64,000 bases of DNA. It comes from Saccharothrix sp. HUAS TT1 (lineage in GTDB: Bacteria; Actinomycetota; Actinomycetes; Mycobacteriales; Pseudonocardiaceae). A program made the translations under genes and the position numbers. This document shows, in pieces, positions 1 to 64,000 of this stretch. The notes under the pieces were generated by a model. That model was not told where the DNA came from. It worked only from the letters and a program-made list of their open reading frames with translations, and did no database searches. The stretch is taken from assembly GCF_040744945.1 (NCBI RefSeq), contig NZ_CP160453.1, positions 2,232,001-2,296,000 of the forward strand, in the 5' to 3' direction. The stretch's first letter is position 1; each line of letters begins with the position of its first letter.

Positions 1-2224
1 GAGTCGGGGTCGAGGGCTGAGTGGGCGGTGTTGCGGTGGGCGGTGTTGCGGGCGGGGCGGTGTTGGCGAGTGGGGCCGGGGGTGGGGTGGGGCGTGCTGC
101 GGGTGGCGCAGTGGTCGCGGGAGGGGCCGTTGGTGGTGGGCTGGTCGGTGGTGCGGTGTTGGCAGGCGGCGGGGTGCTGACCGGCGGGGTGGTGGTGCGG
201 GGTGGGGTGGGGGTTGTGGCGGGCGGTGGGGTGACTGCTGCCGGCGGGAGAACCGTGGCCGGAGGGGTGGCCGGTGGTGGGGTGAACGCCGGGGTGGCCG
301 GTGGCTTGCTCGCCGCTGGAGGAGCCTGGACGCCGGGGGTGGCCGGGGGCGCGCTCACGGTCGGCTTCGGGGCCGGTGGGGGTGTGGAGGGCGAGGTGGT
401 CGGGGCCTTGGTGATGGTGCTGTCGCCGGTCGGTGGCTTGGGCGCGTCGAACACGCCCTTGCCCGGCCCGCCCGCGTACTTGCTCGACCGGTCCGTCGAC
501 GGGGTCGCGGGCGCGCTCGCGGCCGGTGGGGCCATCCCGCCCATGACCGGAGCGCCCCCCGGCGGCGGAGTGCCGGGGGAGACCTTCGGGCCGGTCGACG
601 GGGGGACCGTCGACGTGCTGGGGGTGTTCGTGCCGGTCACCGGCGCGCTCGTGCTCGGCACGTTGGGCGCGCCGGTGGTCGGCTTGGGCGCCGGTGGCGG
701 CGTCGAAGTGCCCGAGGCCGGGGCCTTGGTGATCGTGCCGTCGCCGGTGGGGGACTTGGGCGCGTCGAACACGCCCTTGCCCGGCCCGCCGGTGAACCTG
801 CTCGACCGGTCCGACCCGCCCGCCGCACCCGGAGCGCCGCCGGGAGCCATCGGGGCGCCGGCCATCGGGGGCGGGGTCGCGCTGGGCGTGCCGGACAGCG
901 CCCCGGAGATGCTGCGGGACGCCGTGCTCGCGCCCGGACCGGTGGCGCCGGTCATCGGACCCGCACCGGGGGTCGGACCGCCCTTGACCGACGGGCCACC
1001 GCTCGACGCCGAACCGGGCGCGCCGGGCACACCGGGCATCCCGCCGCCGGGCATCCCGCCACCCCGGGAACCACCCGACGCCCCGGGAGGACCGGAAACA
1101 CCCGGCACCGGTCCGATCGGAGGCCCACCGGTGCCCCGCGACCCACCGGGTGGGGTCGTCCCCGTGGCGCCGGGCACGTTCTTCACCGGGCTGACCTGGG
1201 GACCACCGGTCGACTTCGGACCACCGGTCCCGGTCGGCCCCGACCCGCCGCGCACGTTGGTCACCGGCGACACCACCGGTCCACCGGACCCCTTCGGGCC
1301 GCCGGTCCCGGTCGGCCCGGTCCCACCGGGCACGTTCGTGATCGGCGACACCGCCGGCCCGCCCGGTCCCCTGACCCCGCCGCTCCCGGTCGGCCCGGTC
1401 CCGCCGCGCACGTCGGTGACCGGGGTGACCGCCGGCCCGCCGGGCCCCTTCACGCCGCCGCTCCCGTTCGGACCGGCTCCACCGCGCACGTTCGTGACCG
1501 GCGCGACCGAGGGCCCACCGGGCCCCTTCGGGCCACCGGTCCCGTTCGGCCCCGACCCGCCGCGCACGTTGGTCACCGGCGCGACCGAGGGCCCACCGGG
1601 ACCCTTCGGGCCGCCGGACCCGTTCGGCCCCGTCCCACCGGCGATGTTGCTCACCGGCGACACCACCGGCCCACCGGGACCCTTCGGGCCGCCGGACCCG
1701 TTCGGCCCCGTCCCACCGGCGATGTTGCTCACCGGCGACACCACCGGCCCGCCGGGCCCCTTCGCCCCGAGCGGCCCGGCGCCGGGGGAGCCCGGCGGCC
1801 TCTGGGCGTTCGAGTTGGGGTCGATCTTGCTGAACTGGTCGCGGCTGAACTGGTCGTTCTGGACGTGCGTCTGCTGCGTCGCCTTGATCCCCGACTGCAC
1901 GTTGCCCATGGCGGTGGAGGCGTTGTTGGCCTGCTGCACCGAGGCGTCGTTCGAGCTGTTCAACGCGGGCACGGCGACGATCCCGATCGGACCGAGCGCG
2001 TTCGGCGCGAGCTTCAACCCCTGCAACCCGCCGGAGATCGCCGCCAGCCGCGACTGGAAGTCACCGGCGCGCCGCTGGAGGCCGTCCATGGTCGACTCGC
2101 TCATGCCGAACCCGGAGCCACCGGTCGGCCCGCCCACCGGTGGCGCGGCGGGCGGTGGCGACGACGGGTTGCCCGAGGAGTTGGGGTTCGGGTTCGGGCT
2201 GACGCCGCCGCCACCGCGTGCCAT
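1..2224 (-). CDS. EspC/WXG-like N-terminus with long Pro/Gly repeat domain (partial)
   Basis: The reading frame is open from an ATG at 2224 to the left edge, so the C-terminus lies outside. GGAG sits just upstream of the ATG, 25 bp after the preceding gene stops, so the three genes from 4446 look like one operon. After a Pro/Asn/Gly-rich leader, residues ~40-140 form a small helical region (FGMSESTMDGLQRRAGDFQS onward) resembling EspC/WXG100-like type VII substrates. The remainder is low-complexity: eight consecutive 26-residue units around G-P-K-G-P-G-G-P-x-V-x-P-V, then two copies of a GGPGKGVFDAPK segment, then a Pro/Thr/Ala tail. An extended secreted or surface protein is inferred; no enzymatic motif is visible. 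The opposite strand is also open here but is a compositional shadow. Confidence 0.75.
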   Translation of the reverse strand, partial: MARGGGGVSPNPNPNSSGNPSSPPPAAPPVGGPTGGSGFGMSESTMDGLQRRAGDFQSRLAAISGGLQGLKLAPNALGPIGIVAVPALNSSNDASVQQANNASTAMGNVQSGIKATQQTHVQNDQFSRDQFSKIDPNSNAQRPPGSPGAGPLGAKGPGGPVVSPVSNIAGGTGPNGSGGPKGPGGPVVSPVSNIAGGTGPNGSGGPKGPGGPSVAPVTNVRGGSGPNGTGGPKGPGGPSVAPVTNVRGGAGPNGSGGVKGPGGPAVTPVTDVRGGTGPTGSGGVRGPGGPAVSPITNVPGGTGPTGTGGPKGSGGPVVSPVTNVRGGSGPTGTGGPKSTGGPQVSPVKNVPGATGTTPPGGSRGTGGPPIGPVPGVSGPPGASGGSRGGGMPGGGMPGVPGAPGSASSGGPSVKGGPTPGAGPMTGATGPGASTASRSISGALSGTPSATPPPMAGAPMAPGGAPGAAGGSDRSSRFTGGPGKGVFDAPKSPTGDGTITKAPASGTSTPPPAPKPTTGAPNVPSTSAPVTGTNTPSTSTVPPSTGPKVSPGTPPPGGAPVMGGMAPPAASAPATPSTDRSSKYAGGPGKGVFDAPKPPTGDSTITKAPTTSPSTPPPAPKPTVSAPPATPGVQAPPAASKPPATPAFTPPPATPPATVLPPAAVTPPPATTPTPPRTTTPPVSTPPPANTAPPTSPPPTAPPATTAPPAARPTPPPAPLANTAPPATPPTATPPTQPSTPT
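1176..1799. repeat. Eight tandem 78-bp coding repeats
   Basis: An anchor sequence close to ACGTT(G/C)GTCACCGGC recurs at 1176, 1254, 1332, 1410, 1488, 1566, 1644 and 1722, an exact 78-bp (26-codon) period. The last two units are almost base-for-base identical, which suggests recent unit duplication; units further left have diverged. In frame on the minus strand each unit encodes a Gly/Pro-rich segment. Confidence 0.9.
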
Positions 2225-2248
2225 GGCTGGTTCTCCGGGGTTGTTCGG

Positions 2249-3907
2249 TCAGACCTGGACGGAACTGGTCGACGTCCCGCTGGACGTCGGCTGCGAGTAC
2301 TGCGACTGGTACGAGTCGTAGCTCGACTTCGCCGCCTCGCCCGCCGCCTTGGCGTCGCCGGCGGCCTGCTCGACCTTCGAACCGGCCTGCTCGGCCTTGC
2401 GCGACGCCTCCTCGGCGGCCTTGATGTCGGCCTCGGCGCCGGACGCGAACGCCTTGGCGTTGGCCTCGGCCGCCGCCGCGTTGGCCGCCGCGTAGTCGAC
2501 GTTGGCCTGCTCGTAGGAGGCGTTCGCCGCCTTCGCCGCGTCGTTCTTGGCCGACATGTCGTTCTCGGCGGCCGTGCGACCGGGGTCCTCCGGGCCGGGG
2601 TTGTTCCGCTTGTACTCCTCGTACGCGGCCTTCGCGGCCTCGTCGGCGGGCTTGGCGGCGTTGAGCGCGTCGTTGCTCGCCTTGGCCGCGTCGGCGACGT
2701 CGCGGCTCTCCTTCGCGGACGCCTCGGCGGCCTTCGCCGCTTCCGAGCGCAGCGCGTCGGCCTCGCCCTTGGCCTGCTCGTACTTCGCCATCGCGGCGTC
2801 GTAGCCGGCCTGGTCGCCGCGCGCGGCGGCGGCGTTGGCCTCCTCGATGGCCGAGTTGACCTTGCCGTTCGCGGCGGCGGCCTTCTCCGAGGCGGCGTTC
2901 AGCGCCTCGTTGGCCTTCTTGGCCTCCTCGGCGGCCTTGGCCTCGGCTTCCTTGGCCTGCTCGTACTTCTTGTTGGCCTCTTCGGCCTTGTCGTTGGCGT
3001 CGGTGACCTTGTCGTCCTGGACGTCCTTGGCCAGCGCCTTGTCGATCTCGCGGTCGACGCCCTTCTGCGCCTTCCACGACTCGTAGCCGACCTCGGCCAC
3101 GTCGGCGACGTTCTCGAACCGGTTCCAGCCCTTGCCGACCTTCTCGGTGATCTCGTCGAGGTTCTTGATCCGGGCCATCTGCCGGCCGAGCGCCGCGGTC
3201 AGCCGGGCGATCCGGGACGCGATGTTCACGCCGAGCGCCACGGCCTTGCCGACCGCGAAGCCGATGTAGGCCGCGATCGACGCGCCGAACGTGATGACCG
3301 CGGTGGCGGCGGCGATCAGCGCGCCCGCCAGCAGCGACCCGAGCAGCTGGGCGATCAGGTCGCGCACGATGTCGCGCAGCACGGACACCAGCACGCCGCA
3401 GATCGCGACGATCTTCGCCTTCTGCTCGACGGCGTTGGCCAGCGCGTCCAGCTCCTGGCCCATGGCCTCCATGTTCTTCGCGAACGCCTCCGACGACGCG
3501 CCGCTCCACCCGTCGAACGTGGCCAGCTCGCGCCGGTGGTCCTCGGCCAGCACCCGCAGCTCGGCGGCCTGCTTCTTGGTCGCCTCGACGTTGGCGTTGA
3601 TCTCGTCCGGGTCGCCCATGAGCTGGTCGAGCGGTTCCTTGAGGAACGACACGTGCTCGATCAGCCAGCCGATGCCCGCGCCGAGGATCGTGCCGAACGG
3701 GTCCACCGCGAGCATGGCCATGGACGACGCCGTGCCGATCGCGGCGAACGTGATGTCCAGCGCCTTCTCGGTCTCGGTCTCGGCGTCCTTGCCGATGGTG
3801 GTGATCATCTCGTCCCACGCCGAGATGAACAGGGAGCCCTTGAACTTGTTCTGCTCGGTGATCTCCATGCCGGGCGGCGCGGCGATCGGGGTGTCGGGGG
3901 CGGTCAT
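2249..3907 (-). CDS. WXG100-type protein with hydrophobic core and Ala-rich coiled coil
   Basis: A 552-residue protein that I place in the WXG100/type VII-associated group by architecture. Residues ~95-165 form a helical hairpin with the turn motif FDGWSGASSE (W-S-G, residues 134-136). Residues ~165-230 are strongly hydrophobic and likely membrane-inserting. From ~290 to 530 it is a long Ala/Glu/Lys coiled coil (AEEANKKYEQAKEAEAKAAE and similar), ending in a Ser/Gln/Thr-rich tail. GGAGA precedes the ATG at 3907, 17 bp after the YbaB gene ends. It may be a secreted or membrane-tethered toxin-like or structural substrate; no C-terminal catalytic domain is recognisable. Confidence 0.8.
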   Translation of the reverse strand: MTAPDTPIAAPPGMEITEQNKFKGSLFISAWDEMITTIGKDAETETEKALDITFAAIGTASSMAMLAVDPFGTILGAGIGWLIEHVSFLKEPLDQLMGDPDEINANVEATKKQAAELRVLAEDHRRELATFDGWSGASSEAFAKNMEAMGQELDALANAVEQKAKIVAICGVLVSVLRDIVRDLIAQLLGSLLAGALIAAATAVITFGASIAAYIGFAVGKAVALGVNIASRIARLTAALGRQMARIKNLDEITEKVGKGWNRFENVADVAEVGYESWKAQKGVDREIDKALAKDVQDDKVTDANDKAEEANKKYEQAKEAEAKAAEEAKKANEALNAASEKAAAANGKVNSAIEEANAAAARGDQAGYDAAMAKYEQAKGEADALRSEAAKAAEASAKESRDVADAAKASNDALNAAKPADEAAKAAYEEYKRNNPGPEDPGRTAAENDMSAKNDAAKAANASYEQANVDYAAANAAAAEANAKAFASGAEADIKAAEEASRKAEQAGSKVEQAAGDAKAAGEAAKSSYDSYQSQYSQPTSSGTSTSSVQV

Positions 3908-3924
3908 CGCTCAGGGTCTCCTCG

Positions 3925-4446
3925 TCACCAGGGCTGGTTGTCGTCGTCTTCGTCGTCGCTCGGCCGCGCGGGCCGCGCCGGTCGGGGCGGCGTCTGCGCC
4001 TGCGCCTGGGTCTGCCAGCCCGGCTGCGGCGGGGCCGGCGCCGGGGCGGGCGCGGGTTCCGGCTCGGCGTACTCGGGCGCGGCGTAGTCGGCGCCGTCGT
4101 CCTCGACCTCGTCGGACGGGATGGAGTCGCTGACCATGCGCAGGGCCTCGGTGCCCTCGCCGAGCGGTTCGAACGCGGCCATCACCTTCTGCGCGGCCTG
4201 CTTCTGCGCGGTCCTGGCCGTCTGCATGATCAGGGCGGTGAGGCGGGCGGAGCCGAGTTCGGTGGCGCGGTGGCCGAGCTGGAGGTTGAGCAGGCCGCCG
4301 TTCGGGCCGACGGTGATGGTCACCGCGCCGTCCGGGCTGGACACCGTGGCCTGCGACGACTCGAAGTTCTCCTGGAGGTCGGCCGACTTCCGCTGGAGAT
4401 CGGCCAGCTTGGCCTCGAAGTTGTCGAGCCACTGCTGGGGGTCCAA
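3925..4446 (-). CDS. YbaB/EbfC-family protein
   Basis: 173 residues. Residues 1-~105 match the YbaB/EbfC fold: a long first helix (FEAKLADLQRKSADLQENFE), the strand segment SSPDGAVTITVGPNGGLLNL and a C-terminal helix. An acidic Pro/Ala-rich tail follows. The start is TTG at 4446, five bases after a strong AGGAGG, and decides the start over internal candidates. It heads the minus-strand operon with the WXG-type and Pro/Gly-repeat genes. In actinomycetes such YbaB paralogues commonly sit next to WXG100/EspC genes; a nucleoid-binding or chaperone role in this context is inferred. Confidence 0.85.
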   Translation of the reverse strand: MDPQQWLDNFEAKLADLQRKSADLQENFESSQATVSSPDGAVTITVGPNGGLLNLQLGHRATELGSARLTALIMQTARTAQKQAAQKVMAAFEPLGEGTEALRMVSDSIPSDEVEDDGADYAAPEYAEPEPAPAPAPAPPQPGWQTQAQAQTPPRPARPARPSDDEDDDNQPW

Positions 4447-4803
4447 CTCAACCTCCTAGGGGGGACGTCTGTGCAGGGTGGAGTGCAACCCGAACCGCCA
4501 ACGCGGCCCCAACGCCCCACCAACGGGTCAACCCTGCGGTCCTCCGAACCCCGGTCGGGACCGGCGGCCCGCCCGCCGGCTTCACCTGATCCGCCCCTTG
4601 ACGGTGAGTAACCGGCTACGACGGCGGGAAGTCGGCGGATCACTCCGAGTGGCGGAGTCGCCTGGTGGCACCAACGATTAGGTCACGGCGGACCGGTCCG
4701 TGCGCGGGTGTCATTACTACGGGGTACGGTTCGCCACTCGGAAGCCCCGACGACCGCTGTCGGGATGTGTCTGCTCCTAGCCGAGCAGGGAGGGAGACGA
4801 GCC
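4447..4803. other. Divergent intergenic region
   Basis: 357 bp between the YbaB operon and the nucleoside importer. The only promoter-like element I can point to is TACGGT at 4725-4730 facing right, with no convincing -35 hexamer. No hairpin, RNA gene or small CDS is convincing. Confidence 0.4.
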
Positions 4804-5946
4804 GTGCGTCGTCGAATGCGTGGCCTCGCGGTGGCCGCGATCGCGCTGACCAGCGTTCTTGGCATGGCTGCCTGTGCCAAGGACACCGGTGGGAACAACA
4901 CCGGGTCCGGGTCGACCAACACCGCCGAGGGCTGCAAGCTGGCTGACAAGCCGCCGGCCGCCGCCGCGACCTCCAGCGCCGCCGCGTCGACCGAGAAGGT
5001 CGACGGCAGCGCGCTCAAGGTCGGCCTGGCCTACGACATCGGCGGCCGGGGTGACGCGTCGTTCAACGACTCCGCTGCGGCGGGCCTGGACAAGGCCAAG
5101 GCCGACTTCGGCATCGCCGAGGTCAAGGAGCTGACCGCGGCCCCGAACGAGCCCGAGGACGCCAAGCAGACCCGCCTGCGCCAGCTCGCGAGCGAGGGCT
5201 TCAGCCCGATCATCGGGGTCGGCTTCGCCTACGCCGAGTCGCTGAAGGTCGTCGCGCCGGAGTTCCCGGCCGTCAAGTTCGCCATCGTGGACGGCGCGGT
5301 GGAGGGCGCGGCGAACGTCACGCCGCTGCTGTTCGCCGAGGAGCAGGGCTCGTTCCTGGCCGGCGTCATCGCCGCCTACAAGTCGAAGTCGTGCCACATC
5401 GGCTTCGTCGGCGGCGTGGAGATCCCGCTGATCCAGAAGTTCGACGCGGGCTACGCCCAGGGCGCCAAGACCGCCGCCCCGGACATCAAGATCGAGAAGA
5501 AGTACCTGACCCCGGCGGGCGACTTCACCGGCTTCCAGGACCCGACCAAGGGCCAGGAGGCCGCGACCGGCCAGATCGAGGCCGGCGCCGACGTGCTGTA
5601 CCACGCCGCCGGCGCGTCCGGCAAGGGCGTGTTCTCGGCCGCCAAGACGGGCAGCGCGCTGGCCATCGGCGTCGACTCCGACCAGTACAACCAGAAGACG
5701 GTCGAGGAGTCGAAGGACGTCATCGTCTCGTCGATGCTCAAGCGGGTCGACGTCGCGGTGTACGACTTCGTGAAGGCGGTCGCCAAGGACGACCTGGCGA
5801 GCCTGCCGAAGGTGTTCGACCTGTCCGTCGACGGCGTCGGCTACTCCACGTCGGGCGGCAAGATCGACGCCGACCTGCAGGCCGTCCTCGAGGGCTACAA
5901 GGCCCAGATCATCGAGGGCAAGATCCAGGTCGAGTCCACGCCGTAA
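4804..5946 (+). CDS. BMP-family nucleoside ABC transporter substrate-binding lipoprotein
   Basis: 380 residues. The GTG at 4804 follows AGGGAGGGAGACG and gives a short basic n-region (VRRRMRG), a hydrophobic segment and a lipobox ending M-A-A-C, so the mature protein is a membrane-anchored lipoprotein. An upstream ATG in the same frame would bury the signal peptide and is rejected. The body matches Bmp/Med/PnrA proteins: VGLAYDIGGRGDASFNDSA near the mature N-terminus, then FVGGVEIPLIQKFDAGYAQG and ADVLYHAAGASGKGVF. It should bind purine or pyrimidine nucleosides for the transporter encoded next. A strong hairpin separates it from the ATPase gene, consistent with higher expression of the binding protein. 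Confidence 0.92.
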   Translation: MRRRMRGLAVAAIALTSVLGMAACAKDTGGNNTGSGSTNTAEGCKLADKPPAAAATSSAAASTEKVDGSALKVGLAYDIGGRGDASFNDSAAAGLDKAKADFGIAEVKELTAAPNEPEDAKQTRLRQLASEGFSPIIGVGFAYAESLKVVAPEFPAVKFAIVDGAVEGAANVTPLLFAEEQGSFLAGVIAAYKSKSCHIGFVGGVEIPLIQKFDAGYAQGAKTAAPDIKIEKKYLTPAGDFTGFQDPTKGQEAATGQIEAGADVLYHAAGASGKGVFSAAKTGSALAIGVDSDQYNQKTVEESKDVIVSSMLKRVDVAVYDFVKAVAKDDLASLPKVFDLSVDGVGYSTSGGKIDADLQAVLEGYKAQIIEGKIQVESTP

Positions 5947-5963
5947 CCCCATCCGGCCTCCGG

Positions 5964-6003
5964 CGCACTGGGCCCTGCGAGCACCCTCGCGGGGCCCAGT
6001 GCG
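5964..6003 (+). terminator. Intra-operon hairpin after the binding-protein gene
   Basis: GCACTGGGCCCTGCGAG and CTCGCGGGGCCCAGTGC face each other around CACC, giving a stem of about 17-18 bp with one G-T pair. There is no U-tract, so it may act as an attenuator or a 3'-end stabiliser rather than a full terminator. Confidence 0.7.
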
Positions 6004-6043
6004 TGGTTAGCCCCGGCGCAGCCGGAGATCAGACGGAGCTTCC

Positions 6044-7618
6044 ATGAGCACTACCACCCCTGCCGTCGTCCTGGCGGGCATCACCAAGCGCTTCCCGGGT
6101 GTCGTCGCCAACAGCGACGTCCACCTCAGCGTCCAGGTCGGCGAGGTGCACGCGCTGTGCGGTGAGAACGGCGCCGGCAAGTCCACCCTGATGAAGATCC
6201 TGTACGGGATGCAGCAGCCCGACGAGGGCACCATCGAGGTGGCCGGCGAGCAGGTCCGGTTCCGCACGCCCGCCGACGCCATCAAGGCGGGCATCGGCAT
6301 GGTGCACCAGCACTTCATGCTGGCCGACAACCTGACCGTGCAGGAGAACGTCGTGCTCGGCGCGGAGTCGCTGCACGGCATCGGCGGCAAGGCGCGCAAG
6401 CGCATCCTGGAGCTGGCCGACGCCACCGGCCTGACCGTCGACCCCGGTGTGCTGGTGGAACGCCTCGGCGTGGCCGACCGGCAGCGGGTCGAGATCCTGA
6501 AGGTGCTCTACCGGGGCGCCAAGGTGATCATCCTGGACGAGCCGACCGCCGTGCTCGTGCCGCAGGAGGTGGACGAGCTGTTCGCCACCCTGCGCGGCAT
6601 GCGGGAGCAGGGCTTCACGTTCCTGTTCATCTCGCACAAGCTGGACGAGGTGCGGGCGATCGCCGACTCCGTCACGGTCATCCGGCGCGGCACCACGGTC
6701 GGCACCGCCGACCCGAAGGCCGTCAGCTCCCGGCAGCTGGCCGAGATGATGGTCGGCAGCGAGCTGCCGAGCCCGGAGACCCGCGAGTCCACCGTCACCG
6801 ACCGCGTCGTGCTCCGGGTGGAAGACCTGGGGCTGGTCGCCGCCGAGGGCACCCGACCGGTGCTGGACGGCATCGACCTGGTCGTGCGCGCGGGTGAGGT
6901 CGTCGGCATCGCGGGCGTCGAGGGCAACGGGCAGACCGAGCTGGTCGAGACGATCATGGGCATGCGCCGGGCGCACCACGGCCGCGTGCTGCTCGGCGAC
7001 CGCGACCTGACCAGGCTGGGCACGCTGGCGCGGCGCGAGGCGGGCATCGGCTACGTGCCCGAGGACCGGCACCGCCAGGGCCTGCTGCTCACCCAGCCGC
7101 TGTGGGCGAACCGCGTCCTCGGCCACCAGACCCGCCGCCCGGTGTCGAACGGCCAGTGGCTCGACCTCCCGGGCGCGAAGCAGGACACCGAGCGGATCGT
7201 CCGGGACTTCGACGTGCGGACGCCGAGCATCGACGTGGCCGCCGCCGCGCTGTCCGGCGGCAACCAGCAGAAGCTGGTGGTCGGCCGCGAGCTGTCCGGT
7301 GACCCGGTGCTGCTCATCGCCTCGCACCCGACGCGCGGCGTCGACGTCGGCGCGCAGGCCCTGATCTGGGACGAGATCCGCAACGCCCGCGCGCGCGGGC
7401 TGGCCGTGCTGCTGATCTCGGCGGACCTGGACGAGCTGATCGGCCTGTCCGACACGATCCGGGTGATGCTGCGGGGTCGGCTGGTCGCGGACGCCGACCC
7501 GGCCACGGTCACCCCGGAAGACCTCGGCAGTGCGATGACCGGCGCGGGCGCCACGAGCGCCGCCGCCGTCGAGCACGCCCCTGGCGCCGTGCGGGCGCCG
7601 GAATCGGAAGGCGAGTGA
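6044..7618 (+). CDS. Nucleoside ABC transporter, duplicated ATP-binding protein
   Basis: 524 residues with two fused ABC cassettes, as in NupO/YufO and sugar importers such as RbsA. Domain 1 has Walker A GENGAGKST (residues 40-48) and Walker B VIILDEPTA. Domain 2 has a degenerate P-loop (GVEGNGQTE), the signature LSGGNQQK and an altered Walker B (LLIASHPTRGVDVGA), as usual for the non-catalytic half of this class. ATG at 6044 is preceded by GGAG. The stop overlaps the first permease ATG (ATGATG). It energises uptake with the two permeases and the BMP lipoprotein. Confidence 0.93.
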   Translation: MSTTTPAVVLAGITKRFPGVVANSDVHLSVQVGEVHALCGENGAGKSTLMKILYGMQQPDEGTIEVAGEQVRFRTPADAIKAGIGMVHQHFMLADNLTVQENVVLGAESLHGIGGKARKRILELADATGLTVDPGVLVERLGVADRQRVEILKVLYRGAKVIILDEPTAVLVPQEVDELFATLRGMREQGFTFLFISHKLDEVRAIADSVTVIRRGTTVGTADPKAVSSRQLAEMMVGSELPSPETRESTVTDRVVLRVEDLGLVAAEGTRPVLDGIDLVVRAGEVVGIAGVEGNGQTELVETIMGMRRAHHGRVLLGDRDLTRLGTLARREAGIGYVPEDRHRQGLLLTQPLWANRVLGHQTRRPVSNGQWLDLPGAKQDTERIVRDFDVRTPSIDVAAAALSGGNQQKLVVGRELSGDPVLLIASHPTRGVDVGAQALIWDEIRNARARGLAVLLISADLDELIGLSDTIRVMLRGRLVADADPATVTPEDLGSAMTGAGATSAAAVEHAPGAVRAPESEGE

Positions 7619-8688
7619 TGGGAATCTTGCGCGGCAAACTGCTGCCGCCCGTGCTGGCGATCCTGTTCTCCGCCCTGCTGTGCGGTGTGGCGCTGGTGGT
7701 GTCCGGCGCGAACCCGCTGCGGGCGTTCGGGGTGATGCTGTCGCAGGTCGGTGAGGGGACCACCGCGGTCGACATCGTCAACAGCACCGGCACCTACTAC
7801 ATCGCGGCGCTGGCGGTGGCGATCGGGTTCCAGATGAACCTGTTCAACATCGGCGTCGAGGGCCAGTACCGGGTCGCGGCGGTCGTCGCGGCCGTGGTCG
7901 GCGGCTCCATCGCGCTGCCGCCCGGCCTGCACGCCCTGGTGATCATCCTGACGGCCGCCGTCGCCGGCGCGCTGTGGGCGGCGGTCCCGGCGATCCTCAA
8001 GGTGACGCGCGGCGTCAACGAGGTCATCTCCACGATCATGATGAACGGCCTGGCGCTGGGCCTGGCCGCGTACCTGATCGGCGCGGACGTGTTCGGCGAG
8101 CTGCGCGGCAACAACATCCGCACCCCGGAGATCCCGGAGAGCGGCTGGGTGCCCGGCATCTCCCTCGGCTCGTCCGGCACGGTGTTCGGCCTGGTGTTCC
8201 TGGCCGTGCTGCTGGGCGTCGGCTACTGGGTGATGATGAACCGCACCCGGTTCGGCTTCGAGCTGCGGGCGTCCGGCGAGTCGTCCACGGCCGCCGCCGC
8301 GGGTGGCGTGAACGCCAAGAAGATGGTGCTGGTCGCGATGCTGCTGTCCGGCGCGATCGCCGGCCTGGTGTCGATGCCCGAGATCCTGGGCCGCGACCAC
8401 ACGTACAACCTGAACTTCCCGGCGGGCATCGGCTTCTCCGGCATCGCGATCGCGCTGCTCGGGCGCAACCACCCGGGCGGCATCGCGTTCGGCGCGCTGC
8501 TGTGGGCGTTCCTGGACAAGTCGGGCCTCGCGCTGGACAACGTCGGCGTGCCGCGCGAGATCGTGACGATCATGCAGGGGGCGATCGTGCTGTCGGTCGT
8601 CGTCGCGTACGAGGTGGTCCGCCGGTTCGAGCTGGCCGCGCAGCAGCGGCAGGTCGGTCGGCAGCTCGGAACGGTGGATGCGGCATGA
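7615..8688 (+). CDS. Nucleoside ABC transporter permease (NupP/YufP type)
   Basis: 357 residues, mostly membrane helices. It belongs to the branched-chain amino acid/ribose-type permease superfamily (BPD_transp_2). The diagnostic segment QMNLFNIGVEGQYRVA lies near residue 75 and the coupling region GVNAKKMVLVAMLLSGAIAG near 240. It overlaps the ATPase gene by 4 bp and the second permease by ATGA, so all are translationally coupled. It forms the heterodimeric channel with the next gene product. Confidence 0.92.
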   Translation: MMGILRGKLLPPVLAILFSALLCGVALVVSGANPLRAFGVMLSQVGEGTTAVDIVNSTGTYYIAALAVAIGFQMNLFNIGVEGQYRVAAVVAAVVGGSIALPPGLHALVIILTAAVAGALWAAVPAILKVTRGVNEVISTIMMNGLALGLAAYLIGADVFGELRGNNIRTPEIPESGWVPGISLGSSGTVFGLVFLAVLLGVGYWVMMNRTRFGFELRASGESSTAAAAGGVNAKKMVLVAMLLSGAIAGLVSMPEILGRDHTYNLNFPAGIGFSGIAIALLGRNHPGGIAFGALLWAFLDKSGLALDNVGVPREIVTIMQGAIVLSVVVAYEVVRRFELAAQQRQVGRQLGTVDAA

Positions 8689-9950
8689 GCACTTCGTTGA
8701 TGAACCCGTCCGAAGCCCCTTCCACCGTGCCGCCGCCGCGCAAGAGGCGCCGGATCCCCGGTTGGGCCGTCGGCGCGCTGGGGGTGGCGGGCGCGGTCGT
8801 GCTGCTGTCGACCACGTCCTACCTGACCGGCGTGCCGCAGCTGACGTCCACCGGCACCATCCAGACCGCGGTGCGGTTGGCGCTGCCGATCCTGCTGGCC
8901 GCGCTCGGCGGCCTGTGGGCCGAGCGCGCGGGCGTGGTGAACATCGGCCTCGAAGGCATGATGATCATGGGCACGTGGGGCGCGGCGTGGGCCGGCTACC
9001 AGTGGGGCCCGTGGGCGGCGCTGGTGGCGGCGGCCGTGTTCGGCGCGCTGGGCGGGCTGCTGCACGCCATCGCGACCGTGACGTTCGGGGTGAACCACAT
9101 CGTCTCCGGCGTGGCGATCAACCTGCTCGGGGCGGGCCTGACCAAGTACCTGTCCACGCTGATCTTCTTCCCGCTGTCGAACAACCCGCGCGAGTCGCCC
9201 GCGGTGTCGAAGTTCGACACGTACTCGGCCGCCGGGCTGTCGGACTGGCTCGGCGAGCTGGAGGCGCAGCAGCGGGTCGGGCTCTCCGACGTCGCCGGCA
9301 TCCTGCGCGGCCTGGTCACCGGCGTGTCGCCGTTGACGATGCTGGCCGTCCTGCTGGTGGTCGGCAGCTACCTGGTGCTGTGGCGGACCCGGTTCGGGCT
9401 GCGGCTGCGCTCGTGCGGCGAGAACCCGGTGGCCGCCGAGTCGCTGGGCGTCAACGTCTACCGGTACAAGTACGTCGCGGTGATCGCGTCCGGCGCGCTG
9501 GCGGGCATCGGCGGCGCGGCCCTGGTGCTCAACCCCGGCCAGCCCGGCTACCTGGAGGGCCAGGTCAACGGGCGCGGGTTCATCGGCCTGGCGGCGATGA
9601 TCTTCGGCAACTGGCGGCCGGGCGGGCTGCTCGGCGGCGCGGCCCTGTTCGGGTACGCCGACGGGTTGCAGCTGCGGTCCGGCGGCAAGACGTTCCTGGC
9701 GCTGGTCTACGGCGCGGTGCTGCTGCTGGTCGTGATCGTGGTCTGGCAGCTCGTGCGCCGCCGCTGGTTCGCCGCCGCGGCCGGGATCGTGGCCGCCGGC
9801 GCGCTGTACGCCGTGTACTACTCGGTGGACGAGGTGCCGAGCGAGCTGACCACCTACGCGCCGCACCTGGTGACGCTGATCGTGCTGGCCGTCGCGTCGC
9901 AGCGATTGCGGATGCCCGCGGCCGACGGGGTGGTGTACCGCCGTGGTTGA
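8685..9950 (+). CDS. Nucleoside ABC transporter permease (NupQ/YufQ type)
   Basis: About 421 residues. The ATG at 8685 overlaps the preceding TGA. The N-terminal ~30 residues are cytoplasmic and basic (PPPRKRRRIPGW), followed by helices. The family segment ERAGVVNIGLEGMMIMGTWG is at ~80-100 and the EAA-like loop ESLGVNVYRYKYVAV near 265. It is longer than the first permease because of an extra C-terminal pair of hydrophobic helices. The reading frame runs 8 bp into the GTG of cdd, tying import to the first catabolic enzyme. Confidence 0.92.
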   Translation: MSTSLMNPSEAPSTVPPPRKRRRIPGWAVGALGVAGAVVLLSTTSYLTGVPQLTSTGTIQTAVRLALPILLAALGGLWAERAGVVNIGLEGMMIMGTWGAAWAGYQWGPWAALVAAAVFGALGGLLHAIATVTFGVNHIVSGVAINLLGAGLTKYLSTLIFFPLSNNPRESPAVSKFDTYSAAGLSDWLGELEAQQRVGLSDVAGILRGLVTGVSPLTMLAVLLVVGSYLVLWRTRFGLRLRSCGENPVAAESLGVNVYRYKYVAVIASGALAGIGGAALVLNPGQPGYLEGQVNGRGFIGLAAMIFGNWRPGGLLGGAALFGYADGLQLRSGGKTFLALVYGAVLLLVVIVVWQLVRRRWFAAAAGIVAAGALYAVYYSVDEVPSELTTYAPHLVTLIVLAVASQRLRMPAADGVVYRRG

Positions 9951-10332
9951 GGTGGACTGGGACCTGCTGCGGGCGCGCGCCGTCGAGGCCGCGCAGGCCG
10001 CGTACTGCCCGTACTCCGGCCTGCGGGTCGGCGCGGCGGCGGTCTGCGACGACGGCCGCGTCGTCGTCGGGTGCAACGTCGAGAACGCCGCGTACGGCGT
10101 CGGGCTGTGCGCCGAGTGCACGCTGGCCGGTCAGTTCTTCCTGACCGGTGGCGGCAGGCTGGTCGCGCTGGCCTGCCGCAGCGGCACGGGTGAGCTGCTG
10201 ATGCCGTGCGGGCGGTGCCGACAGGTGATCTACGAGCTGGGCGGCGCGACCTGCCTGGTGGACACGCCGTCCGGCGTGCTGCCGATGACCTCGGTGCTGC
10301 CGGACGCGTTCGGACCGGAGGACCTGCCGTGA
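9943..10332 (+). CDS. cdd: Cytidine deaminase
   Basis: 129 residues, the normal length of the small tetrameric cytidine deaminases. It has the zinc site: C-x-E replacing H-x-E in GLCAECTLAGQ (Cys ligand plus catalytic Glu) and PCGRCRQ for the other two cysteines. YCPYSGLRVGAA is the typical N-terminal substrate segment. It converts cytidine and deoxycytidine to uridine and deoxyuridine. It starts with GTG inside the end of the permease gene and its stop overlaps deoA (GTGA), so it belongs to the importer operon. Confidence 0.95.
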   Translation: MVEVDWDLLRARAVEAAQAAYCPYSGLRVGAAAVCDDGRVVVGCNVENAAYGVGLCAECTLAGQFFLTGGGRLVALACRSGTGELLMPCGRCRQVIYELGGATCLVDTPSGVLPMTSVLPDAFGPEDLP

Positions 10333-11618
10333 CCCGGCCACCGGGACCGCACACCGCCGTGGACGTGATCCGCGCCAAGCGCGACCGCGCCCGGTTGACC
10401 GACGACCAGATCGACTGGGTGGTCGACGCCTACACCCGCGGCGAGGTGGCCGACGAGCAGATGTCGGCGCTGGCCATGGCGATCTTCCTGAACGGGATGG
10501 ACGCCGCCGAGACCGCCCGGTGGACGCGCGCCATGGTGGAGTCCGGCGAACGGCTGGCGCTGGACGTCGGCAGGCCCACCGTGGACAAGCACTCCACGGG
10601 CGGCGTCGGCGACAAGATCACGCTGCCGCTGGCGCCGCTGGTCGCGGCCTGCGGCGCGGCGGTGCCCCAGCTGTCCGGGCGCGGCCTCGGGCACACCGGG
10701 GGGACGCTGGACAAGCTGGAGGCCGTCCCCGGCTGGCGGGCGCGGCTGTCGGTGGACGAGGTGGCGGCGCAGCTGCGGTCGGTGGGCGCGGTGATCTGCG
10801 CCGCGACGTCCGGGCTCGCGCCGGCGGACCGGAAGCTGTACGCGCTGCGCGACGTGACGGGCACGGTGGAGTCCATCCCGCTGATCGCGTCGTCGATCAT
10901 GTCGAAGAAGATCGCCGAAGGCGCCGAGGCGCTGGTGCTGGACGTGAAGGTCGGGTCCGGGGCGTTCATGAAGTCCCTGGAGCAGGCCCGGGCGCTGGCG
11001 GCGGCGCTGGTGTCGATCGGCGTCGACCACGGGCTCCGCGTGTCGGCGCTGCTGACCGACATGTCGGTGCCGCTGGGGCGGGCGGTCGGCAACGCGGTCG
11101 AGGTGGCGGAGTCGGTCGACGTGCTGCGCGGCGGCGGTCCGGCCGACGTCGTGGAGCTGACCGTGGCGCTGGCGGAGGAGATGCTGTCGCGGGCGGGGGT
11201 GTCCGCTTCGCCGGCGTCGGTCCTGGCGTCCGGTGAGGCTTACGAGGTCTGGGCGCGGATGATCCGGGCGCAGGGCGGCGACCCGGACGCGCCGCTGCCC
11301 GTGGGGCGGCACAAGCACGTGGTGACGGCCGCCGAGGACGGGTACCTGACGTCGTTGGACGCCTACGCGGTGGGCGTCGCGGCCTGGCGGCTGGGCGCCG
11401 GGCGGGCTCGCAAGGAGGACCCGGTGCAGGCGGGCGCCGGCGTGCTGTGCCTGGTGAAGCCGGGCGAACGCGTGACCGCGGGCCAGCCGCTGCTGGAACT
11501 GCACACCGACACCCCCGACGCGGTGCCGGGCGCTCTGGAGTCGCTGGCCGGCGGCTACGGGATCGGCGACGAACCCCCGGCCCGCGGACCGCTGGTCCTC
11601 GACACCATCCGGGGTTAG
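10329..11618 (+). CDS. deoA: Thymidine phosphorylase
   Basis: 429 residues starting at GTG 10329, which overlaps the cdd stop by GTGA; an upstream start would run through cdd. It shows the pyrimidine-nucleoside phosphorylase signature SGRGLGHTGGTLDKLEA (residues ~115-131) and the phosphate/substrate segment KHSTGGVGDK (~82-91). The helical N-domain (DVIRAKRDRARLTDDQIDW), the central alpha/beta domain and the C-terminal PYNP_C barrel are all present. It phosphorolyses thymidine and deoxyuridine to base and deoxyribose-1-phosphate. Last gene of the importer operon; a perfect terminator hairpin follows. Confidence 0.95.
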   Translation: MTRPPGPHTAVDVIRAKRDRARLTDDQIDWVVDAYTRGEVADEQMSALAMAIFLNGMDAAETARWTRAMVESGERLALDVGRPTVDKHSTGGVGDKITLPLAPLVAACGAAVPQLSGRGLGHTGGTLDKLEAVPGWRARLSVDEVAAQLRSVGAVICAATSGLAPADRKLYALRDVTGTVESIPLIASSIMSKKIAEGAEALVLDVKVGSGAFMKSLEQARALAAALVSIGVDHGLRVSALLTDMSVPLGRAVGNAVEVAESVDVLRGGGPADVVELTVALAEEMLSRAGVSASPASVLASGEAYEVWARMIRAQGGDPDAPLPVGRHKHVVTAAEDGYLTSLDAYAVGVAAWRLGAGRARKEDPVQAGAGVLCLVKPGERVTAGQPLLELHTDTPDAVPGALESLAGGYGIGDEPPARGPLVLDTIRG

Positions 11619-11633
11619 GCAGCTCAACGAGGA

Positions 11634-11663
11634 GGCCCGGTCCGCGCGGAGCGGACCGGGCCT
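11634..11663. terminator. Bidirectional terminator between convergent genes
   Basis: GGCCCGGTCCGC (11634-11645), loop GCGGA, GCGGACCGGGCC (11651-11662): a perfect 12-bp stem between the deoA stop and the stop of the opposing coiled-coil gene. Confidence 0.85.
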
Positions 11664-11677
11664 TCGTCGCTCGGCGG

Positions 11678-12910
11678 TCAGGCGCCCTCGGCGGCCAGGT
11701 CGTCGTCGTCCACGTTGCGGTTGTCGCCCGGCTTCGAGCCGTTCTTGCGGGTGCGCCGCTGCGGCCGGGGGAGGGCGGTCGGCGGGGGCGGCGGGGTCGG
11801 GGAGCCGCCGCCGAGGATCAGCTCGGCGAAGGTCGCCATGGCCTCGTCCAGCTGGCCGCCGATGCGCAGCTCCGACTCCTGGTTGCTCCGGCGCACCAGG
11901 CCGGCCAGCGACTCGGCGTCGGGCCGGGTCGACAGCGTGCCCTCGACCTTGGCGATGCCCTGCTCCACCACGCCGGACAGCTCGCCGAGGCGGGACGCGA
12001 AGTCGTCCTCCACCGAGTCGAGCCGGGTCGCCATGGTGTCCAGCCGCGACGTCACCTGCTCCAGGCGCTGCGCCAGCGCCTCCAGGCGGTCGGTCGAGTC
12101 GACCTGGTCGCGGGTCTCGTCCAGCGCCGCGTGCAGCGCCTCGCGGGCCTCGTCCAGCTTGCCCGTCAGCGTGCTGCGGGTGTCGGCCAGCGACGAGGAC
12201 AGCGAGTCGCGCGTCTCGGCCAGCGACGAGTGCAGCCCGTCCCGGGTGCTGTTGAGGTTGTCGCGGGTCTCGTCCAGCCTGCCGTGCAGGGCGTTGGTCG
12301 AGTCCGCCAGCGACCGCTGCAGCGCCTCGCGGGTGCCGTCGAGGTGTTCGTGCACGCCCTCGTCCACCTCGTCCAGGCGACCGCGCAGCGCGGCCTCCAG
12401 CGCCTCGATCCGCTCCCGCAGCGGCGCGATCACCGCGCCCGGCACCTGGTCGACCTTGCCGTCCTGCTTGTCCAGGTGGCCGTCGAGGTCGTCCAGCCGC
12501 TTGTGGATGTGGGAGAGCTTGTCCTCCAGGCCGTCCATCCGCCCGGCGACGCCCTCGAACCGGCCCGCCACCCCGTCGAGCCGACCGTCGAGCTGCGCGA
12601 ACGGCTTGGCCAGCTTGTCGACCAGGCCCTCGACGGCCCGACCGATGCCCTGGACGGCGTTGTCCTGCGCCTCCAACCTGGCCAGCGCCTCGTCCAGCCG
12701 CTCGGCCAGCACGCTGACCTCGGTCCGGTCGGGCAGCTCGGACAGGCGCTTGCGAACGGAACCCAGCGACTCGAGCGGGGACATCCGCGCGTGGATCTCG
12801 TCCAGCGCGTCGAAGATCTGCTGCTGCTCGCTCTCACGGATCTCCGCGGCGCGCGTGAGCATGTTGCGCATCCGATCGAAGGACATCGTGGAGTTGTTGT
12901 TCTCGTTCAC
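11678..12910 (-). CDS. Apolipoprotein-like amphipathic coiled-coil protein
   Basis: 410 residues from GTG 12910 (VNENNNSTMSFDRMRNMLTR); an in-frame ATG lies 8 codons in. Longer in-frame extensions cover a non-conserved stretch with frequent prolines and are not favoured. Most of the protein is a chain of 11/22-residue amphipathic helical repeats, for example LDETRDNLNSTRDGLHSSLA and similar between residues ~90 and 330. The charge pattern resembles apolipoprotein A-I/A-IV repeats. There is no signal peptide or membrane helix, and the tail is Pro-rich then basic/acidic (RPQRRTRKNG...DDDDLAAEG). A cytoplasmic scaffold or lipid/envelope-associated filament is inferred. No enzymatic function is visible. 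Confidence 0.75.
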   Translation of the reverse strand: MNENNNSTMSFDRMRNMLTRAAEIRESEQQQIFDALDEIHARMSPLESLGSVRKRLSELPDRTEVSVLAERLDEALARLEAQDNAVQGIGRAVEGLVDKLAKPFAQLDGRLDGVAGRFEGVAGRMDGLEDKLSHIHKRLDDLDGHLDKQDGKVDQVPGAVIAPLRERIEALEAALRGRLDEVDEGVHEHLDGTREALQRSLADSTNALHGRLDETRDNLNSTRDGLHSSLAETRDSLSSSLADTRSTLTGKLDEAREALHAALDETRDQVDSTDRLEALAQRLEQVTSRLDTMATRLDSVEDDFASRLGELSGVVEQGIAKVEGTLSTRPDAESLAGLVRRSNQESELRIGGQLDEAMATFAELILGGGSPTPPPPPTALPRPQRRTRKNGSKPGDNRNVDDDDLAAEGA

Positions 12911-13283
12911 GGCTCGGGTGCCTTCGTCCAGGGGAGGGGAGACCTCCGGGAGCCTAACCAGGTTGGGGCGGTGGGCAGTAGCGCCCCCCGACGCGGACCG
13001 CCTGGATCGACCTTGCGTGTACTCCGTTGGAGTGACAGTGGCCGACCCTACCTCAAGGTAACCGCCAGCGGGCCTGTGACTGCGCCGCGTGAGCATCCAC
13101 CGTGTGAGTGACTAAAGCCGTGGTAGAGGTAGCGGAAAGTTCTGCATCACGACTGCACAACGGCGAAAGCGGCCCCCGACAGAGTGGTTCTGAACACACC
13201 CGGTGACGCCGGGGTGATGATACCGGATCAAGATCATCGCTCGGCGCAACGACACGGCGTGTCACCGGTATACGGTGGCGGCC
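12911..13283. other. Divergent intergenic region with two short palindromes
   Basis: 373 bp between the coiled-coil gene and add. It holds ACTCC-GTT-GGAGT (13021-13033) and the perfect palindrome TACCTCAAGGTA (13049-13060), both nearer the coiled-coil gene and possible operator sites. No RNA gene or convincing small CDS was seen. Confidence 0.45.
13271..13276 (+). promoter_or_regulatory. Candidate -10 for leaderless add
   Basis: TACGGT ends 7 bases before 13284, placing transcription start at or next to the ATG; no Shine-Dalgarno sequence precedes that ATG. No good -35 is visible. Confidence 0.4.
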
Positions 13284-14348
13284 ATGCCGACCCCGCTTAC
13301 CCAGGAGGCCCTTCGCAGCGCGCCGAAGGTGCTGCTGCACGACCACCTCGACGGTGGCCTCCGCCCCCAGACGGTGATCGAACTCGCCGACGCCTGCGGC
13401 CACCAGGGCCTGCCGACGACCGACCCGGTCGCGCTGGGCGAGTGGTTCCGCGACAACGCCAACTCCGGCTCGCTGGTCCGCTACCTGGAGGGCTTCGCGC
13501 ACACGTGCGGCGTCATGCAGGACGAGGCCGCACTGGTCCGCGTCGCCTCCGAGGCCGTGCAGGACCTCGCCGACGACGGGGTCGTGTACGCCGAGATCCG
13601 CTACGCCCCCGAGCTGTTCACCGACAAGGGCCTGAGCCTGGAGCAGGCCGTCGAGGCCGTGCAGGAGGGCTTCCGGCAGGGCGAGGCCGCCACCGGCGGT
13701 CGGATCCGGGTGGGCACGCTGCTCTGCGCGATGCGCCAGAACGACGGCTGGCAGCGGATCGCCGACCTGGTGGTCCGCTACCGGGACGCGGGCGTGGTCG
13801 GCTTCGACATCGCGGGCCCCGAGGCCGGGTTCCCGCCGAGCAAGGAGCTGTCCGCGTTCGAGTACCTGCGGCAGCAGAACGCGCACTTCACCATCCACGC
13901 CGCCGAGGCGTCCGGCGCGGAGTCGGCGTGGGAGGCCGTGCAACTCGCGGGCGCGGAGCGGCTGGGCCACGGCGTGCGGCTGGCCGAGGACATCGACGGC
14001 GACGAGGTCGGGCTCCTCGCCGCGTACGTGCGGGACCGGCGCATCGCGCTGGAGATGTGCCCGACGTCGAACGTGCACACCGGCGCGGTGGCCTCGCTGG
14101 CCGAGCACCCGATCCGGCGGATGGCCGACCTGGGCTTCCGGGTCACCGTGAACACCGACAACCGGCTGATGAGCATGGTGTCGATGACCGGCGAGTTCGC
14201 CACCGTGGTCGAGCACTTCGGGTTCGGCTGGGACGACCTGCGCCGGTTCACCGCCAACGCCGCCAAGGCCGCGTTCCTGCCGCTGGACGAGCGCCGCGCC
14301 CTGGTCCAGGACGTGATCGAGCCCGCGTACGCCGCACTGCTGAAGTGA
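13284..14348 (+). CDS. add: Adenosine deaminase
   Basis: 354 residues. It carries the full metal and catalytic set of the family: LLHDHLDGGLRP (H-x-H), TIHAAEASG (His, Glu), RLGHGVRL and VTVNTDNRL (Asp). MCPTSNVHTGA is the usual active-site lid segment. It deaminates adenosine and deoxyadenosine to inosine and deoxyinosine for the purine nucleoside phosphorylase at 45033. ATG 13284 is chosen over the in-frame GTG at 13275 because a TACGGT element is spaced for a leaderless transcript. It is functionally linked to, but transcribed separately from, the cdd-deoA operon. Confidence 0.95.
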   Translation: MPTPLTQEALRSAPKVLLHDHLDGGLRPQTVIELADACGHQGLPTTDPVALGEWFRDNANSGSLVRYLEGFAHTCGVMQDEAALVRVASEAVQDLADDGVVYAEIRYAPELFTDKGLSLEQAVEAVQEGFRQGEAATGGRIRVGTLLCAMRQNDGWQRIADLVVRYRDAGVVGFDIAGPEAGFPPSKELSAFEYLRQQNAHFTIHAAEASGAESAWEAVQLAGAERLGHGVRLAEDIDGDEVGLLAAYVRDRRIALEMCPTSNVHTGAVASLAEHPIRRMADLGFRVTVNTDNRLMSMVSMTGEFATVVEHFGFGWDDLRRFTANAAKAAFLPLDERRALVQDVIEPAYAALLK

Positions 14349-14352
14349 CGGA

Positions 14353-14387
14353 AGAGGTCGCGGGCTCCGACGGGGCCCGCGACCTCT
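14353..14387. terminator. Terminator between add and the opposing gene
   Basis: AGAGGTCGCGGGC (14353-14365) pairs perfectly with GCCCGCGACCTCT (14375-14387), a 13-bp stem just after the add stop and before the convergent gene stop. Confidence 0.85.
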
Positions 14388-14405
14388 CCTCTGGTCACGC
14401 CTTGC

Positions 14406-15617
14406 CTAGTGGACCTTGAGCCGGTCCTCGAACGCCGCCACCAGCGCCCGCCACGCCACCTGCTCGTCGTCGAACGGCGCGCTGGGCGCGAGCCGCGTCG
14501 GGTCCGGCTTGAGCACGTACGACACCAGCCAGCCCAGCCGCTCGGACTGGTTCAGCGCCACCTTCACGGTGTCGTCGTTCGCCCACTCGCCCGCGTCCTC
14601 CAGCAGTTCGACCACCAGGTCGAGCTGCGTGGGGTCGATCGCGTTCGGCCCGTCGACGATGTCCTCGTCCAGGCCGGTGAGCACGTAGACGTTGTCCGGG
14701 TCGACGTCGACGTCGAGGTCGCCGCCGGTCGCCCTGGTGACCAGCTCGCCCCAGGTCGACACCTCGGCCAGGTCGTTGTCGTCGGCCTCGACGATGAACC
14801 GGGCCAGCGCGCGCGGCGACGTGAAGACGTCGATCTTGCCCTTGCGGCCGAGGAACACCGGCTGGTCGTCCAGGTAGCAGCGCAGCGTGTAGTACTCGCC
14901 CGCGCCACTGATGATCTTGATGGGGTCGATGCCGACCTCACCCCAGAAGCCGACCGGCTCGTCGCCGTCCTCGTCGTCCTCGTCGTCCGAGACCACCGCC
15001 GCCGCGGCGTTGGCCTCCTCGAACGCGGCCAGTTCCTCCTGCGCCGCCTTCAGCTCGACCGCGTCCACCTCGGGCGTGCTCGCGACCTCGTCGATCGCGT
15101 CCAGCACCTCGTCCCACTTGTCGGAGACGACCTCGGCCAGCTCGGTCCACAGCGCGTGGCCCTCGCGACCGGTGAACGGCAGCGTGCCCTGCGGCAGCAG
15201 CGCGAAGCCCTCCGCCGAGTCCAGGATCTCGTGCACCTTCTCCAGGTCGCACACGTCCGCCAGCGAGCGCACGATCGAGATCACGTCGGCCAGCTCGCCG
15301 ATGACCCAGGTGTCGGGCTCCTCGGCGACCAGCTCCGGCACGCCCACCAGGTCGAACTGGTGGTTGTCGTCCGGCGACAGCTCACCGACCGACAGCGCGG
15401 GCACCACGTGCCACGCCGGGTGGTCGGTCAGGTCGTGCTCCTCGGCCTTGCGCACGAACGCCGCCAGGTGCGCGGCATCGGGGAACGTGTACAGGTCCTC
15501 CTCGTGGCCGAGGAAGGCTTCCCACTCCTCGCCCTCTTCCCGCCAGCGCGGGGCCCACAGGGTGACGACATCACCCTGGGTGAGCCCCAGCTCGATCGGG
15601 ACGATGTCCTGTGCCAT
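14406..15617 (-). CDS. Conserved actinobacterial protein (often called primosomal protein)
   Basis: 403 residues, acidic, soluble, without signal peptide or membrane segment. It begins MAQDIVPIELGLTQGDVVTL and seems to hold two related halves: an N-terminal unit with EDLYTFPDAAHLAAFV and a C-terminal unit with GKIDVFTSPRALARFI, joined by an acidic linker (DDEDDEDGDE). The internal duplication, aromatic segments (VTLWAPRWREEGEEWEAF / YYTLRCYLDDQPVFLG) and conservation in high-GC actinobacteria are what I recognise. The database label 'primosomal protein' has no motif support here. It stands alone between two convergent or oppositely spaced units. Confidence 0.75.
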   Translation of the reverse strand: MAQDIVPIELGLTQGDVVTLWAPRWREEGEEWEAFLGHEEDLYTFPDAAHLAAFVRKAEEHDLTDHPAWHVVPALSVGELSPDDNHQFDLVGVPELVAEEPDTWVIGELADVISIVRSLADVCDLEKVHEILDSAEGFALLPQGTLPFTGREGHALWTELAEVVSDKWDEVLDAIDEVASTPEVDAVELKAAQEELAAFEEANAAAAVVSDDEDDEDGDEPVGFWGEVGIDPIKIISGAGEYYTLRCYLDDQPVFLGRKGKIDVFTSPRALARFIVEADDNDLAEVSTWGELVTRATGGDLDVDVDPDNVYVLTGLDEDIVDGPNAIDPTQLDLVVELLEDAGEWANDDTVKVALNQSERLGWLVSYVLKPDPTRLAPSAPFDDEQVAWRALVAAFEDRLKVH

Positions 15618-15682
15618 CCGACCTCCCGGTCACGCCATGCCCCTTTGCGATGCGGGGGCAAGAGTACGGGGTCGATCACCCG

Positions 15683-16150
15683 CTACTGCCGTTGACCACG
15701 GAAAGGGTCCGCGAAGTAGTCGTCGTCGTCCGGCTCCTCGGGCGCCGGGCGGGGCGCGGGGCGGCTCCGCGGCTGCCCGGCCCACGGCGGTCGGGCCGGT
15801 CCCGGGGGCGGGGCGGGCGCGGGCGGGGGTTCGGCCGCGGTCCTCAGCGGCGGCGGTCCGGCGAACGCCTCCACCGCCATCGCCAGGCCGTCGCCCAGCG
15901 CCTTGGCCAGCTCGTTGTAGCTGGTCCGCACGGCCGCGTCGGTCGCCAGCCGGGCCGTCTCCACCACCAGCGCGCCCACCGCGCCCGGTCCCCGCGCCAG
16001 CGCGTCCGGGTGCAGGTCGAGCGACTTCAGCTCACCGGTGGCGGTCGCCGTGGCGCGGGCCAGGCGGCTGGGGTGCTCGGCCGAGCCGGTGGTGCGGGCC
16101 AGCACGTCGGTCAGGGACTCGGCCGCCGCGAGTCGTTGTTCCTGCGTCAC
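15683..16150 (-). CDS. YbaB/EbfC-like protein with Pro-rich tail
   Basis: 155 residues. Residues 1-~100 are a helix-strand-helix body with a central ARATATATGELKSLDLHPDA segment in the position where YbaB proteins carry their beta-hairpin, then an amphipathic helix. Residues ~105-155 are Pro/Arg/Asp-rich and probably disordered. It overlaps the upstream YbaB-like gene by ATGA and is the last gene of a four-gene minus-strand module (17999 to 15683). The YbaB assignment is weaker than for its neighbour. Confidence 0.7.
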   Translation of the reverse strand: MTQEQRLAAAESLTDVLARTTGSAEHPSRLARATATATGELKSLDLHPDALARGPGAVGALVVETARLATDAAVRTSYNELAKALGDGLAMAVEAFAGPPPLRTAAEPPPAPAPPPGPARPPWAGQPRSRPAPRPAPEEPDDDDYFADPFRGQRQ

Positions 16151-16521
16151 CGCGAACCCCTCAGGTACGTGCCACCGAAGTCGTCGTCGTCCGGACCGCG
16201 CTCGAAACCGATCTCGGTCAACGCCCGCAGCGTCGCCGGGTCGGCCACCCGCTCCAGGGTCCGGTGCATCCGGGTGGAGGCGTCCTTGGAGGCCCGTGCG
16301 GCGACGCGCAGGATCTCGTCGGCCAGCGCCCGCGGTCCCATGTTCAGCGCCGCCGGCGACACCCGCACCTCCCGGGGCGGTCCGCCGGGCGCGGTGACGA
16401 CGGTGACCGCGCCGTCGGGTGACGACGCCCGGCCGAGCACCGGACCGGTGCGCGCCGCGTGCTCGGAAACCCGCCGCTCGGTGTCGGCGACCCGCTCGGC
16501 CGCCCGCTGCGTCTCGTCCAC
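16147..16521 (-). CDS. YbaB/EbfC-family protein
   Basis: 124 residues. The fold signature GRASSPDGAVTVVTAPGGPP (strand pair preceded by a helix) and a C-terminal amphipathic helix (LADEILRVAARASKDASTRM) match YbaB/EbfC proteins. The tail is short and acidic (DDDDFGG). It starts four bases after the NlpC/P60 gene stops and overlaps the next gene by ATGA, so two YbaB-type proteins are co-translated with WXG/EspC-type proteins. The two may form a heterodimer, given their adjacency; that is inference. Confidence 0.8.
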   Translation of the reverse strand: MDETQRAAERVADTERRVSEHAARTGPVLGRASSPDGAVTVVTAPGGPPREVRVSPAALNMGPRALADEILRVAARASKDASTRMHRTLERVADPATLRALTEIGFERGPDDDDFGGTYLRGSR

Positions 16522-16525
16522 GCCC

Positions 16526-17674
16526 TCAGCCCGTCGGTCGGTAGAAGCCCATGAAGCCCATGCCGCTGTTGCTCGTGCGGATCGGGTTGACCTGCACCGG
16601 GTCGCCCGCCTCCACCATCTGCCCGTTGCCGATCACCATGGCCACGTGCCCGTCCCACACCACCAGGTCGCCGGGCAGCAGCTGGTCGGCCGGCACCGAC
16701 GCGCCCATGGCCTGCGACGACGCGGGCCGCGGGATGTCGAACCCGGCGCCGCCGTAGGCCCACTGGGTCAGGCCGCTGCAGTCCGTGCCCTGGGGCGGGT
16801 TCGCGCCGCCCCACACGTACGGGGTGCCCAGGGCGGACAACGCGTTGCGCACGGCGCGCGCGGCGGTCTCGTTGGGCGCTTCGGCGCTGCTGCCGTCCGG
16901 CAGGTTCACGCCGACGCCGGTGCCGGGTTGCGGCGGGATGGCCACGGGCAGGTTCGGGCCGATCGCGCCGCCACCGCCGCCCCCACCACTGCCGCCCCCA
17001 CCTCCACCGCCGCTACCGCCTGTGCCGCCGCTGCCGCCGGTCCCGCTGGACGACGAGCCACCGCCGTCACCCGCGGACGACGTCGACGTGGAGCCGCCGC
17101 TCTCCACGCCCAACGGGTCGCCGAGGCCGGCGAAGTCCGGGTGCTGCAAGCTCCGGAGCTGCGCGACGACGTTCGTCAGCTCGGTGCGGACCCGGTCCAG
17201 CTCCCGAGCCGTCCTGCCCTCGTACTCGCGGGCCTTCGCGGTCACCTCCGCCGCCACCGCGAGCACCGCGCCGATCCCGCCGAACACGCCGGCCGCCACG
17301 GCCGCCGCCAGCCGGGGCCACGCCCAACCGGTGAACTCGTCGATCAGGGCCTGGATCGCGGTCCTGCCGGACGTCACCGCGTCGACCGCGGTGGTGGCCG
17401 CCTGCCGCGTGGTCGTCGCGTTGCGCGCCAACGTGCCCACGCCGCCGGAGAACGTCGCGACGCGGGCCTGGAAGGCGTTCGCCTTCTCGCCGTACCAGCC
17501 GGCCAGCGCCGCGTTCGCCGCGCCGGTGTGCCTGCCCTCGACCTCGGTGAGCGCCGAGGCCGCCCGCCCGAACGCCTCCGCCGCGCCCGTCGCACCGCCG
17601 GTGTCGCCGTCGAGCTGGGCCAGGTGGTCCTTCATCGGCCGGACCAGGGCCGCCAGGAAGCCGCCGACGTCCAC
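16526..17674 (-). CDS. WXG100-fused NlpC/P60 peptidoglycan hydrolase
   Basis: 382 residues from GTG 17674, one base after the EspC-like stop. Residues ~1-100 form a WXG100-like helical hairpin with turn W-Y-G (ALAGWYGEKANAFQAR). A hydrophobic stretch follows at ~105-130 (LAAAVAAGVFGGIGAVLAVA), then a Gly/Ser linker with two G9-like runs. The C-terminus is an NlpC/P60 domain: TPYVWGGANPPQGTDCSGLTQ (catalytic Cys) and GDLVVWDGHVAMVIG (catalytic His). It likely cleaves gamma-D-Glu-meso-DAP peptide bonds after type VII export. There is no Sec signal peptide, which fits a WXG-type route. An in-frame extension upstream would run through the neighbouring gene. Confidence 0.9.
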   Translation of the reverse strand: MDVGGFLAALVRPMKDHLAQLDGDTGGATGAAEAFGRAASALTEVEGRHTGAANAALAGWYGEKANAFQARVATFSGGVGTLARNATTTRQAATTAVDAVTSGRTAIQALIDEFTGWAWPRLAAAVAAGVFGGIGAVLAVAAEVTAKAREYEGRTARELDRVRTELTNVVAQLRSLQHPDFAGLGDPLGVESGGSTSTSSAGDGGGSSSSGTGGSGGTGGSGGGGGGGSGGGGGGGAIGPNLPVAIPPQPGTGVGVNLPDGSSAEAPNETAARAVRNALSALGTPYVWGGANPPQGTDCSGLTQWAYGGAGFDIPRPASSQAMGASVPADQLLPGDLVVWDGHVAMVIGNGQMVEAGDPVQVNPIRTSNSGMGFMGFYRPTG

Positions 17675-17675
17675 G

Positions 17676-17999
17676 TCAGGTCCGGTACGCCCGGTCGAGG
17701 CCGGTGCTGTTGGCCGCCTCCTGCTCCACGTACGCCTCGCCGGTCTGCCGGACGGCGGTGGCGAACCCGGACAGCCCGGCCGCCGCGGCGGCGACACCGT
17801 CCACTTGGGCCTGTGCCGCGGCCCGGAACGCCGCGCCGAGGCCGACCTCGTCGCCGATCTTCCCGAAACTGCCCGCCGCCAACGACGTGCTGCCCGCCAG
17901 CGCGCCCGTGCCGACCGCGCCGACCTCGCCCGCCAGACCCGCCGCCGCGCCGCTGTACGCCGACAGCGCCGCGGTGTCGACGCCGAAACCCCGTTCCAC
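17676..17999 (-). CDS. EspC-like (DUF2580-type) type VII secretion target
   Basis: 107 residues from GTG 17999, with GAGGGGG eight to nine bases upstream. All-helical and Ala/Gly-rich: FGVDTAALSAYSGAAAGLAG opens a first helix, a central Gly/Ser turn follows, and a second helix contains GLSGFATAVRQTGEAYVEQE, the usual C-terminal motif region of EspC/DUF2580 proteins. It heads the module encoding the WXG-NlpC/P60 hydrolase and two YbaB-like proteins, and probably pairs with the WXG domain of the next product. No ESX ATPase or core membrane gene is in this window. Confidence 0.75.
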   Translation of the reverse strand: MERGFGVDTAALSAYSGAAAGLAGEVGAVGTGALAGSTSLAAGSFGKIGDEVGLGAAFRAAAQAQVDGVAAAAAGLSGFATAVRQTGEAYVEQEAANSTGLDRAYRT

Positions 18000-18121
18000 C
18001 CTGGTCCCCCTCTTGGTGCCGTGCGACCGCGATCCTGCCCCATCGACCCGCCGGTCGTGCGGCGTTCGGCCAGATCCTGCCCCGATGAGCGGTACCGGCG
18101 GCGTCGTCGTCACCTGATCAT

Positions 18122-18694
18122 GTGCATGTGGGTGTTTTGCGCCATTGGGAACGGATCGTGGCGTGGCTCGACCACCACGCCCCCTTGACCGCATCGGCGT
18201 TCGTGCCACCCGAGGACGGCGCCGCGGTCGAGTCGTTGGCGGTCGCGAGCGGCCTCGTGCCGCCCGACGACCTGCGTGCTTGGTGGGCGGTGTGCGGCGG
18301 CACCGAGAACCTGGCGTTCGCGGAGGTGCTGCCGCCGTTCTACACGCCGCTCGGGCCGTCCAACGCCCTGCGGTCGTGGCGGTTGAAGGAGCGGTTCTGG
18401 CCCGCGGACCTCGACACCGAGGCGGGCACGCCCACGTCCGGCTTCCACCCGATGTGGCTGCCGATCGCGTTCGACGGGTGCGGTGACGCGCTGGCGGTCG
18501 ACCTGCGGCCGGGCGTGCTGTCCGGGTGCGTGGTCGAGTGGGACCGCGAGGCGGGCGAGATGCTGAAGCCGGAGTGGACCAGCCTGGACGAGATGCTGGA
18601 CCAGATCGCCACCGCGCTGGAGCACCGCAGCCGGCTCGGCCACTGCGAGCCGCTGGTGACGACGGACGGCCGGCTCGGCTGGTGCACCAACTGA
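18122..18694 (+). CDS. SMI1/KNR4-family protein
   Basis: 190 residues from GTG 18122; no good Shine-Dalgarno sequence. The N-terminal helix HWERIVAWLDHHAPLTA, the segment LVPPDDLRAWWAVCGG and the aromatic strand MWLPIAFDGCGDALAVDLRP followed by GCVVEWDRE are the pattern of SMI1/KNR4 (SUKH) proteins. In bacteria these often serve as immunity proteins to polymorphic toxins or as intracellular binding modules. It lies next to a type VII-like module, where an immunity role is plausible, but no toxin domain is visible nearby. Confidence 0.8.
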   Translation: MHVGVLRHWERIVAWLDHHAPLTASAFVPPEDGAAVESLAVASGLVPPDDLRAWWAVCGGTENLAFAEVLPPFYTPLGPSNALRSWRLKERFWPADLDTEAGTPTSGFHPMWLPIAFDGCGDALAVDLRPGVLSGCVVEWDREAGEMLKPEWTSLDEMLDQIATALEHRSRLGHCEPLVTTDGRLGWCTN

Positions 18695-18807
18695 CGTCCC
18701 GGGCCGGGTGGTGACCCCGGCGGGTGAAGTGGGGCGGTCCGGCGTGCCGGGTGGGGCGCGGTGACGTTGGCTGCGAGGAGGCGGGTCGACCTCCACGGGA
18801 GCCGGAC

Positions 18808-20247
18808 ATGGGCATCAGCCGGGCGGGCGCGGTCGGTGCGGCGGTTGTCGTCGCGGTGGTGGCGGTCGGGTGGGCGCCGGGGGCGGGAGTGGTGGCGGGG
18901 GTGGCCGCGGCGGCGGTGAACCCGGTGCGGCCGGTCGCGCCCGGTGACGTGGTGGCGGATCCCAGCCACGGGTTCCTCGTGCTGGTCGAGGGCGACGCCG
19001 CGCTGAACGAGAACGAGACCGAGGGGCCGGTCGCGGTCGGCGGCGACCTTCGGTTCCGGCTGTACAACGCGGGCGCGAACAACCCCGGCTCCTACGCCCT
19101 GCCCGGCGACGCCCGGCCGACCAGCCTCGTCGTCGGCGGCCGGGTGGACTTCGCGGGGAGCGGGCCGGGTGCGCGGCTCAGCGTGCTCGACCAGTCCTAC
19201 GCCAAGATCGGCGACCTGGGCGGCGCGAGCGTGCTGCCGTCCGGCGGGGTCACGTTCGTCGTGCCGAGCGGCGGTGACCAGGACACCCGGCCCGCGGTGG
19301 CGGTGCAGACCTCGCAGCCCGCCGGGTCGGTCGGCGGCCCGAGCGGGTTCGACTTCGCGGCGCTGTTCGCGCTGTACCGGGGGATCAACGCCGACGTGGC
19401 CGCGTGCGCGTCGACGGTGCAGCTGCGGGACCAGAACGGGCAGGGGCCGTGGAACGGCACGGACCCGAACGCCACCATCGGCCTGCGACCCGGCCAGAAC
19501 GTGCTCACCCTGGACGCCGCGCGGATGAGCGCGCTGGACAACGTCAACCCGCTCAACGGCGCCCTCCAGCCCGGCGACGAGGCGTGGCTGGTCGTCAACG
19601 TCGACGTGACCGGCGACTACACCTGGCCGGCGCCGAACGTGAGCTGGCAGGGCAACGGCCCGTCGCACCACGTGCTGTGGAACTTCACCACCTCCGGCAC
19701 CATCACGCTGCCGCCGGACTCGCCCACCGTGTGGGGGACCGTCTACGCGCCGAACGCGACCCTGGTCGACAACAGCTCGTCCAACATCGAGGGCGCGGTG
19801 GTGGTGCGGTCCCTCGTCCACGGTGGAACCGCGAGCGGCAGCGGTGGCGAGATCCACCACGCGCCGTTCGACGACGTCCTCACGACGTGCGAGTCCGGGA
19901 CCACCACGACGACCACGACCACCACCACGGCCCCGACGACCACCACGGCCCCGACGACCACCACGGCCCCGACGACCACCACGGCCCCGACGACCACCAC
20001 GGCCCCGACGACCACGTCCACAGCCCTGACGACCACGACCACGACCACGACTGCGGACGTGACGACCACGGCCACGACCGAGTCGGAGTCGGGGACGGAG
20101 CCAGGCGCGGTCCGGCCGGGCGGGGGCGGCCAGCTCGCCGCCACCGGTTCGCCGGTGCGCGGGGCGGTGGTGCTGGGCGGCCTGCTGGTCCTGTCCGGCG
20201 GGACCGCGCTGGCCCTGACGCGCCGGCGCGACCGCCGTCGGACGTGA
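18808..20247 (+). CDS. Choice-of-anchor A family surface protein with LAxTG sorting signal
   Basis: 479 residues from ATG 18808 (GGGAG upstream). Signal peptide: MGISRAGAVGAAVVVAVVAV up to an AAA site. Residues ~45-355 form the choice-of-anchor A domain: GFLVLVEGDAALNENETEGP, VAVGGDLRF and TSGTITLPPDSPTVWGTVYAP are typical. A Thr/Pro stalk (~365-430) includes about five repeats of T-T-A-P-T-T. The C-terminus has L-A-A-T-G, a hydrophobic helix and RRRDRRRT, a class E-type sortase signal. It is probably wall-anchored; no sortase gene is in the window. Binding partner unknown. Confidence 0.85.
   Translation: MGISRAGAVGAAVVVAVVAVGWAPGAGVVAGVAAAAVNPVRPVAPGDVVADPSHGFLVLVEGDAALNENETEGPVAVGGDLRFRLYNAGANNPGSYALPGDARPTSLVVGGRVDFAGSGPGARLSVLDQSYAKIGDLGGASVLPSGGVTFVVPSGGDQDTRPAVAVQTSQPAGSVGGPSGFDFAALFALYRGINADVAACASTVQLRDQNGQGPWNGTDPNATIGLRPGQNVLTLDAARMSALDNVNPLNGALQPGDEAWLVVNVDVTGDYTWPAPNVSWQGNGPSHHVLWNFTTSGTITLPPDSPTVWGTVYAPNATLVDNSSSNIEGAVVVRSLVHGGTASGSGGEIHHAPFDDVLTTCESGTTTTTTTTTTAPTTTTAPTTTTAPTTTTAPTTTTAPTTTSTALTTTTTTTTADVTTTATTESESGTEPGAVRPGGGGQLAATGSPVRGAVVLGGLLVLSGGTALALTRRRDRRRT
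19920..20012 (+). repeat. 18-bp tandem repeats encoding a Thr/Pro stalk
   Basis: ACCACGGCCCCGACGACC is repeated about five times head-to-tail inside the surface-protein gene and encodes T-T-A-P-T-T units. It is likely length-variable between strains. Confidence 0.8.
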
Positions 20248-20313
20248 CCCGTTCGAACGACGCGCGGCACGAGCTGCCCGCCGCCGTCTTGAGCCTCGCC
20301 TGACCGGGTACCC

Positions 20314-20664
20314 GTGGCCATGACCAGCTACGAGCACCGGGCGCCCGTCGAGATGTCCGCCCAGGAGCTGTTCGAGTTCCTGGCGCGACCCGAGAGCCTG
20401 CCCCAGCACCTGCCCGGACTGTCCGCCTCGACCCCGCGCATCGACCACGACCGGCGGAGCCTGTCGTGGGAGGAGAACGGCTACCGGGGCGTGCTGAGCG
20501 TCGCCGACGACGACGCCGGGCTCTGCGAGGTCGTGCTCACCGTGGAGACCGACGAGCCCGGTGACGTGCGGCGCGAATTGGCGGAGGCGGTGGCGGCCAT
20601 CTCCCACCGGGCCACCTCGGAGGCCGACGTGAGCGCGGCCAAGAACCAGGACACCTGGTACTGA
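20314..20664 (+). CDS. Small SRPBCC-like (START/polyketide cyclase fold) protein
   Basis: 116 residues from GTG 20314, with an ATG two codons in. The opening YEHRAPVEMSAQELFEFLAR and ESLPQHLPGLSA resemble the first strand and helix of SRPBCC/coenzyme Q-binding proteins (a ligand pocket fold). WEENGYRGVLSVAD and CEVVLTVETDE are the following strands. It is shorter than the usual ~145 residues, so it is either a minimal member or has lost a strand. It has no obvious partner; the following ECF operon has its own promoter. Confidence 0.65.
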   Translation: MAMTSYEHRAPVEMSAQELFEFLARPESLPQHLPGLSASTPRIDHDRRSLSWEENGYRGVLSVADDDAGLCEVVLTVETDEPGDVRRELAEAVAAISHRATSEADVSAAKNQDTWY

Positions 20665-20665
20665 T

Positions 20666-20679
20666 GTGACGCAAGTCAC
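20666..20679. promoter_or_regulatory. GTGAC-N4-GTCAC palindrome upstream of the ECF promoter
   Basis: GTGACGCAAGTCAC is a perfect 5-bp inverted repeat with a 4-base centre, ending 10 bases before the ECF -35 element. A possible regulator operator. Confidence 0.45.
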
Positions 20680-20689
20680 TCCAATGTGA

Positions 20690-20714
20690 GAACCGTTCCC
20701 GCCGCCCGGTCGTC
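20690..20714 (+). promoter_or_regulatory. ECF-type promoter (GAACC-N16-CGTC)
   Basis: GAACC at 20690-20694, a 16-base spacer, then CGTC at 20711-20714. This is the classic ECF sigma -35/-10 pair at canonical spacing. Transcription would start around 20721-20724, at the GTG start codon, implying a leaderless and probably autoregulated operon. Confidence 0.75.
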
Positions 20715-20723
20715 TTGCCGGGT

Positions 20724-21245
20724 GTGAACGAGGAGCAGCTGGTGCGCGCGGTCGCCCGTGGCGACCGCGCGGCCTTCGAACAGCTCTACCGCCGCACGTC
20801 GCCGTGGCTGGCGGTGCGCCTGCGCCGCCGGTGCGCCGACGAGCAGGTCGTGGCCGAGGTCATGCAGGAGACGTACCTGGCGGTCTGGCGGGCGGCCGGG
20901 TCGTTCGCGGGCGCGGCGGTCGACGGCACGGCGGTCGGCTGGCTGTGGACGATCGCGGCCCGCCGGCTGGTCGACGCGTTCCGCAGGCGTGCCCTCCAGC
21001 GGGCGCCCCTCCCGGTGGCGGGCGCCGCGCCCGCCGCCGAGGACGAGGCGCTGGCGGGCACGTGGAGCGACGAGGTCGGCGGCGCGCTGCGCGACCTGGC
21101 CCCGGAGCTGCGGCAGGTGCTCCAGGCGATGGTGCTGGACGGGTTGACCGTGCGCGAGACCGCGGTGCTGCTCGGGGTGCCCGAGGGCACCGTCAAGACC
21201 CGCGCCCGGCGGGCTCGGATCGCGCTGCGGGAGGCACTGTCATGA
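20724..21245 (+). CDS. ECF RNA polymerase sigma factor
   Basis: 173 residues from GTG 20724. The sigma2 region includes AFEQLYRRTSPWLAVRLRRR and the -10-recognition segment VMQETYLAVWRAAGSF. The sigma4 region has RQVLQAMVLDGLTVRETAVL and GVPEGTVKTRARRARIALRE, the helix-turn-helix that reads the -35. A short linker (~85-115) and no extra domains make it a standard ECF. An in-frame TTG at 20715 is less likely because the ECF promoter directly precedes the GTG. Its stop overlaps the anti-sigma ATG (ATGA). It probably drives its own operon, including the ABC transporter. Confidence 0.92.
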   Translation: MNEEQLVRAVARGDRAAFEQLYRRTSPWLAVRLRRRCADEQVVAEVMQETYLAVWRAAGSFAGAAVDGTAVGWLWTIAARRLVDAFRRRALQRAPLPVAGAAPAAEDEALAGTWSDEVGGALRDLAPELRQVLQAMVLDGLTVRETAVLLGVPEGTVKTRARRARIALREALS

Positions 21246-22012
21246 GCGAGCACCCCTCGGCCGCCTCGATCGCCGGGTACGCGGCGGGCGACGACCTGCC
21301 CGCCGACCTGCTGTGGGCGGTCGAGGCGCACCTGGAGACCTGCGAGCTGTGCCGGCTGCGGCTGGCCGACGTGGCTCCGCCGCAGGTCACGGCGTTGACG
21401 GCGGCCGTGTGGGCGCAGCTGGGGCCGACCGGGACGCCGGTGCGCCGACGTCGCCACCTCGCCCGCTGGGCCGCGCCGTCGCTGCTGCCGTGGCTCGCCA
21501 TGACGGCGTTCGCGGTGCTGGCGGCGCTGTCGCTGGACGGGCTGCTGCCCCGGCACGAGGTGTCGTCCGCGGTGCTGCTGGTCGCGCCGATCGTGCCGGT
21601 GCTGGGCGTGGTCGCGGCCTGGTCGCGCGGCATGGACCCGGCGCACGAGCTGGTGGTCTCCACCGCGCGGGCCGGGCTGCAGCTCGTGCTGCGCCGCACG
21701 CTCTCGGTGCTGCTGGTCGTGCTGCCGGGCCTGCTGCTCGGCGGTTGGCTGGCGGGCGCGTCACCGGCGTACTGGCTGCTGCCGTGCCTGGCCGTCACCA
21801 CGGTGACGCTCGCGCTCGGCGGCGTCATCGGGGTGCGCCGGGCCGCCTTCGCCGCCGCCGCCGCGTGGGCGGTGCTGGTGGTCGGTCCGGCGGTGGTCGT
21901 CGGCGCCGTGCCCGGTGTGCTGGCGCCGGGCGCGGCGCCGGTGTGGGCGGCGGCGTTCGTCGGGGGCGCCGCCGCCGTTGTCCTCAGGTCCGCGGCCTAC
22001 GCGCGCCTGTGA
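21242..22012 (+). CDS. Zinc-finger (zf-HC2) anti-sigma factor with multi-pass membrane domain
   Basis: 256 residues. The N-terminus carries the anti-sigma zinc site A-H-L-E-T-C-E-L-C-R (H-x3-C-x2-C, residues ~30-40) with an upstream conserved helix. After a basic linker (RRRRHLARW) there are about six hydrophobic segments from ~80 to the C-terminus, unlike the single helix and sensor domain of most anti-sigmas. This suggests that it senses events in or near the membrane, possibly through the co-encoded ABC transporter. Coupled by ATGA to the sigma gene and by TGATG to the ATPase gene. Confidence 0.88.
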   Translation: MSEHPSAASIAGYAAGDDLPADLLWAVEAHLETCELCRLRLADVAPPQVTALTAAVWAQLGPTGTPVRRRRHLARWAAPSLLPWLAMTAFAVLAALSLDGLLPRHEVSSAVLLVAPIVPVLGVVAAWSRGMDPAHELVVSTARAGLQLVLRRTLSVLLVVLPGLLLGGWLAGASPAYWLLPCLAVTTVTLALGGVIGVRRAAFAAAAAWAVLVVGPAVVVGAVPGVLAPGAAPVWAAAFVGGAAAVVLRSAAYARL

Positions 22013-22836
22013 TGGAGGGGTTGTCGTTGAGAGGTCGGGAGATGGCACGTGCGGTGAGCGCGGCGGAGGTCGCGCCTGCGGGGTACGCCTGGCAGGTCCG
22101 GGCGGAGGGCCTGCGCGTGCGCGCGGGCCGGAGGACGGCGGTGGACGGGCTCGACCTGCGGCTGGGCCGCGGCGTCCACGGGCTGCTCGGGCCGAACGGC
22201 GCGGGCAAGACCACGCTCATCCGGGCGCTGGCGACCGTGCTGCGGCCCGCGTCGGGGACGTTGGAGGTGCTGGGCTCGTCGGTGTCGGGGCGGGTGGACC
22301 TGCGCCGGCTGCGGCGCGCGCTCGGCTACCTGCCGCAGGACTTCGGCTACTACAAGCGGTTCACCGTGCGCGAGTTCGTCGAGTACGTGGCGTGGCTCAA
22401 GGAGGTGCCGAAGCGGGACGTCCCCGGCGCCGTGCAGCGGGCCGTGGAGCGGGTCGGGCTGGCCGACCGGGCGGACGACCGGCTGAAGACGCTGTCCGGC
22501 GGCATGGTGCGGCGGGCGGGCATCGCGCAGGCCATCGTCAACGACCCCGAGGTGCTGCTGCTGGACGAGCCGACCGCCGGGCTCGACCCGGGCCAGCGGG
22601 TCCGGTTCCGGGAGCTGCTGCAGGAGCTGGGCGCCGACTCGTGCGTCGTCGTGTCGACCCACCTGGTCGAGGACGTCGCGACGGCCTGCACGGACGTGGT
22701 GCTGGTCAAGGCGGGTCGGCTGGTGTTCCAGGGCACGCCGGACGGGCTGGCCGCCGCGGGCGGGCCGGACGACGTCGGCGACAGCCCGCTGGAACGCGGC
22801 TACTCGGCCCTGCTCGGCGGGGCGGGCGAGTGGTGA
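22012..22836 (+). CDS. ABC transporter ATP-binding protein of the ECF operon
   Basis: About 274 residues if started at ATG 22012 (TGATG overlap). TTG 22027, six bases after GGAGGGG, or ATG 22042 are alternatives. Walker A LGPNGAGKTT, signature LSGGMVRRAGIAQ, Walker B VLLLDEPTAGLDPGQ and the His switch STHLVED are intact. GYLPQDFGYYKRFTVREFVE is the typical Q-loop region of CcmA/NatA-type exporters for antibiotics or lantibiotics. It should power the two membrane proteins that follow. The substrate is unknown. Confidence 0.92.
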   Translation: MEGLSLRGREMARAVSAAEVAPAGYAWQVRAEGLRVRAGRRTAVDGLDLRLGRGVHGLLGPNGAGKTTLIRALATVLRPASGTLEVLGSSVSGRVDLRRLRRALGYLPQDFGYYKRFTVREFVEYVAWLKEVPKRDVPGAVQRAVERVGLADRADDRLKTLSGGMVRRAGIAQAIVNDPEVLLLDEPTAGLDPGQRVRFRELLQELGADSCVVVSTHLVEDVATACTDVVLVKAGRLVFQGTPDGLAAAGGPDDVGDSPLERGYSALLGGAGEW

Positions 22837-24176
22837 GGGTCCTCGGGATCGAGCTGAGGCGGACGACGGCGCCGGTGCTCGGCGCGCTGGTCGCCGTGGT
22901 GCTGGTCGGGCTGCTGGACTGGGGCCCGTCGACGAAGAACAGCACGGCGTGGGACCGGCAGTGGTCGACGATGGCCGAGTGGGCCCGGTTCATGCTGCTG
23001 TTCGCGTGGCCGCTGACGCTGGGCGCGGGCGCGTTGCAGGGGCTGCGCGACCGGCGGTCCGGGGTGGAGGAGCTGTTCGGCTCCACGCCGCGGCCGCGGG
23101 CCCAGCGCGTGGGCTGGACGCTCGGCGCACTGGCGCTGGCGCTGGTGGTGGCGTGCGCGGTGGTGCTCGCGGTCGGCGCGGTGCGGGTCGCGTCGGCGAC
23201 GGACCACTTCCACCTCGGGTGGGCGCCGGTCGCGCTGGTGGGCGTGGTGGCGCTGGTCGCCGCCGCGTGGCTGGGCATGGGGCTGGGCCGGCTCGTGCCG
23301 TCGCCCCTGACGCCGCCGCTGGTGGCGGTCGCCGGGTTCGCGCTGATGGTGCTGGGCTCGGGTCCGACGGGCGGTGCGGCGTTCCGCTGGACCCTGCTGC
23401 TGCCCTCGGTGCCGTCGCCGGAGACGGTGTACGCGTCGGTGGCGGGCTCGGTGAGCCTGGGGCAGGCGGTGTGGTTCGCGGGGGTGGCGCTGGCCGGGTT
23501 CCTGCTGGTGGCGCTGCGGCGGGCGTGGCTCGGCGCGCTGCCGCTGGTGGTCGCGCTGGCGGTGGCCGTGCCGCTGCTGCCGTCGACGCCGGAGGGGGCC
23601 GTGGCGGCCGACCCGGTGGCGGCGGAGCTGGTGTGCGCGGAGCAGCTGTGCCTGACCCGGGCGCACGAGGACGAGCGGGCGGCGTTGGCGGGACCCGCGC
23701 GGGAGGCGTTGCGGGCGCTGGCGAAGCTGCCGTCGCCGCCGACGTCGGTGCGCGAGGTGGCGGCCCCGGTCCGGCCCCGGGACGCGCGCGGGCCGGAGCC
23801 GGTGGACGCCGTGTGGGTGCACCTGGACGAGTTCACGTACTTCCGCACCGCGCCGCCGACGGCCGAGCAGGTGACGGCCTACCTGGTCGCCGGCGCGGGC
23901 ACGCGGACCTGCTACGGCGAGCACGTCCCGCGGGGAGCGGCCCGCGAGCTGGCCGCGCGCACCGCGATGACGACCTGGCTGACCGGCCGCGTCGAACCGC
24001 TGCCGATGTACCGGTCGTGGCTGAGCCGGGAGACCGACGGCCTGGCGGCCGAGGCACTGGCCCACCTGCGCTCGCTGCCCGAACCCGTCCAGGCCGCCCG
24101 GGTCCAGGCGGCTCGCGAGACCCAGGCGGCCTGCTCCGGCGACGCCCTCACCACCCTGACGGCGGGCACGACGTGA
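22833..24176 (+). CDS. ABC-2-like membrane permease with large extracytoplasmic domain
   Basis: 447 residues starting at GTG 22833 overlapping the ATPase stop (GTGA). About six hydrophobic helices occupy residues ~5-265. A hydrophilic C-terminal domain (~270-447) then begins near AADPVAAELVCAEQLCLTRA, with several cysteines (VCAEQLC, RTCYGEH, QAACSGD) that could form disulfides outside the cell. The membrane part resembles ABC-2 exporters in topology only. The C-terminal domain is not recognised and could sense or bind the substrate that activates the sigma/anti-sigma pair. Confidence 0.8.
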   Translation: MRVLGIELRRTTAPVLGALVAVVLVGLLDWGPSTKNSTAWDRQWSTMAEWARFMLLFAWPLTLGAGALQGLRDRRSGVEELFGSTPRPRAQRVGWTLGALALALVVACAVVLAVGAVRVASATDHFHLGWAPVALVGVVALVAAAWLGMGLGRLVPSPLTPPLVAVAGFALMVLGSGPTGGAAFRWTLLLPSVPSPETVYASVAGSVSLGQAVWFAGVALAGFLLVALRRAWLGALPLVVALAVAVPLLPSTPEGAVAADPVAAELVCAEQLCLTRAHEDERAALAGPAREALRALAKLPSPPTSVREVAAPVRPRDARGPEPVDAVWVHLDEFTYFRTAPPTAEQVTAYLVAGAGTRTCYGEHVPRGAARELAARTAMTTWLTGRVEPLPMYRSWLSRETDGLAAEALAHLRSLPEPVQAARVQAARETQAACSGDALTTLTAGTT

Positions 24177-24742
24177 ACCGCTGGGTGCTGCTCTACGTCC
24201 GCTCTCGCGGCGTCCTCGGGTCCTTCGCGACCGTCGTGGTGGGAGTCGTGGGGGTGGCCGCGTTCGCCGGCGCGGACGGCAGCCCGCAGCTTGCCGCGTT
24301 CGGCGCGGCGCTCGGGGTGGCCGCCGTCGCGACCGGCCTCGGCGGGCAGGACCTGGCGCTGGACCGCACGGCCGCGTTCGGCTGGCCGCCCCGCCGGGCC
24401 GCGCACCTGCTGCTCGGCGGCGCGGTCGTCGCCGCGCTGCTCCTCGCCGCCGGCCGGGTCGCCGACCCGATCGCCCCGGACGCGTTCGTGCTGCGCGACG
24501 TCGTCGGGCTCGGCGGCCTGGCGGCCCTGGGCGCGCTGGTGCTCGGCGCGCGCGCCGCGTGGGCGCTGCCGGTCGGCTGGACGGGCGTCACGCTCGTCGT
24601 GCCGCCCGGCGCGGACCACTGGCTCGACCGCCTGCTGACCTGGCCGGTGCAACCGACCGGCACCACCTCGGCCACCGTGACCGCGGTCGTGCTGGGCTGC
24701 ACCGGCCTGCTGGCCCACAGCTGGTTCGGCTGCCGCCGCTAG
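24173..24742 (+). CDS. Small multi-pass membrane protein of the ECF-ABC operon
   Basis: 189 residues from GTG 24173, overlapping the previous TGA. Five or six hydrophobic helices are evident (LGSFATVVVGVVGVAAFAGA, HLLLGGAVVAALLLAAG and others) with a conserved-looking DLALDRTAAFGWPPRRAAH loop. Probably the second permease subunit of the exporter. It ends the operon; its TAG overlaps the stop of the convergent aldehyde dehydrogenase gene in the shared CTAG. Confidence 0.75.
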   Translation: MNRWVLLYVRSRGVLGSFATVVVGVVGVAAFAGADGSPQLAAFGAALGVAAVATGLGGQDLALDRTAAFGWPPRRAAHLLLGGAVVAALLLAAGRVADPIAPDAFVLRDVVGLGGLAALGALVLGARAAWALPVGWTGVTLVVPPGADHWLDRLLTWPVQPTGTTSATVTAVVLGCTGLLAHSWFGCRR

Positions 24743-25605
24743 ACGCCGATCGGGTGCCAGACCGTCTTCGTCTCCAGGAACGCCCGCAGCCGGGCGATGT
24801 CCGGCTCGCGGGTGAAGTCCTCGGCCGGCCGGGACCGCAGCACGCGCTTCACGGTCCCGGCCGCCGCCCGCTCCAGGTCCGCCCGCGCCGACTTCGGCGC
24901 GCCGGTCAGGTCGAGCGCGTTCACGTCGCCGTGCGACGCCAGCCACGGCGCGATCTCCGCCGTGCGGCCGGTCAGCACGTTCACCACGCCGCCGGGCAGG
25001 TCGGACGTCGCCAGCACCTCGGACAGCGTCACCGCGGGCAGCGGCCGCTCCTGCGAGCTGACGACCACCGCCGCGTTCCCGGTCGCGATCACCGGGGCCA
25101 CCACGCTGATCAGCCCCAGCAGCGACGACTGCTGCGGCGCGAGCACGGCGACCACGCCCGTCGGCTCCGGCACCGAGAACGAGAAGTACGGCCCGGCCAC
25201 CGGGTTCGACGCGCCCAGCACGGTGGCCACCTTGTCGGTCCACCCCGCGTACCAGACCCAGCGGTCGATCGCCGCGTCCACCAGCGACTGCGCCTTCTTC
25301 ACCGGCAAGCCCTCGCAGGCGGCCACCTCGGCGGTGAACTGGTCCCGGCGGCCCTCCAGCACCTCGGCCACCCGGAACAGCACCTGCCCCCGGTTGTACG
25401 CCGTCGCGCCGGACCAGCCGGGGAACGCCTTGCGCGCCGCCGCGACCGCGTCCCGGGCGTCCTTGCGCGAGCCCTGCGCCGCGTTGGCCAGGAACGCGCC
25501 CTTGGCGTCCACCACCGGGTAGGACCGGCCCGACTCCGACCGGGGGAAGGCGCCGCCGATGTACAGCTTGTAGGTCTTCGCGACCGCGATCCGGTTCTCA
25601 GACAT
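24739..25605 (-). CDS. Truncated, non-catalytic aldehyde dehydrogenase domain protein
   Basis: 288 residues covering only the N-terminal coenzyme-binding part of an ALDH: TYKLYIGGAFPRSESGRSY, AAARKAFPGWSGATAYNRGQ, then the cofactor region EPTGVVAVLAPQQSS and GNAAVVVSSQERPLPA. It ends after LDLTGAPKSA, before the position of the catalytic Cys, so it cannot be a dehydrogenase alone. ATG 25605 lies within the last codons of the full-length ALDH gene (8-bp overlap, GGAGG upstream). With the full-length partner the total length matches two-domain ALDH16, whose second domain is also non-catalytic. Likely a structural partner. Confidence 0.85.
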   Translation of the reverse strand: MSENRIAVAKTYKLYIGGAFPRSESGRSYPVVDAKGAFLANAAQGSRKDARDAVAAARKAFPGWSGATAYNRGQVLFRVAEVLEGRRDQFTAEVAACEGLPVKKAQSLVDAAIDRWVWYAGWTDKVATVLGASNPVAGPYFSFSVPEPTGVVAVLAPQQSSLLGLISVVAPVIATGNAAVVVSSQERPLPAVTLSEVLATSDLPGGVVNVLTGRTAEIAPWLASHGDVNALDLTGAPKSARADLERAAAGTVKRVLRSRPAEDFTREPDIARLRAFLETKTVWHPIGV

Positions 25606-27025
25606 CGAGGTACGCCTCCAGCCCGGTGCGACCGCCCTCGCGGCCGAAGCCCGACTCCTGGTAGCCGCCGAACGGGGCGGTCGGGTCGAAGCGGTTGAAC
25701 GTGTTCGCCCACACCACGCCGGCGCGCATCTTCTGCGCCGCCCACAGGATGCGGGAGCCCTTCTCGGTCCAGATGCCCGCCGACAGCCCGTACGGCGTGT
25801 TGTTCGCCTTGGCCACCGCCTCGTCCGGGGTGCGGAACGTGAGCACCGACAGCACCGGCCCGAAGATCTCCTCGCGCGCGATCCGCATCGCCTGCGACAC
25901 GTTCGAGAACACCGTCGGCGCGAAGTAGAAGCCCTTGTCCGGCAACGGGCACGCGGACGTCCACCGCTGCGCGCCCTCGGCGTCGCCGGTCTCGACCAGC
26001 TCCTGGATCTTCGTCAGCTGCTCGCGCGAGTTGATCGCGCCGACGTCGGTGTTCTTGTCCAGCGGGTCGCCGACGCGCAGCGTGGACACCCGGACGCGCA
26101 GCTTCTCCAGCAGCTCCTCGGCCACCGACTCCTGCACCAGCAGCCGGGAGCCCGCGCAGCACACGTGGCCCTGGTTGAAGAAGATGCCGTTGACGATGCC
26201 CTCGACCGCCTGGTCCAGCGGCGCGTCGTCGAACACGATGTTCGCCGCCTTGCCGCCCAGCTCCAGGCCGACCCGGCGGCCGGTGCCCGCGAGCTGCCGC
26301 TGGATGATCTTGCCGACCTCGGTGGAGCCGGTGAACGCGACCTTGTCGAGGTCCGGGTGGGACACCAGGGCCGCGCCGACGTCACCCGCTCCGGGGAGGA
26401 TGTTCACCACACCGGGCGGCAGGTCGGCCTGCTGGACGATCTCCGCCAGCACCAGCGCGGTCAGCGGCGTCGTCTCCGCGGGCTTGAGCACCACGGTGTT
26501 GCCGGTCGCCAGCGCGGGCGCGATCTTCCACGCGGCCATCATCAGCGGGAAGTTCCACGGGATGACCTGGCCCGCGACGCCCAGCGGGCGCGGGTCGGGG
26601 CCGTAGCCCGCGTAGCCGAGCTTGTCGGCCCAGCCCGCGTGGTAGAAGAAGTGCGCGGCGGCCGTCGGCACGTCGACGTCCCGCGCCTCCTTGATCGGCT
26701 TGCCGTTGTCCAGCGACTCCAGCACCGCCAGCTCCCGCGACCGCTCCTGGATGAGCCGGGCGATGCGGAAGATGTACTTGGCCCGCTCGGAGCCGGGCAT
26801 CCGGCCCCAGACGCGGTCGTAGGCGCGGCGGGCGGCCTTCACGGCCTTGTCGACGTCCTCGGGCGCGGCCGTGGAGACCTCGGCCAGCACCTCCTCGGTG
26901 CCGGGGTTGACGGTCTTCAGCGGCTCACCGCCGCCGTCGACGAACTGACCGTCGACGAACATGCGGTAGTTCGGCTTGAGGTTCGCGATGTCCCGCGACT
27001 CGGGCGCGGGCGCGTATTCCCACAT
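25598..27025 (-). CDS. Aldehyde dehydrogenase (catalytic partner)
   Basis: 475 residues with all ALDH landmarks: VIPWNFPLMMAAWKIAPALA, FTGSTEVGK (Rossmann loop), LELGGKAANIVF (general-base Glu) and FFNQGHVCCAGSRL (catalytic Cys), then EEIFGPVLSV and FNRFDPTAPFGGYQESGFG. NAD(P)-dependent oxidation of an aldehyde to the acid; next to deoC the obvious substrate is the acetaldehyde released from deoxyribose-5-phosphate, which is inference. One base separates it from the deoC stop on the upstream side, and it overlaps the truncated ALDH gene by 8 bp. Confidence 0.93.
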   Translation of the reverse strand: MWEYAPAPESRDIANLKPNYRMFVDGQFVDGGGEPLKTVNPGTEEVLAEVSTAAPEDVDKAVKAARRAYDRVWGRMPGSERAKYIFRIARLIQERSRELAVLESLDNGKPIKEARDVDVPTAAAHFFYHAGWADKLGYAGYGPDPRPLGVAGQVIPWNFPLMMAAWKIAPALATGNTVVLKPAETTPLTALVLAEIVQQADLPPGVVNILPGAGDVGAALVSHPDLDKVAFTGSTEVGKIIQRQLAGTGRRVGLELGGKAANIVFDDAPLDQAVEGIVNGIFFNQGHVCCAGSRLLVQESVAEELLEKLRVRVSTLRVGDPLDKNTDVGAINSREQLTKIQELVETGDAEGAQRWTSACPLPDKGFYFAPTVFSNVSQAMRIAREEIFGPVLSVLTFRTPDEAVAKANNTPYGLSAGIWTEKGSRILWAAQKMRAGVVWANTFNRFDPTAPFGGYQESGFGREGGRTGLEAYLDV

Positions 27026-27026
27026 G

Positions 27027-27998
27027 TCAGTCCACCGTCACGTAATCGGGGCCGCTGTAGTGGCCGGCCAACTGGGTGCGCCGCTGCATCAGCAGGTCGT
27101 TGAGCAGCGTGGAGGCGCCGAAGCGGAACAGCTCGGGTGTCAGCCATTCGGGTCCGGCGACCTCGTGCACCGCCACCAGGTACTTGATCGCGTCCTTGGT
27201 CGTGCGGATGCCGCCGGCGGGCTTCACGCCCCGCAGCTCGCCGGTCTGGGTGTGCCAGTCGCGGACGGCCTGGAGCATCACGTGCGTGACCGGCAGCGTC
27301 GCGGCGGGCGAGACCTTGCCGGTGGACGTCTTGATGAAGTCGCCGCCGGCGAGCAGCCCCAGCCAGGACGCGCGGCGCGCGTTGTCGTAGGTCGCGAGCT
27401 CGCCCGTCTCCAGGATGACCTTGAGGTGCGCGTCCCCGCAGGCGTGCTTGACCTGCACGATCTCGTCGAACACCTGCCCGTAGCGGCCGGACAGGAACGC
27501 GCCCCGGTCGATCACCATGTCGATCTCGGTCGCGCCCGCGGCCACGGCGAAGGCGGTGTCCTCCAGCTTCACCTTCAGGCTCGACCGGCCGGACGGGAAG
27601 GCGGTGGCGACGCTGGCGACGCCGATGCCCGTGCCGGCGAGTTCGGCCACGGCCGTCTCGACCATGTCCGGGTACACGCACACGGCGGCGACCTGCGGCA
27701 CGTCCGGGTTGTCGGGGTCGGGTCTGCGGGCCTTCGCGGCCAGCGAGCGCACCTTGCCGCGGGTGTCGGCGCCCTCCAGCGTGGTCAGGTCGACCATGCC
27801 GATGGCGGTGTCGATGGCCCACAGCTTGGCGGCCTTCTTGATGCTGCGGGTGCCCAGACCGGCCGCGCGCTGTTCGACGCCGACCTGGTCCACGCCGGGC
27901 AGGCCGTGCAGGAACCGGCGCAGCGACGCGTCGTCGCGCACGGCGTCCGCGAGCGCCGGGGGCAGCTGCGCTGGCGGTGGAGTTGTCGGAGCAGCCAT
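27027..27998 (-). CDS. deoC: Deoxyribose-phosphate aldolase (long, eukaryote-like type)
   Basis: 323 residues, longer than the ~220-residue classical bacterial DeoC and similar in length to animal DERA. The Schiff-base lysine is in GGDFIKTSTGKVSP; other active-site segments are VAAVCVYPDMVETAV, TEIDMVIDRGAFLSG and GVKPAGGIRTTKDA. It splits 2-deoxyribose-5-phosphate into glyceraldehyde-3-phosphate and acetaldehyde. First gene of a deoC-ALDH-ALDH' unit on the minus strand; it completes the deoxynucleoside pathway begun by deoA and purine nucleoside phosphorylase elsewhere in the window. Confidence 0.95.
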   Translation of the reverse strand: MAAPTTPPPAQLPPALADAVRDDASLRRFLHGLPGVDQVGVEQRAAGLGTRSIKKAAKLWAIDTAIGMVDLTTLEGADTRGKVRSLAAKARRPDPDNPDVPQVAAVCVYPDMVETAVAELAGTGIGVASVATAFPSGRSSLKVKLEDTAFAVAAGATEIDMVIDRGAFLSGRYGQVFDEIVQVKHACGDAHLKVILETGELATYDNARRASWLGLLAGGDFIKTSTGKVSPAATLPVTHVMLQAVRDWHTQTGELRGVKPAGGIRTTKDAIKYLVAVHEVAGPEWLTPELFRFGASTLLNDLLMQRRTQLAGHYSGPDYVTVD

Positions 27999-28062
27999 GC
28001 CGCCGAGTCTAGGCGGAGTGGGACGGCCGTCCTAGTTGAGCCGATCGGGAGGGTGCGGGCCC

Positions 28063-28710
28063 TCAGCCCTCCAGCTCGTCGTACTTGCGCCCCTTGATCT
28101 TTTTCTTCTTCGGCCGCTTCACCTCGACCGCGCCCATCATCGCGAACCCGGTGATGCGCACCACGGGACCACCGGGGATGGTCGGCGCCCCCTTGTGCGT
28201 GGTGTCCTCGAACGCGCCCATGAACCCGATGCCGTCGACCCGGACCGTGACGTCCTCCGGCACGATGATCTCCACCCCGCCCATCAGCGCGTAGGCGTTG
28301 ATCGTCGTCTCGGCCTGGGAGAAGCGGGCCCTGGTCAGGTCCAGCTGGATGCCGCCCATGAACGCCGTCGCGGTGTGCGTCGGCGGCACGACCCACTCCC
28401 CGCGCCGCTCCACGCCCGACCAGAACGCGAACGAGACCGTCGAACCGGGCGTGCCGCCGATGCGCGACGAGGGGGCGTTGTGGTGCATCGGCTGGGGCAG
28501 GACGTTGGGCGCCGGCACGCCGAGGTCGGCGGTCAGCGGCACCAGGTCGCCGTAGGTCTTGGCCGCGTACACCGCGCCCAGGCGCTCGTCCAGCTCGTGC
28601 AGGTCCAGCCTGCCCTCGCCGTGCGCCTGCTGGAGCACTTGGGCGACCTTCTCGCGGTCGGCGTCCGAGGCACGCATCTGACGGGGGTCCGGCACCAGCT
28701 CGTCGCTCAC
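28063..28710 (-). CDS. DUF1707 domain protein with LiaF-like C-terminus
   Basis: 215 residues from GTG 28710. Residues ~10-65 are the DUF1707 motif (MRASDADREKVAQVLQQAHG, RLDLHELDERL, AAKTYGDLVPLTADL). Residues ~110-200 form a cell-wall-active-antibiotics/LiaF C-terminal-like beta-helix (TATAFMGGIQLDL, INAYALMGGVEIIVPEDVTV, FAMMGAVEVK). The tail is Lys-rich. It is soluble; many DUF1707 proteins have membrane helices, but this one has none. Function unknown; envelope-stress association is inferred from the LiaF-like domain. Confidence 0.85.
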   Translation of the reverse strand: MSDELVPDPRQMRASDADREKVAQVLQQAHGEGRLDLHELDERLGAVYAAKTYGDLVPLTADLGVPAPNVLPQPMHHNAPSSRIGGTPGSTVSFAFWSGVERRGEWVVPPTHTATAFMGGIQLDLTRARFSQAETTINAYALMGGVEIIVPEDVTVRVDGIGFMGAFEDTTHKGAPTIPGGPVVRITGFAMMGAVEVKRPKKKKIKGRKYDELEG

Positions 28711-28826
28711 CCGGGTGAGTCTAGGTTCAGAACCGGCGGCTGAGCACCGACCAGTCGACTTTGCCGGTCACTTCCGCACCGCGGCCGACCTGACCGGGGC
28801 GAACCGGCGGCCGGACCGGCGGCGGG

Positions 28827-29816
28827 TCAGCTCGGCTCGCGGACCGACAGGCCGGCCGCCCGGTAGATGTCGTCCACGACCCGCATCGTGGCCACCGCGT
28901 CGTCCACCGTCGTCGGGAACGGCTTGCCGTGCAGCACGGCGTCCGCGAACGCCGCCAGCTGGTAGTCGTACGTCGGCCGGCGGTCGAAGCGCTCGACCCG
29001 GCGGTGCCCGTCCAGCTTCACCGCGAGCCGGTGCCCGTACTGCGGCGCGAAGGGGTTGAGCACCTTCAGGGAACCGTTGGCGCCCAACACCTTCGCGGTC
29101 AGCTTCACCAGCGAGCGCGACCACATCGACGTCACCACGGTCCCGGTGTGCCCGGCCGGGAACTTCAGCTCCGCCCGCATGAACCGGTCGATCCCGTCGC
29201 CCTTCAGCAACGCCCGCGCCGACTTCACCTCCGGCTCGCCGCCACCGAGGTGGCGCACCAGGTTCACCGGGTAGCAGCCGGTGTCCATCATCGCGCCGCC
29301 CGCCAGGTCCAGCGAGTACCGGATGTCGCCGAACCGCGGCAGCGGGATGCACATCCGCGCCTCCACGTGCCGCAACTCGCCGAGTTCCGCGACCACCTCC
29401 GGCAACCGCAGCGCCAACGGGTGGTAGCGGTAGTGGAACGCCTCCATCACCACCAACCCGCTGCTCCTGGCGACCGCCGCCACCTCCGCGGCCTCCTCGG
29501 CGTTGGCCGCGAACGGCTTCTCGCACAGCACGTGCTTCCCGGCCGCCAACGCCGCCAACGTCCACTTCCCGTGCAGCCCGTTGGGCAGCGGGATGTAGAC
29601 GGCGTCCAGGTTGGGGTCGTCCAGCAGCTCCTCGTACGTCGCGTGCACCCGCGGGATCCCGTGCCGGTCGGCGAACGCCTGCGCCCGCCCGACCTCCCGG
29701 GCCGCCACCGCCGACACCTCGACCGCCGCCACGGACCGCGCCGGCCGCACCAACGCCGACGGCACGATCCGCGCCGCCCCCAGAACCCCGATCCGCACGT
29801 GGTCGGCCATGCTCAT
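28827..29816 (-). CDS. Gfo/Idh/MocA-family oxidoreductase
   Basis: 329 residues from ATG 29816, overlapping the stop of the giant NACHT gene (ATGA); MADHV two codons in is an alternative start. The Rossmann N-terminus reads VRIGVLGAARIVPSALVRPA, followed by DPNLDAVYIPLPNGLHGKW and the family signature HVLCEKPFAAN. The C-terminal alpha/beta domain includes GGAMMDTGCYPVNLVRHLGG, with the usual catalytic-region D/Y. An NAD(P)-dependent sugar or inositol dehydrogenase-type enzyme; the substrate is not predictable. The 4-bp overlap makes translational coupling to the NACHT protein likely. Confidence 0.9.
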   Translation of the reverse strand: MSMADHVRIGVLGAARIVPSALVRPARSVAAVEVSAVAAREVGRAQAFADRHGIPRVHATYEELLDDPNLDAVYIPLPNGLHGKWTLAALAAGKHVLCEKPFAANAEEAAEVAAVARSSGLVVMEAFHYRYHPLALRLPEVVAELGELRHVEARMCIPLPRFGDIRYSLDLAGGAMMDTGCYPVNLVRHLGGGEPEVKSARALLKGDGIDRFMRAELKFPAGHTGTVVTSMWSRSLVKLTAKVLGANGSLKVLNPFAPQYGHRLAVKLDGHRRVERFDRRPTYDYQLAAFADAVLHGKPFPTTVDDAVATMRVVDDIYRAAGLSVREPS

Positions 29817-32800
29817 GTCACTACCCCCGCCACGATCCCGGGAATCGTCCTGTGATCGGGCATCCTCCGGATCTCCGGCACGTACGGGTCCAACTCGCCC
29901 TCCTCGAACCGCGCCGACCTCACCGCCCACCACACCTGGTTGCCCACGTCGCCCCCGATCCGGTACGACCCGTCCGCCAGCAGCACGGCCCACCCGTCAT
30001 CAGCGTTGATCAACTTGGCCAGTTCCGTGCCGCCGACGCTCCAGATCCGCGTCGTCCCGTCCGTCGACGTGGTGGCGAGGTGCTTGCCGTCCGGCGAGAA
30101 GGCCACGCACCTCACCGGCCCGAGGTGTCCGCGCAGAACGGCCACCTCCCGTCCCTGGAGACTCCACACACGAGCGGTCCCGTCGTCGGAGCACGTGGCG
30201 AGGAGCTTGCTGTCCGGTGCGAAGGCGACCGCCCACACCTCTGCGCCATGCCCGCGCAGCACCAGTGCGGTCCTGTGCCGCCTGGTCCGGACGCGAGCGG
30301 TTCCGTCCGCCGACGCGGTGGCGATGTACCGGCCGTCGGGAGAGAAGACCACCGAGGTGAGCCACCCGCTGTGGTCCGCGTAAGTGGCCGTGAGGCGACC
30401 GGAGGTGGTCCACACGTGAGCGGTCCCGTCCGCCGAAGCGGTCGCGAAGCGCTTCCCGTCCGGGCTGAACGCCACGGCTTCCACGGAGAGCGCATGACCT
30501 GACAGGACCAGGCGCTCCGAACCGCCGTCGACGGACCAGATGTGCGCCTCCCCACCGATCGTGCCGCCGAGCACCCGCCGACCGTCAGGGGAGAAGGCGA
30601 CCGAGACCACCGGGGTGTCGGAGGTCGAGTACACGAGGGGGAGGCGCTGGTCGAGGAAGTGGACCCGCAGCGCGTCGGTGAACGAGGCGACCGCGAGGGA
30701 CCTGCCGTCCGGTGCGAAGGCGATCGCCGCCACCTCGCCCCGCCGGATGGTCAGGGCCGGCCCGGCGCCGGCCCACAGGTGCGCGCCGCGGGTCGACGCG
30801 GTGGCCAGGGAGGCGCCGTCGGGCGAGAAGATCACCGTGGTCACCGGCCGCACCTGACCACCGTGGTGGTCGAGCGGATCACCGGTCGGTGTGCAGAACA
30901 GCACCTGCCGGTTGTTCGCCGTCGCGATCTCCTCACCGTCCGGCGAGAACGCCAGCACGTTGGTGCCGGGGTCCCGGCCGATCTCGGCTGTGCGGGTGCC
31001 GTCCGAGGCCCAGAGGGTGAGGGTGTGGTCGCTCGTGGTCGTCGTGGCGATGTGCTTGCCGTCCGGCGAGTAGGCGACGTCGTAGACCGGGGACGAGTGC
31101 TGCAGCGTCGCGACAGGGCTGCCGCCGATGGTCCAGATCCGCGCTGTGGTGTCGTGCGCTCCGGTGACGAGGTGTTCCCCGTCCGGTGAGAACGCCACTC
31201 CGCACAGTCCCCTGGTGTGGCCGGCGAGCGTCGAGACCGGCTCACCGTCGACGGTCCAGATGCGGACGGTCCCGTCGTCGGACGCGGTGGTGACGTGGCG
31301 GCGGTCCGGTGCGAACGCCACGGCTTCGATCTTCTCCTCGTGCCCGAGGAGCACCGCGACCTCATCACCGCCGAGGGTCCAGATCCGTGCGGTGCGGTCG
31401 CGCGAACCGGTGACGATGTGCTGTCCGCCGGGCGCGAACGCCACGCACCGCACGCCGTCCTGGTGTCCTCCCACGACCGTGACCAGGTCGCCGTCACGGG
31501 TCCAGATCCGCGCGGTGCCGTCGTCGGACGACGAGGCGAGGTGTTCGCCGGTCGGGGACCAGGCGACCCGGGTGACGTGCCCGGTGTGACCGGTCAGCGT
31601 CCGGAGCGCCTTCCGCGTCGCTCGCTCGACCAGCGTGACGGCCCAGCCACTGGCCACCGCGAGCACCGTGCCGTCGGGGGAGTAGGCGAGGGACTGCGCA
31701 CCGCCGACGGCGGTCACCACCGAGGCCGGGTCGCGGCCGACGACGGTCGCCTCGGCCAGCTCCGGGTGCTCCTCCACCCCGCGCACGCCGAGCAGCACCG
31801 CGCCGCGCCAGTCGCTGCCGGTCAACCGCGCGCCGGTCAGGTCGCCGCCGGTCATCCGGACGCCCCGGAAGTCCGCGCCGGCCAGGTCCGCCCCGGTGAG
31901 GTCCGCGTCGGTCAACCGCTGCCCGCGCAGGTCCGCCCCCGTCACCGCGGTGCCGCGCAGGTCGACCCCGGACAGGTCGCGGTGGCGCAGGTCGAGGTCG
32001 ACCAGGTGCTGCCGCACGGTCGCGGGCCCGCCCAGCCGGTCCCACACCGCCACCGCGTTCAGCCGCACGACCTTGTCGGCGCCCGGCCGCGTCGCGACCC
32101 GCACCGCCCACTCGCGGGCGGCGGCGTGGCCGGCGAGGTCGCAGAAGAAGTCCACCATCAACGGCGACATGGGCCTGCTCATCACGCTCGGCACGGCGCC
32201 GTCGCGGACCTGCTCGGCCGCCGCGTTGGCGACCAGCCACTCCATCACCGACTGGTGCACGAACCCGAAGCCGTCCTCCGTGTTGACCAGCAACGTGCCC
32301 GAGCCGACCGCGTGCGCCGCCTGCGCCGTCGAGTAGCCCCGCTCCACCAGCTCGGTCAACGTCTGCGCGACCGTCTCACCCAGGTCGGACGCCTGCACCG
32401 CGGCCGCCGTGCCCGACCACAGCCGCGACGCGAGCACCGTGCACACGCGCAGCCGTTCCAGCTCGTCGAACGACCGCAGCCCGGACGGGTGCCGCTGCCG
32501 CTCCGCCTCGTGCAGCAGCCAGAAGTCGACCAGCTCCCGGTACAGCTCGGCGGCGCTGATCCGGCCCTGCTCCTGCCGCACCTGCCGCAGCCGCCGCTCG
32601 TCCAGGTCGGCGATGAACGCCAGCATCCGCGGGTTGCGGGACAGGCCCAGCAGGTCGTGCACCTCGCGCAGCAGGTCGAACCGGCGCTCGGCCTGCCCGG
32701 CGTCACCCCGGTAGTGCCGGGTCAGGAAGTCGAGGACCTGCCCGTCGGTGAAGTCCTCCAGCACCGCCACCCGGCTGGAGCTCATCGCGGCGACCTGGTC

Positions 32801-35227
32801 GCCCAACGCCGTGAGCACCTGGTTGTGCGACCGGAAGTGCTGGCTGCGGCTCGTCAGCACGACCTTCGCCCGATCGCTCACCGCGACCAGCAGCGTGCGC
32901 AGGTACTCGGCGGCGTTGTCGTAGCCGACCCGCAGCTCCAGCTCGTCGAAGCCGTCGAACAGCAGCGCCAGCCGACCGCTGCCGATCATGTACCGGAGCT
33001 TCACCACGTCCAGCACCTCGACGCCCTCGCGCACCAGGTGCTGGGTCAGCAGCTCGTCCAGCGTCGGCGCCTTCTCCAGGCTGCGCAGCTCGACCAGCAC
33101 CGGCGACACGTTGCCCAGCCGCGACCGCAGCTCCCTGGCCAGCTGCCGCAGCAGGAACGACTTGCCGCGGCCGAAGTCGCCGAGCACCACGACGAACCGG
33201 GCCGCGTCCGGCGACAGCCACTCCAGCACCTGGTCCAGCGCGTTGTCCCGGACCTCGCCCGGGCCACGCCTGGTCAGCTCGTGGAACCGCTGCGGCACGT
33301 ACAGGTGGGCCGGGTAGATCGGGTCGTCGGCCAGCCGCGCCTGCTGGCGGTGCTCCTGCGCCCGCAGGTCGAGCATCCCCTGGTAGTCGACCCAGCTGCG
33401 CAGCCGGATGCCCAGGCTCAACGCCCGCGCGACCAGCTCGGCGGGCGCGGGCGCGCCCCCGTGCACCAGCTCGGACCGCACCGACCGGTCGTGCTCGGCG
33501 AACCGCACGTGCACGTCCCGCGCGAACCGCTCGACGCCGTCCGCCGTCACGTCGCCCTCGACCACGGCCACCGGCCACTGCTCGACGCCGCCACCAGAGG
33601 TGGGCTTGGTGACGCGCAGGTAGGCGTGCTCCAGGTAGGGCGTCACGGTCGCGCCGGGGTGGCTGATCCGCGTCGCCTCCGCCACCCGCTCGAAGAACGA
33701 GTCCCCGGCGAGCGGCGGGCGTGCCCGCTCCTCCTCGCGCGGTGTGGTGCGGAAGGCGTGGGCCGAGGTCGGCCTCAGCACGTGCCGGACGCGCCAGTCG
33801 GCGCCGTCCGGGCTGACCCGCGTGTCGCCCACCCACCGGCCCTGGTCGGGTTCGAACCGCCGGGCGTGCCGGGTGAAACCGCGCTCGTCGAACGACACCA
33901 GCTCGTACGACCCGGCGTCCGGCGTGCCGGTCAGCAGGTGGTCCACCAGGCCGGGCCGGACCAGCGCGTGCTTCACACCGGCCGTGGACCGGTGCACGAC
34001 GCCCAGTCGCAGCCAGCCCTTCGCCCGGTGCTCCTCCAGGTGCGCGGCGAACCGCCGCAGCTGGGCCGCGTCCACCTCGGGCGTGCCGTCGTGGACGTGG
34101 CTGTCGGCGACGGTCGAGTTCAGGCCCGCCACGGCCACGCGCAGGTCCGGCGCGGTGAAGAACGTCCAGTGCTCGTCCGGCGTGAAGGTGGCGCCCGCGT
34201 CCCGGTAGAACCGGTCGAACGCCTCGCCGTACTGCTTCCACTTGCGCCAGTAGGGCGGCACCGGCTCCCGCTGCTCCGCCTCCATGTCCAGGAAGTAGGC
34301 GCGGCACGCGACCAGGTTCACGTCGTGCGGGCCGGGCACGACCACCACCCGGTCGCGCGGCAGCTCGACCGCCTCGGCCAGCCCCTCCAGGAACGCGAAC
34401 GCCTGCTCGAACTCGGTGCGCAGCCCGCGTTCGGTGAGGTCGCCCGCGACCACGACCAGGTCCGGGCGCAGCCCCTCCCGCGCCGCCAGGTGCTCCAGGT
34501 CGTGGTGCAGCACGGTGAGCCGGTGGTCGCCGTCGCGGCCGAAGCGGGTGCCTGCCAGGTGCAGGACGTCGAGCCGGTCGGGACCGCGGACGTCGCCGCG
34601 GCGGCGGTGGTGGTCCAGGGCGTCCGGCCAGCTCAGGCGCAGCAGGTCGGCGGTGATGGCGTAGCAGTCCGGCGCCGTGCGGCCGGCCGTGGCGATGATG
34701 CCGACGACGCGGCCCGTCACCGGGTCCCACACCGGGCTGCCGCTGTAGCCGGGCTGGACCTGGAGCGCGGAGGTCGAGTCGAGCTGCAGGTAGCCGTTGC
34801 CGACCCGGCCGCGGACGACCGCGCGCACCCAGGCGCCGTCCGGGCGGGCCGGGCGGTCGGGGTAGCCGAAGACGTCGACCTCGTGACCGGGGCCGGGCAG
34901 CGTGGTGATCAGCTTGGCGGGGGTGGCCCCGGCGGGGGCATCCTCGGCCAGTTCGAGGCCGGCGACGTCCTGGCCCGGCGCGCCTTCGCGGGGAGGCGGT
35001 GGCAGCCACTGCCGCACGGTCGCGCGGATCGCCGCGCGACCGGGGAAGTCGACCAGCACGGGGTCGTCGGGCGGCGCGCCGCTGAGCCCGTCCCGCCCGA
35101 CGGCCAGGTTGACCACGTGCGCGCAGGTGAGCACCCGGCGTTCGCCGACCAGGACGCCGACCCCGACGACGTGCCCCGCCGCGTCGGTGAACCGGACGAC
35201 CGAGCCGGGTAAAGAGCCGTCGGGCAT
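29813..35227 (-). CDS. Trypsin-like protease / phosphoesterase / NACHT / pentapeptide / WD40 multidomain protein
   Basis: 1804 residues. In order: trypsin-like serine protease (1-~205) with His37 in LTCAHVV, Asp87 in GQDVAGLEL and Ser162 in QPGYSGSP; a calcineurin-like phosphoesterase fold (~215-455) with GD(263) kept but other metal ligands altered ([18 protein letters not shown]); an unassigned region (~505-640); a NACHT NTPase with Walker A GDFGRGKS (683-690), Walker [11 protein letters not shown] (753-762) and sensor LTSRSQHF; pentapeptide repeats (~1085-1150, A-D-L-x-G type); and fourteen WD40 repeats (~1175-1735), enough for two seven-bladed propellers. STAND proteins of this form act as ligand-triggered switches; proteolysis as the output, in immunity or cell death, is inferred. 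The start is ATG 35227, 29 bp from the divergent upp start, with no clear Shine-Dalgarno sequence. Confidence 0.93.
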
Positions 35228-35244
35228 CGCCTAGAGGTACCACA

Positions 35245-35250
35245 TACTGT
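35245..35250 (+). promoter_or_regulatory. -10 element for leaderless upp
   Basis: TACTGT (TANNNT) ends exactly 7 bases before the upp ATG at 35257, so transcription would begin at the A of the ATG. The -35 region would overlap the start codon of the divergent NACHT gene. Confidence 0.55.
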
Positions 35251-35256
35251 TCGACC

Positions 35257-35883
35257 ATGGACGTCCTCGTTGTCGATCACCCACTGGCCAGGGCGCGGCT
35301 GACCACCATGCGCGACGCCCGCACCGACAACGCGGCGTTCCGCGCCGCGCTGCACGAGCTGACCGTGATGCTGGTGTACGAGGCCACGCGCGACCTGCCG
35401 GTGGCCGAGGAGCGCGTGCACACGCCGGTCGCCCGCACCACCGGCTACCGCCTGGCCAACCCGCCGCTGCTCGTCCCCGTGCTGCGGGCCGGCCTCGGCA
35501 TGGCCGACCAGGCGCACAAGCTGATCCCGGACGCGCAGATGGGGTTCGTGGGCCTGGCGCGCGACGAGGAAACCCTCCAGCCGACCCCGTACATGGAGTC
35601 CCTGCCCGACTCCCTGGCCGGCCGTCCGGTCTTCGTGCTGGACCCGATGCTCGCCACCGGCGGCTCCATGGCCTACACGATCCGCCTGCTGACCGACCGC
35701 GGCGCCACCGACGTGACCGCGATCTGCGCCCTGGCCGCCCCCGAGGGCATCAAGCACCTGGAGGACTCCGGCCTCCCCGTCCGCCTGATCACCGCCAGCG
35801 TCGACGAACGCCTGAACGACTCGGGCTTCATCGTCCCCGGCCTGGGCGACGCCGGCGACCGTCAATACGGCTCCGTCCACTAA
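35257..35883 (+). CDS. upp: Uracil phosphoribosyltransferase
   Basis: 208 residues, the normal length. PRPP-binding motif [18 protein letters not shown] (residues ~127-144), the uracil-binding C-terminus DRQYGSVH region with [14 protein letters not shown], and the N-terminal [14 protein letters not shown] are all typical. It makes UMP from uracil and PRPP, salvaging uracil released by the phosphorylases in this window. Divergent from the NACHT gene with 29 bp between start codons, and probably leaderless. It converges on the NAD(P)-binding protein gene across a 149-bp palindromic element. Confidence 0.96.
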
Positions 35884-35884
35884 C

Positions 35885-36033
35885 CCCGCGAGAGTCCAAC
35901 GCTCAAGCCGCGAGAGTCCAACGTTCGCGACACCTGAATTCAACGCTCGGGCCTAACGCTGTTCGCCGTGAGCGTTGAACTCAGGGTGCGTGAACGTTGG
36001 ACTCTCGCGGGCTGGGCGTTGGACTCTCGCGGG
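35885..36033. repeat. 149-bp palindromic element built from a 16-bp repeat
   Basis: CCGCGAGAGTCCAACG occurs at 35886-35901 and 35908-35923. Its exact reverse complement occurs at 35995-36010 and 36017-36032. Inside lies a smaller inverted pair (AATTCAACGCTC / GAGCGTTGAACT). The nested cruciform fills the gap between convergent stops. It could act as a terminator or be a dispersed intergenic repeat of this lineage. Confidence 0.85.
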
Positions 36034-36873
36034 TCAGGTGAGGGTGGGGTGGTGGTCGGCGGCCCAGGTGGAGAGGGTGCGGCCGGGGTGGCCGGTGACG
36101 GTGGTGAAGTCGGGGGTGACGGTGGCCGGTTCCTCGGCGTGCTGGGCCATGTAGCCGAGGAGGTACTCGGCGACGTCGTACGGCAGGCCCTCGTCGCGGA
36201 TCAGCGACGCCCGCGCCTGGCCGTAGGTCAGGCGCTCGAACCGGATCGGACGACCCAGGCCCCGGCCGATCGCGGCGGCCTGCTCGACGTGCGTCAACGC
36301 CTCCGGCCCGCTCACCGTGTACGCCTTGCCCGCGTGCCCCTCCCGCAGCAACGCGTGCACCGCCACCTCCGCCACGTCGTCCTCGTGCACCGGCGCGCCG
36401 ACCGACTCCGGGAACGGGGCGCGCACCACGTCCGAAGCCTTGATGGTCCGCGCCCACACCAGCTTGTTGGCCATGAACTCGCCCGGCCGCACGTGCGTCC
36501 ACTCCACCCCGGACGCCTCGACGACCCGCTCCACGTCGTGGTGCAGCTCGTAGCTGCCCGGCCGCTTCACGGTCACCGCGCTGCTCGACAGGAACACGAC
36601 CCGCCGCAGGTCGGGCGCGCCGGCCAGCAGCTCGGCCGCGTGCGCCGCCGCGTCGTCCGACTCGATCGCCGCGAGCAGGAACACCGCCGTCACGCCCGCC
36701 AGCGGCACCTCGCGCGGTCGGGTCAGGTCACCTCCCACCACCTCCACCCCGGACGGCAGCACGGCCTTCGCCGGGTTGCGGGTCAACGCCCGCACCGGCA
36801 CGCCCGCCGCCGCCAGCTGCCGGACCACCGCGCCGCCGATGGTCCCGGTCGCCCCGGTCACCAGGATCGTCAC
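36034..36873 (-). CDS. NmrA-like NAD(P)-binding oxidoreductase
   Basis: 279 residues from GTG 36873, with GGGGGAG six bases upstream. Rossmann motif ILVTGATGTIGGAVVRQLAA (G-x-x-G-x-x-G) at the very N-terminus, ALTRNPAKAVLP for cofactor phosphate contact, VVFLSSSAVTVKRP, and the NmrA/SDR-a5 downstream region WTHVRPGEFMANKLVWA. No Y-x3-K catalytic pair is obvious, so it may be an atypical SDR acting as a quinone reductase or redox sensor. Stands alone, divergent from the chitinase gene. Confidence 0.88.
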   Translation of the reverse strand: MTILVTGATGTIGGAVVRQLAAAGVPVRALTRNPAKAVLPSGVEVVGGDLTRPREVPLAGVTAVFLLAAIESDDAAAHAAELLAGAPDLRRVVFLSSSAVTVKRPGSYELHHDVERVVEASGVEWTHVRPGEFMANKLVWARTIKASDVVRAPFPESVGAPVHEDDVAEVAVHALLREGHAGKAYTVSGPEALTHVEQAAAIGRGLGRPIRFERLTYGQARASLIRDEGLPYDVAEYLLGYMAQHAEEPATVTPDFTTVTGHPGRTLSTWAADHHPTLT

Positions 36874-37007
36874 ATCTCCCCCTAACAAGGTATTCAAACT
36901 TGAGTAACCGAAGCTAGCGCGCCCACCCACCCCCGCGCACATGCAAAGATTTGCAACGGACCCGAAGAACATTCGCTTTACCGGATTCGGCCGTTCGGCC
37001 GTAGAGG

Positions 37008-37019
37008 TGGTCTAGACCT
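37008..37019. promoter_or_regulatory. DasR-type operator (dre) 1
   Basis: TGGTCTAGACCT, an 11/12 palindrome matching the core of the DasR responsive element (ACTGGTCTAGACCACT type). It precedes the chitinase gene. Confidence 0.75.
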
Positions 37020-37030
37020 CATCACTACCG

Positions 37031-37042
37031 TGGTCTGGACCA
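37031..37042. promoter_or_regulatory. DasR-type operator (dre) 2
   Basis: TGGTCTGGACCA, the second dre-like palindrome, 23 bp downstream of the first (two helical turns). A candidate -10 (TACCGT, 37026-37031) lies between the two. Confidence 0.75.
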
Positions 37043-37074
37043 CACAGAGTCGGCCGCACACCGCGAGGAGAAGC

Positions 37075-38349
37075 ATGTCGAGCAGGAGATGGGTGCTCCC
37101 CGCCCTCCTGGCCACCGCGATGACCGTGTCGCTGGCTCCGCAGGCCGTCGCGCACGGCCCGAAGACGCGCACCGTCGGGTACTACACCCAGTGGAGCGGC
37201 TACGACCGCAACTTCCTGGTGCGCGACCTGGTCGCCAACGGCACCGCCCCGCGGCTCACCCACCTCAACTACGCCTTCGGCTTCCTCGACGAGTCCGGCA
37301 AGTGCGTCAGCGCCGACCCGTGGGCCGACTACCAGCGCCCCTTCGGCGCCGAGCAGAGCGTCAGCGGCAAGGCCGACGTCGCCGACCAGCCGCTGTCGGG
37401 CAACCTGAACCAGCTCAAGCAGCTCAAGGCCCGCTACCCCAAGCTGCGGATCAACATCTCGCTGGGCGGCTGGACCGGCTCCAAGTACTTCTCCAACGCG
37501 GCCCTCACGCCCGAGTCGCGCGCCGCCCACGTGGCCTCGTGCATCGACATGTGGCTCAAGGGCAACCTGCCCGGCGCCGCGCCCGGTGCGGCGGCCGGCG
37601 TGTTCGACGGCATCGACCTCGACTGGGAGTGGCCCTCGTCCGAGGCCGCGCCGGGCAACGTCGTGCGCCCCGAGGACAAGCGGAACTTCACCGCGCTGCT
37701 CGTGGAGTACCGCAAGCAGCTCGGCAACCTGACCTGGCGCACCGGCGAGCGCTACGACCTCACCGCGTTCCTGCCCGCCGACCCGCGCCAGGTCGACCGC
37801 GGCTTCGAGGTGGCCAAGGTCTTCGGCCTGCTGACGTTCGGCACCATCCAGGGCTACGACTACCACGGCGCCTGGGACCCGCTGACCAACCAGCAGTCCG
37901 CGCTGCGCACGCCCGCGGCCGACCCGACCGCGTCGCCGTTCAGCTCGCAGGTCGCGATCGACCACTACCTGCGCAACGGCGCGCCGAAGAGCAAGGTCGT
38001 CATGGGCGTGCCGTTCTACAGCCGCGGCTGGACCGGGGTCCGCAACGAGAACAACGGCCTGTTCCAGCCCGCCACCGGGCCCGCCCCCGCGACCTACGAG
38101 GCCGGGTACGAGGACTACCGGATCCTCAAGGCGCAGCTCTCCGAGTTCACCGTGCACCGGGATGCCAAGGCCGGGCACGCGTGGTTGTTCGACGGCACCA
38201 CGTTCTGGACCTGGGACGACCCGGTCGAGATGAAGCGCAAGGGTCGCTACGTGGCCGAACGGCGCCTTGGCGGCGCGATGATCTGGTCGCTCGACGGCGA
38301 CACCGCCGACGGCGAGCTGATCAAGGCGCTCACCAGCGGACTGTCCTGA
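37075..38349 (+). CDS. Secreted family 18 chitinase
   Basis: 424 residues from ATG 37075, with GAGGAGA upstream. A Sec signal peptide (RRWVLPALLATAMTVSLAPQ, then AVA-H cleavage) is followed by a single GH18 catalytic barrel. The catalytic motif D-x-x-D-x-D-x-E is FDGIDLDWEWP; the substrate strand INISLGGWTGSKYF and the C-terminal GGAMIWSLDGDT (conserved Trp) are present, as is MGVPFYSRGW. No carbohydrate-binding module or fibronectin domain. It hydrolyses chitin to chito-oligosaccharides outside the cell. Two DasR-like operators upstream indicate control by the GlcNAc-responsive repressor. Confidence 0.95.
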   Translation: MSSRRWVLPALLATAMTVSLAPQAVAHGPKTRTVGYYTQWSGYDRNFLVRDLVANGTAPRLTHLNYAFGFLDESGKCVSADPWADYQRPFGAEQSVSGKADVADQPLSGNLNQLKQLKARYPKLRINISLGGWTGSKYFSNAALTPESRAAHVASCIDMWLKGNLPGAAPGAAAGVFDGIDLDWEWPSSEAAPGNVVRPEDKRNFTALLVEYRKQLGNLTWRTGERYDLTAFLPADPRQVDRGFEVAKVFGLLTFGTIQGYDYHGAWDPLTNQQSALRTPAADPTASPFSSQVAIDHYLRNGAPKSKVVMGVPFYSRGWTGVRNENNGLFQPATGPAPATYEAGYEDYRILKAQLSEFTVHRDAKAGHAWLFDGTTFWTWDDPVEMKRKGRYVAERRLGGAMIWSLDGDTADGELIKALTSGLS

Positions 38350-38431
38350 TCGGGGCAGTTCACGGGGTCCGGGGAGGTTTCGCGGCGGCCACCTCCTCGG
38401 GCCCCACCTTCACGTGCGGACGGCTGCGCCC

Positions 38432-39022
38432 TCAACGGCGCCAGCCGTCCGTTTGCGCTCGCAGCGCGCGCTCGTACACCGGAGCGATCTCGACGCCCGG
38501 CGGCAGGTTCCCGTTCAGCTCCAGGCTCACCAGCCCGTGCACCAGGCCCCACATCGCCAGCGCGATCCGCTCGGGCGGCTCGGCCGGGAACGCGCCGCAC
38601 TCCACCGCGCGGCCGACGTCCCGCACCACCGGCAGGAACGTCCGGACGGCGGCTTCCTTCGTCTCGTCGGACGGCTCGAAGTCCGGCACCACCTTGCTGA
38701 ACATCACGAGGTAGAACTGCGGGTCGGCGAGCGCGCTCTCCCGGTACGCCAGGCCGATCTGGACGACGTCCTCCACCGGGTCGTCGGTCTGCGGCACGCT
38801 CGCGATGCGGTCACCGAATCGGCGGAACGCCTCCTCGTACACGGAGTTCAGCAGCGCGGGCTTGCCGCCGAACAACGAGTACACGGCCGTGGTCGAGGTG
38901 TTGACATCCGCCGCGAGCCTGCGCAAGCTCAGAGCGCCGGGTCCTTCGGTGGACAGCACCTCACCCGCCCGCTCCAGCAGCCGGCCGCGGAGCGCGTCGT
39001 CGTGTGTCTTCGGTCGTGGCAC
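38432..39022 (-). CDS. TetR-family transcriptional regulator
   Basis: 196 residues from GTG 39022 (VPRPKTHDDALRGRLLERAG). The DNA-binding domain contains LSLRRLAADVNTSTTAVYSL followed by FGGKPALL, the standard TetR helix-turn-helix and following helix. The C-terminal domain (TetR_C-like) includes MWGLVHGLVSLELNG. TACGAT (39034-39029 on the minus strand) is spaced for a leaderless transcript starting at the GTG. An inverted repeat between it and the divergent RHH gene is a candidate autoregulatory operator. Regulated genes could be itself and the RHH gene; ligand unknown. Confidence 0.9.
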   Translation of the reverse strand: MPRPKTHDDALRGRLLERAGEVLSTEGPGALSLRRLAADVNTSTTAVYSLFGGKPALLNSVYEEAFRRFGDRIASVPQTDDPVEDVVQIGLAYRESALADPQFYLVMFSKVVPDFEPSDETKEAAVRTFLPVVRDVGRAVECGAFPAEPPERIALAMWGLVHGLVSLELNGNLPPGVEIAPVYERALRAQTDGWRR

Positions 39023-39032
39023 CGGGACATCG

Positions 39033-39048
39033 TAACGCAACAGTGTTA
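39033..39048. promoter_or_regulatory. Candidate TetR operator
   Basis: TAACGC-AACA-GTGTTA, inverted arms matching at five of six positions, overlapping the -10 region of the TetR gene. Confidence 0.45.
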
Positions 39049-39070
39049 TGCAACGTGGTCTAGTCAACGT

Positions 39071-39087
39071 GGTATCAAGTTGGTACC
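39071..39087. promoter_or_regulatory. Candidate RHH operator
   Basis: GGTATC-AAGTT-GGTACC, a near-perfect inverted repeat ending 10 bases before the RHH ATG. Just upstream, CAACGTGG occurs twice at 14-bp spacing (39051-39058, 39065-39072). Confidence 0.4.
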
Positions 39088-39097
39088 GTCATTCCCC

Positions 39098-39304
39098 ATG
39101 GCGATGACTCTGCGTCTGAGCGACGAGGAGAACCGGCGGCTCGACGAACTCGCCGCGGCCGAGGGCCGTTCGAAGCAGGAGGTCGTGCGCCTGGCGCTGG
39201 CCGAGCGCTGGGCCAGACTGCAGAAGGAGGAGCAGCTGTCCGAAGTCCTCGGACGCGTGCTCCCCAAGTACCGCGGCCTGCTCGACCGCCTCGGTTCCGC
39301 CTGA
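39098..39304 (+). CDS. Ribbon-helix-helix (CopG-like) protein, antitoxin-like
   Basis: 68 residues. MAMTLRLSDEENRRLDELAA gives the RHH strand and first helix, GRSKQEVVRLALAERW the second helix. The C-terminal RVLPKYRGLLDRLGSA could be a toxin-binding tail. It is followed 386 bp later by a Doc-like gene on the same strand; in streptomycetes RHH/Doc pairs are usually directly adjacent, so the pair is either separated by an insertion or not functional. Likely represses its own promoter through the repeats just upstream. Confidence 0.8.
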   Translation: MAMTLRLSDEENRRLDELAAAEGRSKQEVVRLALAERWARLQKEEQLSEVLGRVLPKYRGLLDRLGSA

Positions 39305-39690
39305 TCCAGCGTCACCCAGAGTGCGGAATCCCGCACCTTCCGCAATTGACCCACACCTTCAGGTGATCGCCCCCGCACGCCCTCGCCGTTCGAACACATG
39401 TTCGATACGATCAATCCATGCAGCTCAACGGCGGCGAGCCCGGTCCTTCCCGGGACTACCTGTGTGAACGGCCACGACGGCCCGAAGCGCACCGGTATCG
39501 TGCGCCGTTGAAGATCGGGTCGCGTCCAGGTTGCGCTTCGGTGCACAGCGCGGCCGACACCATCCTCGCCGCCGGCCGGGCGGGGAGGCGAGACGGACCT
39601 GAGGGGGTGGGTGGTGGCGCCGAGGACGTCCCGGATGTGGGGTGGCCGCGTCGGAGTTCCCGCCCCTCAGGACAGGGAGCGCGTCAAGCA
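39305..39690. other. Intergenic region with LexA-type box between RHH and Doc-like genes
   Basis: 386 bp. The clear feature is the LexA-type box at 39391-39404. An open frame from ATG 39418 runs in phase into the Doc-like gene (91 extra codons), but its composition (Arg/Gly/Pro-rich) does not look like a protein domain. No other support for a gene. Confidence 0.5.
39391..39404. promoter_or_regulatory. LexA (SOS) box
   Basis: CGAACACATGTTCG, a perfect CGAAC-N4-GTTCG palindrome flanked by T and A, which is the actinobacterial LexA consensus. It lies 14 bp before ATG 39418 and 287 bp before the Doc-like start. Confidence 0.7.
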
Positions 39691-40086
39691 GTGGTCAACT
39701 ACCTCGACGCCGGCGACTTGCTCGTGCTGGCGACCGCCGTCACCGGCGGGGACCTGGTCGTGCGCGACTTAGGTCTCCTCGACTCCGCAGCCCACCGCCC
39801 ACGGGCCACAGTGCTGGGGGTCGAGGCGTACGACACGCTCTGGCTGAAAGCTTCCGCGTTGCTCGACTCCATCGTCCGCACGCGCCCGCTGGCCGAGGGG
39901 AACTGGCGGTTGGGCTGGGTCGCGGCGGTGACGTTGTGCGACATCAACGGCTGGTGGATCGACGCCGAGGAGGACGAGGCGCTGGACCTGGTCCGCGCGC
40001 TGGGCCGGGAGCAGGTCGACGTCGCCGGCATGGCCGCCCACCTGGAGGCGTGGGGCCTGCCCAAGGACGACCGACCGGACGACTGA
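39691..40086 (+). CDS. Doc/Fic-like toxin-family protein with degenerate active site
   Basis: 131 residues from GTG 39691 (AGGGAG upstream). Its length and helical plan match Doc proteins: a N-terminal YLDAGDLLVLATAV, a flap-like RDLGLLDSAAHRPRATVLG, and the motif region VRTRPLAEGNWRLGWVAA. The canonical H-P-x-x-D-G-N-K-R reads R65-P-L-A-E-G-N-W-R, so the catalytic His is Arg and the anchoring Lys is Trp; kinase or AMPylase activity is doubtful. It could be an inactivated toxin or a repurposed binding protein. Its RHH partner lies upstream with an unusual gap and an SOS box between. Confidence 0.8.
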   Translation: MVNYLDAGDLLVLATAVTGGDLVVRDLGLLDSAAHRPRATVLGVEAYDTLWLKASALLDSIVRTRPLAEGNWRLGWVAAVTLCDINGWWIDAEEDEALDLVRALGREQVDVAGMAAHLEAWGLPKDDRPDD

Positions 40087-40129
40087 CCGGCCGCCGGGTG
40101 GCGCGATCCCGACGAGTGCCCGAACCGGG

Positions 40130-40160
40130 TTGACCTGGAGCGCACTCCAGCTCCTACGGT
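40130..40160 (+). promoter_or_regulatory. MerR-type promoter with 19-bp spacer and operator
   Basis: TTGACC (40130-40135), a 19-base spacer and TACGGT (40155-40160). Within the spacer lies the palindrome CTGGAG-CGCA-CTCCAG, the typical MerR operator. The -10 ends 8 bases before the GTG at 40168, implying a leaderless transcript. Confidence 0.8.
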
Positions 40161-40167
40161 CGACACC

Positions 40168-40547
40168 GTGACTTACTCGATCGCCCAAGCGGCCGAGCGC
40201 AGCGGGTTGTCGATCGACACCCTGCGCTACTACGAACGGATCGGCCTGGTCGACCCGCCCGCCCGCGACTCCGGCGGGCGGCGCAGCTACAGCGAGGACG
40301 ACCTGGGCTGGCTGGTCTTCCTGACCCGCCTGCGCACCACCGGCATGCCCATCCGCATGATGCGCGAGTACGCGCAGCTCCGACACCGCGGCGCGGCCAC
40401 CGCGGGCCGGCGCAAGCAGATGCTGTTCGAGCACCGCGCCTCGGTCCGCGCGCGCATCGCCGAGCTCCAGTCGTGCCTGGAGGTGCTGGAGTACAAGATC
40501 ACGCACTACGAGCAGATCGAGCACACCTTCAGCGAGGGGATCACCGC

Positions 40548-40551
<4 letters not shown>
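40168..40551 (+). CDS. MerR-family regulator
   Basis: 127 residues. The helix-turn-helix [20 protein letters not shown] and wing [20 protein letters not shown] are canonical, followed by the dimerisation helix ([20 protein letters not shown]). There are no cysteine ligands like those of metal-sensing MerR proteins, so it belongs to the aldehyde/oxidoreductase-associated class. Its stop overlaps the first aldo/keto reductase GTG (GTGA), so it is co-transcribed with and presumably activates that gene. Confidence 0.93.
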
Positions 40552-42500
<1,949 letters not shown>

Positions 42501-42540
42501 GTCGGGCGGGCAGCGGGCCGGGGAGCGAGGCGGGGAGCGG

Positions 42541-42993
42541 TCATCCGGCCACCGTGGCCGCGACCACGCCACCCAGCTCACGGCACCGCTCCCGCGCGAC
42601 GCCGTCCGGCGCGCCCGTCAGCGACAGCGTCTCCGCCACCGCCCGCCACCCCAGCCCGGTCGTGATGTCCCGCAACGCCCTCACCGCGCCCTCGACACCC
42701 AGGTTGCCGTGCACGTACGCCCCGAACGGCCGCCCGCGCGTGGCGTCCAGGCACGGGTAGTAGACGGTGTCGAAGAAGTGCTTCAGCGCGCCGCTGATGT
42801 ACCCGATGTTGACGGGCGTGCCGAGCAGGTAGCCGTCGGCTCCCAGCACGTCGGAGGCGGTCGCCGACAACGCGGGCCGCCGCACCACCTCGACGCCCCC
42901 GATCTCAGGGTCGTTCGCCCCCGCCAACACCGCCTCGAACAGCTCCTGCATGGCGGGTGACGGCGTGTGGTGCACGATCAGCAGGCGGGGCAC
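42541..42993 (-). CDS. Flavodoxin-fold NAD(P)H-dependent oxidoreductase
   Basis: 150 residues from GTG 42993 (VPRLLIVHHTPSPAMQELFE). The phosphate loop is HHTPSPAMQE (flavodoxin-like S/T-rich), followed by DGYLLGTPVNIGYISGALKH and FDTVYYPCLDATRGRPFGAY, typical of flavodoxin/NADPH-dependent FMN reductase proteins. Probably an FMN-dependent reductase of quinones or flavins. Convergent with the aldo/keto reductases and single-gene. Confidence 0.87.
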   Translation of the reverse strand: MPRLLIVHHTPSPAMQELFEAVLAGANDPEIGGVEVVRRPALSATASDVLGADGYLLGTPVNIGYISGALKHFFDTVYYPCLDATRGRPFGAYVHGNLGVEGAVRALRDITTGLGWRAVAETLSLTGAPDGVARERCRELGGVVAATVAG

Positions 42994-43097
42994 GGGGGTC
43001 AGGCTGCCGCGCCCGGGGGCGGCGTGCAAGCTTGACGGGGAACGGAACCGATCGGGCCGTCGCGCGTCTTCAGTTGTGCAGTGACGGGGAGGGAGTC

Positions 43098-43430
43098 ATG
43101 GAAACTCGCAGCATCGCCACGATGAAGCGGAACCGGCGGATCACCTGGGGCGCGGGGGTCGCGATCGGGGTCGGGCTGATCGGCCTGCCGCTGGTGTTCA
43201 TCGCCCTGTGGCCGGGGGTCGACCACAGCCCGTGGGACGTCAACACGATGATCCTGGCGATCGGCGTCGCGCTCTGCACGACCAGCTACATCTCCGGCCG
43301 CATCTCGGTCGCCGCCGTCACGGAGAACCGGCCGCGCCGGGTGAGCCCGCCGACCAGGCGTCCCTACCTGGTGGTCGGCGGCTCACTCGTCGTCGCGGTG
43401 CTCTGCCTGCTGCTCGCTATGGCGTCGTGA
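43098..43430 (+). CDS. Small two-helix membrane protein
   Basis: 110 residues from ATG 43098, with GGGGAGGGAG upstream. A short N-terminus rich in basic residues (MKRNRRITWG), then helices ~20-42 (GVAIGVGLIGLPLVFIALW), ~52-68 (TMILAIGVALCTTSYISG) and ~90-110 ([18 protein letters not shown]). No known domain recognised. Its 3' end overlaps the end of the convergent phosphohexomutase gene by 14 bp. Confidence 0.75.
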   Translation: METRSIATMKRNRRITWGAGVAIGVGLIGLPLVFIALWPGVDHSPWDVNTMILAIGVALCTTSYISGRISVAAVTENRPRRVSPPTRRPYLVVGGSLVVAVLCLLLAMAS

Positions 43431-45036
43431 GCAGGTCGGACACCTGATCCCGCAGTCCGGCCAACCGGGACCGGGCGCGGTCGCGGGCCGCCGGCAGGTC
43501 GTCGGCCACCGGCTCCACGACCTCCAGGTACGCCTTCAGCTTCGGCTCGGTCCCGGACGGCCGCACGACCACCCGCACGCCGTCGGCCGTGAGCCGGACC
43601 ACGTCGGCCCGCGGCAACAGGTCCTCGAAGGCGAACCCCGCCGGCGGCTCGGCGCGCAGCCGGGCCATCAGCGCGCCGATCCGGCTCAGGTCGGTGAACC
43701 GCAGCGACACCTGGTCGGTCAGGTGCAGGCCGTGGTCGACGGCGAGCTGGTCCAGCGCGTCCAGCAGCGACCGCCCGGACGCCTTCAACCCGGCCGCCAG
43801 GTCGCACGCCACCACGGCCGCCGAGATGCCGTCCTTGTCGTTGACGTGCGCCGGGTCGACGCAGTTGCCCAGCGCCTCCTCGTAGGCGAACACCAACCCG
43901 TCGCCCGCGCGCACCAGCCACTTGAACCCGGTCAACGTCTCCGCGTACCGGGCGCCGTGCGCCGCCGCGATCGACTTCAGCAGCGACGACGACACGATCG
44001 TGGTGGCCACCAGCGGGTCCGCGCTGTCCGTGGTCGACAGCACCAGCGACCCCAGCAGCACGCCGGTCTCGTCGCCGCGCAGCATCCGCCACGACCCGTC
44101 CCGCTCCCGCACGCCCAGCGCGCACCGGTCCGCGTCGGGGTCGAGCGCGACGGCCAGGTCGGCCGACTCGGCCGCCGCCAGCTCCAGCAGCCGGTCCGCC
44201 GCGCCCGGCTCCTCCGGGTTGGGGAACGCCACGGTCGGGAAGTCCGCGTCCGGCACGGCCTGCTCCCGCACCACCCGCACGTCGGTGAACCCGGCCCGCC
44301 GCAACGCCTCCACCGCCGTCGCGCCGCCGACGCCGTGCATCGGCGTCAACACCACCCGCAGGTCGCGCGCCGCGCCGCGGGGCAGTTCCGCGACCCGGTC
44401 CAGGTACTCGTCCACCTCGGCGTCGGACACCGGCAGGTGGTCGTCCGACAGCGGCACCGACACGGCGGCGGGCACGCCCCGGATCGCCGCCTCGATCTCG
44501 CGGTCCTCGGGCGGCACGATCTGCCCGCCGCCCGCCAGGTACAGCTTGTAGCCGTTGTCCGCCGGCGGGTTGTGCGACGCGGTGATCTGCACGCCCGCCA
44601 CCGCGTCGTGCCGCTTGACCAGGAACGCCAGCACCGGCGTCGGCAACGGCCCCGGCAGCACCCGCACGGTGAAGCCCGCGGCGGCCAGCACACCGGCCGC
44701 CGCCGCGGCGAAGTCCTCAGACCCGCGCCGCGCGTCCCGGCCGACGAACACCGTGCCGACGCGCCCGTTCGCCCGGAGCCACGCGGCGAGCCCGGCCGTG
44801 GTGCGGATGACCACGGCCCGGTTCATCCCGTTCGGCCCGGCCCGCACGGGACCGCGCAGCCCCGCCGTGCCGAACGCGAGCGGACCCGCCATCCGGTCGG
44901 CCAGCTCGTCGGCGGCCGCGGCGTCACCGCCCATCGCCCGCGCCAGCACGGTCTGCAGCTCCAGCCGCGCGTCGGGGTCGGGGTCGTCGGCGATCCAGCG
45001 GAACGCCGCGTCGCGCAGGGCCGGGGCCAGGCTCAT
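43417..45036 (-). CDS. pmmB: Phosphoglucomutase/phosphomannomutase family protein
   Basis: 539 residues from ATG 45036, overlapping the PNP stop (ATGA). Active-site phosphoserine loop [17 protein letters not shown], metal loop [12 protein letters not shown], substrate loop [13 protein letters not shown] and the C-terminal phosphate contact [15 protein letters not shown]. Its length and the [18 protein letters not shown] start are those of PGM2/phosphopentomutase-like members rather than classical PMM. Linked with PNP it likely interconverts ribose-1- and ribose-5-phosphate; that specificity is inference. Confidence 0.92.
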
Positions 45037-45845
45037 GCGCGGGTCACCAGCTCGCGCAGCAGCGCGCCCATCCGGCCGGCCGCGGCCTGACCGGCCTCCA
45101 GCACCTCTTCGTGGTTGAGCGGTTCGCCGGTGATGCCCGCGGCCAGGTTCGTCACCAGCGACAGGCCGAACACCTCCACGCCCTCCGCGCGGGCCGCGAT
45201 GGCCTCCAGCACGGTGGACATGCCGACCAGGTCCGCGCCCATCGCGCGCAGCATCCGGATCTCGGCGGGCGTCTCGAAGTGCGGCCCCGGCAGGCCCGCG
45301 TAGACGCCGTCCTCCAGCGACGGGTCGATCTCCCGCGCGAGGTCGCGCAGCCGCGTCGAGTACAGGTCGGTGAGGTCGACGAACCGCGCGCCGACCAGCG
45401 GCGACGACGCGGTCAGGTTCAGGTGGTCGCTGATCAGCACCGGCTGGCCGACCGACATGCCCTGCCGCAGGCCGCCCGCCGCGTTGGTCAGCACGACCGC
45501 GCCGACCCCGGCCGCCGCGGCCGTGCGGACGTTGTGCACGACCCGGGCCACGCCCTTGCCCTCGTACCCGTGCGTGCGACCGAGCATGACCAGCACGTTC
45601 TTGTCCCCGACGGCGACCGACCGCACCGTGCCGCCGTGCCCGACGGCGGTGGGCGCCGCGAACCCGGGCAGCTCGGCCATGGGCACCTCGGCGGCGGGTT
45701 CGCCGATCAGGTCGGCGGCCGGGCGCCAACCCGAGCCGAGGACCACGGCGATGTCGTGCCTGGCCACCCCGGTCCGCTCGGCCAACGCCTTCGCCGCGTC
45801 GGTGGCCAGGGCCTCTGGGGTGGTGTTCTCACTGATGGCGGTCAC
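45033..45845 (-). CDS. punA: Purine nucleoside phosphorylase (trimeric type)
   Basis: 270 residues from GTG 45845. Motifs of the trimeric PNP family: [14 protein letters not shown] (phosphate loop), [33 protein letters not shown] and [20 protein letters not shown] (purine-binding Asn). It phosphorolyses inosine, guanosine and deoxy forms. It takes adenosine deaminase products and passes pentose-1-phosphate to the co-transcribed mutase. Named deoD in M. tuberculosis, though the family is punA-like. Confidence 0.94.
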
Positions 45846-45927
45846 GGCCGCGACTCTAATAGCCGCCTCCGACCCCTGCCCGCAGTGCTGCGGTCAGGCC
45901 CGCACCGCCGTGCGGCACGCTTGGCGG

Positions 45928-47994
45928 GTGGAGCAGCGGGGCGTGGCATCCGACCGGTCGGCGATCCACCAGGCTGCCCGTGACCTGTACGTGAACACCT
46001 CGCCCGCCGCGAGCCCCGGCCTGGCCACGCTGGTCGTGCCGGAGGAGGTGGCGCACCCCGTCCGGGGTCGCGACGACCTCCTGACCGAGCTGTCGTCGGC
46101 CCTGGAACTCGGTGGCCAGGTCGTCGTCCTGCACGGCAACGGCGGGCACGGCAAGACAACGGTGGCAGTCCAGGTCGCGCGCCGGGCCGCAGTCGAGACC
46201 TGGTGGGTCGACGCGAGCAGTTCGACCAACGTCACCGAGGGGCTGCGCGAGGTGGCGCTGCGCGCCGGCGCCGACGAGCAGGCCGTCCAGAACGCCTGGT
46301 CGGGCGCCGGTTCCGCGCCCGAGGCCCTGTGGCGCGCCCTGGACGCCCGCGCGACGCCGTGGCTGCTGGTCCTGGACAACGCCGACGACCCCCGGGTCCT
46401 GGCGCCCGACGGCGTCCGCGTCGCCACCGGTCGGGGCTGGTTGCGCACGCCCCGGTCCACCGGCACCGTCCTGATCACCAGCCGCGACGGCCGCCGCGAC
46501 GAGTGGGGCGACCGCACGTTCGTCCCGGTCGACGTGCTCGGCGCCGCCGACGCGGCCAGGGTGCTCCTGGACCTGGCGCCCGGCGCGGGCGGCGAAACCG
46601 ATGCCCGCGACCTGGCCGAACGCCTGGGCGGCCTGCCGCTGGGCCTGCGGTTGGCCGGCCAGTACCTGGGAGCCACCAGCCAGGCCGTCCGCCTGCCGGG
46701 CCTCGTCCAACCCCGCACCTTCGCCGAGTACGGCCGAGCGCTGGCGAACGGCGCCGAGCTGCGTGGGCACGAGGTGTTGGCGGGCACGTGGGAGCTGTCG
46801 CTGGACCTGCTGGCCAGGCGCGGCCAACCACTGGCCCGCCCGCTGCTCCGACTGCTGTCCTCCTTCGCCCCCGCGCCCATCCCGACCGAGCTGCTGGACG
46901 CCACCGTGCTCGCGACCTCGGAGACCTTCGTCGGCATCACCCCGTTCCAGCTCGCCGACCTGGTGGAGGGCCTGCGCGCCCTCGGCCTGGTCGACCACCG
47001 GGCGAACGCGCTGGTGCTGCACCCCCTGGTGCGCGACGCCAACCTCCGACCGGGCCCCGGCTACGACGACGTGCGGGTGGCCGTGCTCGACCGGCTGGTC
47101 AAGCGCCTCGACTCGAACGACCCGGCCACCTGGGCGCTGTGGCACGCGCTCCTGCCGCACTGCGTCCAGCTCCCGGACGAGGCGATCGACGTCCACGTCA
47201 CGACAGCGACGTTCTGCTTGCGCGTGGACCTCCACCACGAAGCCGAGCGGCTGTACCGACGCGTGCTGTCGGTGGTCACCGCGAGGTCCGGTGAAGACGA
47301 CCGGGAGGCCTTGTTGTTGAGGCACACCCTGGCCACCCTGGCGGATTGGCGGGGCGACCGCGCGACTGCGGAAGCCGAGCTGCGCTCGGTGCTCGACGCG
47401 CAACGGCGCGCGCTGGGTCCTGATCACCCGGACACGGTGAGCACCGGGAACGAGCTGGCCCGGGTGACCGGGAGGCACGACGCCGCGAGGGTGGCCGAAC
47501 TGCGCGAGCTGCTGGCGGCGCAGACCGACACCCTCGGCCCCGGCGACCGGCAGACGGTGGCCACCCGGGACGACCTGGCCCGGGAACTGGTCGCACAGAA
47601 CCGATTAACCGAGGCGCTGGTCGAGTACCGCGAGTTGTTCGCGACCCGGTCGGCGACCCTGGGCGCCGACCACCCCGACGTCATGCGCTTGCGGCAGAAC
47701 ATCGCGACCCTGCTCCAGATCGAGGGTGACTTCGACGGCGCCGACGCGGAGTACCGCGCGCTGCTGCCGGTGCGCTCACGGGTGCTCGGGCCCGAGCACT
47801 CGGAAACGCTGGGCACGAGGACGTCGGCGGCGATGAACTCGGCCCGCCGAGGCCACCTGGAGAGCGCCGAGGCCGAACTCCGCGACGTCGTCTCCACCTG
47901 CGAAAGGGCACTGGGCGCCGAACACCCGCAGACCCTGCTCTCCAGGCAGGGGTTGGACCGGGTGCTCGAAGCGCGCGCTAGTCGCGCACCCTGA
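45928..47994 (+). CDS. NB-ARC/TPR STAND NTPase
   Basis: 688 residues from GTG 45928 (VEQRGVASDRSAIHQAARDL), with an in-frame GTG five codons in. Residues ~20-40 form an interaction segment before the NTPase. P-loop GNGGHGKTT (70-78), Walker B PWLLVLDNADD (~147-157), ARC helices with GGLPLGLRLAGQYL and a winged-helix remnant (LARPLLRLLSSFAPAPIPTE). Residues ~400-685 are tetratricopeptide repeats of the kinesin-light-chain type (RRALGPDHPDTVSTGNEL, ERALGAEHPQTLLSRQGL). No effector domain is fused. Antiphage or developmental signalling roles are both known for such proteins. Overlaps the end of the convergent kinase gene by 17 bp. Confidence 0.9.
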   Translation: MEQRGVASDRSAIHQAARDLYVNTSPAASPGLATLVVPEEVAHPVRGRDDLLTELSSALELGGQVVVLHGNGGHGKTTVAVQVARRAAVETWWVDASSSTNVTEGLREVALRAGADEQAVQNAWSGAGSAPEALWRALDARATPWLLVLDNADDPRVLAPDGVRVATGRGWLRTPRSTGTVLITSRDGRRDEWGDRTFVPVDVLGAADAARVLLDLAPGAGGETDARDLAERLGGLPLGLRLAGQYLGATSQAVRLPGLVQPRTFAEYGRALANGAELRGHEVLAGTWELSLDLLARRGQPLARPLLRLLSSFAPAPIPTELLDATVLATSETFVGITPFQLADLVEGLRALGLVDHRANALVLHPLVRDANLRPGPGYDDVRVAVLDRLVKRLDSNDPATWALWHALLPHCVQLPDEAIDVHVTTATFCLRVDLHHEAERLYRRVLSVVTARSGEDDREALLLRHTLATLADWRGDRATAEAELRSVLDAQRRALGPDHPDTVSTGNELARVTGRHDAARVAELRELLAAQTDTLGPGDRQTVATRDDLARELVAQNRLTEALVEYRELFATRSATLGADHPDVMRLRQNIATLLQIEGDFDGADAEYRALLPVRSRVLGPEHSETLGTRTSAAMNSARRGHLESAEAELRDVVSTCERALGAEHPQTLLSRQGLDRVLEARASRAP

Positions 47995-49645
47995 ACGTCG
48001 GCGCGATCGTGTCGAACAGCTGGTTGCGCCCCGTCTCCTCCTGCTCCGTCGGCACGACGACCTCGACCACCCACAGGTCGTCGCCGCGCGGCAGGACGCG
48101 GGAGTAGCGGCTGCGGCGCAGGTCGGGGCCCGGCAGGGCGTTGCCGCGCAGCGCGGTGGCCCGCTCGACGGTCCGGTAGCTGAACTGGACGCCCGGTTCC
48201 GGCCCGCCGGGCGGCAGGACGTCGGTCGGTTGCAGGGCCTCGCCGAAGTACTGGTCGGCCGCCCACCGCGACCGCACCAGCTGGAGGTAGTCCTTGATCG
48301 TGTTCCGCTCGTAGTAGTCCGGGAACCGCTGCACCGCCACCTCGTACAGCCCGTTCGGCGCGACGAGGTGCACGACCGTGCTCGCGCCGAGCCCGTTGTT
48401 GGCCCGCTGCTCCAGGAAGCTCGTCCAGTCCGGCCCGACCTCGATGGTGAACTCGGCGCCCTGCTCGCCGTTCGCGGTGGCCGCGGCGGCGGTGGTCGGC
48501 AGCAGCGACGGCGTCTCGGTGATCGGCGGCAGCGACGGGGCCTCCTGCGGGGGCGGCGGCAGCAGGGACGCGCCCGCGACCGCCCTGGTCAGCGCGAAGC
48601 CGGCCGCGCTGCCGACCGCGAACAGCAGCACCGCCGCCAACGCCAGCGCCGCGGTCGGCCCCGGCCGGCGCCTGGCCGGCGCGCGGGTCGTCGCGGTCAC
48701 CGCGAACGGCAGGGGACCGGGGTCGGCGGCCAGCGGCGCGTCCGGCGGGATCGGGGCCTTGGCCAGCGGTGGCCGCACGATCGCCACCACCGGTCGGGTG
48801 TCGCCCGACGAGGGGAACACGTCGGTGCCCGGCTCGGGCAGCAGCGGCCGGACCAGCCGCCGCACGTCGGCCAGCGCGATCCGCCCCTCCGGCTCCTTCA
48901 CCATCAGCCCGGCGACGACCTCCTCCAGCGCGCCGCACGCCGAGGCCGACGGCACGTCGCCGTGCACCACCTGGTTGATGGTCTGCAGCACGTTCGCGCC
49001 CTCGTACGGCTGCTGCCCGGTCATCGCCGCGAACAGCGTCGCGCCGAGCGACCACTGGTCCGCCGCGAACGACACCGCGCCGCCCGCCGCCACCTCCGGC
49101 GCGATGAACGCGGGCGTGCCCAGCGTGATCCCGCGACTGGTCAGGGTGGCCTCGGCGACGTTGCGGGCGATGCCGAAGTCGGTCAGCTTCACCCGGCCGT
49201 CGTCGGCGACCAGCACGTTGCCCGGCTTCACGTCCCGGTGCGTGATCCCGGCCCGGTGCGCGGCCTCCAGCGCGGCGGCCACGGCGTCGGCCACCACCGC
49301 GCCCTGCACGTCGGTCAGCGGCCCGCGCTGCCGCACCACCTCCGCCAGCGACGACGACGGCACGAGCTCCATCACCACGTAGGGGTCGCCGTCCTGCTGC
49401 ACGACGTCGTAGAGCGTCACGAGGTTCGGGTGGGCGAGCGCCGCCGCCGAACGCGCCTCGCGGAGGGTGCGTTCCCGAAGCACCTCGTCCTCGTCGTCCG
49501 GGGCGCCCGCCGGGCGCAGGACCTCCTTCACCGCGACGTCCCGGCGCAGGACTTCGTCGTGCGCGGCCCAGACGGTGCCCATCGAGCCGCGCCCCAGGAC
49601 GTGCCGCAGGCGGTAGCGGCCGCCGATCAGGCGCTCGGTTTCCAC
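47978..49645 (-). CDS. Membrane Ser/Thr protein kinase (PknB-like) with extracytoplasmic domain
   Basis: 555 residues from GTG 49645. Kinase domain 12-~270: Gly loop VLGRGSMGTV, catalytic Lys40 in DVAVK, HRDVKPGN (136-143), DFG (156-158), activation segment GTPAFIAPEV. A juxtamembrane Pro-rich linker (~275-325), one transmembrane helix (~330-350: AALALAAVLLFAVGSAAGFA), a Pro/Thr-rich spacer, and an external domain (~400-555, GAEFTIEVGPDWTSFLEQRA) that is not PASTA. The external fold is unrecognised and probably a sensor. Adjacent to, and convergent with, the NB-ARC gene. Confidence 0.94.
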   Translation of the reverse strand: METERLIGGRYRLRHVLGRGSMGTVWAAHDEVLRRDVAVKEVLRPAGAPDDEDEVLRERTLREARSAAALAHPNLVTLYDVVQQDGDPYVVMELVPSSSLAEVVRQRGPLTDVQGAVVADAVAAALEAAHRAGITHRDVKPGNVLVADDGRVKLTDFGIARNVAEATLTSRGITLGTPAFIAPEVAAGGAVSFAADQWSLGATLFAAMTGQQPYEGANVLQTINQVVHGDVPSASACGALEEVVAGLMVKEPEGRIALADVRRLVRPLLPEPGTDVFPSSGDTRPVVAIVRPPLAKAPIPPDAPLAADPGPLPFAVTATTRAPARRRPGPTAALALAAVLLFAVGSAAGFALTRAVAGASLLPPPPQEAPSLPPITETPSLLPTTAAAATANGEQGAEFTIEVGPDWTSFLEQRANNGLGASTVVHLVAPNGLYEVAVQRFPDYYERNTIKDYLQLVRSRWAADQYFGEALQPTDVLPPGGPEPGVQFSYRTVERATALRGNALPGPDLRRSRYSRVLPRGDDLWVVEVVVPTEQEETGRNQLFDTIAPTFRVRD

Positions 49646-49686
49646 TGCGCCATCATTCCCCAGCGTGGAAGACTGTCCTCTGCATC

Positions 49687-49702
49687 GTTCACGGCGGTGA
49701 AC
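49687..49702. promoter_or_regulatory. GTTCAC-N4-GTGAAC palindrome upstream of mutA
   Basis: Perfect 6-bp inverted repeat GTTCAC-GGCG-GTGAAC, 42 bp before mutA and between it and the divergent kinase gene. Candidate operator; a related palindrome lies after meaB. Confidence 0.55.
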
Positions 49703-49744
49703 CTCACATAGCCGCCGCACTACTGCTGAGTAACACTGCGGAGC

Positions 49745-51520
49745 ATGATGGAGCCGTCAGGCGAGTTGGCGCTGGCCGCCGAGTTCCCCACCCCTGACCG
49801 CGAGCAGTGGCTGGACCTGGTCCAGGCCGTGCTGCGCAAGTCGGGCGCGGAGTTCGGGTCCCTGATCACCACCACCTACGACGGCATCGAGGTCCAGCCG
49901 CTCTACACCGCGGCCGACCGGGCGCCCGACGCCGGTTTCCCCGGTCTGGCCCCGTTCACCCGCGGCGGTCGCCCGCAGGGCGCGGCGGAGGGCTGGGACG
50001 TCCGCCAGCAGCACCGGGTCGCCGACCGCGAGGCGGTCGCGGCCGACCTGGAGAACGGCGTCACCTCGCTGTGGCTCAAGGGGCTCGACCCGGCCACCTA
50101 CGACGACGTGCTGGCCGACGTCTACCTGGACCTGGCCCCCGTCGTCGTCGACGCGGGCGCGGACTTCCTCGAAGCGGGCCGCGCGATGCTGCGCGTGTGG
50201 GACCAGCGGCCGGTGCTGCCGAGCCAGGTGCGCGGCAACGTCGGCGCGGACCCGCTGGGCGTGCGGGCCCGCACCGGGCAGCCCGCCGACCTCGGGGCGT
50301 TGACCGACCTGCTGGCCAAGACCCTGGAGTTCCCCGAGCTGCGCCTGGTCGTGGTGGACGGCCTGCCGTTCCACGAGGCGGGCGGCTCCGACGCGCAGGA
50401 GCTGGGCGCGTCGCTCGCGGCCGGCGTCGCCTACCTGCGGCACCTCACCGACGCCGGGCTGGACGTCGAGCGGGCCGCGCGGCTGCTGGAGTTCCGGTTC
50501 GCCGCGACCGCCGACCAGTTCCTGACCATCGCGAAGTTCCGGGCCGCCCGGCGGCTCTGGGCGCGGGTGACCGAGGTCGTCGGCGCGCCGACCCCGCAGG
50601 CGCAGCACGCCGTCACGTCGCCCGCGATGATGACCCGCCGCGACCCGTGGGTGAACATGCTGCGCACCACCGTGGCGTCGTTCGGCGCGGGCCTCGGCGG
50701 CGCGGACGCGGTGACCGTGCTGCCGTTCGACGCGGCGATCGGCCTCTCCGACGACTTCTCCCGGCGCATCGCCCGCAACACCCAGTCGCTGCTGCTGGAG
50801 GAGTCGAAGCTGGCCGGGGTGATCGACCCGGCGGGCGGCTCCTGGTACGTGGAACGGCTCACCGACGACCTCGCCCGCGCCGCGTGGGCCTGGTTCCGCG
50901 AGATCGAGGCGGCGGGCGGGCTGCCGGCGGCGTCCGACCTGGTCGCCGACCGGATCGCGGCCACCTGGGAGCGGCGGCGGGGCAACCTGGCCGACCGGTC
51001 CGACGCGATCACCGGCGTCAGCGAGTTCCCGAACCTCGGCGAGCAGCCGGTGGTCCGGCAGCCGCACCCCGAGGAGCCCGGCGGCGGCCTGCCGCGGGTC
51101 CGCTACGCGCAGGACTTCGAGGCGCTGCGGGACGCGGCCGACGCCGCCGCCGAACGCCCCAAGGTCTTCCTGGCCACCCTCGGCCCGGTCGCCGCGCACA
51201 CCGCGCGCGCCACGTTCGCGGCGAACCTGTTCCAGGCGGGCGGCATCGAGACGCCGAGCGCCGGCGCCACCGAGGGCGTGGACGACGTGGTCGCGCGGTT
51301 CCGCGAGAGCGGCGCGCGGATCGCGTGCCTGTGCGGCAGCGAGACGAGCTACGCCGAACTCGCCGCGCCCGTCGCGGAAGCGCTCCGCGCGGCCGGCGCC
51401 GAGCGGGTCCTGCTGGCGGGCAGGAAGTCCGAGGCGACCGTCGACGAGTACGTGTTCACCGGCTGCCCGGCGCTCCAGGTGCTGGAGCACGCGTTCGAAA
51501 CCCTGGGAGTCGAGCGATGA
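49745..51520 (+). CDS. mutA: Methylmalonyl-CoA mutase small (beta) subunit
   Basis: 591 residues; ATG 49745 or the adjacent 49748. It has the MUTA barrel ([57 protein letters not shown]) and a C-terminal cobalamin-fold remnant without the D-x-H-x-x-G cobalt-ligand motif, as expected of the non-catalytic subunit. Paired with mutB by ATGA overlap. Interconverts methylmalonyl-CoA and succinyl-CoA as a heterodimer; links propionate and odd-chain or branched-chain carbon to the TCA cycle and to polyketide extender units. Confidence 0.95.
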
Positions 51521-53709
51521 TCCCGAACTTCGCCGAGGTCGAGCTGGGCGAGCCCACCGCGACCTCCGCCGCGCAGTGGCAGGCGGCGCTCCAAGAGGCG
51601 ACCGGCAAGGGCGCGGACGCGCTGACGTGGGAGACGCCCGAGGGCATCGGCGTCAAACCGCTCTACACCGCCGCCGACACCGACGGCCTGGACTTCCTGG
51701 CCACCTACCCGGGCATCGCGCCGTTCCTGCGCGGCCCGTACCCGACCATGTACGTCAACCAGCCGTGGACCATCCGGCAGTACGCCGGGTTCTCCACCGC
51801 CGAGGAGTCCAACGCCTTCTACCGGCGCAACCTGGCGGCCGGCCAGAAGGGCCTCTCGGTCGCGTTCGACCTGGCCACCCACCGCGGCTACGACTCCGAC
51901 CACCCCCGGGTCGCCGGCGACGTCGGCATGGCGGGCGTGGCCATCGACTCGATCTACGACATGCGGCAGCTGTTCGACGGCATCCCGCTGGACCGGATGA
52001 GCGTGTCGATGACCATGAACGGCGCGGTGCTGCCGGTCCTGGCGCTGTACGTGGTGGCGGCCGAGGAGCAGGGGGTGTCGCCCGAGCAGCTGGCGGGGAC
52101 CATCCAGAACGACATCCTCAAGGAGTTCATGGTCCGCAACACCTACATCTACCCGCCGCAGCCGTCGATGCGGATCATCTCCGACATCTTCGCGTTCACG
52201 TCGCAGCGGATGCCGAAGTTCAACTCCATCTCCATCTCCGGCTACCACATGCAGGAGGCGGGCGCGACGGCCGACCTGGAGCTGGCGTACACGCTCGCGG
52301 ACGGCGTCGAGTACCTGCGCGCGGGCCGTGACGCCGGGTTGGACATCGACGCGTTCGCGCCGCGGCTGTCGTTCTTCTGGGCGGTCGGGATGAACTTCTT
52401 CATGGAGGTCGCCAAGCTGCGCGCCGCCCGGCTGCTGTGGGCGAAGCTGGTCAAGGGCTTCGACGCGAAGTCGCCGAAGTCGCTGTCGCTGCGCACGCAC
52501 TGCCAGACGTCGGGCTGGTCGCTCACCGCGCAGGACGTGTTCAACAACGTCGCGCGCACGTGCGTCGAGGCGATGGCCGCCACCCAGGGTCACACGCAGT
52601 CGTTGCACACCAACGCGCTGGACGAGGCGCTGGCGCTGCCCACCGACTTCTCCGCGCGCATCGCCCGCAACACCCAGCTGCTGCTCCAGCAGGAGTCCGG
52701 CACCAACCGGGTGATCGACCCGTGGGGCGGCAGCGCGTTCGTGGAACGCCTCACCCACGACCTGGCGAACCGCGCGTGGTCGCACATCACCGAGGTCGAG
52801 GCCGCGGGCGGGATGGCGCGGGCCATCGACGCGGGCATCCCGAAGCTGCGCATCGAGGAGGCCGCCGCGCGCACCCAGGCGCGGATCGACTCCGGTCGGC
52901 AGCCGGTGATCGGCGTGAACAAGTACCAGGTCGAGTTCGACGAGAAGATCGACGTGCTCAAGGTCGACAACGCGGGCGTGCGCGCGCAGCAGCTGGCCAA
53001 GCTGGCCCGGTTGCGCGAGGAGCGCGACCAGTCCGCTGTGGACGGTGCGCTGGCCGCGCTGACCACCGCGGCGGGCGGCGGCGGCAACCTGCTGGAGCTG
53101 GCCATCGAGGCCGCCCGCGCCAAGGCGACGGTCGGCGAGATCTCCGAGGCCCTGGGCAAGGTGTGGGGCCGCCACTCCGCGCAGATCCGCACCATCACCG
53201 GCGTGTACCGGGAGGAGGCCGGAGCGGTGTCCAACGTGTCGGCGACCCGCGAGGTGGTGGAGGCGTTCGCCGAGGCCGAGGGCCGCCGCCCGCGCATCCT
53301 GGTCGCCAAGATGGGCCAGGACGGGCACGACCGCGGCCAGAAGGTGATCGCCACCGCGTTCGCCGACCTCGGCTTCGACGTGGACGTCGGCCCGCTGTTC
53401 CAGACCCCCGACGAGGTCGCCCGCCAGGCCGTCGAGGCCGACGTGCACGTCGTCGGCGTGTCGTCGCTGGCCGCGGGCCACCTCACGCTGGTGCCCGCGC
53501 TGCGCTCGGCGTTGGCGGAGCTGGGCCGCGAGGACATCATGGTCGTGGTCGGCGGCGTGATCCCGCCGCAGGACTTCGACGCGCTGCGCGAGGCGGGCGC
53601 GACGGCGATCTTCCCGCCCGGCACCGTCATCGCCGACGCGGCGGGCGACCTGCTGCGCCGGCTCGCCGAGCAGCTGGGCCACGACGACCTGCCGGGGCGG
53701 GATGGCTAG
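51517..53709 (+). CDS. mutB: Methylmalonyl-CoA mutase large (alpha) subunit
   Basis: 730 residues from ATG 51517 overlapping the mutA stop. Catalytic barrel with [59 protein letters not shown] (substrate channel) and the C-terminal B12-binding domain with [15 protein letters not shown] (D-x-H-x-x-G, His ligand to cobalt). [20 protein letters not shown] is the catalytic-subunit version of the segment seen in mutA. Its end overlaps meaB by 8 bp. Confidence 0.97.
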
Positions 53710-54700
53710 GCAGGTCGACGTCGGCGAGTACGCCAAGGGCGTGCTCGCGGGCGACCGGAGCAGGTTGGCGCGGGCCATCACGCTGGTCGAGTCGACCCGG
53801 CCGGACCACCGCGCGTCGGCGCAGGAGCTGCTGGTCGAGCTGCTGCCGCACGCGGGCGGCGCGCACCGGGTCGGCATCACCGGCGTGCCCGGCGTGGGCA
53901 AGTCGACGTTCATCGACGCGTTCGGCTCGATGCTGACCTCCCAGGGCCACCGGGTGGCGGTGCTGGCGGTCGACCCGTCGTCCACCCGCACCGGCGGTTC
54001 GATCCTGGGCGACAAGACCCGGATGGCCCGGCTCGCGGTCGACCCGGCCGCGTTCATCCGGCCGTCGCCGACGTCCGGCACGCTCGGCGGCGTGGCCAGG
54101 GCCACCCGCGAGTCGATCGTGCTGGTCGAGGCGGCCGGCTACGACGTGGTGCTGGTCGAGACGGTCGGCGTCGGGCAGTCCGAGGTCGCGGTGGCGAACA
54201 TGACCGACTGCTCGCTGTTCCTCACCCTCGCCCGGACGGGCGACCAGCTCCAGGGCATCAAGAAGGGCGTGCTGGAGCTGGCCGACGTCATCGCGGTGAA
54301 CAAGGCCGACGGGCCGCACGAGGTGGACGCCCGCAAGGCCGCCCGCGAGCTGGCCGGGGCGTTGCGGCTGCTGCGCCCGGCGGACGCCACCTGGCACCCG
54401 CCGGTGCTGACGTGCAGCGGCCTGGACGGCTCGGGGCTCGACGTCGTGTGGCAGCAGGTCGTCCGGCACCGCGAGGCGCTGGAGGCCGTCGGCGAGCTGG
54501 CCGAGCGGCGTCGGCGCCAGCAGGTCGACTGGACCTGGGCCATGGTCAACGACCAGCTGTTGACGAGCCTGCGCTCGGCGCCGGCGGTGCGCTCGCTCGT
54601 GCCCGAGGTGGAACGCCGGGTGCGCGAGGGCGAGCTGACCGCCACCCTCGCCGCGGAACGGATTCTGGCGGCGTTCCGCGAAAGTGCGGAAGACGCCTGA
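53702..54700 (+). CDS. meaB: Methylmalonyl-CoA mutase-associated G3E GTPase MeaB
   Basis: 332 residues. GTPase motifs: P-loop [15 protein letters not shown], switch [40 protein letters not shown], and NKADGP for guanine. The N-terminal helical arm and C-terminal dimerisation arm ([20 protein letters not shown]) are present. It gates cobalamin delivery and protects the mutase from inactivation. Translationally coupled to mutB. Confidence 0.96.
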
Positions 54701-54709
54701 CCGTGGGCG

Positions 54710-54732
54710 TTCGTTCACTTGCTGTGAACGAA
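54710..54732. promoter_or_regulatory. TTCGTTCAC-N5-GTGAACGAA inverted repeat after meaB
   Basis: A 9-bp perfect inverted repeat with a 5-base centre sharing the GTTCAC/GTGAAC arms of the palindrome upstream of mutA. Either an operator for the following gene or a terminator-like hairpin. Confidence 0.5.
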
Positions 54733-54794
54733 TACCGGTTTGGATGACCACTGACAGTGGTAACCACGAAAGGTGGTAGCTAGGCTTGGCAACC

Positions 54795-55124
54795 ATGTGG
54801 CGATCTGTGTTCGCGGTGTTCCTGTTCGTGCTCGCCGGTCTTCTCACCGCGTCGGGCACAGGGATCGCCGTGACGTCGTCGCCGTCGCACTTCGCGGTCC
54901 AACCGACGGAGACCCTGGCGCCCGGTGGCACCATCGAGCCGGGCGGCACCGTCGCCCCCGGTCCGCAGATCGACGCACCGCAGCAGGAGCCCGCGACCGC
55001 GACCAGCGCCGAAACCCGCAAGAAGTTGTGGATCGGCGGTATCGCGGTGCTGTTGTTCGCCCTCGTTTACTGGCGGAACAAGAAGCGGTGGTCCAAGTGG
55101 CGGGCGGGTCGCAAGTCCGGCTGA
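54795..55124 (+). CDS. Small envelope protein with signal peptide and C-terminal membrane helix
   Basis: 109 residues from ATG 54795 (an in-frame TTG lies at 54786). MWRSVFAVFLFVLAGLLTAS is a signal-anchor or signal peptide. Residues ~30-72 are a Pro/Gly/Thr-rich extracytoplasmic stretch (LAPGGTIEPGGTVAPGP). A second hydrophobic helix follows (LWIGGIAVLLFALVYW), ending in a strongly basic tail (RNKKRWSKWRAGRKSG). No known domain. A terminal positive tail after the helix puts the C-terminus in the cytoplasm. Confidence 0.7.
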   Translation: MWRSVFAVFLFVLAGLLTASGTGIAVTSSPSHFAVQPTETLAPGGTIEPGGTVAPGPQIDAPQQEPATATSAETRKKLWIGGIAVLLFALVYWRNKKRWSKWRAGRKSG

Positions 55125-55241
55125 TTCCCACCTGGTGGGAGCCTTAAGGTGATATTCGGTCGCCTTTTAGCACGGCCTGCGCACACTTGATCGGTCTGAC
55201 CGAAACTCGGACGCCGCTCGGCGCACCCCCGCGACCGGTTG

Positions 55242-55257
55242 CCGGTTGATCAACCGG
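55242..55257. promoter_or_regulatory. 16-bp perfect palindrome upstream of the M20 genes
   Basis: CCGGTTGATCAACCGG, fully self-complementary, 42 bp before the first M20 ATG. Candidate repressor operator. Confidence 0.5.
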
Positions 55258-55299
55258 GGTGCGTCGCCCCCGCCGGGCTGTGATGCAGGATGGACGCAA

Positions 55300-56466
55300 A
55301 TGAGTACCGACTTCAAGATGAGCACGCGCTCGGCCGTCGAGCGGTACTCGACTGCGCTGGTGGACCTATCGCGCAGCATCCACGCCGAACCCGAGCAGGC
55401 GTTCGCCGAGCACCGCAGCGCGGCCAAGGTCGCCGACCTGCTGGCCGCCGAGGGCTTCGAGGTCGAGCGCGGGGTGGCGGACCTGGAGACGGCGTTCACC
55501 GCCTCGTTCGGCTCCGGCGACCTGGTGCTCGGGCTGTGCGCGGAGTACGACGCGCTGCCCGAGGTCGGCCACGCGTGCGGGCACAACGTGATCGCCGCCG
55601 CGTCCACCGGCGCGGCCCTGGCGCTGCGCGACCTCGCCGACGAGCTGGGCCTCACCGTCCGGGTGATCGGCACGCCGGCCGAGGAGGTCGGCGGCGGCAA
55701 GGTGCTGATGCTCGAACGCGGGGTGTTCGACGACGTGTCGCTCTCGATGATGGTGCACCCGGCGCCCTACGAGGCCGTCGCCGCGCGTTCCCTGGCCATC
55801 ACCGACGTCGAGGTCCACTACACCGGCAAGCCGTCGCACGCCGCCGCCGCGCCCCACCTGGGCGTGAACGCCGCCGACGCCATCACCGTCGCCCAGGTCG
55901 CCATCGGGCTCGCCCGCCAGCACCTGGAGCCCGGCCAGATGGTCAGCGGCATCGTCACCCGCGGCGGCACCGTGCCGAACGTCGTGCCGGCGCACACGTC
56001 GGCCATGTTCGACCTGCGCGCCGAGGACCTGGAATCGCTCGCCCGGCTGGAGGAGCGGATGAACCGCTGCTTCGAGGCGGGCGCGCTGGCCACCGGCTGC
56101 ACCCACGAGGTCGTCAAGGTCTCGCCGGTCTACGCCGAGCTGACCCCGGACCCCTGGCTGGCGGACGCCTACCGGCGTGCCGCGGTCGAGCTGGGCAGGC
56201 GCCCGTTGAGCCCCGAGGCGGAGCTCAGGGAGAAGATCGGCAGCACCGACATGGGCAACGTCACCCGCGCGCTGCCCGCCATCCACCCGACCATCGCCAT
56301 CGACTGCGGAGACGCGGTGAACCACCAAATCGAGTTCGCGACCGCCTGTGCGTCGGCCTCCGCCGACCGAGCTGTGCTCGACGGGGCGCTCGCCCTCGCC
56401 TGGACCACTATTTCCGCTGCCACGGACGGTGCGCAGCGTTCTCGACTGTTGGCGGGTGCGGCATGA
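55300..56466 (+). CDS. M20-family amidohydrolase (AmiB1-like)
   Basis: 388 residues from ATG 55300, with AGGA upstream. Zinc peptidase landmarks: LCAEYDALPEVGHACGHNVI (metal ligands Asp/His), GTPAEEVGGGKVLM (catalytic Glu pair), dimerisation domain with VEVHYTGKPSHAAAAPHLGV, and GSTDMGNVTRALPAIHP. Resembles aminobenzoyl-glutamate/N-acyl-amino acid hydrolases (AbgB type). Despite the mycobacterial name amiB1 it is an exopeptidase-type amidohydrolase, not a wall amidase. Overlaps the next gene by ATGA. Confidence 0.92.
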   Translation: MSTDFKMSTRSAVERYSTALVDLSRSIHAEPEQAFAEHRSAAKVADLLAAEGFEVERGVADLETAFTASFGSGDLVLGLCAEYDALPEVGHACGHNVIAAASTGAALALRDLADELGLTVRVIGTPAEEVGGGKVLMLERGVFDDVSLSMMVHPAPYEAVAARSLAITDVEVHYTGKPSHAAAAPHLGVNAADAITVAQVAIGLARQHLEPGQMVSGIVTRGGTVPNVVPAHTSAMFDLRAEDLESLARLEERMNRCFEAGALATGCTHEVVKVSPVYAELTPDPWLADAYRRAAVELGRRPLSPEAELREKIGSTDMGNVTRALPAIHPTIAIDCGDAVNHQIEFATACASASADRAVLDGALALAWTTISAATDGAQRSRLLAGAA

Positions 56467-57725
56467 CGGTCCTGGACTCGCGTCTGCCGGAGGAGGGTGC
56501 CGAGGTGCTGTTGACCGATCGCGGGGTCAGCATTGCCCCTGTGGATGATCCCGGTGAGGGTCGCGGACCCTCGTGGCTGGACGACTGGCTGGCGGCGAAC
56601 GCCTCCGAGGTCGTCGCCTGGCGCAGGCACATCCACGCGCACCCGGAGTTGTCCCGCCACGAGTACGCGACCACCGAGCTGATCGCCGACGTGCTGCGCT
56701 CGGCCGGCCTCAAGCCGCGGGTGCTGCCCGGCGGCACCGGCCTGGTCTGCGACGTCGGCTCCGGGCCGCGGTGCGTGGCGCTGCGCGCCGACATCGACGC
56801 CCTGCCGCTGCCGGAGAGCACGGGCGCGCCCTACTCGTCCACAGTGGACGGCGTGGCGCACGCGTGCGGGCACGACGCGCACACCACCGTGCTGCTGGGC
56901 GCGGCGCTGGCGCTGGCGTCGGCGACCGAGCTGCCCGGCCGGGTGCGGCTGGTGTTCCAGCCGGCCGAGGAGGTCATGCCGGGCGGCGCGCTGGACGTGC
57001 TGGCGGCGGGCGGCCTCGACGGGGTGGAGCGCATCTTCGGCCTGCACTGCGACCCGAGGCTGGAGGTCGGCCGGATCGGCACCCGGATCGGCGCGATCAC
57101 CTCGGCCAGCGACATGCTGGAGCTGCGCCTGACCTCGCCGGGCGGCCACACCTCCCGACCGCACCTGACCGCGGACCTGGTGCACGCGCTGGGCACCGTG
57201 ATCACCGGCCTGCCGGGCCTCCTGTCGCGCCGCGTGGACCCCCGTTCGGGCACGGTGCTCGTGTGGGGCGCGGTGCACGCGGGCGAGGCCCCCAACGCCG
57301 TGCCGCAGGACGGCGTGCTGCGCGGCACGCTGCGCACCGGCGACCGGGACATCTGGGCCGAGCTGGAGCCGTTGATCAAGGAGCTGGTCGGCGCCCTGCT
57401 GGCGCCGACGGGCGTCGGCTTCGACCTGCACCACCGCCGCGGCGTCCCGCCGGTCGTGAACGACCGGGAGAGCACGGTGCTGCTGCGCGCGGGCGTCGAG
57501 GCGGCGCTGGGCGAGGACGCGCTGGCGGGCACCGAGCAGTCGTCCGGCGGCGAGGACTTCGGCTGGTACCTGGAGCACGTGCCGGGCTCGTTCGCCCGCC
57601 TGGGCGTCTGGGACGGCGTCGGCAAGCAGAAGGACCTCCACCAGCCCGGCTTCGACCTGGACGAGCGCGCCCTGCTGGTCGGCATCCGGGTCATGGTCCA
57701 CACCGCCCTGGCCGCCCTGGCCTGA
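56463..57725 (+). CDS. M20-family amidohydrolase (AmiA1-like)
   Basis: 420 residues from ATG 56463. Family features: IHAHPELSRHEYATTELIAD, ALRADIDALPLPESTGAPYS, HACGHDAHTTVLLGAALALA (metal His/Asp), VFQPAEEVMPGGALDVL, and SSGGEDFGWYLEHVPGSFARL at the C-terminus. IAA-amino acid/N-acetyl-diaminopimelate hydrolase type. A ~45-residue N-terminal extension precedes the first helix. Probably works with the first M20 enzyme on N-acyl amino acids; substrate unknown. A strong terminator follows. Confidence 0.93.
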   Translation: MTVLDSRLPEEGAEVLLTDRGVSIAPVDDPGEGRGPSWLDDWLAANASEVVAWRRHIHAHPELSRHEYATTELIADVLRSAGLKPRVLPGGTGLVCDVGSGPRCVALRADIDALPLPESTGAPYSSTVDGVAHACGHDAHTTVLLGAALALASATELPGRVRLVFQPAEEVMPGGALDVLAAGGLDGVERIFGLHCDPRLEVGRIGTRIGAITSASDMLELRLTSPGGHTSRPHLTADLVHALGTVITGLPGLLSRRVDPRSGTVLVWGAVHAGEAPNAVPQDGVLRGTLRTGDRDIWAELEPLIKELVGALLAPTGVGFDLHHRRGVPPVVNDRESTVLLRAGVEAALGEDALAGTEQSSGGEDFGWYLEHVPGSFARLGVWDGVGKQKDLHQPGFDLDERALLVGIRVMVHTALAALA

Positions 57726-57732
57726 CCCCACC

Positions 57733-57761
57733 CGCGGTGCCCGACCCGCTCGGGCACCGCG
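57733..57761. terminator. Bidirectional terminator between M20 and glpD genes
   Basis: CGCGGTGCCCGA and TCGGGCACCGCG form a perfect 12-bp stem with a 5-base loop, between the convergent stops. Confidence 0.85.
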
Positions 57762-57771
57762 AACGGGTGGT

Positions 57772-59499
57772 TCAGCTCACCGGTTCGGTGATCTCCGGAC
57801 GGGCCTCCGGCGCGGACGCGCGGACGGCGTCGGCGGCCTGGTCGTCCGGTTCCGCCTGGGACGCCCGCTCCGCTTCCACCCGCGCCGTGTAGACCGACAC
57901 CTCGTGCGCCACCCGCGCCTCGTCCCACCCGTGCACCCCGGCGATCAGCCGCGCCACCGGCAGGGCGCACTCCACGCCCCGGTGCGGGTACTCGATCGAG
58001 ATCCGGGTCCGCCGGGTCAGCACGTCCTCCAGGTGCAGCGCGCCCTCGTGCGAGGCCGCGTAGACCACCTCCACCTGCAGGTAGTCCGGCGCGCCCGGGA
58101 CCGGCCGCAGCAACTCCGGTTCCGCCGACTCCAGCACCTCGTGCACCAGCGACCCGTACCGGTCCAGCAGGTGCCGCACCCGGTAGGGGTGCAGCCCGTA
58201 CCGCGCGGCCAGCTGGTCGGCCTGGTTGACCAGCGCGTGGTAGCCGTCCGCCCCGACCAGCGGCACCTTGTCGGTGATCGACGGCTGCAACCGGCCAGGC
58301 AGGTCGACCGACGCCGCGTCCACCGCGTCCGCGCCCATCACCCGGTACGTCGTGTACTTGCCCCCGGCGATCGCCACCAGACCGGGCGCCACCCGCGCCA
58401 CCGCGTGCTCCCGCGACAGCTTCGACGTCGACTCGCTCTCCCCGGCCAGCAGCGGCCGCAGCCCGGCGTACACGCCCTCGATGTCGTCGTGCGTCAACGG
58501 CGTCGCCAGCACCGCGTTCACGTGCTCCAGGACGTAGTCGATGTCCGCCCGCGTCGCCGCCGGGTGCGCCAGGTCCAGGTTCCAGTCGGTGTCGGTCGTT
58601 CCCACGATCCAGTGATTCCGCCACGGGATCACGAACAGCACCGACTTCTCGGTGCGCAGGATCAACCCGGACTCGGACACGATCCGGTCCCGCGGCACGA
58701 CGATGTGCACGCCCTTCGACGCCCGCACCCGGAACCGCCCGCGGCTGCCGGACAACCGCTGCAGCTCGTCGGTCCACACCCCGGTCGCGTTGATCACCGC
58801 GTGCGCCCGCACGGACGTCTCGCGCCCGTCCTCCACGTCCCGCACCCGCACGCCGGACACCCGGTCCGCCTCCCGCAGGAACCCCACGACCTGCGTGGAC
58901 GTCCGCACGACGGCGCCGTAGTGGGCCGCGGTCCGCCCGACCATCATGGTGTGCCGGGCGTCGTCGGCCTGCGCGTCGTAGTACCGGATGCCGCCGACCA
59001 GCGCGGACGGCTTCAGCGCGGGCGCCAGCCGCAGCGCGCCCGCCCTGGTCAGGTGCTTCTGGCCGGGCACGGACCGCGCGCCGCCCATCGTGTCGTACAT
59101 GAGCAGCCCGGCCGCGGTGTACGGCCGCTCCCAGCCGCGGTGCGTCAGCGGGTACAGGAACGGCACCGGCTTGACCAGGTGCGGCGCGATGCGGGTCAGC
59201 ATGAGTTCGCGTTCCCGCAGCGCCTCGCGGACCAGACCGAACTCCAGCTGCTCCAGGTACCGCAGCCCGCCGTGGAACAGCTTGGACGACCGGCTGGACG
59301 TGCCCGAGGCCAGGTCGCGGGCCTCGACCAGGGCCACCCGCAGGCCGCGCGTCGCGGCGTCCAGCGCGGTGCCGACGCCGACCACGCCACCACCGATGAT
59401 CACCAGGTCGAACGTCTCCGCGCCGAGGCGGTCCCAGGCTTCCGCGCGTTCCAGCGGTCCGAGCCGGCCTGCGGTGGCGGGGTGCTTGCGGTGTGCCAC
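57772..59499 (-). CDS. glpD: Glycerol-3-phosphate dehydrogenase (FAD-dependent)
   Basis: 575 residues from GTG 59499, with AGGGAGG upstream. FAD-binding N-terminus FDLVIIGGGVVGVGTALDAA, then RGLRVALVEARDLASGTSSR (G3P oxidase/dehydrogenase signature) and KLFHGGLRYLEQLEFGLV. The C-terminal DAO_C cap includes PHRGVECALPVARLIAGVHG. Membrane-peripheral enzyme passing electrons from glycerol-3-phosphate to quinone, giving DHAP. Divergent from glpF-glpK, a conventional glycerol regulon layout. Confidence 0.95.
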   Translation of the reverse strand: MAHRKHPATAGRLGPLERAEAWDRLGAETFDLVIIGGGVVGVGTALDAATRGLRVALVEARDLASGTSSRSSKLFHGGLRYLEQLEFGLVREALRERELMLTRIAPHLVKPVPFLYPLTHRGWERPYTAAGLLMYDTMGGARSVPGQKHLTRAGALRLAPALKPSALVGGIRYYDAQADDARHTMMVGRTAAHYGAVVRTSTQVVGFLREADRVSGVRVRDVEDGRETSVRAHAVINATGVWTDELQRLSGSRGRFRVRASKGVHIVVPRDRIVSESGLILRTEKSVLFVIPWRNHWIVGTTDTDWNLDLAHPAATRADIDYVLEHVNAVLATPLTHDDIEGVYAGLRPLLAGESESTSKLSREHAVARVAPGLVAIAGGKYTTYRVMGADAVDAASVDLPGRLQPSITDKVPLVGADGYHALVNQADQLAARYGLHPYRVRHLLDRYGSLVHEVLESAEPELLRPVPGAPDYLQVEVVYAASHEGALHLEDVLTRRTRISIEYPHRGVECALPVARLIAGVHGWDEARVAHEVSVYTARVEAERASQAEPDDQAADAVRASAPEARPEITEPVS

Positions 59500-59575
59500 G
59501 AACGCCTCCCTGATGCTCGGCTGGACAGGTCCGACCAGGCTGACTCGACCACGTTACCCGCTGGTACGCCACCCG

Positions 59576-59604
59576 TGGACAACTGATCAGGTCGGAACTA
59601 GCGT
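59576..59604 (+). promoter_or_regulatory. glpFK promoter (TGGACA-N17-TAGCGT)
   Basis: TGGACA at 59576-59581, a 17-base spacer and TAGCGT at 59599-59604: a good housekeeping-sigma promoter facing glpF, giving a ~70-base leader. Confidence 0.6.
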
Positions 59605-59680
59605 CAACCAGCATCGTGGGGTGGGCAGCGCCGCCGGACCCGGACCGTGCGCCCTCCTGTCTAGGCGAGGAGGTCGGCGA

Positions 59681-60421
59681 GTGAGCAGTGGCTCGATCTT
59701 CGTGTGGGAACTGTTGGGCACCGCGATCCTGATCCTCTTGGGCGCGGGTGTCGTCGCCAACGTCGTGCTGAAGGACACGCTCGGCAACGCGGGCGGCTGG
59801 CTCCTGATCAACATCGGCTGGGGTTTCGCGGTCTTCGCGGGCGCCAGCATCGCCGCCCCGAGCGGCGCTCACCTCAACCCCGCGGTCACCCTGGGCCTGG
59901 CGATCGCGGACAAGACGCCCTGGGGCCAGGTCCCCGTCTACTTCGCCGGCCAGCTGCTCGGCGCGTTCCTCGGCGCGGTGCTCGCGTGGCTGGCCTACAA
60001 GGCCCAGTTCGACGCGCACGACGACCCCGCGGGCACCCGCGGCGTCTTCTGCACCGGCCCGACCATCCCCCGGAAGGGCTGGAACGTCGTCACCGAGGTG
60101 ATCGGCACGTTCGTGCTGGTCGCGTGGGTGCTGCTGAGCCCGGCCGCGAAGGGCGCGGCGGACGGCGTGCCGCAGCTGGGCAACGCCGCCCTCGGCTACG
60201 CCGGCGTCGCGTTCGTCGTCATCGGCATCGGCGCCTCGCTCGGCGGTCCCACCGGCTACGCCATCAACCCCGCCCGCGACCTCGGGCCGCGCATCGCCTA
60301 CGCGATCCTGCCCATCCGCGACAAGGGCAGCGCCGAGTGGGGCTACGCCTGGGTGCCGGTCGTCGGCCCGCTGGTCGGCGGCGCGCTCGCCGCACTCCTG
60401 TACCTGGTTCTCCCGGTCTGA
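59681..60421 (+). CDS. glpF: Glycerol uptake facilitator (aquaglyceroporin)
   Basis: 246 residues from GTG 59681, preceded by GAGGAGG. Six membrane helices with the two half-helix NPA boxes [14 protein letters not shown] and [12 protein letters not shown]; the Asp after the second NPA (NPARD) marks a glycerol channel rather than a water-only aquaporin. Facilitates glycerol diffusion; uptake is driven by phosphorylation by the glpK product encoded 14 bp downstream. Confidence 0.96.
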
Positions 60422-60435
60422 AAGGACTCCAGCGC

Positions 60436-61941
60436 ATGACGCAGTACGTGGCCGCGATCGACCAGGGCACGACGTCGACCCGGTGCATGATCTTCGACCA
60501 CTCGGGCCGCGTGGTCTCCGTCGACCAGAAGGAGCACGAGCAGGTCTTCCCGAAGGCCGGGTGGGTCGAGCACGACGCCAACGAGATCTGGACCAACACC
60601 AGGCAGGTGGCCGCGGGCGCGTTGGCCAAGGCCGACCTGACCACCGCCGACGTCGCCGCGGTCGGCATCACCAACCAGCGCGAGACCGCCCTGGTCTGGG
60701 ACCGGACCACCGGGCAGCCGGTGTACAACGCGATCGTCTGGCAGGACACCCGCACCGACCGGATCTGCCAGGACCTCGCGGCCCTCGGCGGCGGCCAGGA
60801 GCGGTACCGGGACAAGACCGGCCTGCCGCTGGCGACGTACTTCTCCGGCCCGAAGGTCCGCTGGATCCTCGACAACGTCGAGGGCGCGCGGGAGAAGGCC
60901 GAAGCCGGCGACCTGGTGTTCGGCAACATGGACACCTGGGTGCTGTGGAACATGACCGGCGGGGTGAACGGCGGCCTGCACGTCACCGACCCCACCAACG
61001 CGTCCCGCACGCTGCTGATGGACCTCGACACCCTGGACTGGGACGAGGGCATCGCGGCCGACATGGGCATCCCGCTGTCGATGCTGCCGGAGATCCGCTC
61101 GTCGTCCGAGGTCTACGGCAAGGTGCGCGAGCGCGGCGCGCTGGCCGGCGTGCCCATCGCGGGCATCCTCGGCGACCAGCAGGCGGCGACGTTCGGCCAG
61201 GCGTGCCTGTCGCCGGGCGAGGCCAAGAACACCTACGGCACCGGCAACTTCGTGCTGCTCAACACCGGCACGGACAAGGTGATGAGCGACAACGGCCTGC
61301 TCACCACCGTCTGCTACAAGATCGGCTCGCAGGCGCCCGTGTACGCGCTGGAGGGCTCGATCGCGGTCACCGGCTCGCTGGTGCAGTGGCTGCGCGACAA
61401 CCTCGGCATGATCTCGTCGGCCGCCGAGATCGAGGAGCACGCGCGGACCGTGGAGGACAACGGCGGCGCGTACTTCGTGCCCGCGTTCTCCGGCCTGTTC
61501 GCGCCGTACTGGCGGTCGGACGCGCGCGGCGCGATCGTCGGCCTGACCCGGTTCGTGAACAAGGGCCACCTGGCCCGCGCGGTGCTGGAGGCCACGGCGT
61601 TCCAGACCCGCGAGGTGATCGACGCGATGAACGCCGACTCGGGCGTGCCGCTGACGGCGTTGAAGGTCGACGGCGGCATGGTCGTGAACGAGCTGCTGAT
61701 GCAGTTCCAGGCGGACGTCCTGGGCGTGCCGGTGATCCGCCCGGTGGTCAACGAGACCACCGCGCTGGGCGCGGCCTACGCGGCCGGCCTCGCCGTCGGG
61801 TTCTGGGAGTCGGAGGACGACATCCGGCAGAACTGGGCGCGGGACAAGCAGTGGGAGCCGGCGATGGACGACGACACCCGCGCCGCGACCTACGCGCAGT
61901 GGAAGAAGGCCGTCACCAGGACCTTCGACTGGGTCGAGTGA
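60436..61941 (+). CDS. glpK: Glycerol kinase
   Basis: 501 residues from ATG 60436, with AAAGGA upstream. FGGY fold: [20 protein letters not shown] (phosphate 1), [35 protein letters not shown], the ATP-site region [13 protein letters not shown], and the FGGY signature region [20 protein letters not shown] with [20 protein letters not shown]. Phosphorylates glycerol for glpD. Ends with a strong terminator. Confidence 0.97.
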
Positions 61942-61948
61942 GGTCGTC

Positions 61949-61977
61949 GGGGCGCCGTCCCACCCGGGCGGCGCCCC
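61949..61977. terminator. Terminator between glpK and lpdA
   Basis: GGGGCGCCG (61949-61957) pairs perfectly with CGGCGCCCC (61969-61977) between the convergent stops. Confidence 0.8.
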
Positions 61978-61992
61978 CTCCTCCCGGCCGGC

Positions 61993-63396
61993 TCAGTCCA
62001 GGTCGTCGTGGCGCATGAGCTGGCGGCCGGCCTCGGTGATCGACCCGGTCAGCGACGGGTAGACCGAGAACGTGGTGGCCAGGTCGTCCACCGTGAGCTG
62101 GTTCTGCACGGCCAGCGTGATCGACAGGATCAGCTCGCTGGCGTTCGGCGCGACGACGACACCGCCGATCACCACGCCCGTCGCCGGGCGGCAGAACAGC
62201 TTCACGAAACCGCGGCGCAGGCCCTCCATCTTGGCCCGCGGGTTGGTCGCCAGCGGCAGCATGATCGTGCGCGCGGGCACCTCGCCGGAGTCGATGGCCT
62301 GCTGGCTGATGCCGACGCTGGCGATCTCCGGGTTGGTGAACACGTTCGCCGCGACCGTCTTGAGCCTGATCGGGCTGACGCCCTGGCCGAGCGCGTGCCA
62401 CATCGCGATGCGGCCCTGCATGGCGGCGACGCTGGCGAGCAGCAGCAGGCCCGTGCAGTCACCCGCCGCGTAGACGCCGGCGACGTTCGTGCGCGACACC
62501 CGGTCGACCGGGATGTACCCGCCCCGGCCCAGCTCGATGCCGATCTTGTCCAGGCCGAGGTCGGCGGTGTTCGGGACCGAGCCGACCGTCATCAGGGCGT
62601 GGCTCGCTTCGATCGTGCGACCGTCTTCCAGGTGAATCAGGACGCCGTCGCCGACGTTCTCCACCCGGTCCGCGCGGGCGTGCTTGACCACCGCCGTGCC
62701 GCGTTCGGCGAAGACGTCCTCCAGCACCACGGCCGCGTCGGCGTCCTCGTGCGGGAGCACCCGGTCGCGGCTGGAGACCATGGTCACCTTCACGCCCAGT
62801 TCGGTGTAGGCGGAGGCGAACTCCACACCGGTGACACCCGACCCGATGACGGCCAGGTGCTCGGGCAGCTCCGGGAGGTCGTAGATCTGCCGCCAGGTGA
62901 GGATCCGCTCGCCGTCCGGCTCGGCGCCGGGCAGCACGCGCGGGGTCGCGCCCGTCGCGATGAGCACCACGTCGGCGGGCAGGACCTCCTTGTCGCCGTC
63001 CTCGGCGATGACCACGACCTCGTGCTGGGCGAGGCCGCGGGCGTTGTCGCAGAACTTGCCGATGCCGTTGACGATCCGGACGCCCTCGCGCTGGAGGCGG
63101 GCCCGGACGTCGGCCGACTGGGCCAGCGCGAGGCCCTTCACCCGTCCGTGGACGACCGGGAGTTCGACCGCCGCTTCCGCGTTGTTCGTGCGAATGCCCA
63201 GCTCACCGGCGTTGCGGAAGGCGCTGCGGCCCCCTGCGGAGGCGATGAACGTCTTCGACGGCACGCAGTCGTAGAGCACGCAGGCGCCGCCCAGGCCCTC
63301 GCGTTCCACGATGGTCACGTCGGCCCCGTGCTGGGCCGCGACCAGTGCCGCCTCGTAACCTGCGGGGCCACCGCCCATGATGACGATGCGGGTCAC
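61993..63396 (-). CDS. lpdA: NAD(P)H-quinone dehydrogenase / LpdA-type flavoprotein disulfide reductase
   Basis: 467 residues from GTG 63396, with GAGGAGG upstream. FAD loop RIVIMGGGPAGYEAALVAAQ, redox-active disulfide GGACVLYDCVPSKT (C-x4-C), NAD loop AVIGSGVTGVEFASAYTELG, and the C-terminal dimerisation domain. The usual catalytic His-Glu pair of true lipoamide dehydrogenases is not found at the C-terminus (ITEAGRQLMRHDDLD), matching M. tuberculosis LpdA (Rv3303c), which reduces quinones. Cytoplasmic redox enzyme. Confidence 0.92.
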   Translation of the reverse strand: MTRIVIMGGGPAGYEAALVAAQHGADVTIVEREGLGGACVLYDCVPSKTFIASAGGRSAFRNAGELGIRTNNAEAAVELPVVHGRVKGLALAQSADVRARLQREGVRIVNGIGKFCDNARGLAQHEVVVIAEDGDKEVLPADVVLIATGATPRVLPGAEPDGERILTWRQIYDLPELPEHLAVIGSGVTGVEFASAYTELGVKVTMVSSRDRVLPHEDADAAVVLEDVFAERGTAVVKHARADRVENVGDGVLIHLEDGRTIEASHALMTVGSVPNTADLGLDKIGIELGRGGYIPVDRVSRTNVAGVYAAGDCTGLLLLASVAAMQGRIAMWHALGQGVSPIRLKTVAANVFTNPEIASVGISQQAIDSGEVPARTIMLPLATNPRAKMEGLRRGFVKLFCRPATGVVIGGVVVAPNASELILSITLAVQNQLTVDDLATTFSVYPSLTGSITEAGRQLMRHDDLD

Positions 63397-63420
63397 GACA
63401 CGTCCTCCTCGTGGTCTCGG

Positions 63421-63468
63421 CGCTGCTCGCGCCGCTGCTCAGGCCGCTGCTCGCGTCGCTGTTCACGC
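63421..63468. repeat. Four 12-bp tandem repeats upstream of lpdA
   Basis: CGCTGCTCGCGC, CGCTGCTCAGGC, CGCTGCTCGCGT and CGCTGTTCACGC follow head to tail just upstream of the lpdA ribosome-binding site. Confidence 0.75.
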
Positions 63469-63554
63469 CGCCGGCGGCCGCTGGTAACCGTACGCGGTCG
63501 GGTGTCGGGGCGCGTCGTCCGGTCTTCCGTCCCTCGCGGTGATCGCAAGGTCGC

Positions 63555-63560
63555 TAGGCT
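63555..63560 (+). promoter_or_regulatory. -10 element for leaderless GGCT-like gene
   Basis: TAGGCT (TANNNT) ends exactly 7 bases before GTG 63567, predicting a transcript that starts at the start codon. Confidence 0.5.
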
Positions 63561-63566
63561 GTGGTC

Positions 63567-64000
63567 GTGCCGCTCTATGCCGCGTACGGGTCCAACATGG
63601 ACCCGAACCAGATGATGGAGCGAGCCCCCTACTCCCCCATGGCGGGGACCGGGTGGCTCGCCGGATGGCGTCTGACGTTCGGTGGCGAGGACCTCGGCTG
63701 GGAGGGCGCGCTCGCCACCATCGTCGAGGACCCCGACTCGCAGGTGTTCTGCGTGCTCTACGACGTGAGCCCGCGCGACGAGTCCCGCCTCGACCGCTGG
63801 GAGGGCGCCCTCGGGCTCTACAAGAAGATCCGCCTGCGCGTCCAGACCCTGGAAGGCTCGGCGACCGCCTGGCTCTACGTCCTGGACGCCTACGAGGGAG
63901 GTCTGCCCTCGGCCCGCTACATCGGCGTCGTCGCCGACGCCGCCGAAGCCGCCGGCGCCCCCGACGACTACGTCGCCGACCTCCGCACCCGCCCCTGCCA
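63567..64000 (+). CDS. Gamma-glutamylcyclotransferase-like protein (partial)
   Basis: The first 144 codons are in the window; the frame is open at the right edge. GTG 63567 (an in-frame GTG two codons earlier is possible). The GGCT fold signature is Y-A-A-Y-G-S-N-M at the N-terminus, with a product-binding loop, GWLAGWRLTFGGEDLGWEGA and the strand FCVLYDVSPRDESRLDRWEG, where the conserved Asp/Glu of the family lie. Probably cyclises gamma-glutamyl amines or is a related AIG2-like enzyme. The same family is next to lpdA in M. tuberculosis (Rv3304), from memory. Confidence 0.88.
   Translation, partial: MPLYAAYGSNMDPNQMMERAPYSPMAGTGWLAGWRLTFGGEDLGWEGALATIVEDPDSQVFCVLYDVSPRDESRLDRWEGALGLYKKIRLRVQTLEGSATAWLYVLDAYEGGLPSARYIGVVADAAEAAGAPDDYVADLRTRPC

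What the first reader, a model, noticed from the sequence alone, without database searches (positions are those of the whole stretch)
29813..35227. Five-module STAND giant: protease + phosphoesterase + NACHT + pentapeptide + double WD40 propeller
One 1804-residue reading frame joins an N-terminal trypsin-like protease with an intact-looking triad (H37, D87, S162), a calcineurin-like fold, a NACHT NTPase with intact Walker A/B, pentapeptide repeats and exactly fourteen WD40 repeats. Protease-NACHT fusions and WD40-sensing STANDs are known from antiphage and cell-death systems, but this order, with both a protease and a phosphoesterase module ahead of NACHT and a pentapeptide linker, is one I do not recognise. 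The straightforward model is a sensor (WD40) to switch (NACHT) to protease output.
Basis: partly seen in the sequence, partly recalled or inferred. Interest (0 to 1): 0.85.

Follow-up and report, generated by a model that had tools for sequence, protein, structure and literature searches.

The report
NLR-like protease with dead phosphoesterase
A soil actinomycete carries a giant one-protein alarm built like animal inflammasome receptors, whose output looks like a protease and whose second 'enzyme' has lost its active site, as has happened several times in its relatives, so a former effector may have become a connector part.

Summary
The 1804-aa frame (29813-35227, minus) is real and the protease triad H37/D87/S162 is present. 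The MPE is degenerate here (2 of 5 metal-site motifs). The order is not unique: 112 of 222 nonredundant relatives found with this query have it, and the same core also carries a TIR or HTH head or nothing before the MPE. The triad is kept in 120 of 126 gap-free trypsin rows; the MPE site is complete in 60 of 134 trypsin, 1 of 46 TIR and 13 of 22 MPE-first rows, with repeated changes on the tree. Two loci place a stand-alone TIR-degenerate-MPE protein beside an HTH-MPE-NACHT-WD40 receptor. In 14 of 25 genomes of the genus the gene lies divergently beside upp; 11 further slots are empty or hold remnants. Best reading: an immune STAND with protease output and a pseudo-phosphoesterase connector. 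New variant of a known kind; function untested.

The parts
29813..35227 (-). whole gene, 1804 aa STAND protein
   Evidence: 119 other listed homologues
34613..35227 (-). residues 1-205: chymotrypsin/trypsin-fold protease head; H37 at 35117-35119, D87 at 34967-34969, S162 at 34742-34744
33773..34612 (-). residues 206-485: calcineurin-like phosphoesterase fold with degenerate metal site
   Evidence: PF22739 E 6e-38, 5e-40
32018..33352 (-). residues 626-1070: NACHT NTPase and following helical region; Walker A 33158-33181, Walker B 32942-32971 (residues 753-762)
31778..32005 (-). residues 1075-1150: pentapeptide repeats
   Evidence: PF00805 E 7e-26
30878..31711 (-). residues 1173-1450: first 7-bladed WD40 propeller
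30008..30877 (-). residues 1451-1740: second WD40 propeller (repeats 8-14)
   Evidence: 2ymu_A aligned over 555 residues at rmsd 12.4
35257..35883 (+). upp, uracil phosphoribosyltransferase: fixed divergent neighbour, 29 bases between the two start codons
   Evidence: PF14681
28827..29816 (-). GFO/IDH/MocA oxidoreductase on the other side of the slot; likely start at 29814-29816 (ATGA overlap with the giant gene's stop)
   Evidence: PF01408; tblastn match begins at residue 62 of the longer frame in 5 of the 9 fetched slots with a match, and at 1, 47, 54 and 56 in the others; start inferred

Best explanation
A one-protein, NLR-like immune receptor. The two WD40 propellers bind a trigger (probably a phage product), the NACHT module exchanges nucleotide and oligomerises, and the N-terminal protease domains are brought together and cut a substrate that leads to abortive infection or dormancy. 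The phosphoesterase fold is no longer an enzyme in this protein: it is a pseudoenzyme kept as a connector between head and switch, as is the inactive endonuclease fold. In the wider family the phosphoesterase sits first and is mostly complete in MPE-first proteins that resemble the validated DS-8 defence protein; where a TIR or, often, a trypsin head stands in front, its metal site has been lost, several times independently. Shown here: domains, intact triad and Walker motifs, degenerate MPE, the family pattern, repeated state changes on the tree, a fixed but optional locus, fast-diverging WD40. Inferred: trigger, oligomerisation, proteolysis, defence, and the direction and order of events in evolution.
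For: Triad HDS in 108 of 112 gap-free rows of the 120 listed and 120 of 126 gap-free rows of 134 nonredundant trypsin rows. MPE site 5/5 in 60 of 134 TRYP, 1 of 46 TIR, 13 of 22 MPE-first and 1 of 20 unassigned rows. State changes on a tree of iREase+NACHT only: 13 (211 rows, 191 labelled, FastTree); 10 (97 rows, 89 labelled, IQ-TREE quick), and 8, 7 and 6 after collapsing branches with support under 80, 90 and 95; within trypsin rows 5, then 4, 4 and 3. 30 positions of the MPE stay over 85% conserved in complete, trypsin-degenerate and TIR-degenerate classes alike, while 21 are conserved in the complete class only, among them the metal-site positions D226, Q228, N300, H301, H435 and H437: the fold is kept and the site is lost. 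Identity to P0002 is 86-87% in trypsin, iREase and NACHT, 79% in MPE, 57 and 50% in the propellers; dN of the propellers is 2.6 to 4.6 times that of NACHT in four comparisons. NAIP/NLRC4 fold match. The slot beside upp is occupied in 14 of 25 genomes of the genus, empty or remnant in others. The MPE-NACHT protein DS-8 defends against phage and needs both the MPE site and the NACHT (PMC13092281, passages); a protease-fused AVAST protein, Avs1b, activates a nuclease by cleavage (PMC12799240, passages).
Against: No activity, trigger or substrate was tested. No substrate is evident next door: seven neighbouring frames tested are ordinary metabolic or cell-envelope genes, unlike the nuclease-protease pairs of PMC12799240. 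Two decayed copies (G127, G152) keep an intact triad (read by eye) in frames that have lost NACHT, so a freed protease head is not obviously toxic. 51 of 55 trypsin rows with a complete MPE also keep the triad, so site loss does not follow automatically from having a head; 9 of 22 MPE-first rows have no complete site. An independent-pairs test of TIR head against MPE state had only 5 pairs and was not significant. dN of the trypsin module (0.093 against S. deserti) is no lower than that of NACHT (0.087) or iREase (0.100); its low dN/dS (0.22) there comes from a higher dS. The fixed chromosomal locus is unlike a mobile defence island.
Confidence: 0.6

Rival explanations
1. The phosphoesterase fold, dead or alive, is a homotypic adaptor (an effector-associated domain in function): stand-alone head-MPE proteins dock on receptors through MPE-MPE contact, so one sensor can drive several effectors. 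This is compatible with the best explanation and goes further.
For: L084 (Actinoplanes rectilineatus): TIR-MPE frame of 474 aa at 16039-17460 (TIR_2 E 8e-31, Metallophos over cut-off), 705 bases from an HTH-MPE-iREase-NACHT-PPR-WD40 gene, with no iREase or NACHT hit of its own. L036 (Catellatospora vulcania): TIR-MPE of 501 aa beside HTH-MPE-iREase-NACHT-PPR-WD40, Trypco1 and TRYP-MPE-iREase-NACHT-PPR-WD40. 71 of 118 newly found proteins are TIR-MPE without NACHT, 0 of 71 with a complete site; some lie on contigs of 6.7 to 10 Mb and are not named partial, e.g. P0203, P0209, P0211, P0227, P0253.
Against: Only two adjacent pairs were seen among 79 loci examined (a third TIR-MPE frame, in L099, overlaps the main gene and looks like a frameshifted copy). 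The 71 include rows named partial or on short contigs. A sample of 345 actinomycete genomes gave no clear complete stand-alone TIR-MPE. No interaction was tested. The window's genome shows no partner beside the gene.
Confidence: 0.35
2. The phosphoesterase still has a job at the ligand level: a degenerate site that binds a nucleotide second messenger and gates the protease.
For: Fold and 30 positions kept after loss of the metal site, e.g. H223, D302, N370, H377; the only solved relative by sequence is Lmo2642 (2xmo, E 1e-4; that it is a phosphodiesterase is recalled); the DS-8 authors expect a cyclic nucleotide as its substrate.
Against: The changed positions differ among losses, and the MPE is the least conserved domain ahead of the pentapeptides (48-52% identity where NACHT is 62-69%, six comparisons). 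No nucleotide cyclase was looked for.
Confidence: 0.15
3. Not immunity but a housekeeping or developmental regulator: a large protease receptor controlling differentiation or pyrimidine metabolism beside upp.
For: Fixed position with upp, 29 bases between start codons in 9 of 10 relatives measured and 31 in the tenth; conserved flanks; likely ATGA overlap with the oxidoreductase.
Against: No NA-iREase3 match in 9 of 25 genomes of the genus, with empty and decayed slots; over cut-off in 12 of 150 genomes of the family; propellers diverge faster than the rest.
Confidence: 0.15
4. The protease acts by cutting the receptor itself (self-release of head-MPE) rather than an external target.
For: No substrate gene evident next door; the linker between MPE and iREase is disordered (488-491 and 493-508 under pLDDT 50) and only 14-41% identical in eight relatives.
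Against: No cleavage motif identified; such linkers are common.
Confidence: 0.1

Closest known systems
DS-8 antiphage protein (NCBIfam NF053861; PMC13092281, passages read)
   Same: MPE and NACHT in one protein; MPE homologous (E 4e-5 here; 1e-16 to 2e-9 in seven MPE-first proteins)
   Different: DS-8 needs its MPE active site; here the site is degenerate, a protease stands in front, and iREase3, pentapeptides and WD40 are present. Match is far below the family cut-off of 790 bits
DS-9A antiphage phosphoesterase (NF053862; same paper)
   Same: nearest MPE model: E 3e-15 here, 6e-33 to 2e-23 in seven MPE-first proteins
   Different: two-gene system with a HAD phosphatase; below the cut-off of 420 bits; catalytic residues required there
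Avs1 and other nuclease-protease pairs (PMC12799240, passages read)
   Different: no MBL-fold pro-nuclease gene beside the window gene; NACHT with WD40 instead
Actinobacterial trypsin- or TIR-nSTAND1-WD40 proteins (own genome: L131, L132)
   Same: swappable trypsin/TIR head, STAND, WD40
   Different: nSTAND1 instead of NACHT; no MPE or NA-iREase3 among the matches shown
Apaf-1 and NAIP/NLRC4 (solved structures)
   Same: STAND module and double WD40 folds match (Apaf-1 3sfz 524 aligned, rmsd 14.2)
   Different: here the head is itself a protease, not a CARD (recalled); similarity is structural
Trypsin/Trypco and EAD conflict systems of Kaur et al. (PMC7159879, PMC8195603; passages read)
   Same: trypsin heads, TIR heads, STANDs; Trypco1 directly upstream of the trypsin-headed gene in 4 of 14 trypsin loci: L036 (Pfam), L029, L030, L037 (phmmer)
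   Different: this six-module order was not in the passages I read; no Trypco beside the window gene or in the other Saccharothrix/Actinosynnema loci

Membership tests
STAND/NACHT NLR-like receptor | NACHT with Walker A and B | tested here: met
   PF05729 over cut-off; GKS and DGFDE present; G688, K689, D758, D761, E762 invariant in 120 rows
STAND/NACHT NLR-like receptor | NLR-type NTPase module fold | tested here: met
STAND/NACHT NLR-like receptor | ligand-triggered oligomerisation | not testable with these tools
   needs protein
Trypsin-like (S1-fold) protease | His/Asp/Ser triad in order with GxSG | tested here: met
Trypsin-like (S1-fold) protease | acidic S1 residue six before the Ser (Arg/Lys specificity; rule recalled) | tested here: not met
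   position 156 is Q here and R in 84 of 126 rows; trypsin fold, not evidently trypsin specificity
Active calcineurin-like phosphoesterase | complete five-motif metal site | tested here: not met
   2 of 5 motifs
DS-8 antiphage system | NF053861 score over 790 bits | tested here: not met
   21.6 bits, MPE stretch only
DS-8 antiphage system | catalytic MPE residues, required for defence there | tested here: not met
   three of five metal-site motifs broken; requirement from PMC13092281
Avs1-type nuclease-protease pair | MBL-fold nuclease gene immediately upstream | tested here: not met
   upp is the upstream neighbour
EAD-type adaptor system | same domain on receptor and on separate effector in one locus | tested here: inconclusive
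   seen with MPE in L036 and L084; not beside the window gene; interaction untested

The most novel reading that the evidence does not exclude
An entire effector enzyme has been turned into the docking part of bacterial NLR-like receptors: phosphoesterase-first receptors (DS-8-like) gained TIR or trypsin heads several times, the phosphoesterase then died and survived as a homotypic adaptor, so that stand-alone TIR-dead-phosphoesterase proteins can plug into neighbouring phosphoesterase-NACHT-WD40 receptors.
Probability: 0.3. Interest if true: 0.82.

Novelty: new variant of a known kind. Interest (0 to 1): 0.62.

Why it matters
It gives a natural experiment on how immune receptors change output: one receptor core (dead or live phosphoesterase, inactive endonuclease fold, NACHT, pentapeptides, two propellers) is found with at least four different fronts (none, TIR, trypsin, HTH), and the active site of what may be the older effector is lost in several lineages. 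If the dead phosphoesterase is a dock, this would show one way in which adaptor domains of bacterial immunity arise. It also predicts cross-talk between stand-alone TIR-MPE proteins and neighbouring receptors, testable in laboratory strains.

Tried and rejected
Considered and rejected: (1) chance frame: refuted by 119 other listed homologues and motif conservation. (2) Unique architecture: refuted. (3) Two active enzymes in this protein: MPE site broken. (4) Mobile defence island: flanks are shared with the seven named Saccharothrix/Actinosynnema loci, and seven neighbouring frames tested are ordinary genes. (5) Trypco partner: none beside the window gene; the only Trypco1 found in its genome is about 47 kb beyond the window, and no Trypco2 match. 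(6) A freed protease being toxic, so decayed copies should have a broken triad: broken in G161, intact in G127 and G152, so not supported. (7) TIR head causing MPE loss: independent-pairs test not significant, 5 pairs. (8) Adjacency of stand-alone TIR-MPE in a wider sample: 26 of 345 genomes had a match, mostly full-length proteins; two short frames with full-length matches (677 and 764 aa) lie in fragmented assemblies and were not looked at further. (9) dN/dS as proof that the protease is the most constrained part: its ratio is lowest in three of four comparisons (S. deserti, L035, L026; iREase is lower in L028), but its dN is about that of NACHT, so I do not rest on it.

Limits: the sets were gathered by similarity to this protein and its relatives. 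BARE (MPE-first) is defined by an M start 3-60 aa before the MPE and may hold wrong starts or truncated genes; 20 rows could not be assigned. L097 gave no NACHT frame and was dropped; 12 of 270 sequences had no usable MPE-iREase core. Local profiles were built from this family and lean towards it. FastTree and quick trees; direction of change is not inferred except in the Dollo count of 14, which assumes loss only and a root on P0172. dN/dS is Nei-Gojobori on a high-GC gene with uncertain WD40 alignment, to be read only between domains. The S1-site rule and terms such as abortive infection are recalled. Foldseek's second look shows a domain's best matches and excludes nothing; no solved relative of the NACHT stretch was found by sequence at E 0.01.

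Literature: eight answered searches; I saw no listed title that names this architecture. PMC13092281, PMC12799240, PMC13236601, PMC10907252, PMC7159879 and PMC8195603 were read as passages only; most subscription papers and preprints are not held.

Full report

Enzymes alive and dead. H37, D87 and S162 stand in the expected motifs. Of the 120 listed homologues (this protein included), 108 of 112 without gaps keep the triad; in the nonredundant set 120 of 126 gap-free trypsin rows do. The phosphoesterase of this protein keeps 2 of 5 metal-site motifs. Across 222 nonredundant rows the complete site is found in 60 of 134 trypsin-headed, 1 of 46 TIR-headed, 13 of 22 MPE-first and 1 of 20 unassigned proteins. 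TIR heads were confirmed by Pfam in the seven TIR-type loci tested; an eighth locus, L084, has an HTH head. Thirty MPE positions stay above 85% conserved in the complete and both degenerate classes; twenty-one are conserved in the complete class only, among them the metal-site positions D226, Q228, N300, H301, H435 and H437. So the fold is kept while the site goes.

How often. On a tree made without the trypsin or MPE columns (iREase+NACHT), the MPE state changes at least 13 times (211 rows, 191 labelled) or 10 times (97 rows, 89 labelled). After collapsing branches with support under 80, 90 and 95 this is 8, 7 and 6; within trypsin rows it is 5 uncollapsed, then 4, 4 and 3. These are counts of change without direction; that losses prevail is an inference from the number of motifs. 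The link with TIR heads is not statistically independent of the tree (5 pairs, median p 0.25). Against a simple handover, 51 of 55 gap-free trypsin rows with a complete MPE keep the triad, and 9 of 22 MPE-first rows lack a complete site.

Head swapping and split systems. The same core carries trypsin, TIR, HTH (L084; L036) or nothing in front, and a phosphorylase-superfamily (PNP) head precedes iREase-NACHT-pentapeptides in P0175. In Catellatospora vulcania (L036) an HTH-MPE-iREase-NACHT-PPR-WD40 gene, a stand-alone TIR-MPE, Trypco1 and a TRYP-MPE-iREase-NACHT-PPR-WD40 gene lie together. In Actinoplanes rectilineatus (L084) a TIR-MPE frame lies 705 bases from an HTH-headed receptor. The third protein search gave 71 TIR-MPE proteins without NACHT among 118 new sequences, 0 of 71 with a complete site; some are partial. 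This suggests, but does not show, that the dead phosphoesterase is a docking part.

Locus. The host probably belongs to Saccharothrix: the closest named proteins and loci are from that genus. In its genus upp is in 25 of 25 genomes and NA-iREase3 over cut-off in 16 of 25; by coordinates 14 of the 16, the window's genome included, have it next to upp on the other strand. The 11 other slots were fetched: in six upp lies beside the oxidoreductase with no giant gene, two (G150, G167) lack the oxidoreductase match as well, and three hold decayed copies: G161 lost the catalytic Ser region, G127 and G152 keep a triad but have lost NACHT and change frame (triads read by eye). Start codons of upp and the giant gene are 29 bases apart in the window and in 9 of 10 relatives measured, 31 in the tenth. 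The gene thus sits at a fixed place but is optional, and has decayed at least three times. Its propellers change fastest: identity to P0002 is 86-87% for trypsin, iREase and NACHT, 79% MPE, 57 and 50% for the propellers. Against S. deserti (L025) dN is 0.093 trypsin, 0.087 NACHT, 0.100 iREase, 0.148 MPE, 0.37 and 0.40 propellers, and dN/dS 0.22, 0.39, 0.50, 0.54, 0.76 and 0.60; the low trypsin ratio comes from a higher dS. This is what a sensor under changing pressure would show, though uncertain repeat alignment adds to it.

Compared with the known. DS-8, a metallophosphatase-NACHT protein, protects against phage and needs its phosphatase residues (PMC13092281). Seven MPE-first proteins match the DS-8 model at E 1e-16 to 2e-9 and DS-9A at 6e-33 to 2e-23, far under the curated cut-offs. 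Trypsin-like proteases fused to AVAST and Hachiman proteins activate a nuclease encoded next to them (PMC12799240); no such gene is here. A CARD-NLR-like system also needs a trypsin-like serine for lysis (PMC13236601). So it looks built to work like an NLR-type receptor with a protease output, is not DS-8 and not Avs1, and is filed as a new variant of a known kind.

Verdict. The interest lies in the repeated death of a phosphoesterase inside a receptor with changing heads, and in stand-alone TIR-dead-MPE partners.

Noticed in passing
window 35227-35257: Only 29 bases separate the divergent start codons of the giant gene and upp; the spacing is the same in 9 of 10 relatives, also beside the three decayed copies. 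Promoters must overlap the neighbouring gene or transcripts be nearly leaderless.
   Followed up: partly
window 29813-29816: Likely ATGA overlap between the giant gene's stop and the start of the downstream oxidoreductase, suggesting coupled translation (start inferred).
   Followed up: no
L031 6426-9953; genomes G021, G158: Tandem pairs: in L031 a trypsin-MPE-iREase-NACHT-PPR frame without WD40 directly upstream of the full-length copy; G021 and G158 have two NA-iREase3 frames, one short (1056 and 1176 aa), beside upp.
   Followed up: no
L029, L030, L036, L037: Trypco1 directly upstream of the trypsin-headed receptor in 4 of 14 trypsin loci, none of them Saccharothrix or Actinosynnema.
   Followed up: partly
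L129, L130, L131, L132, L133 (own genome): Further nSTAND1 proteins with interchangeable heads: trypsin-nSTAND1-histidine kinase-receiver (L129, head 49% identical to the window's), trypsin-nSTAND1-WD40 (L131), TIR-nSTAND1-WD40 (L132), HTH-nSTAND1 (L133), nSTAND1 (L130).
   Followed up: partly
P0157: MPE-iREase-NACHT fused to a C-terminal stretch matching the ATPase PtuA (NF041760, E 5e-42, below its cut-off).
   Followed up: no
TIR-type loci such as L043: The TIR class also seems to sit at a conserved chromosomal place: three upstream frames of L043 have matches in 47-52 of 59 TIR loci.
   Followed up: partly
L123 (G127), L119 (G152): Decayed copies keep an intact trypsin triad without NACHT, in G152 running straight into WD40-like repeats.
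   Followed up: partly
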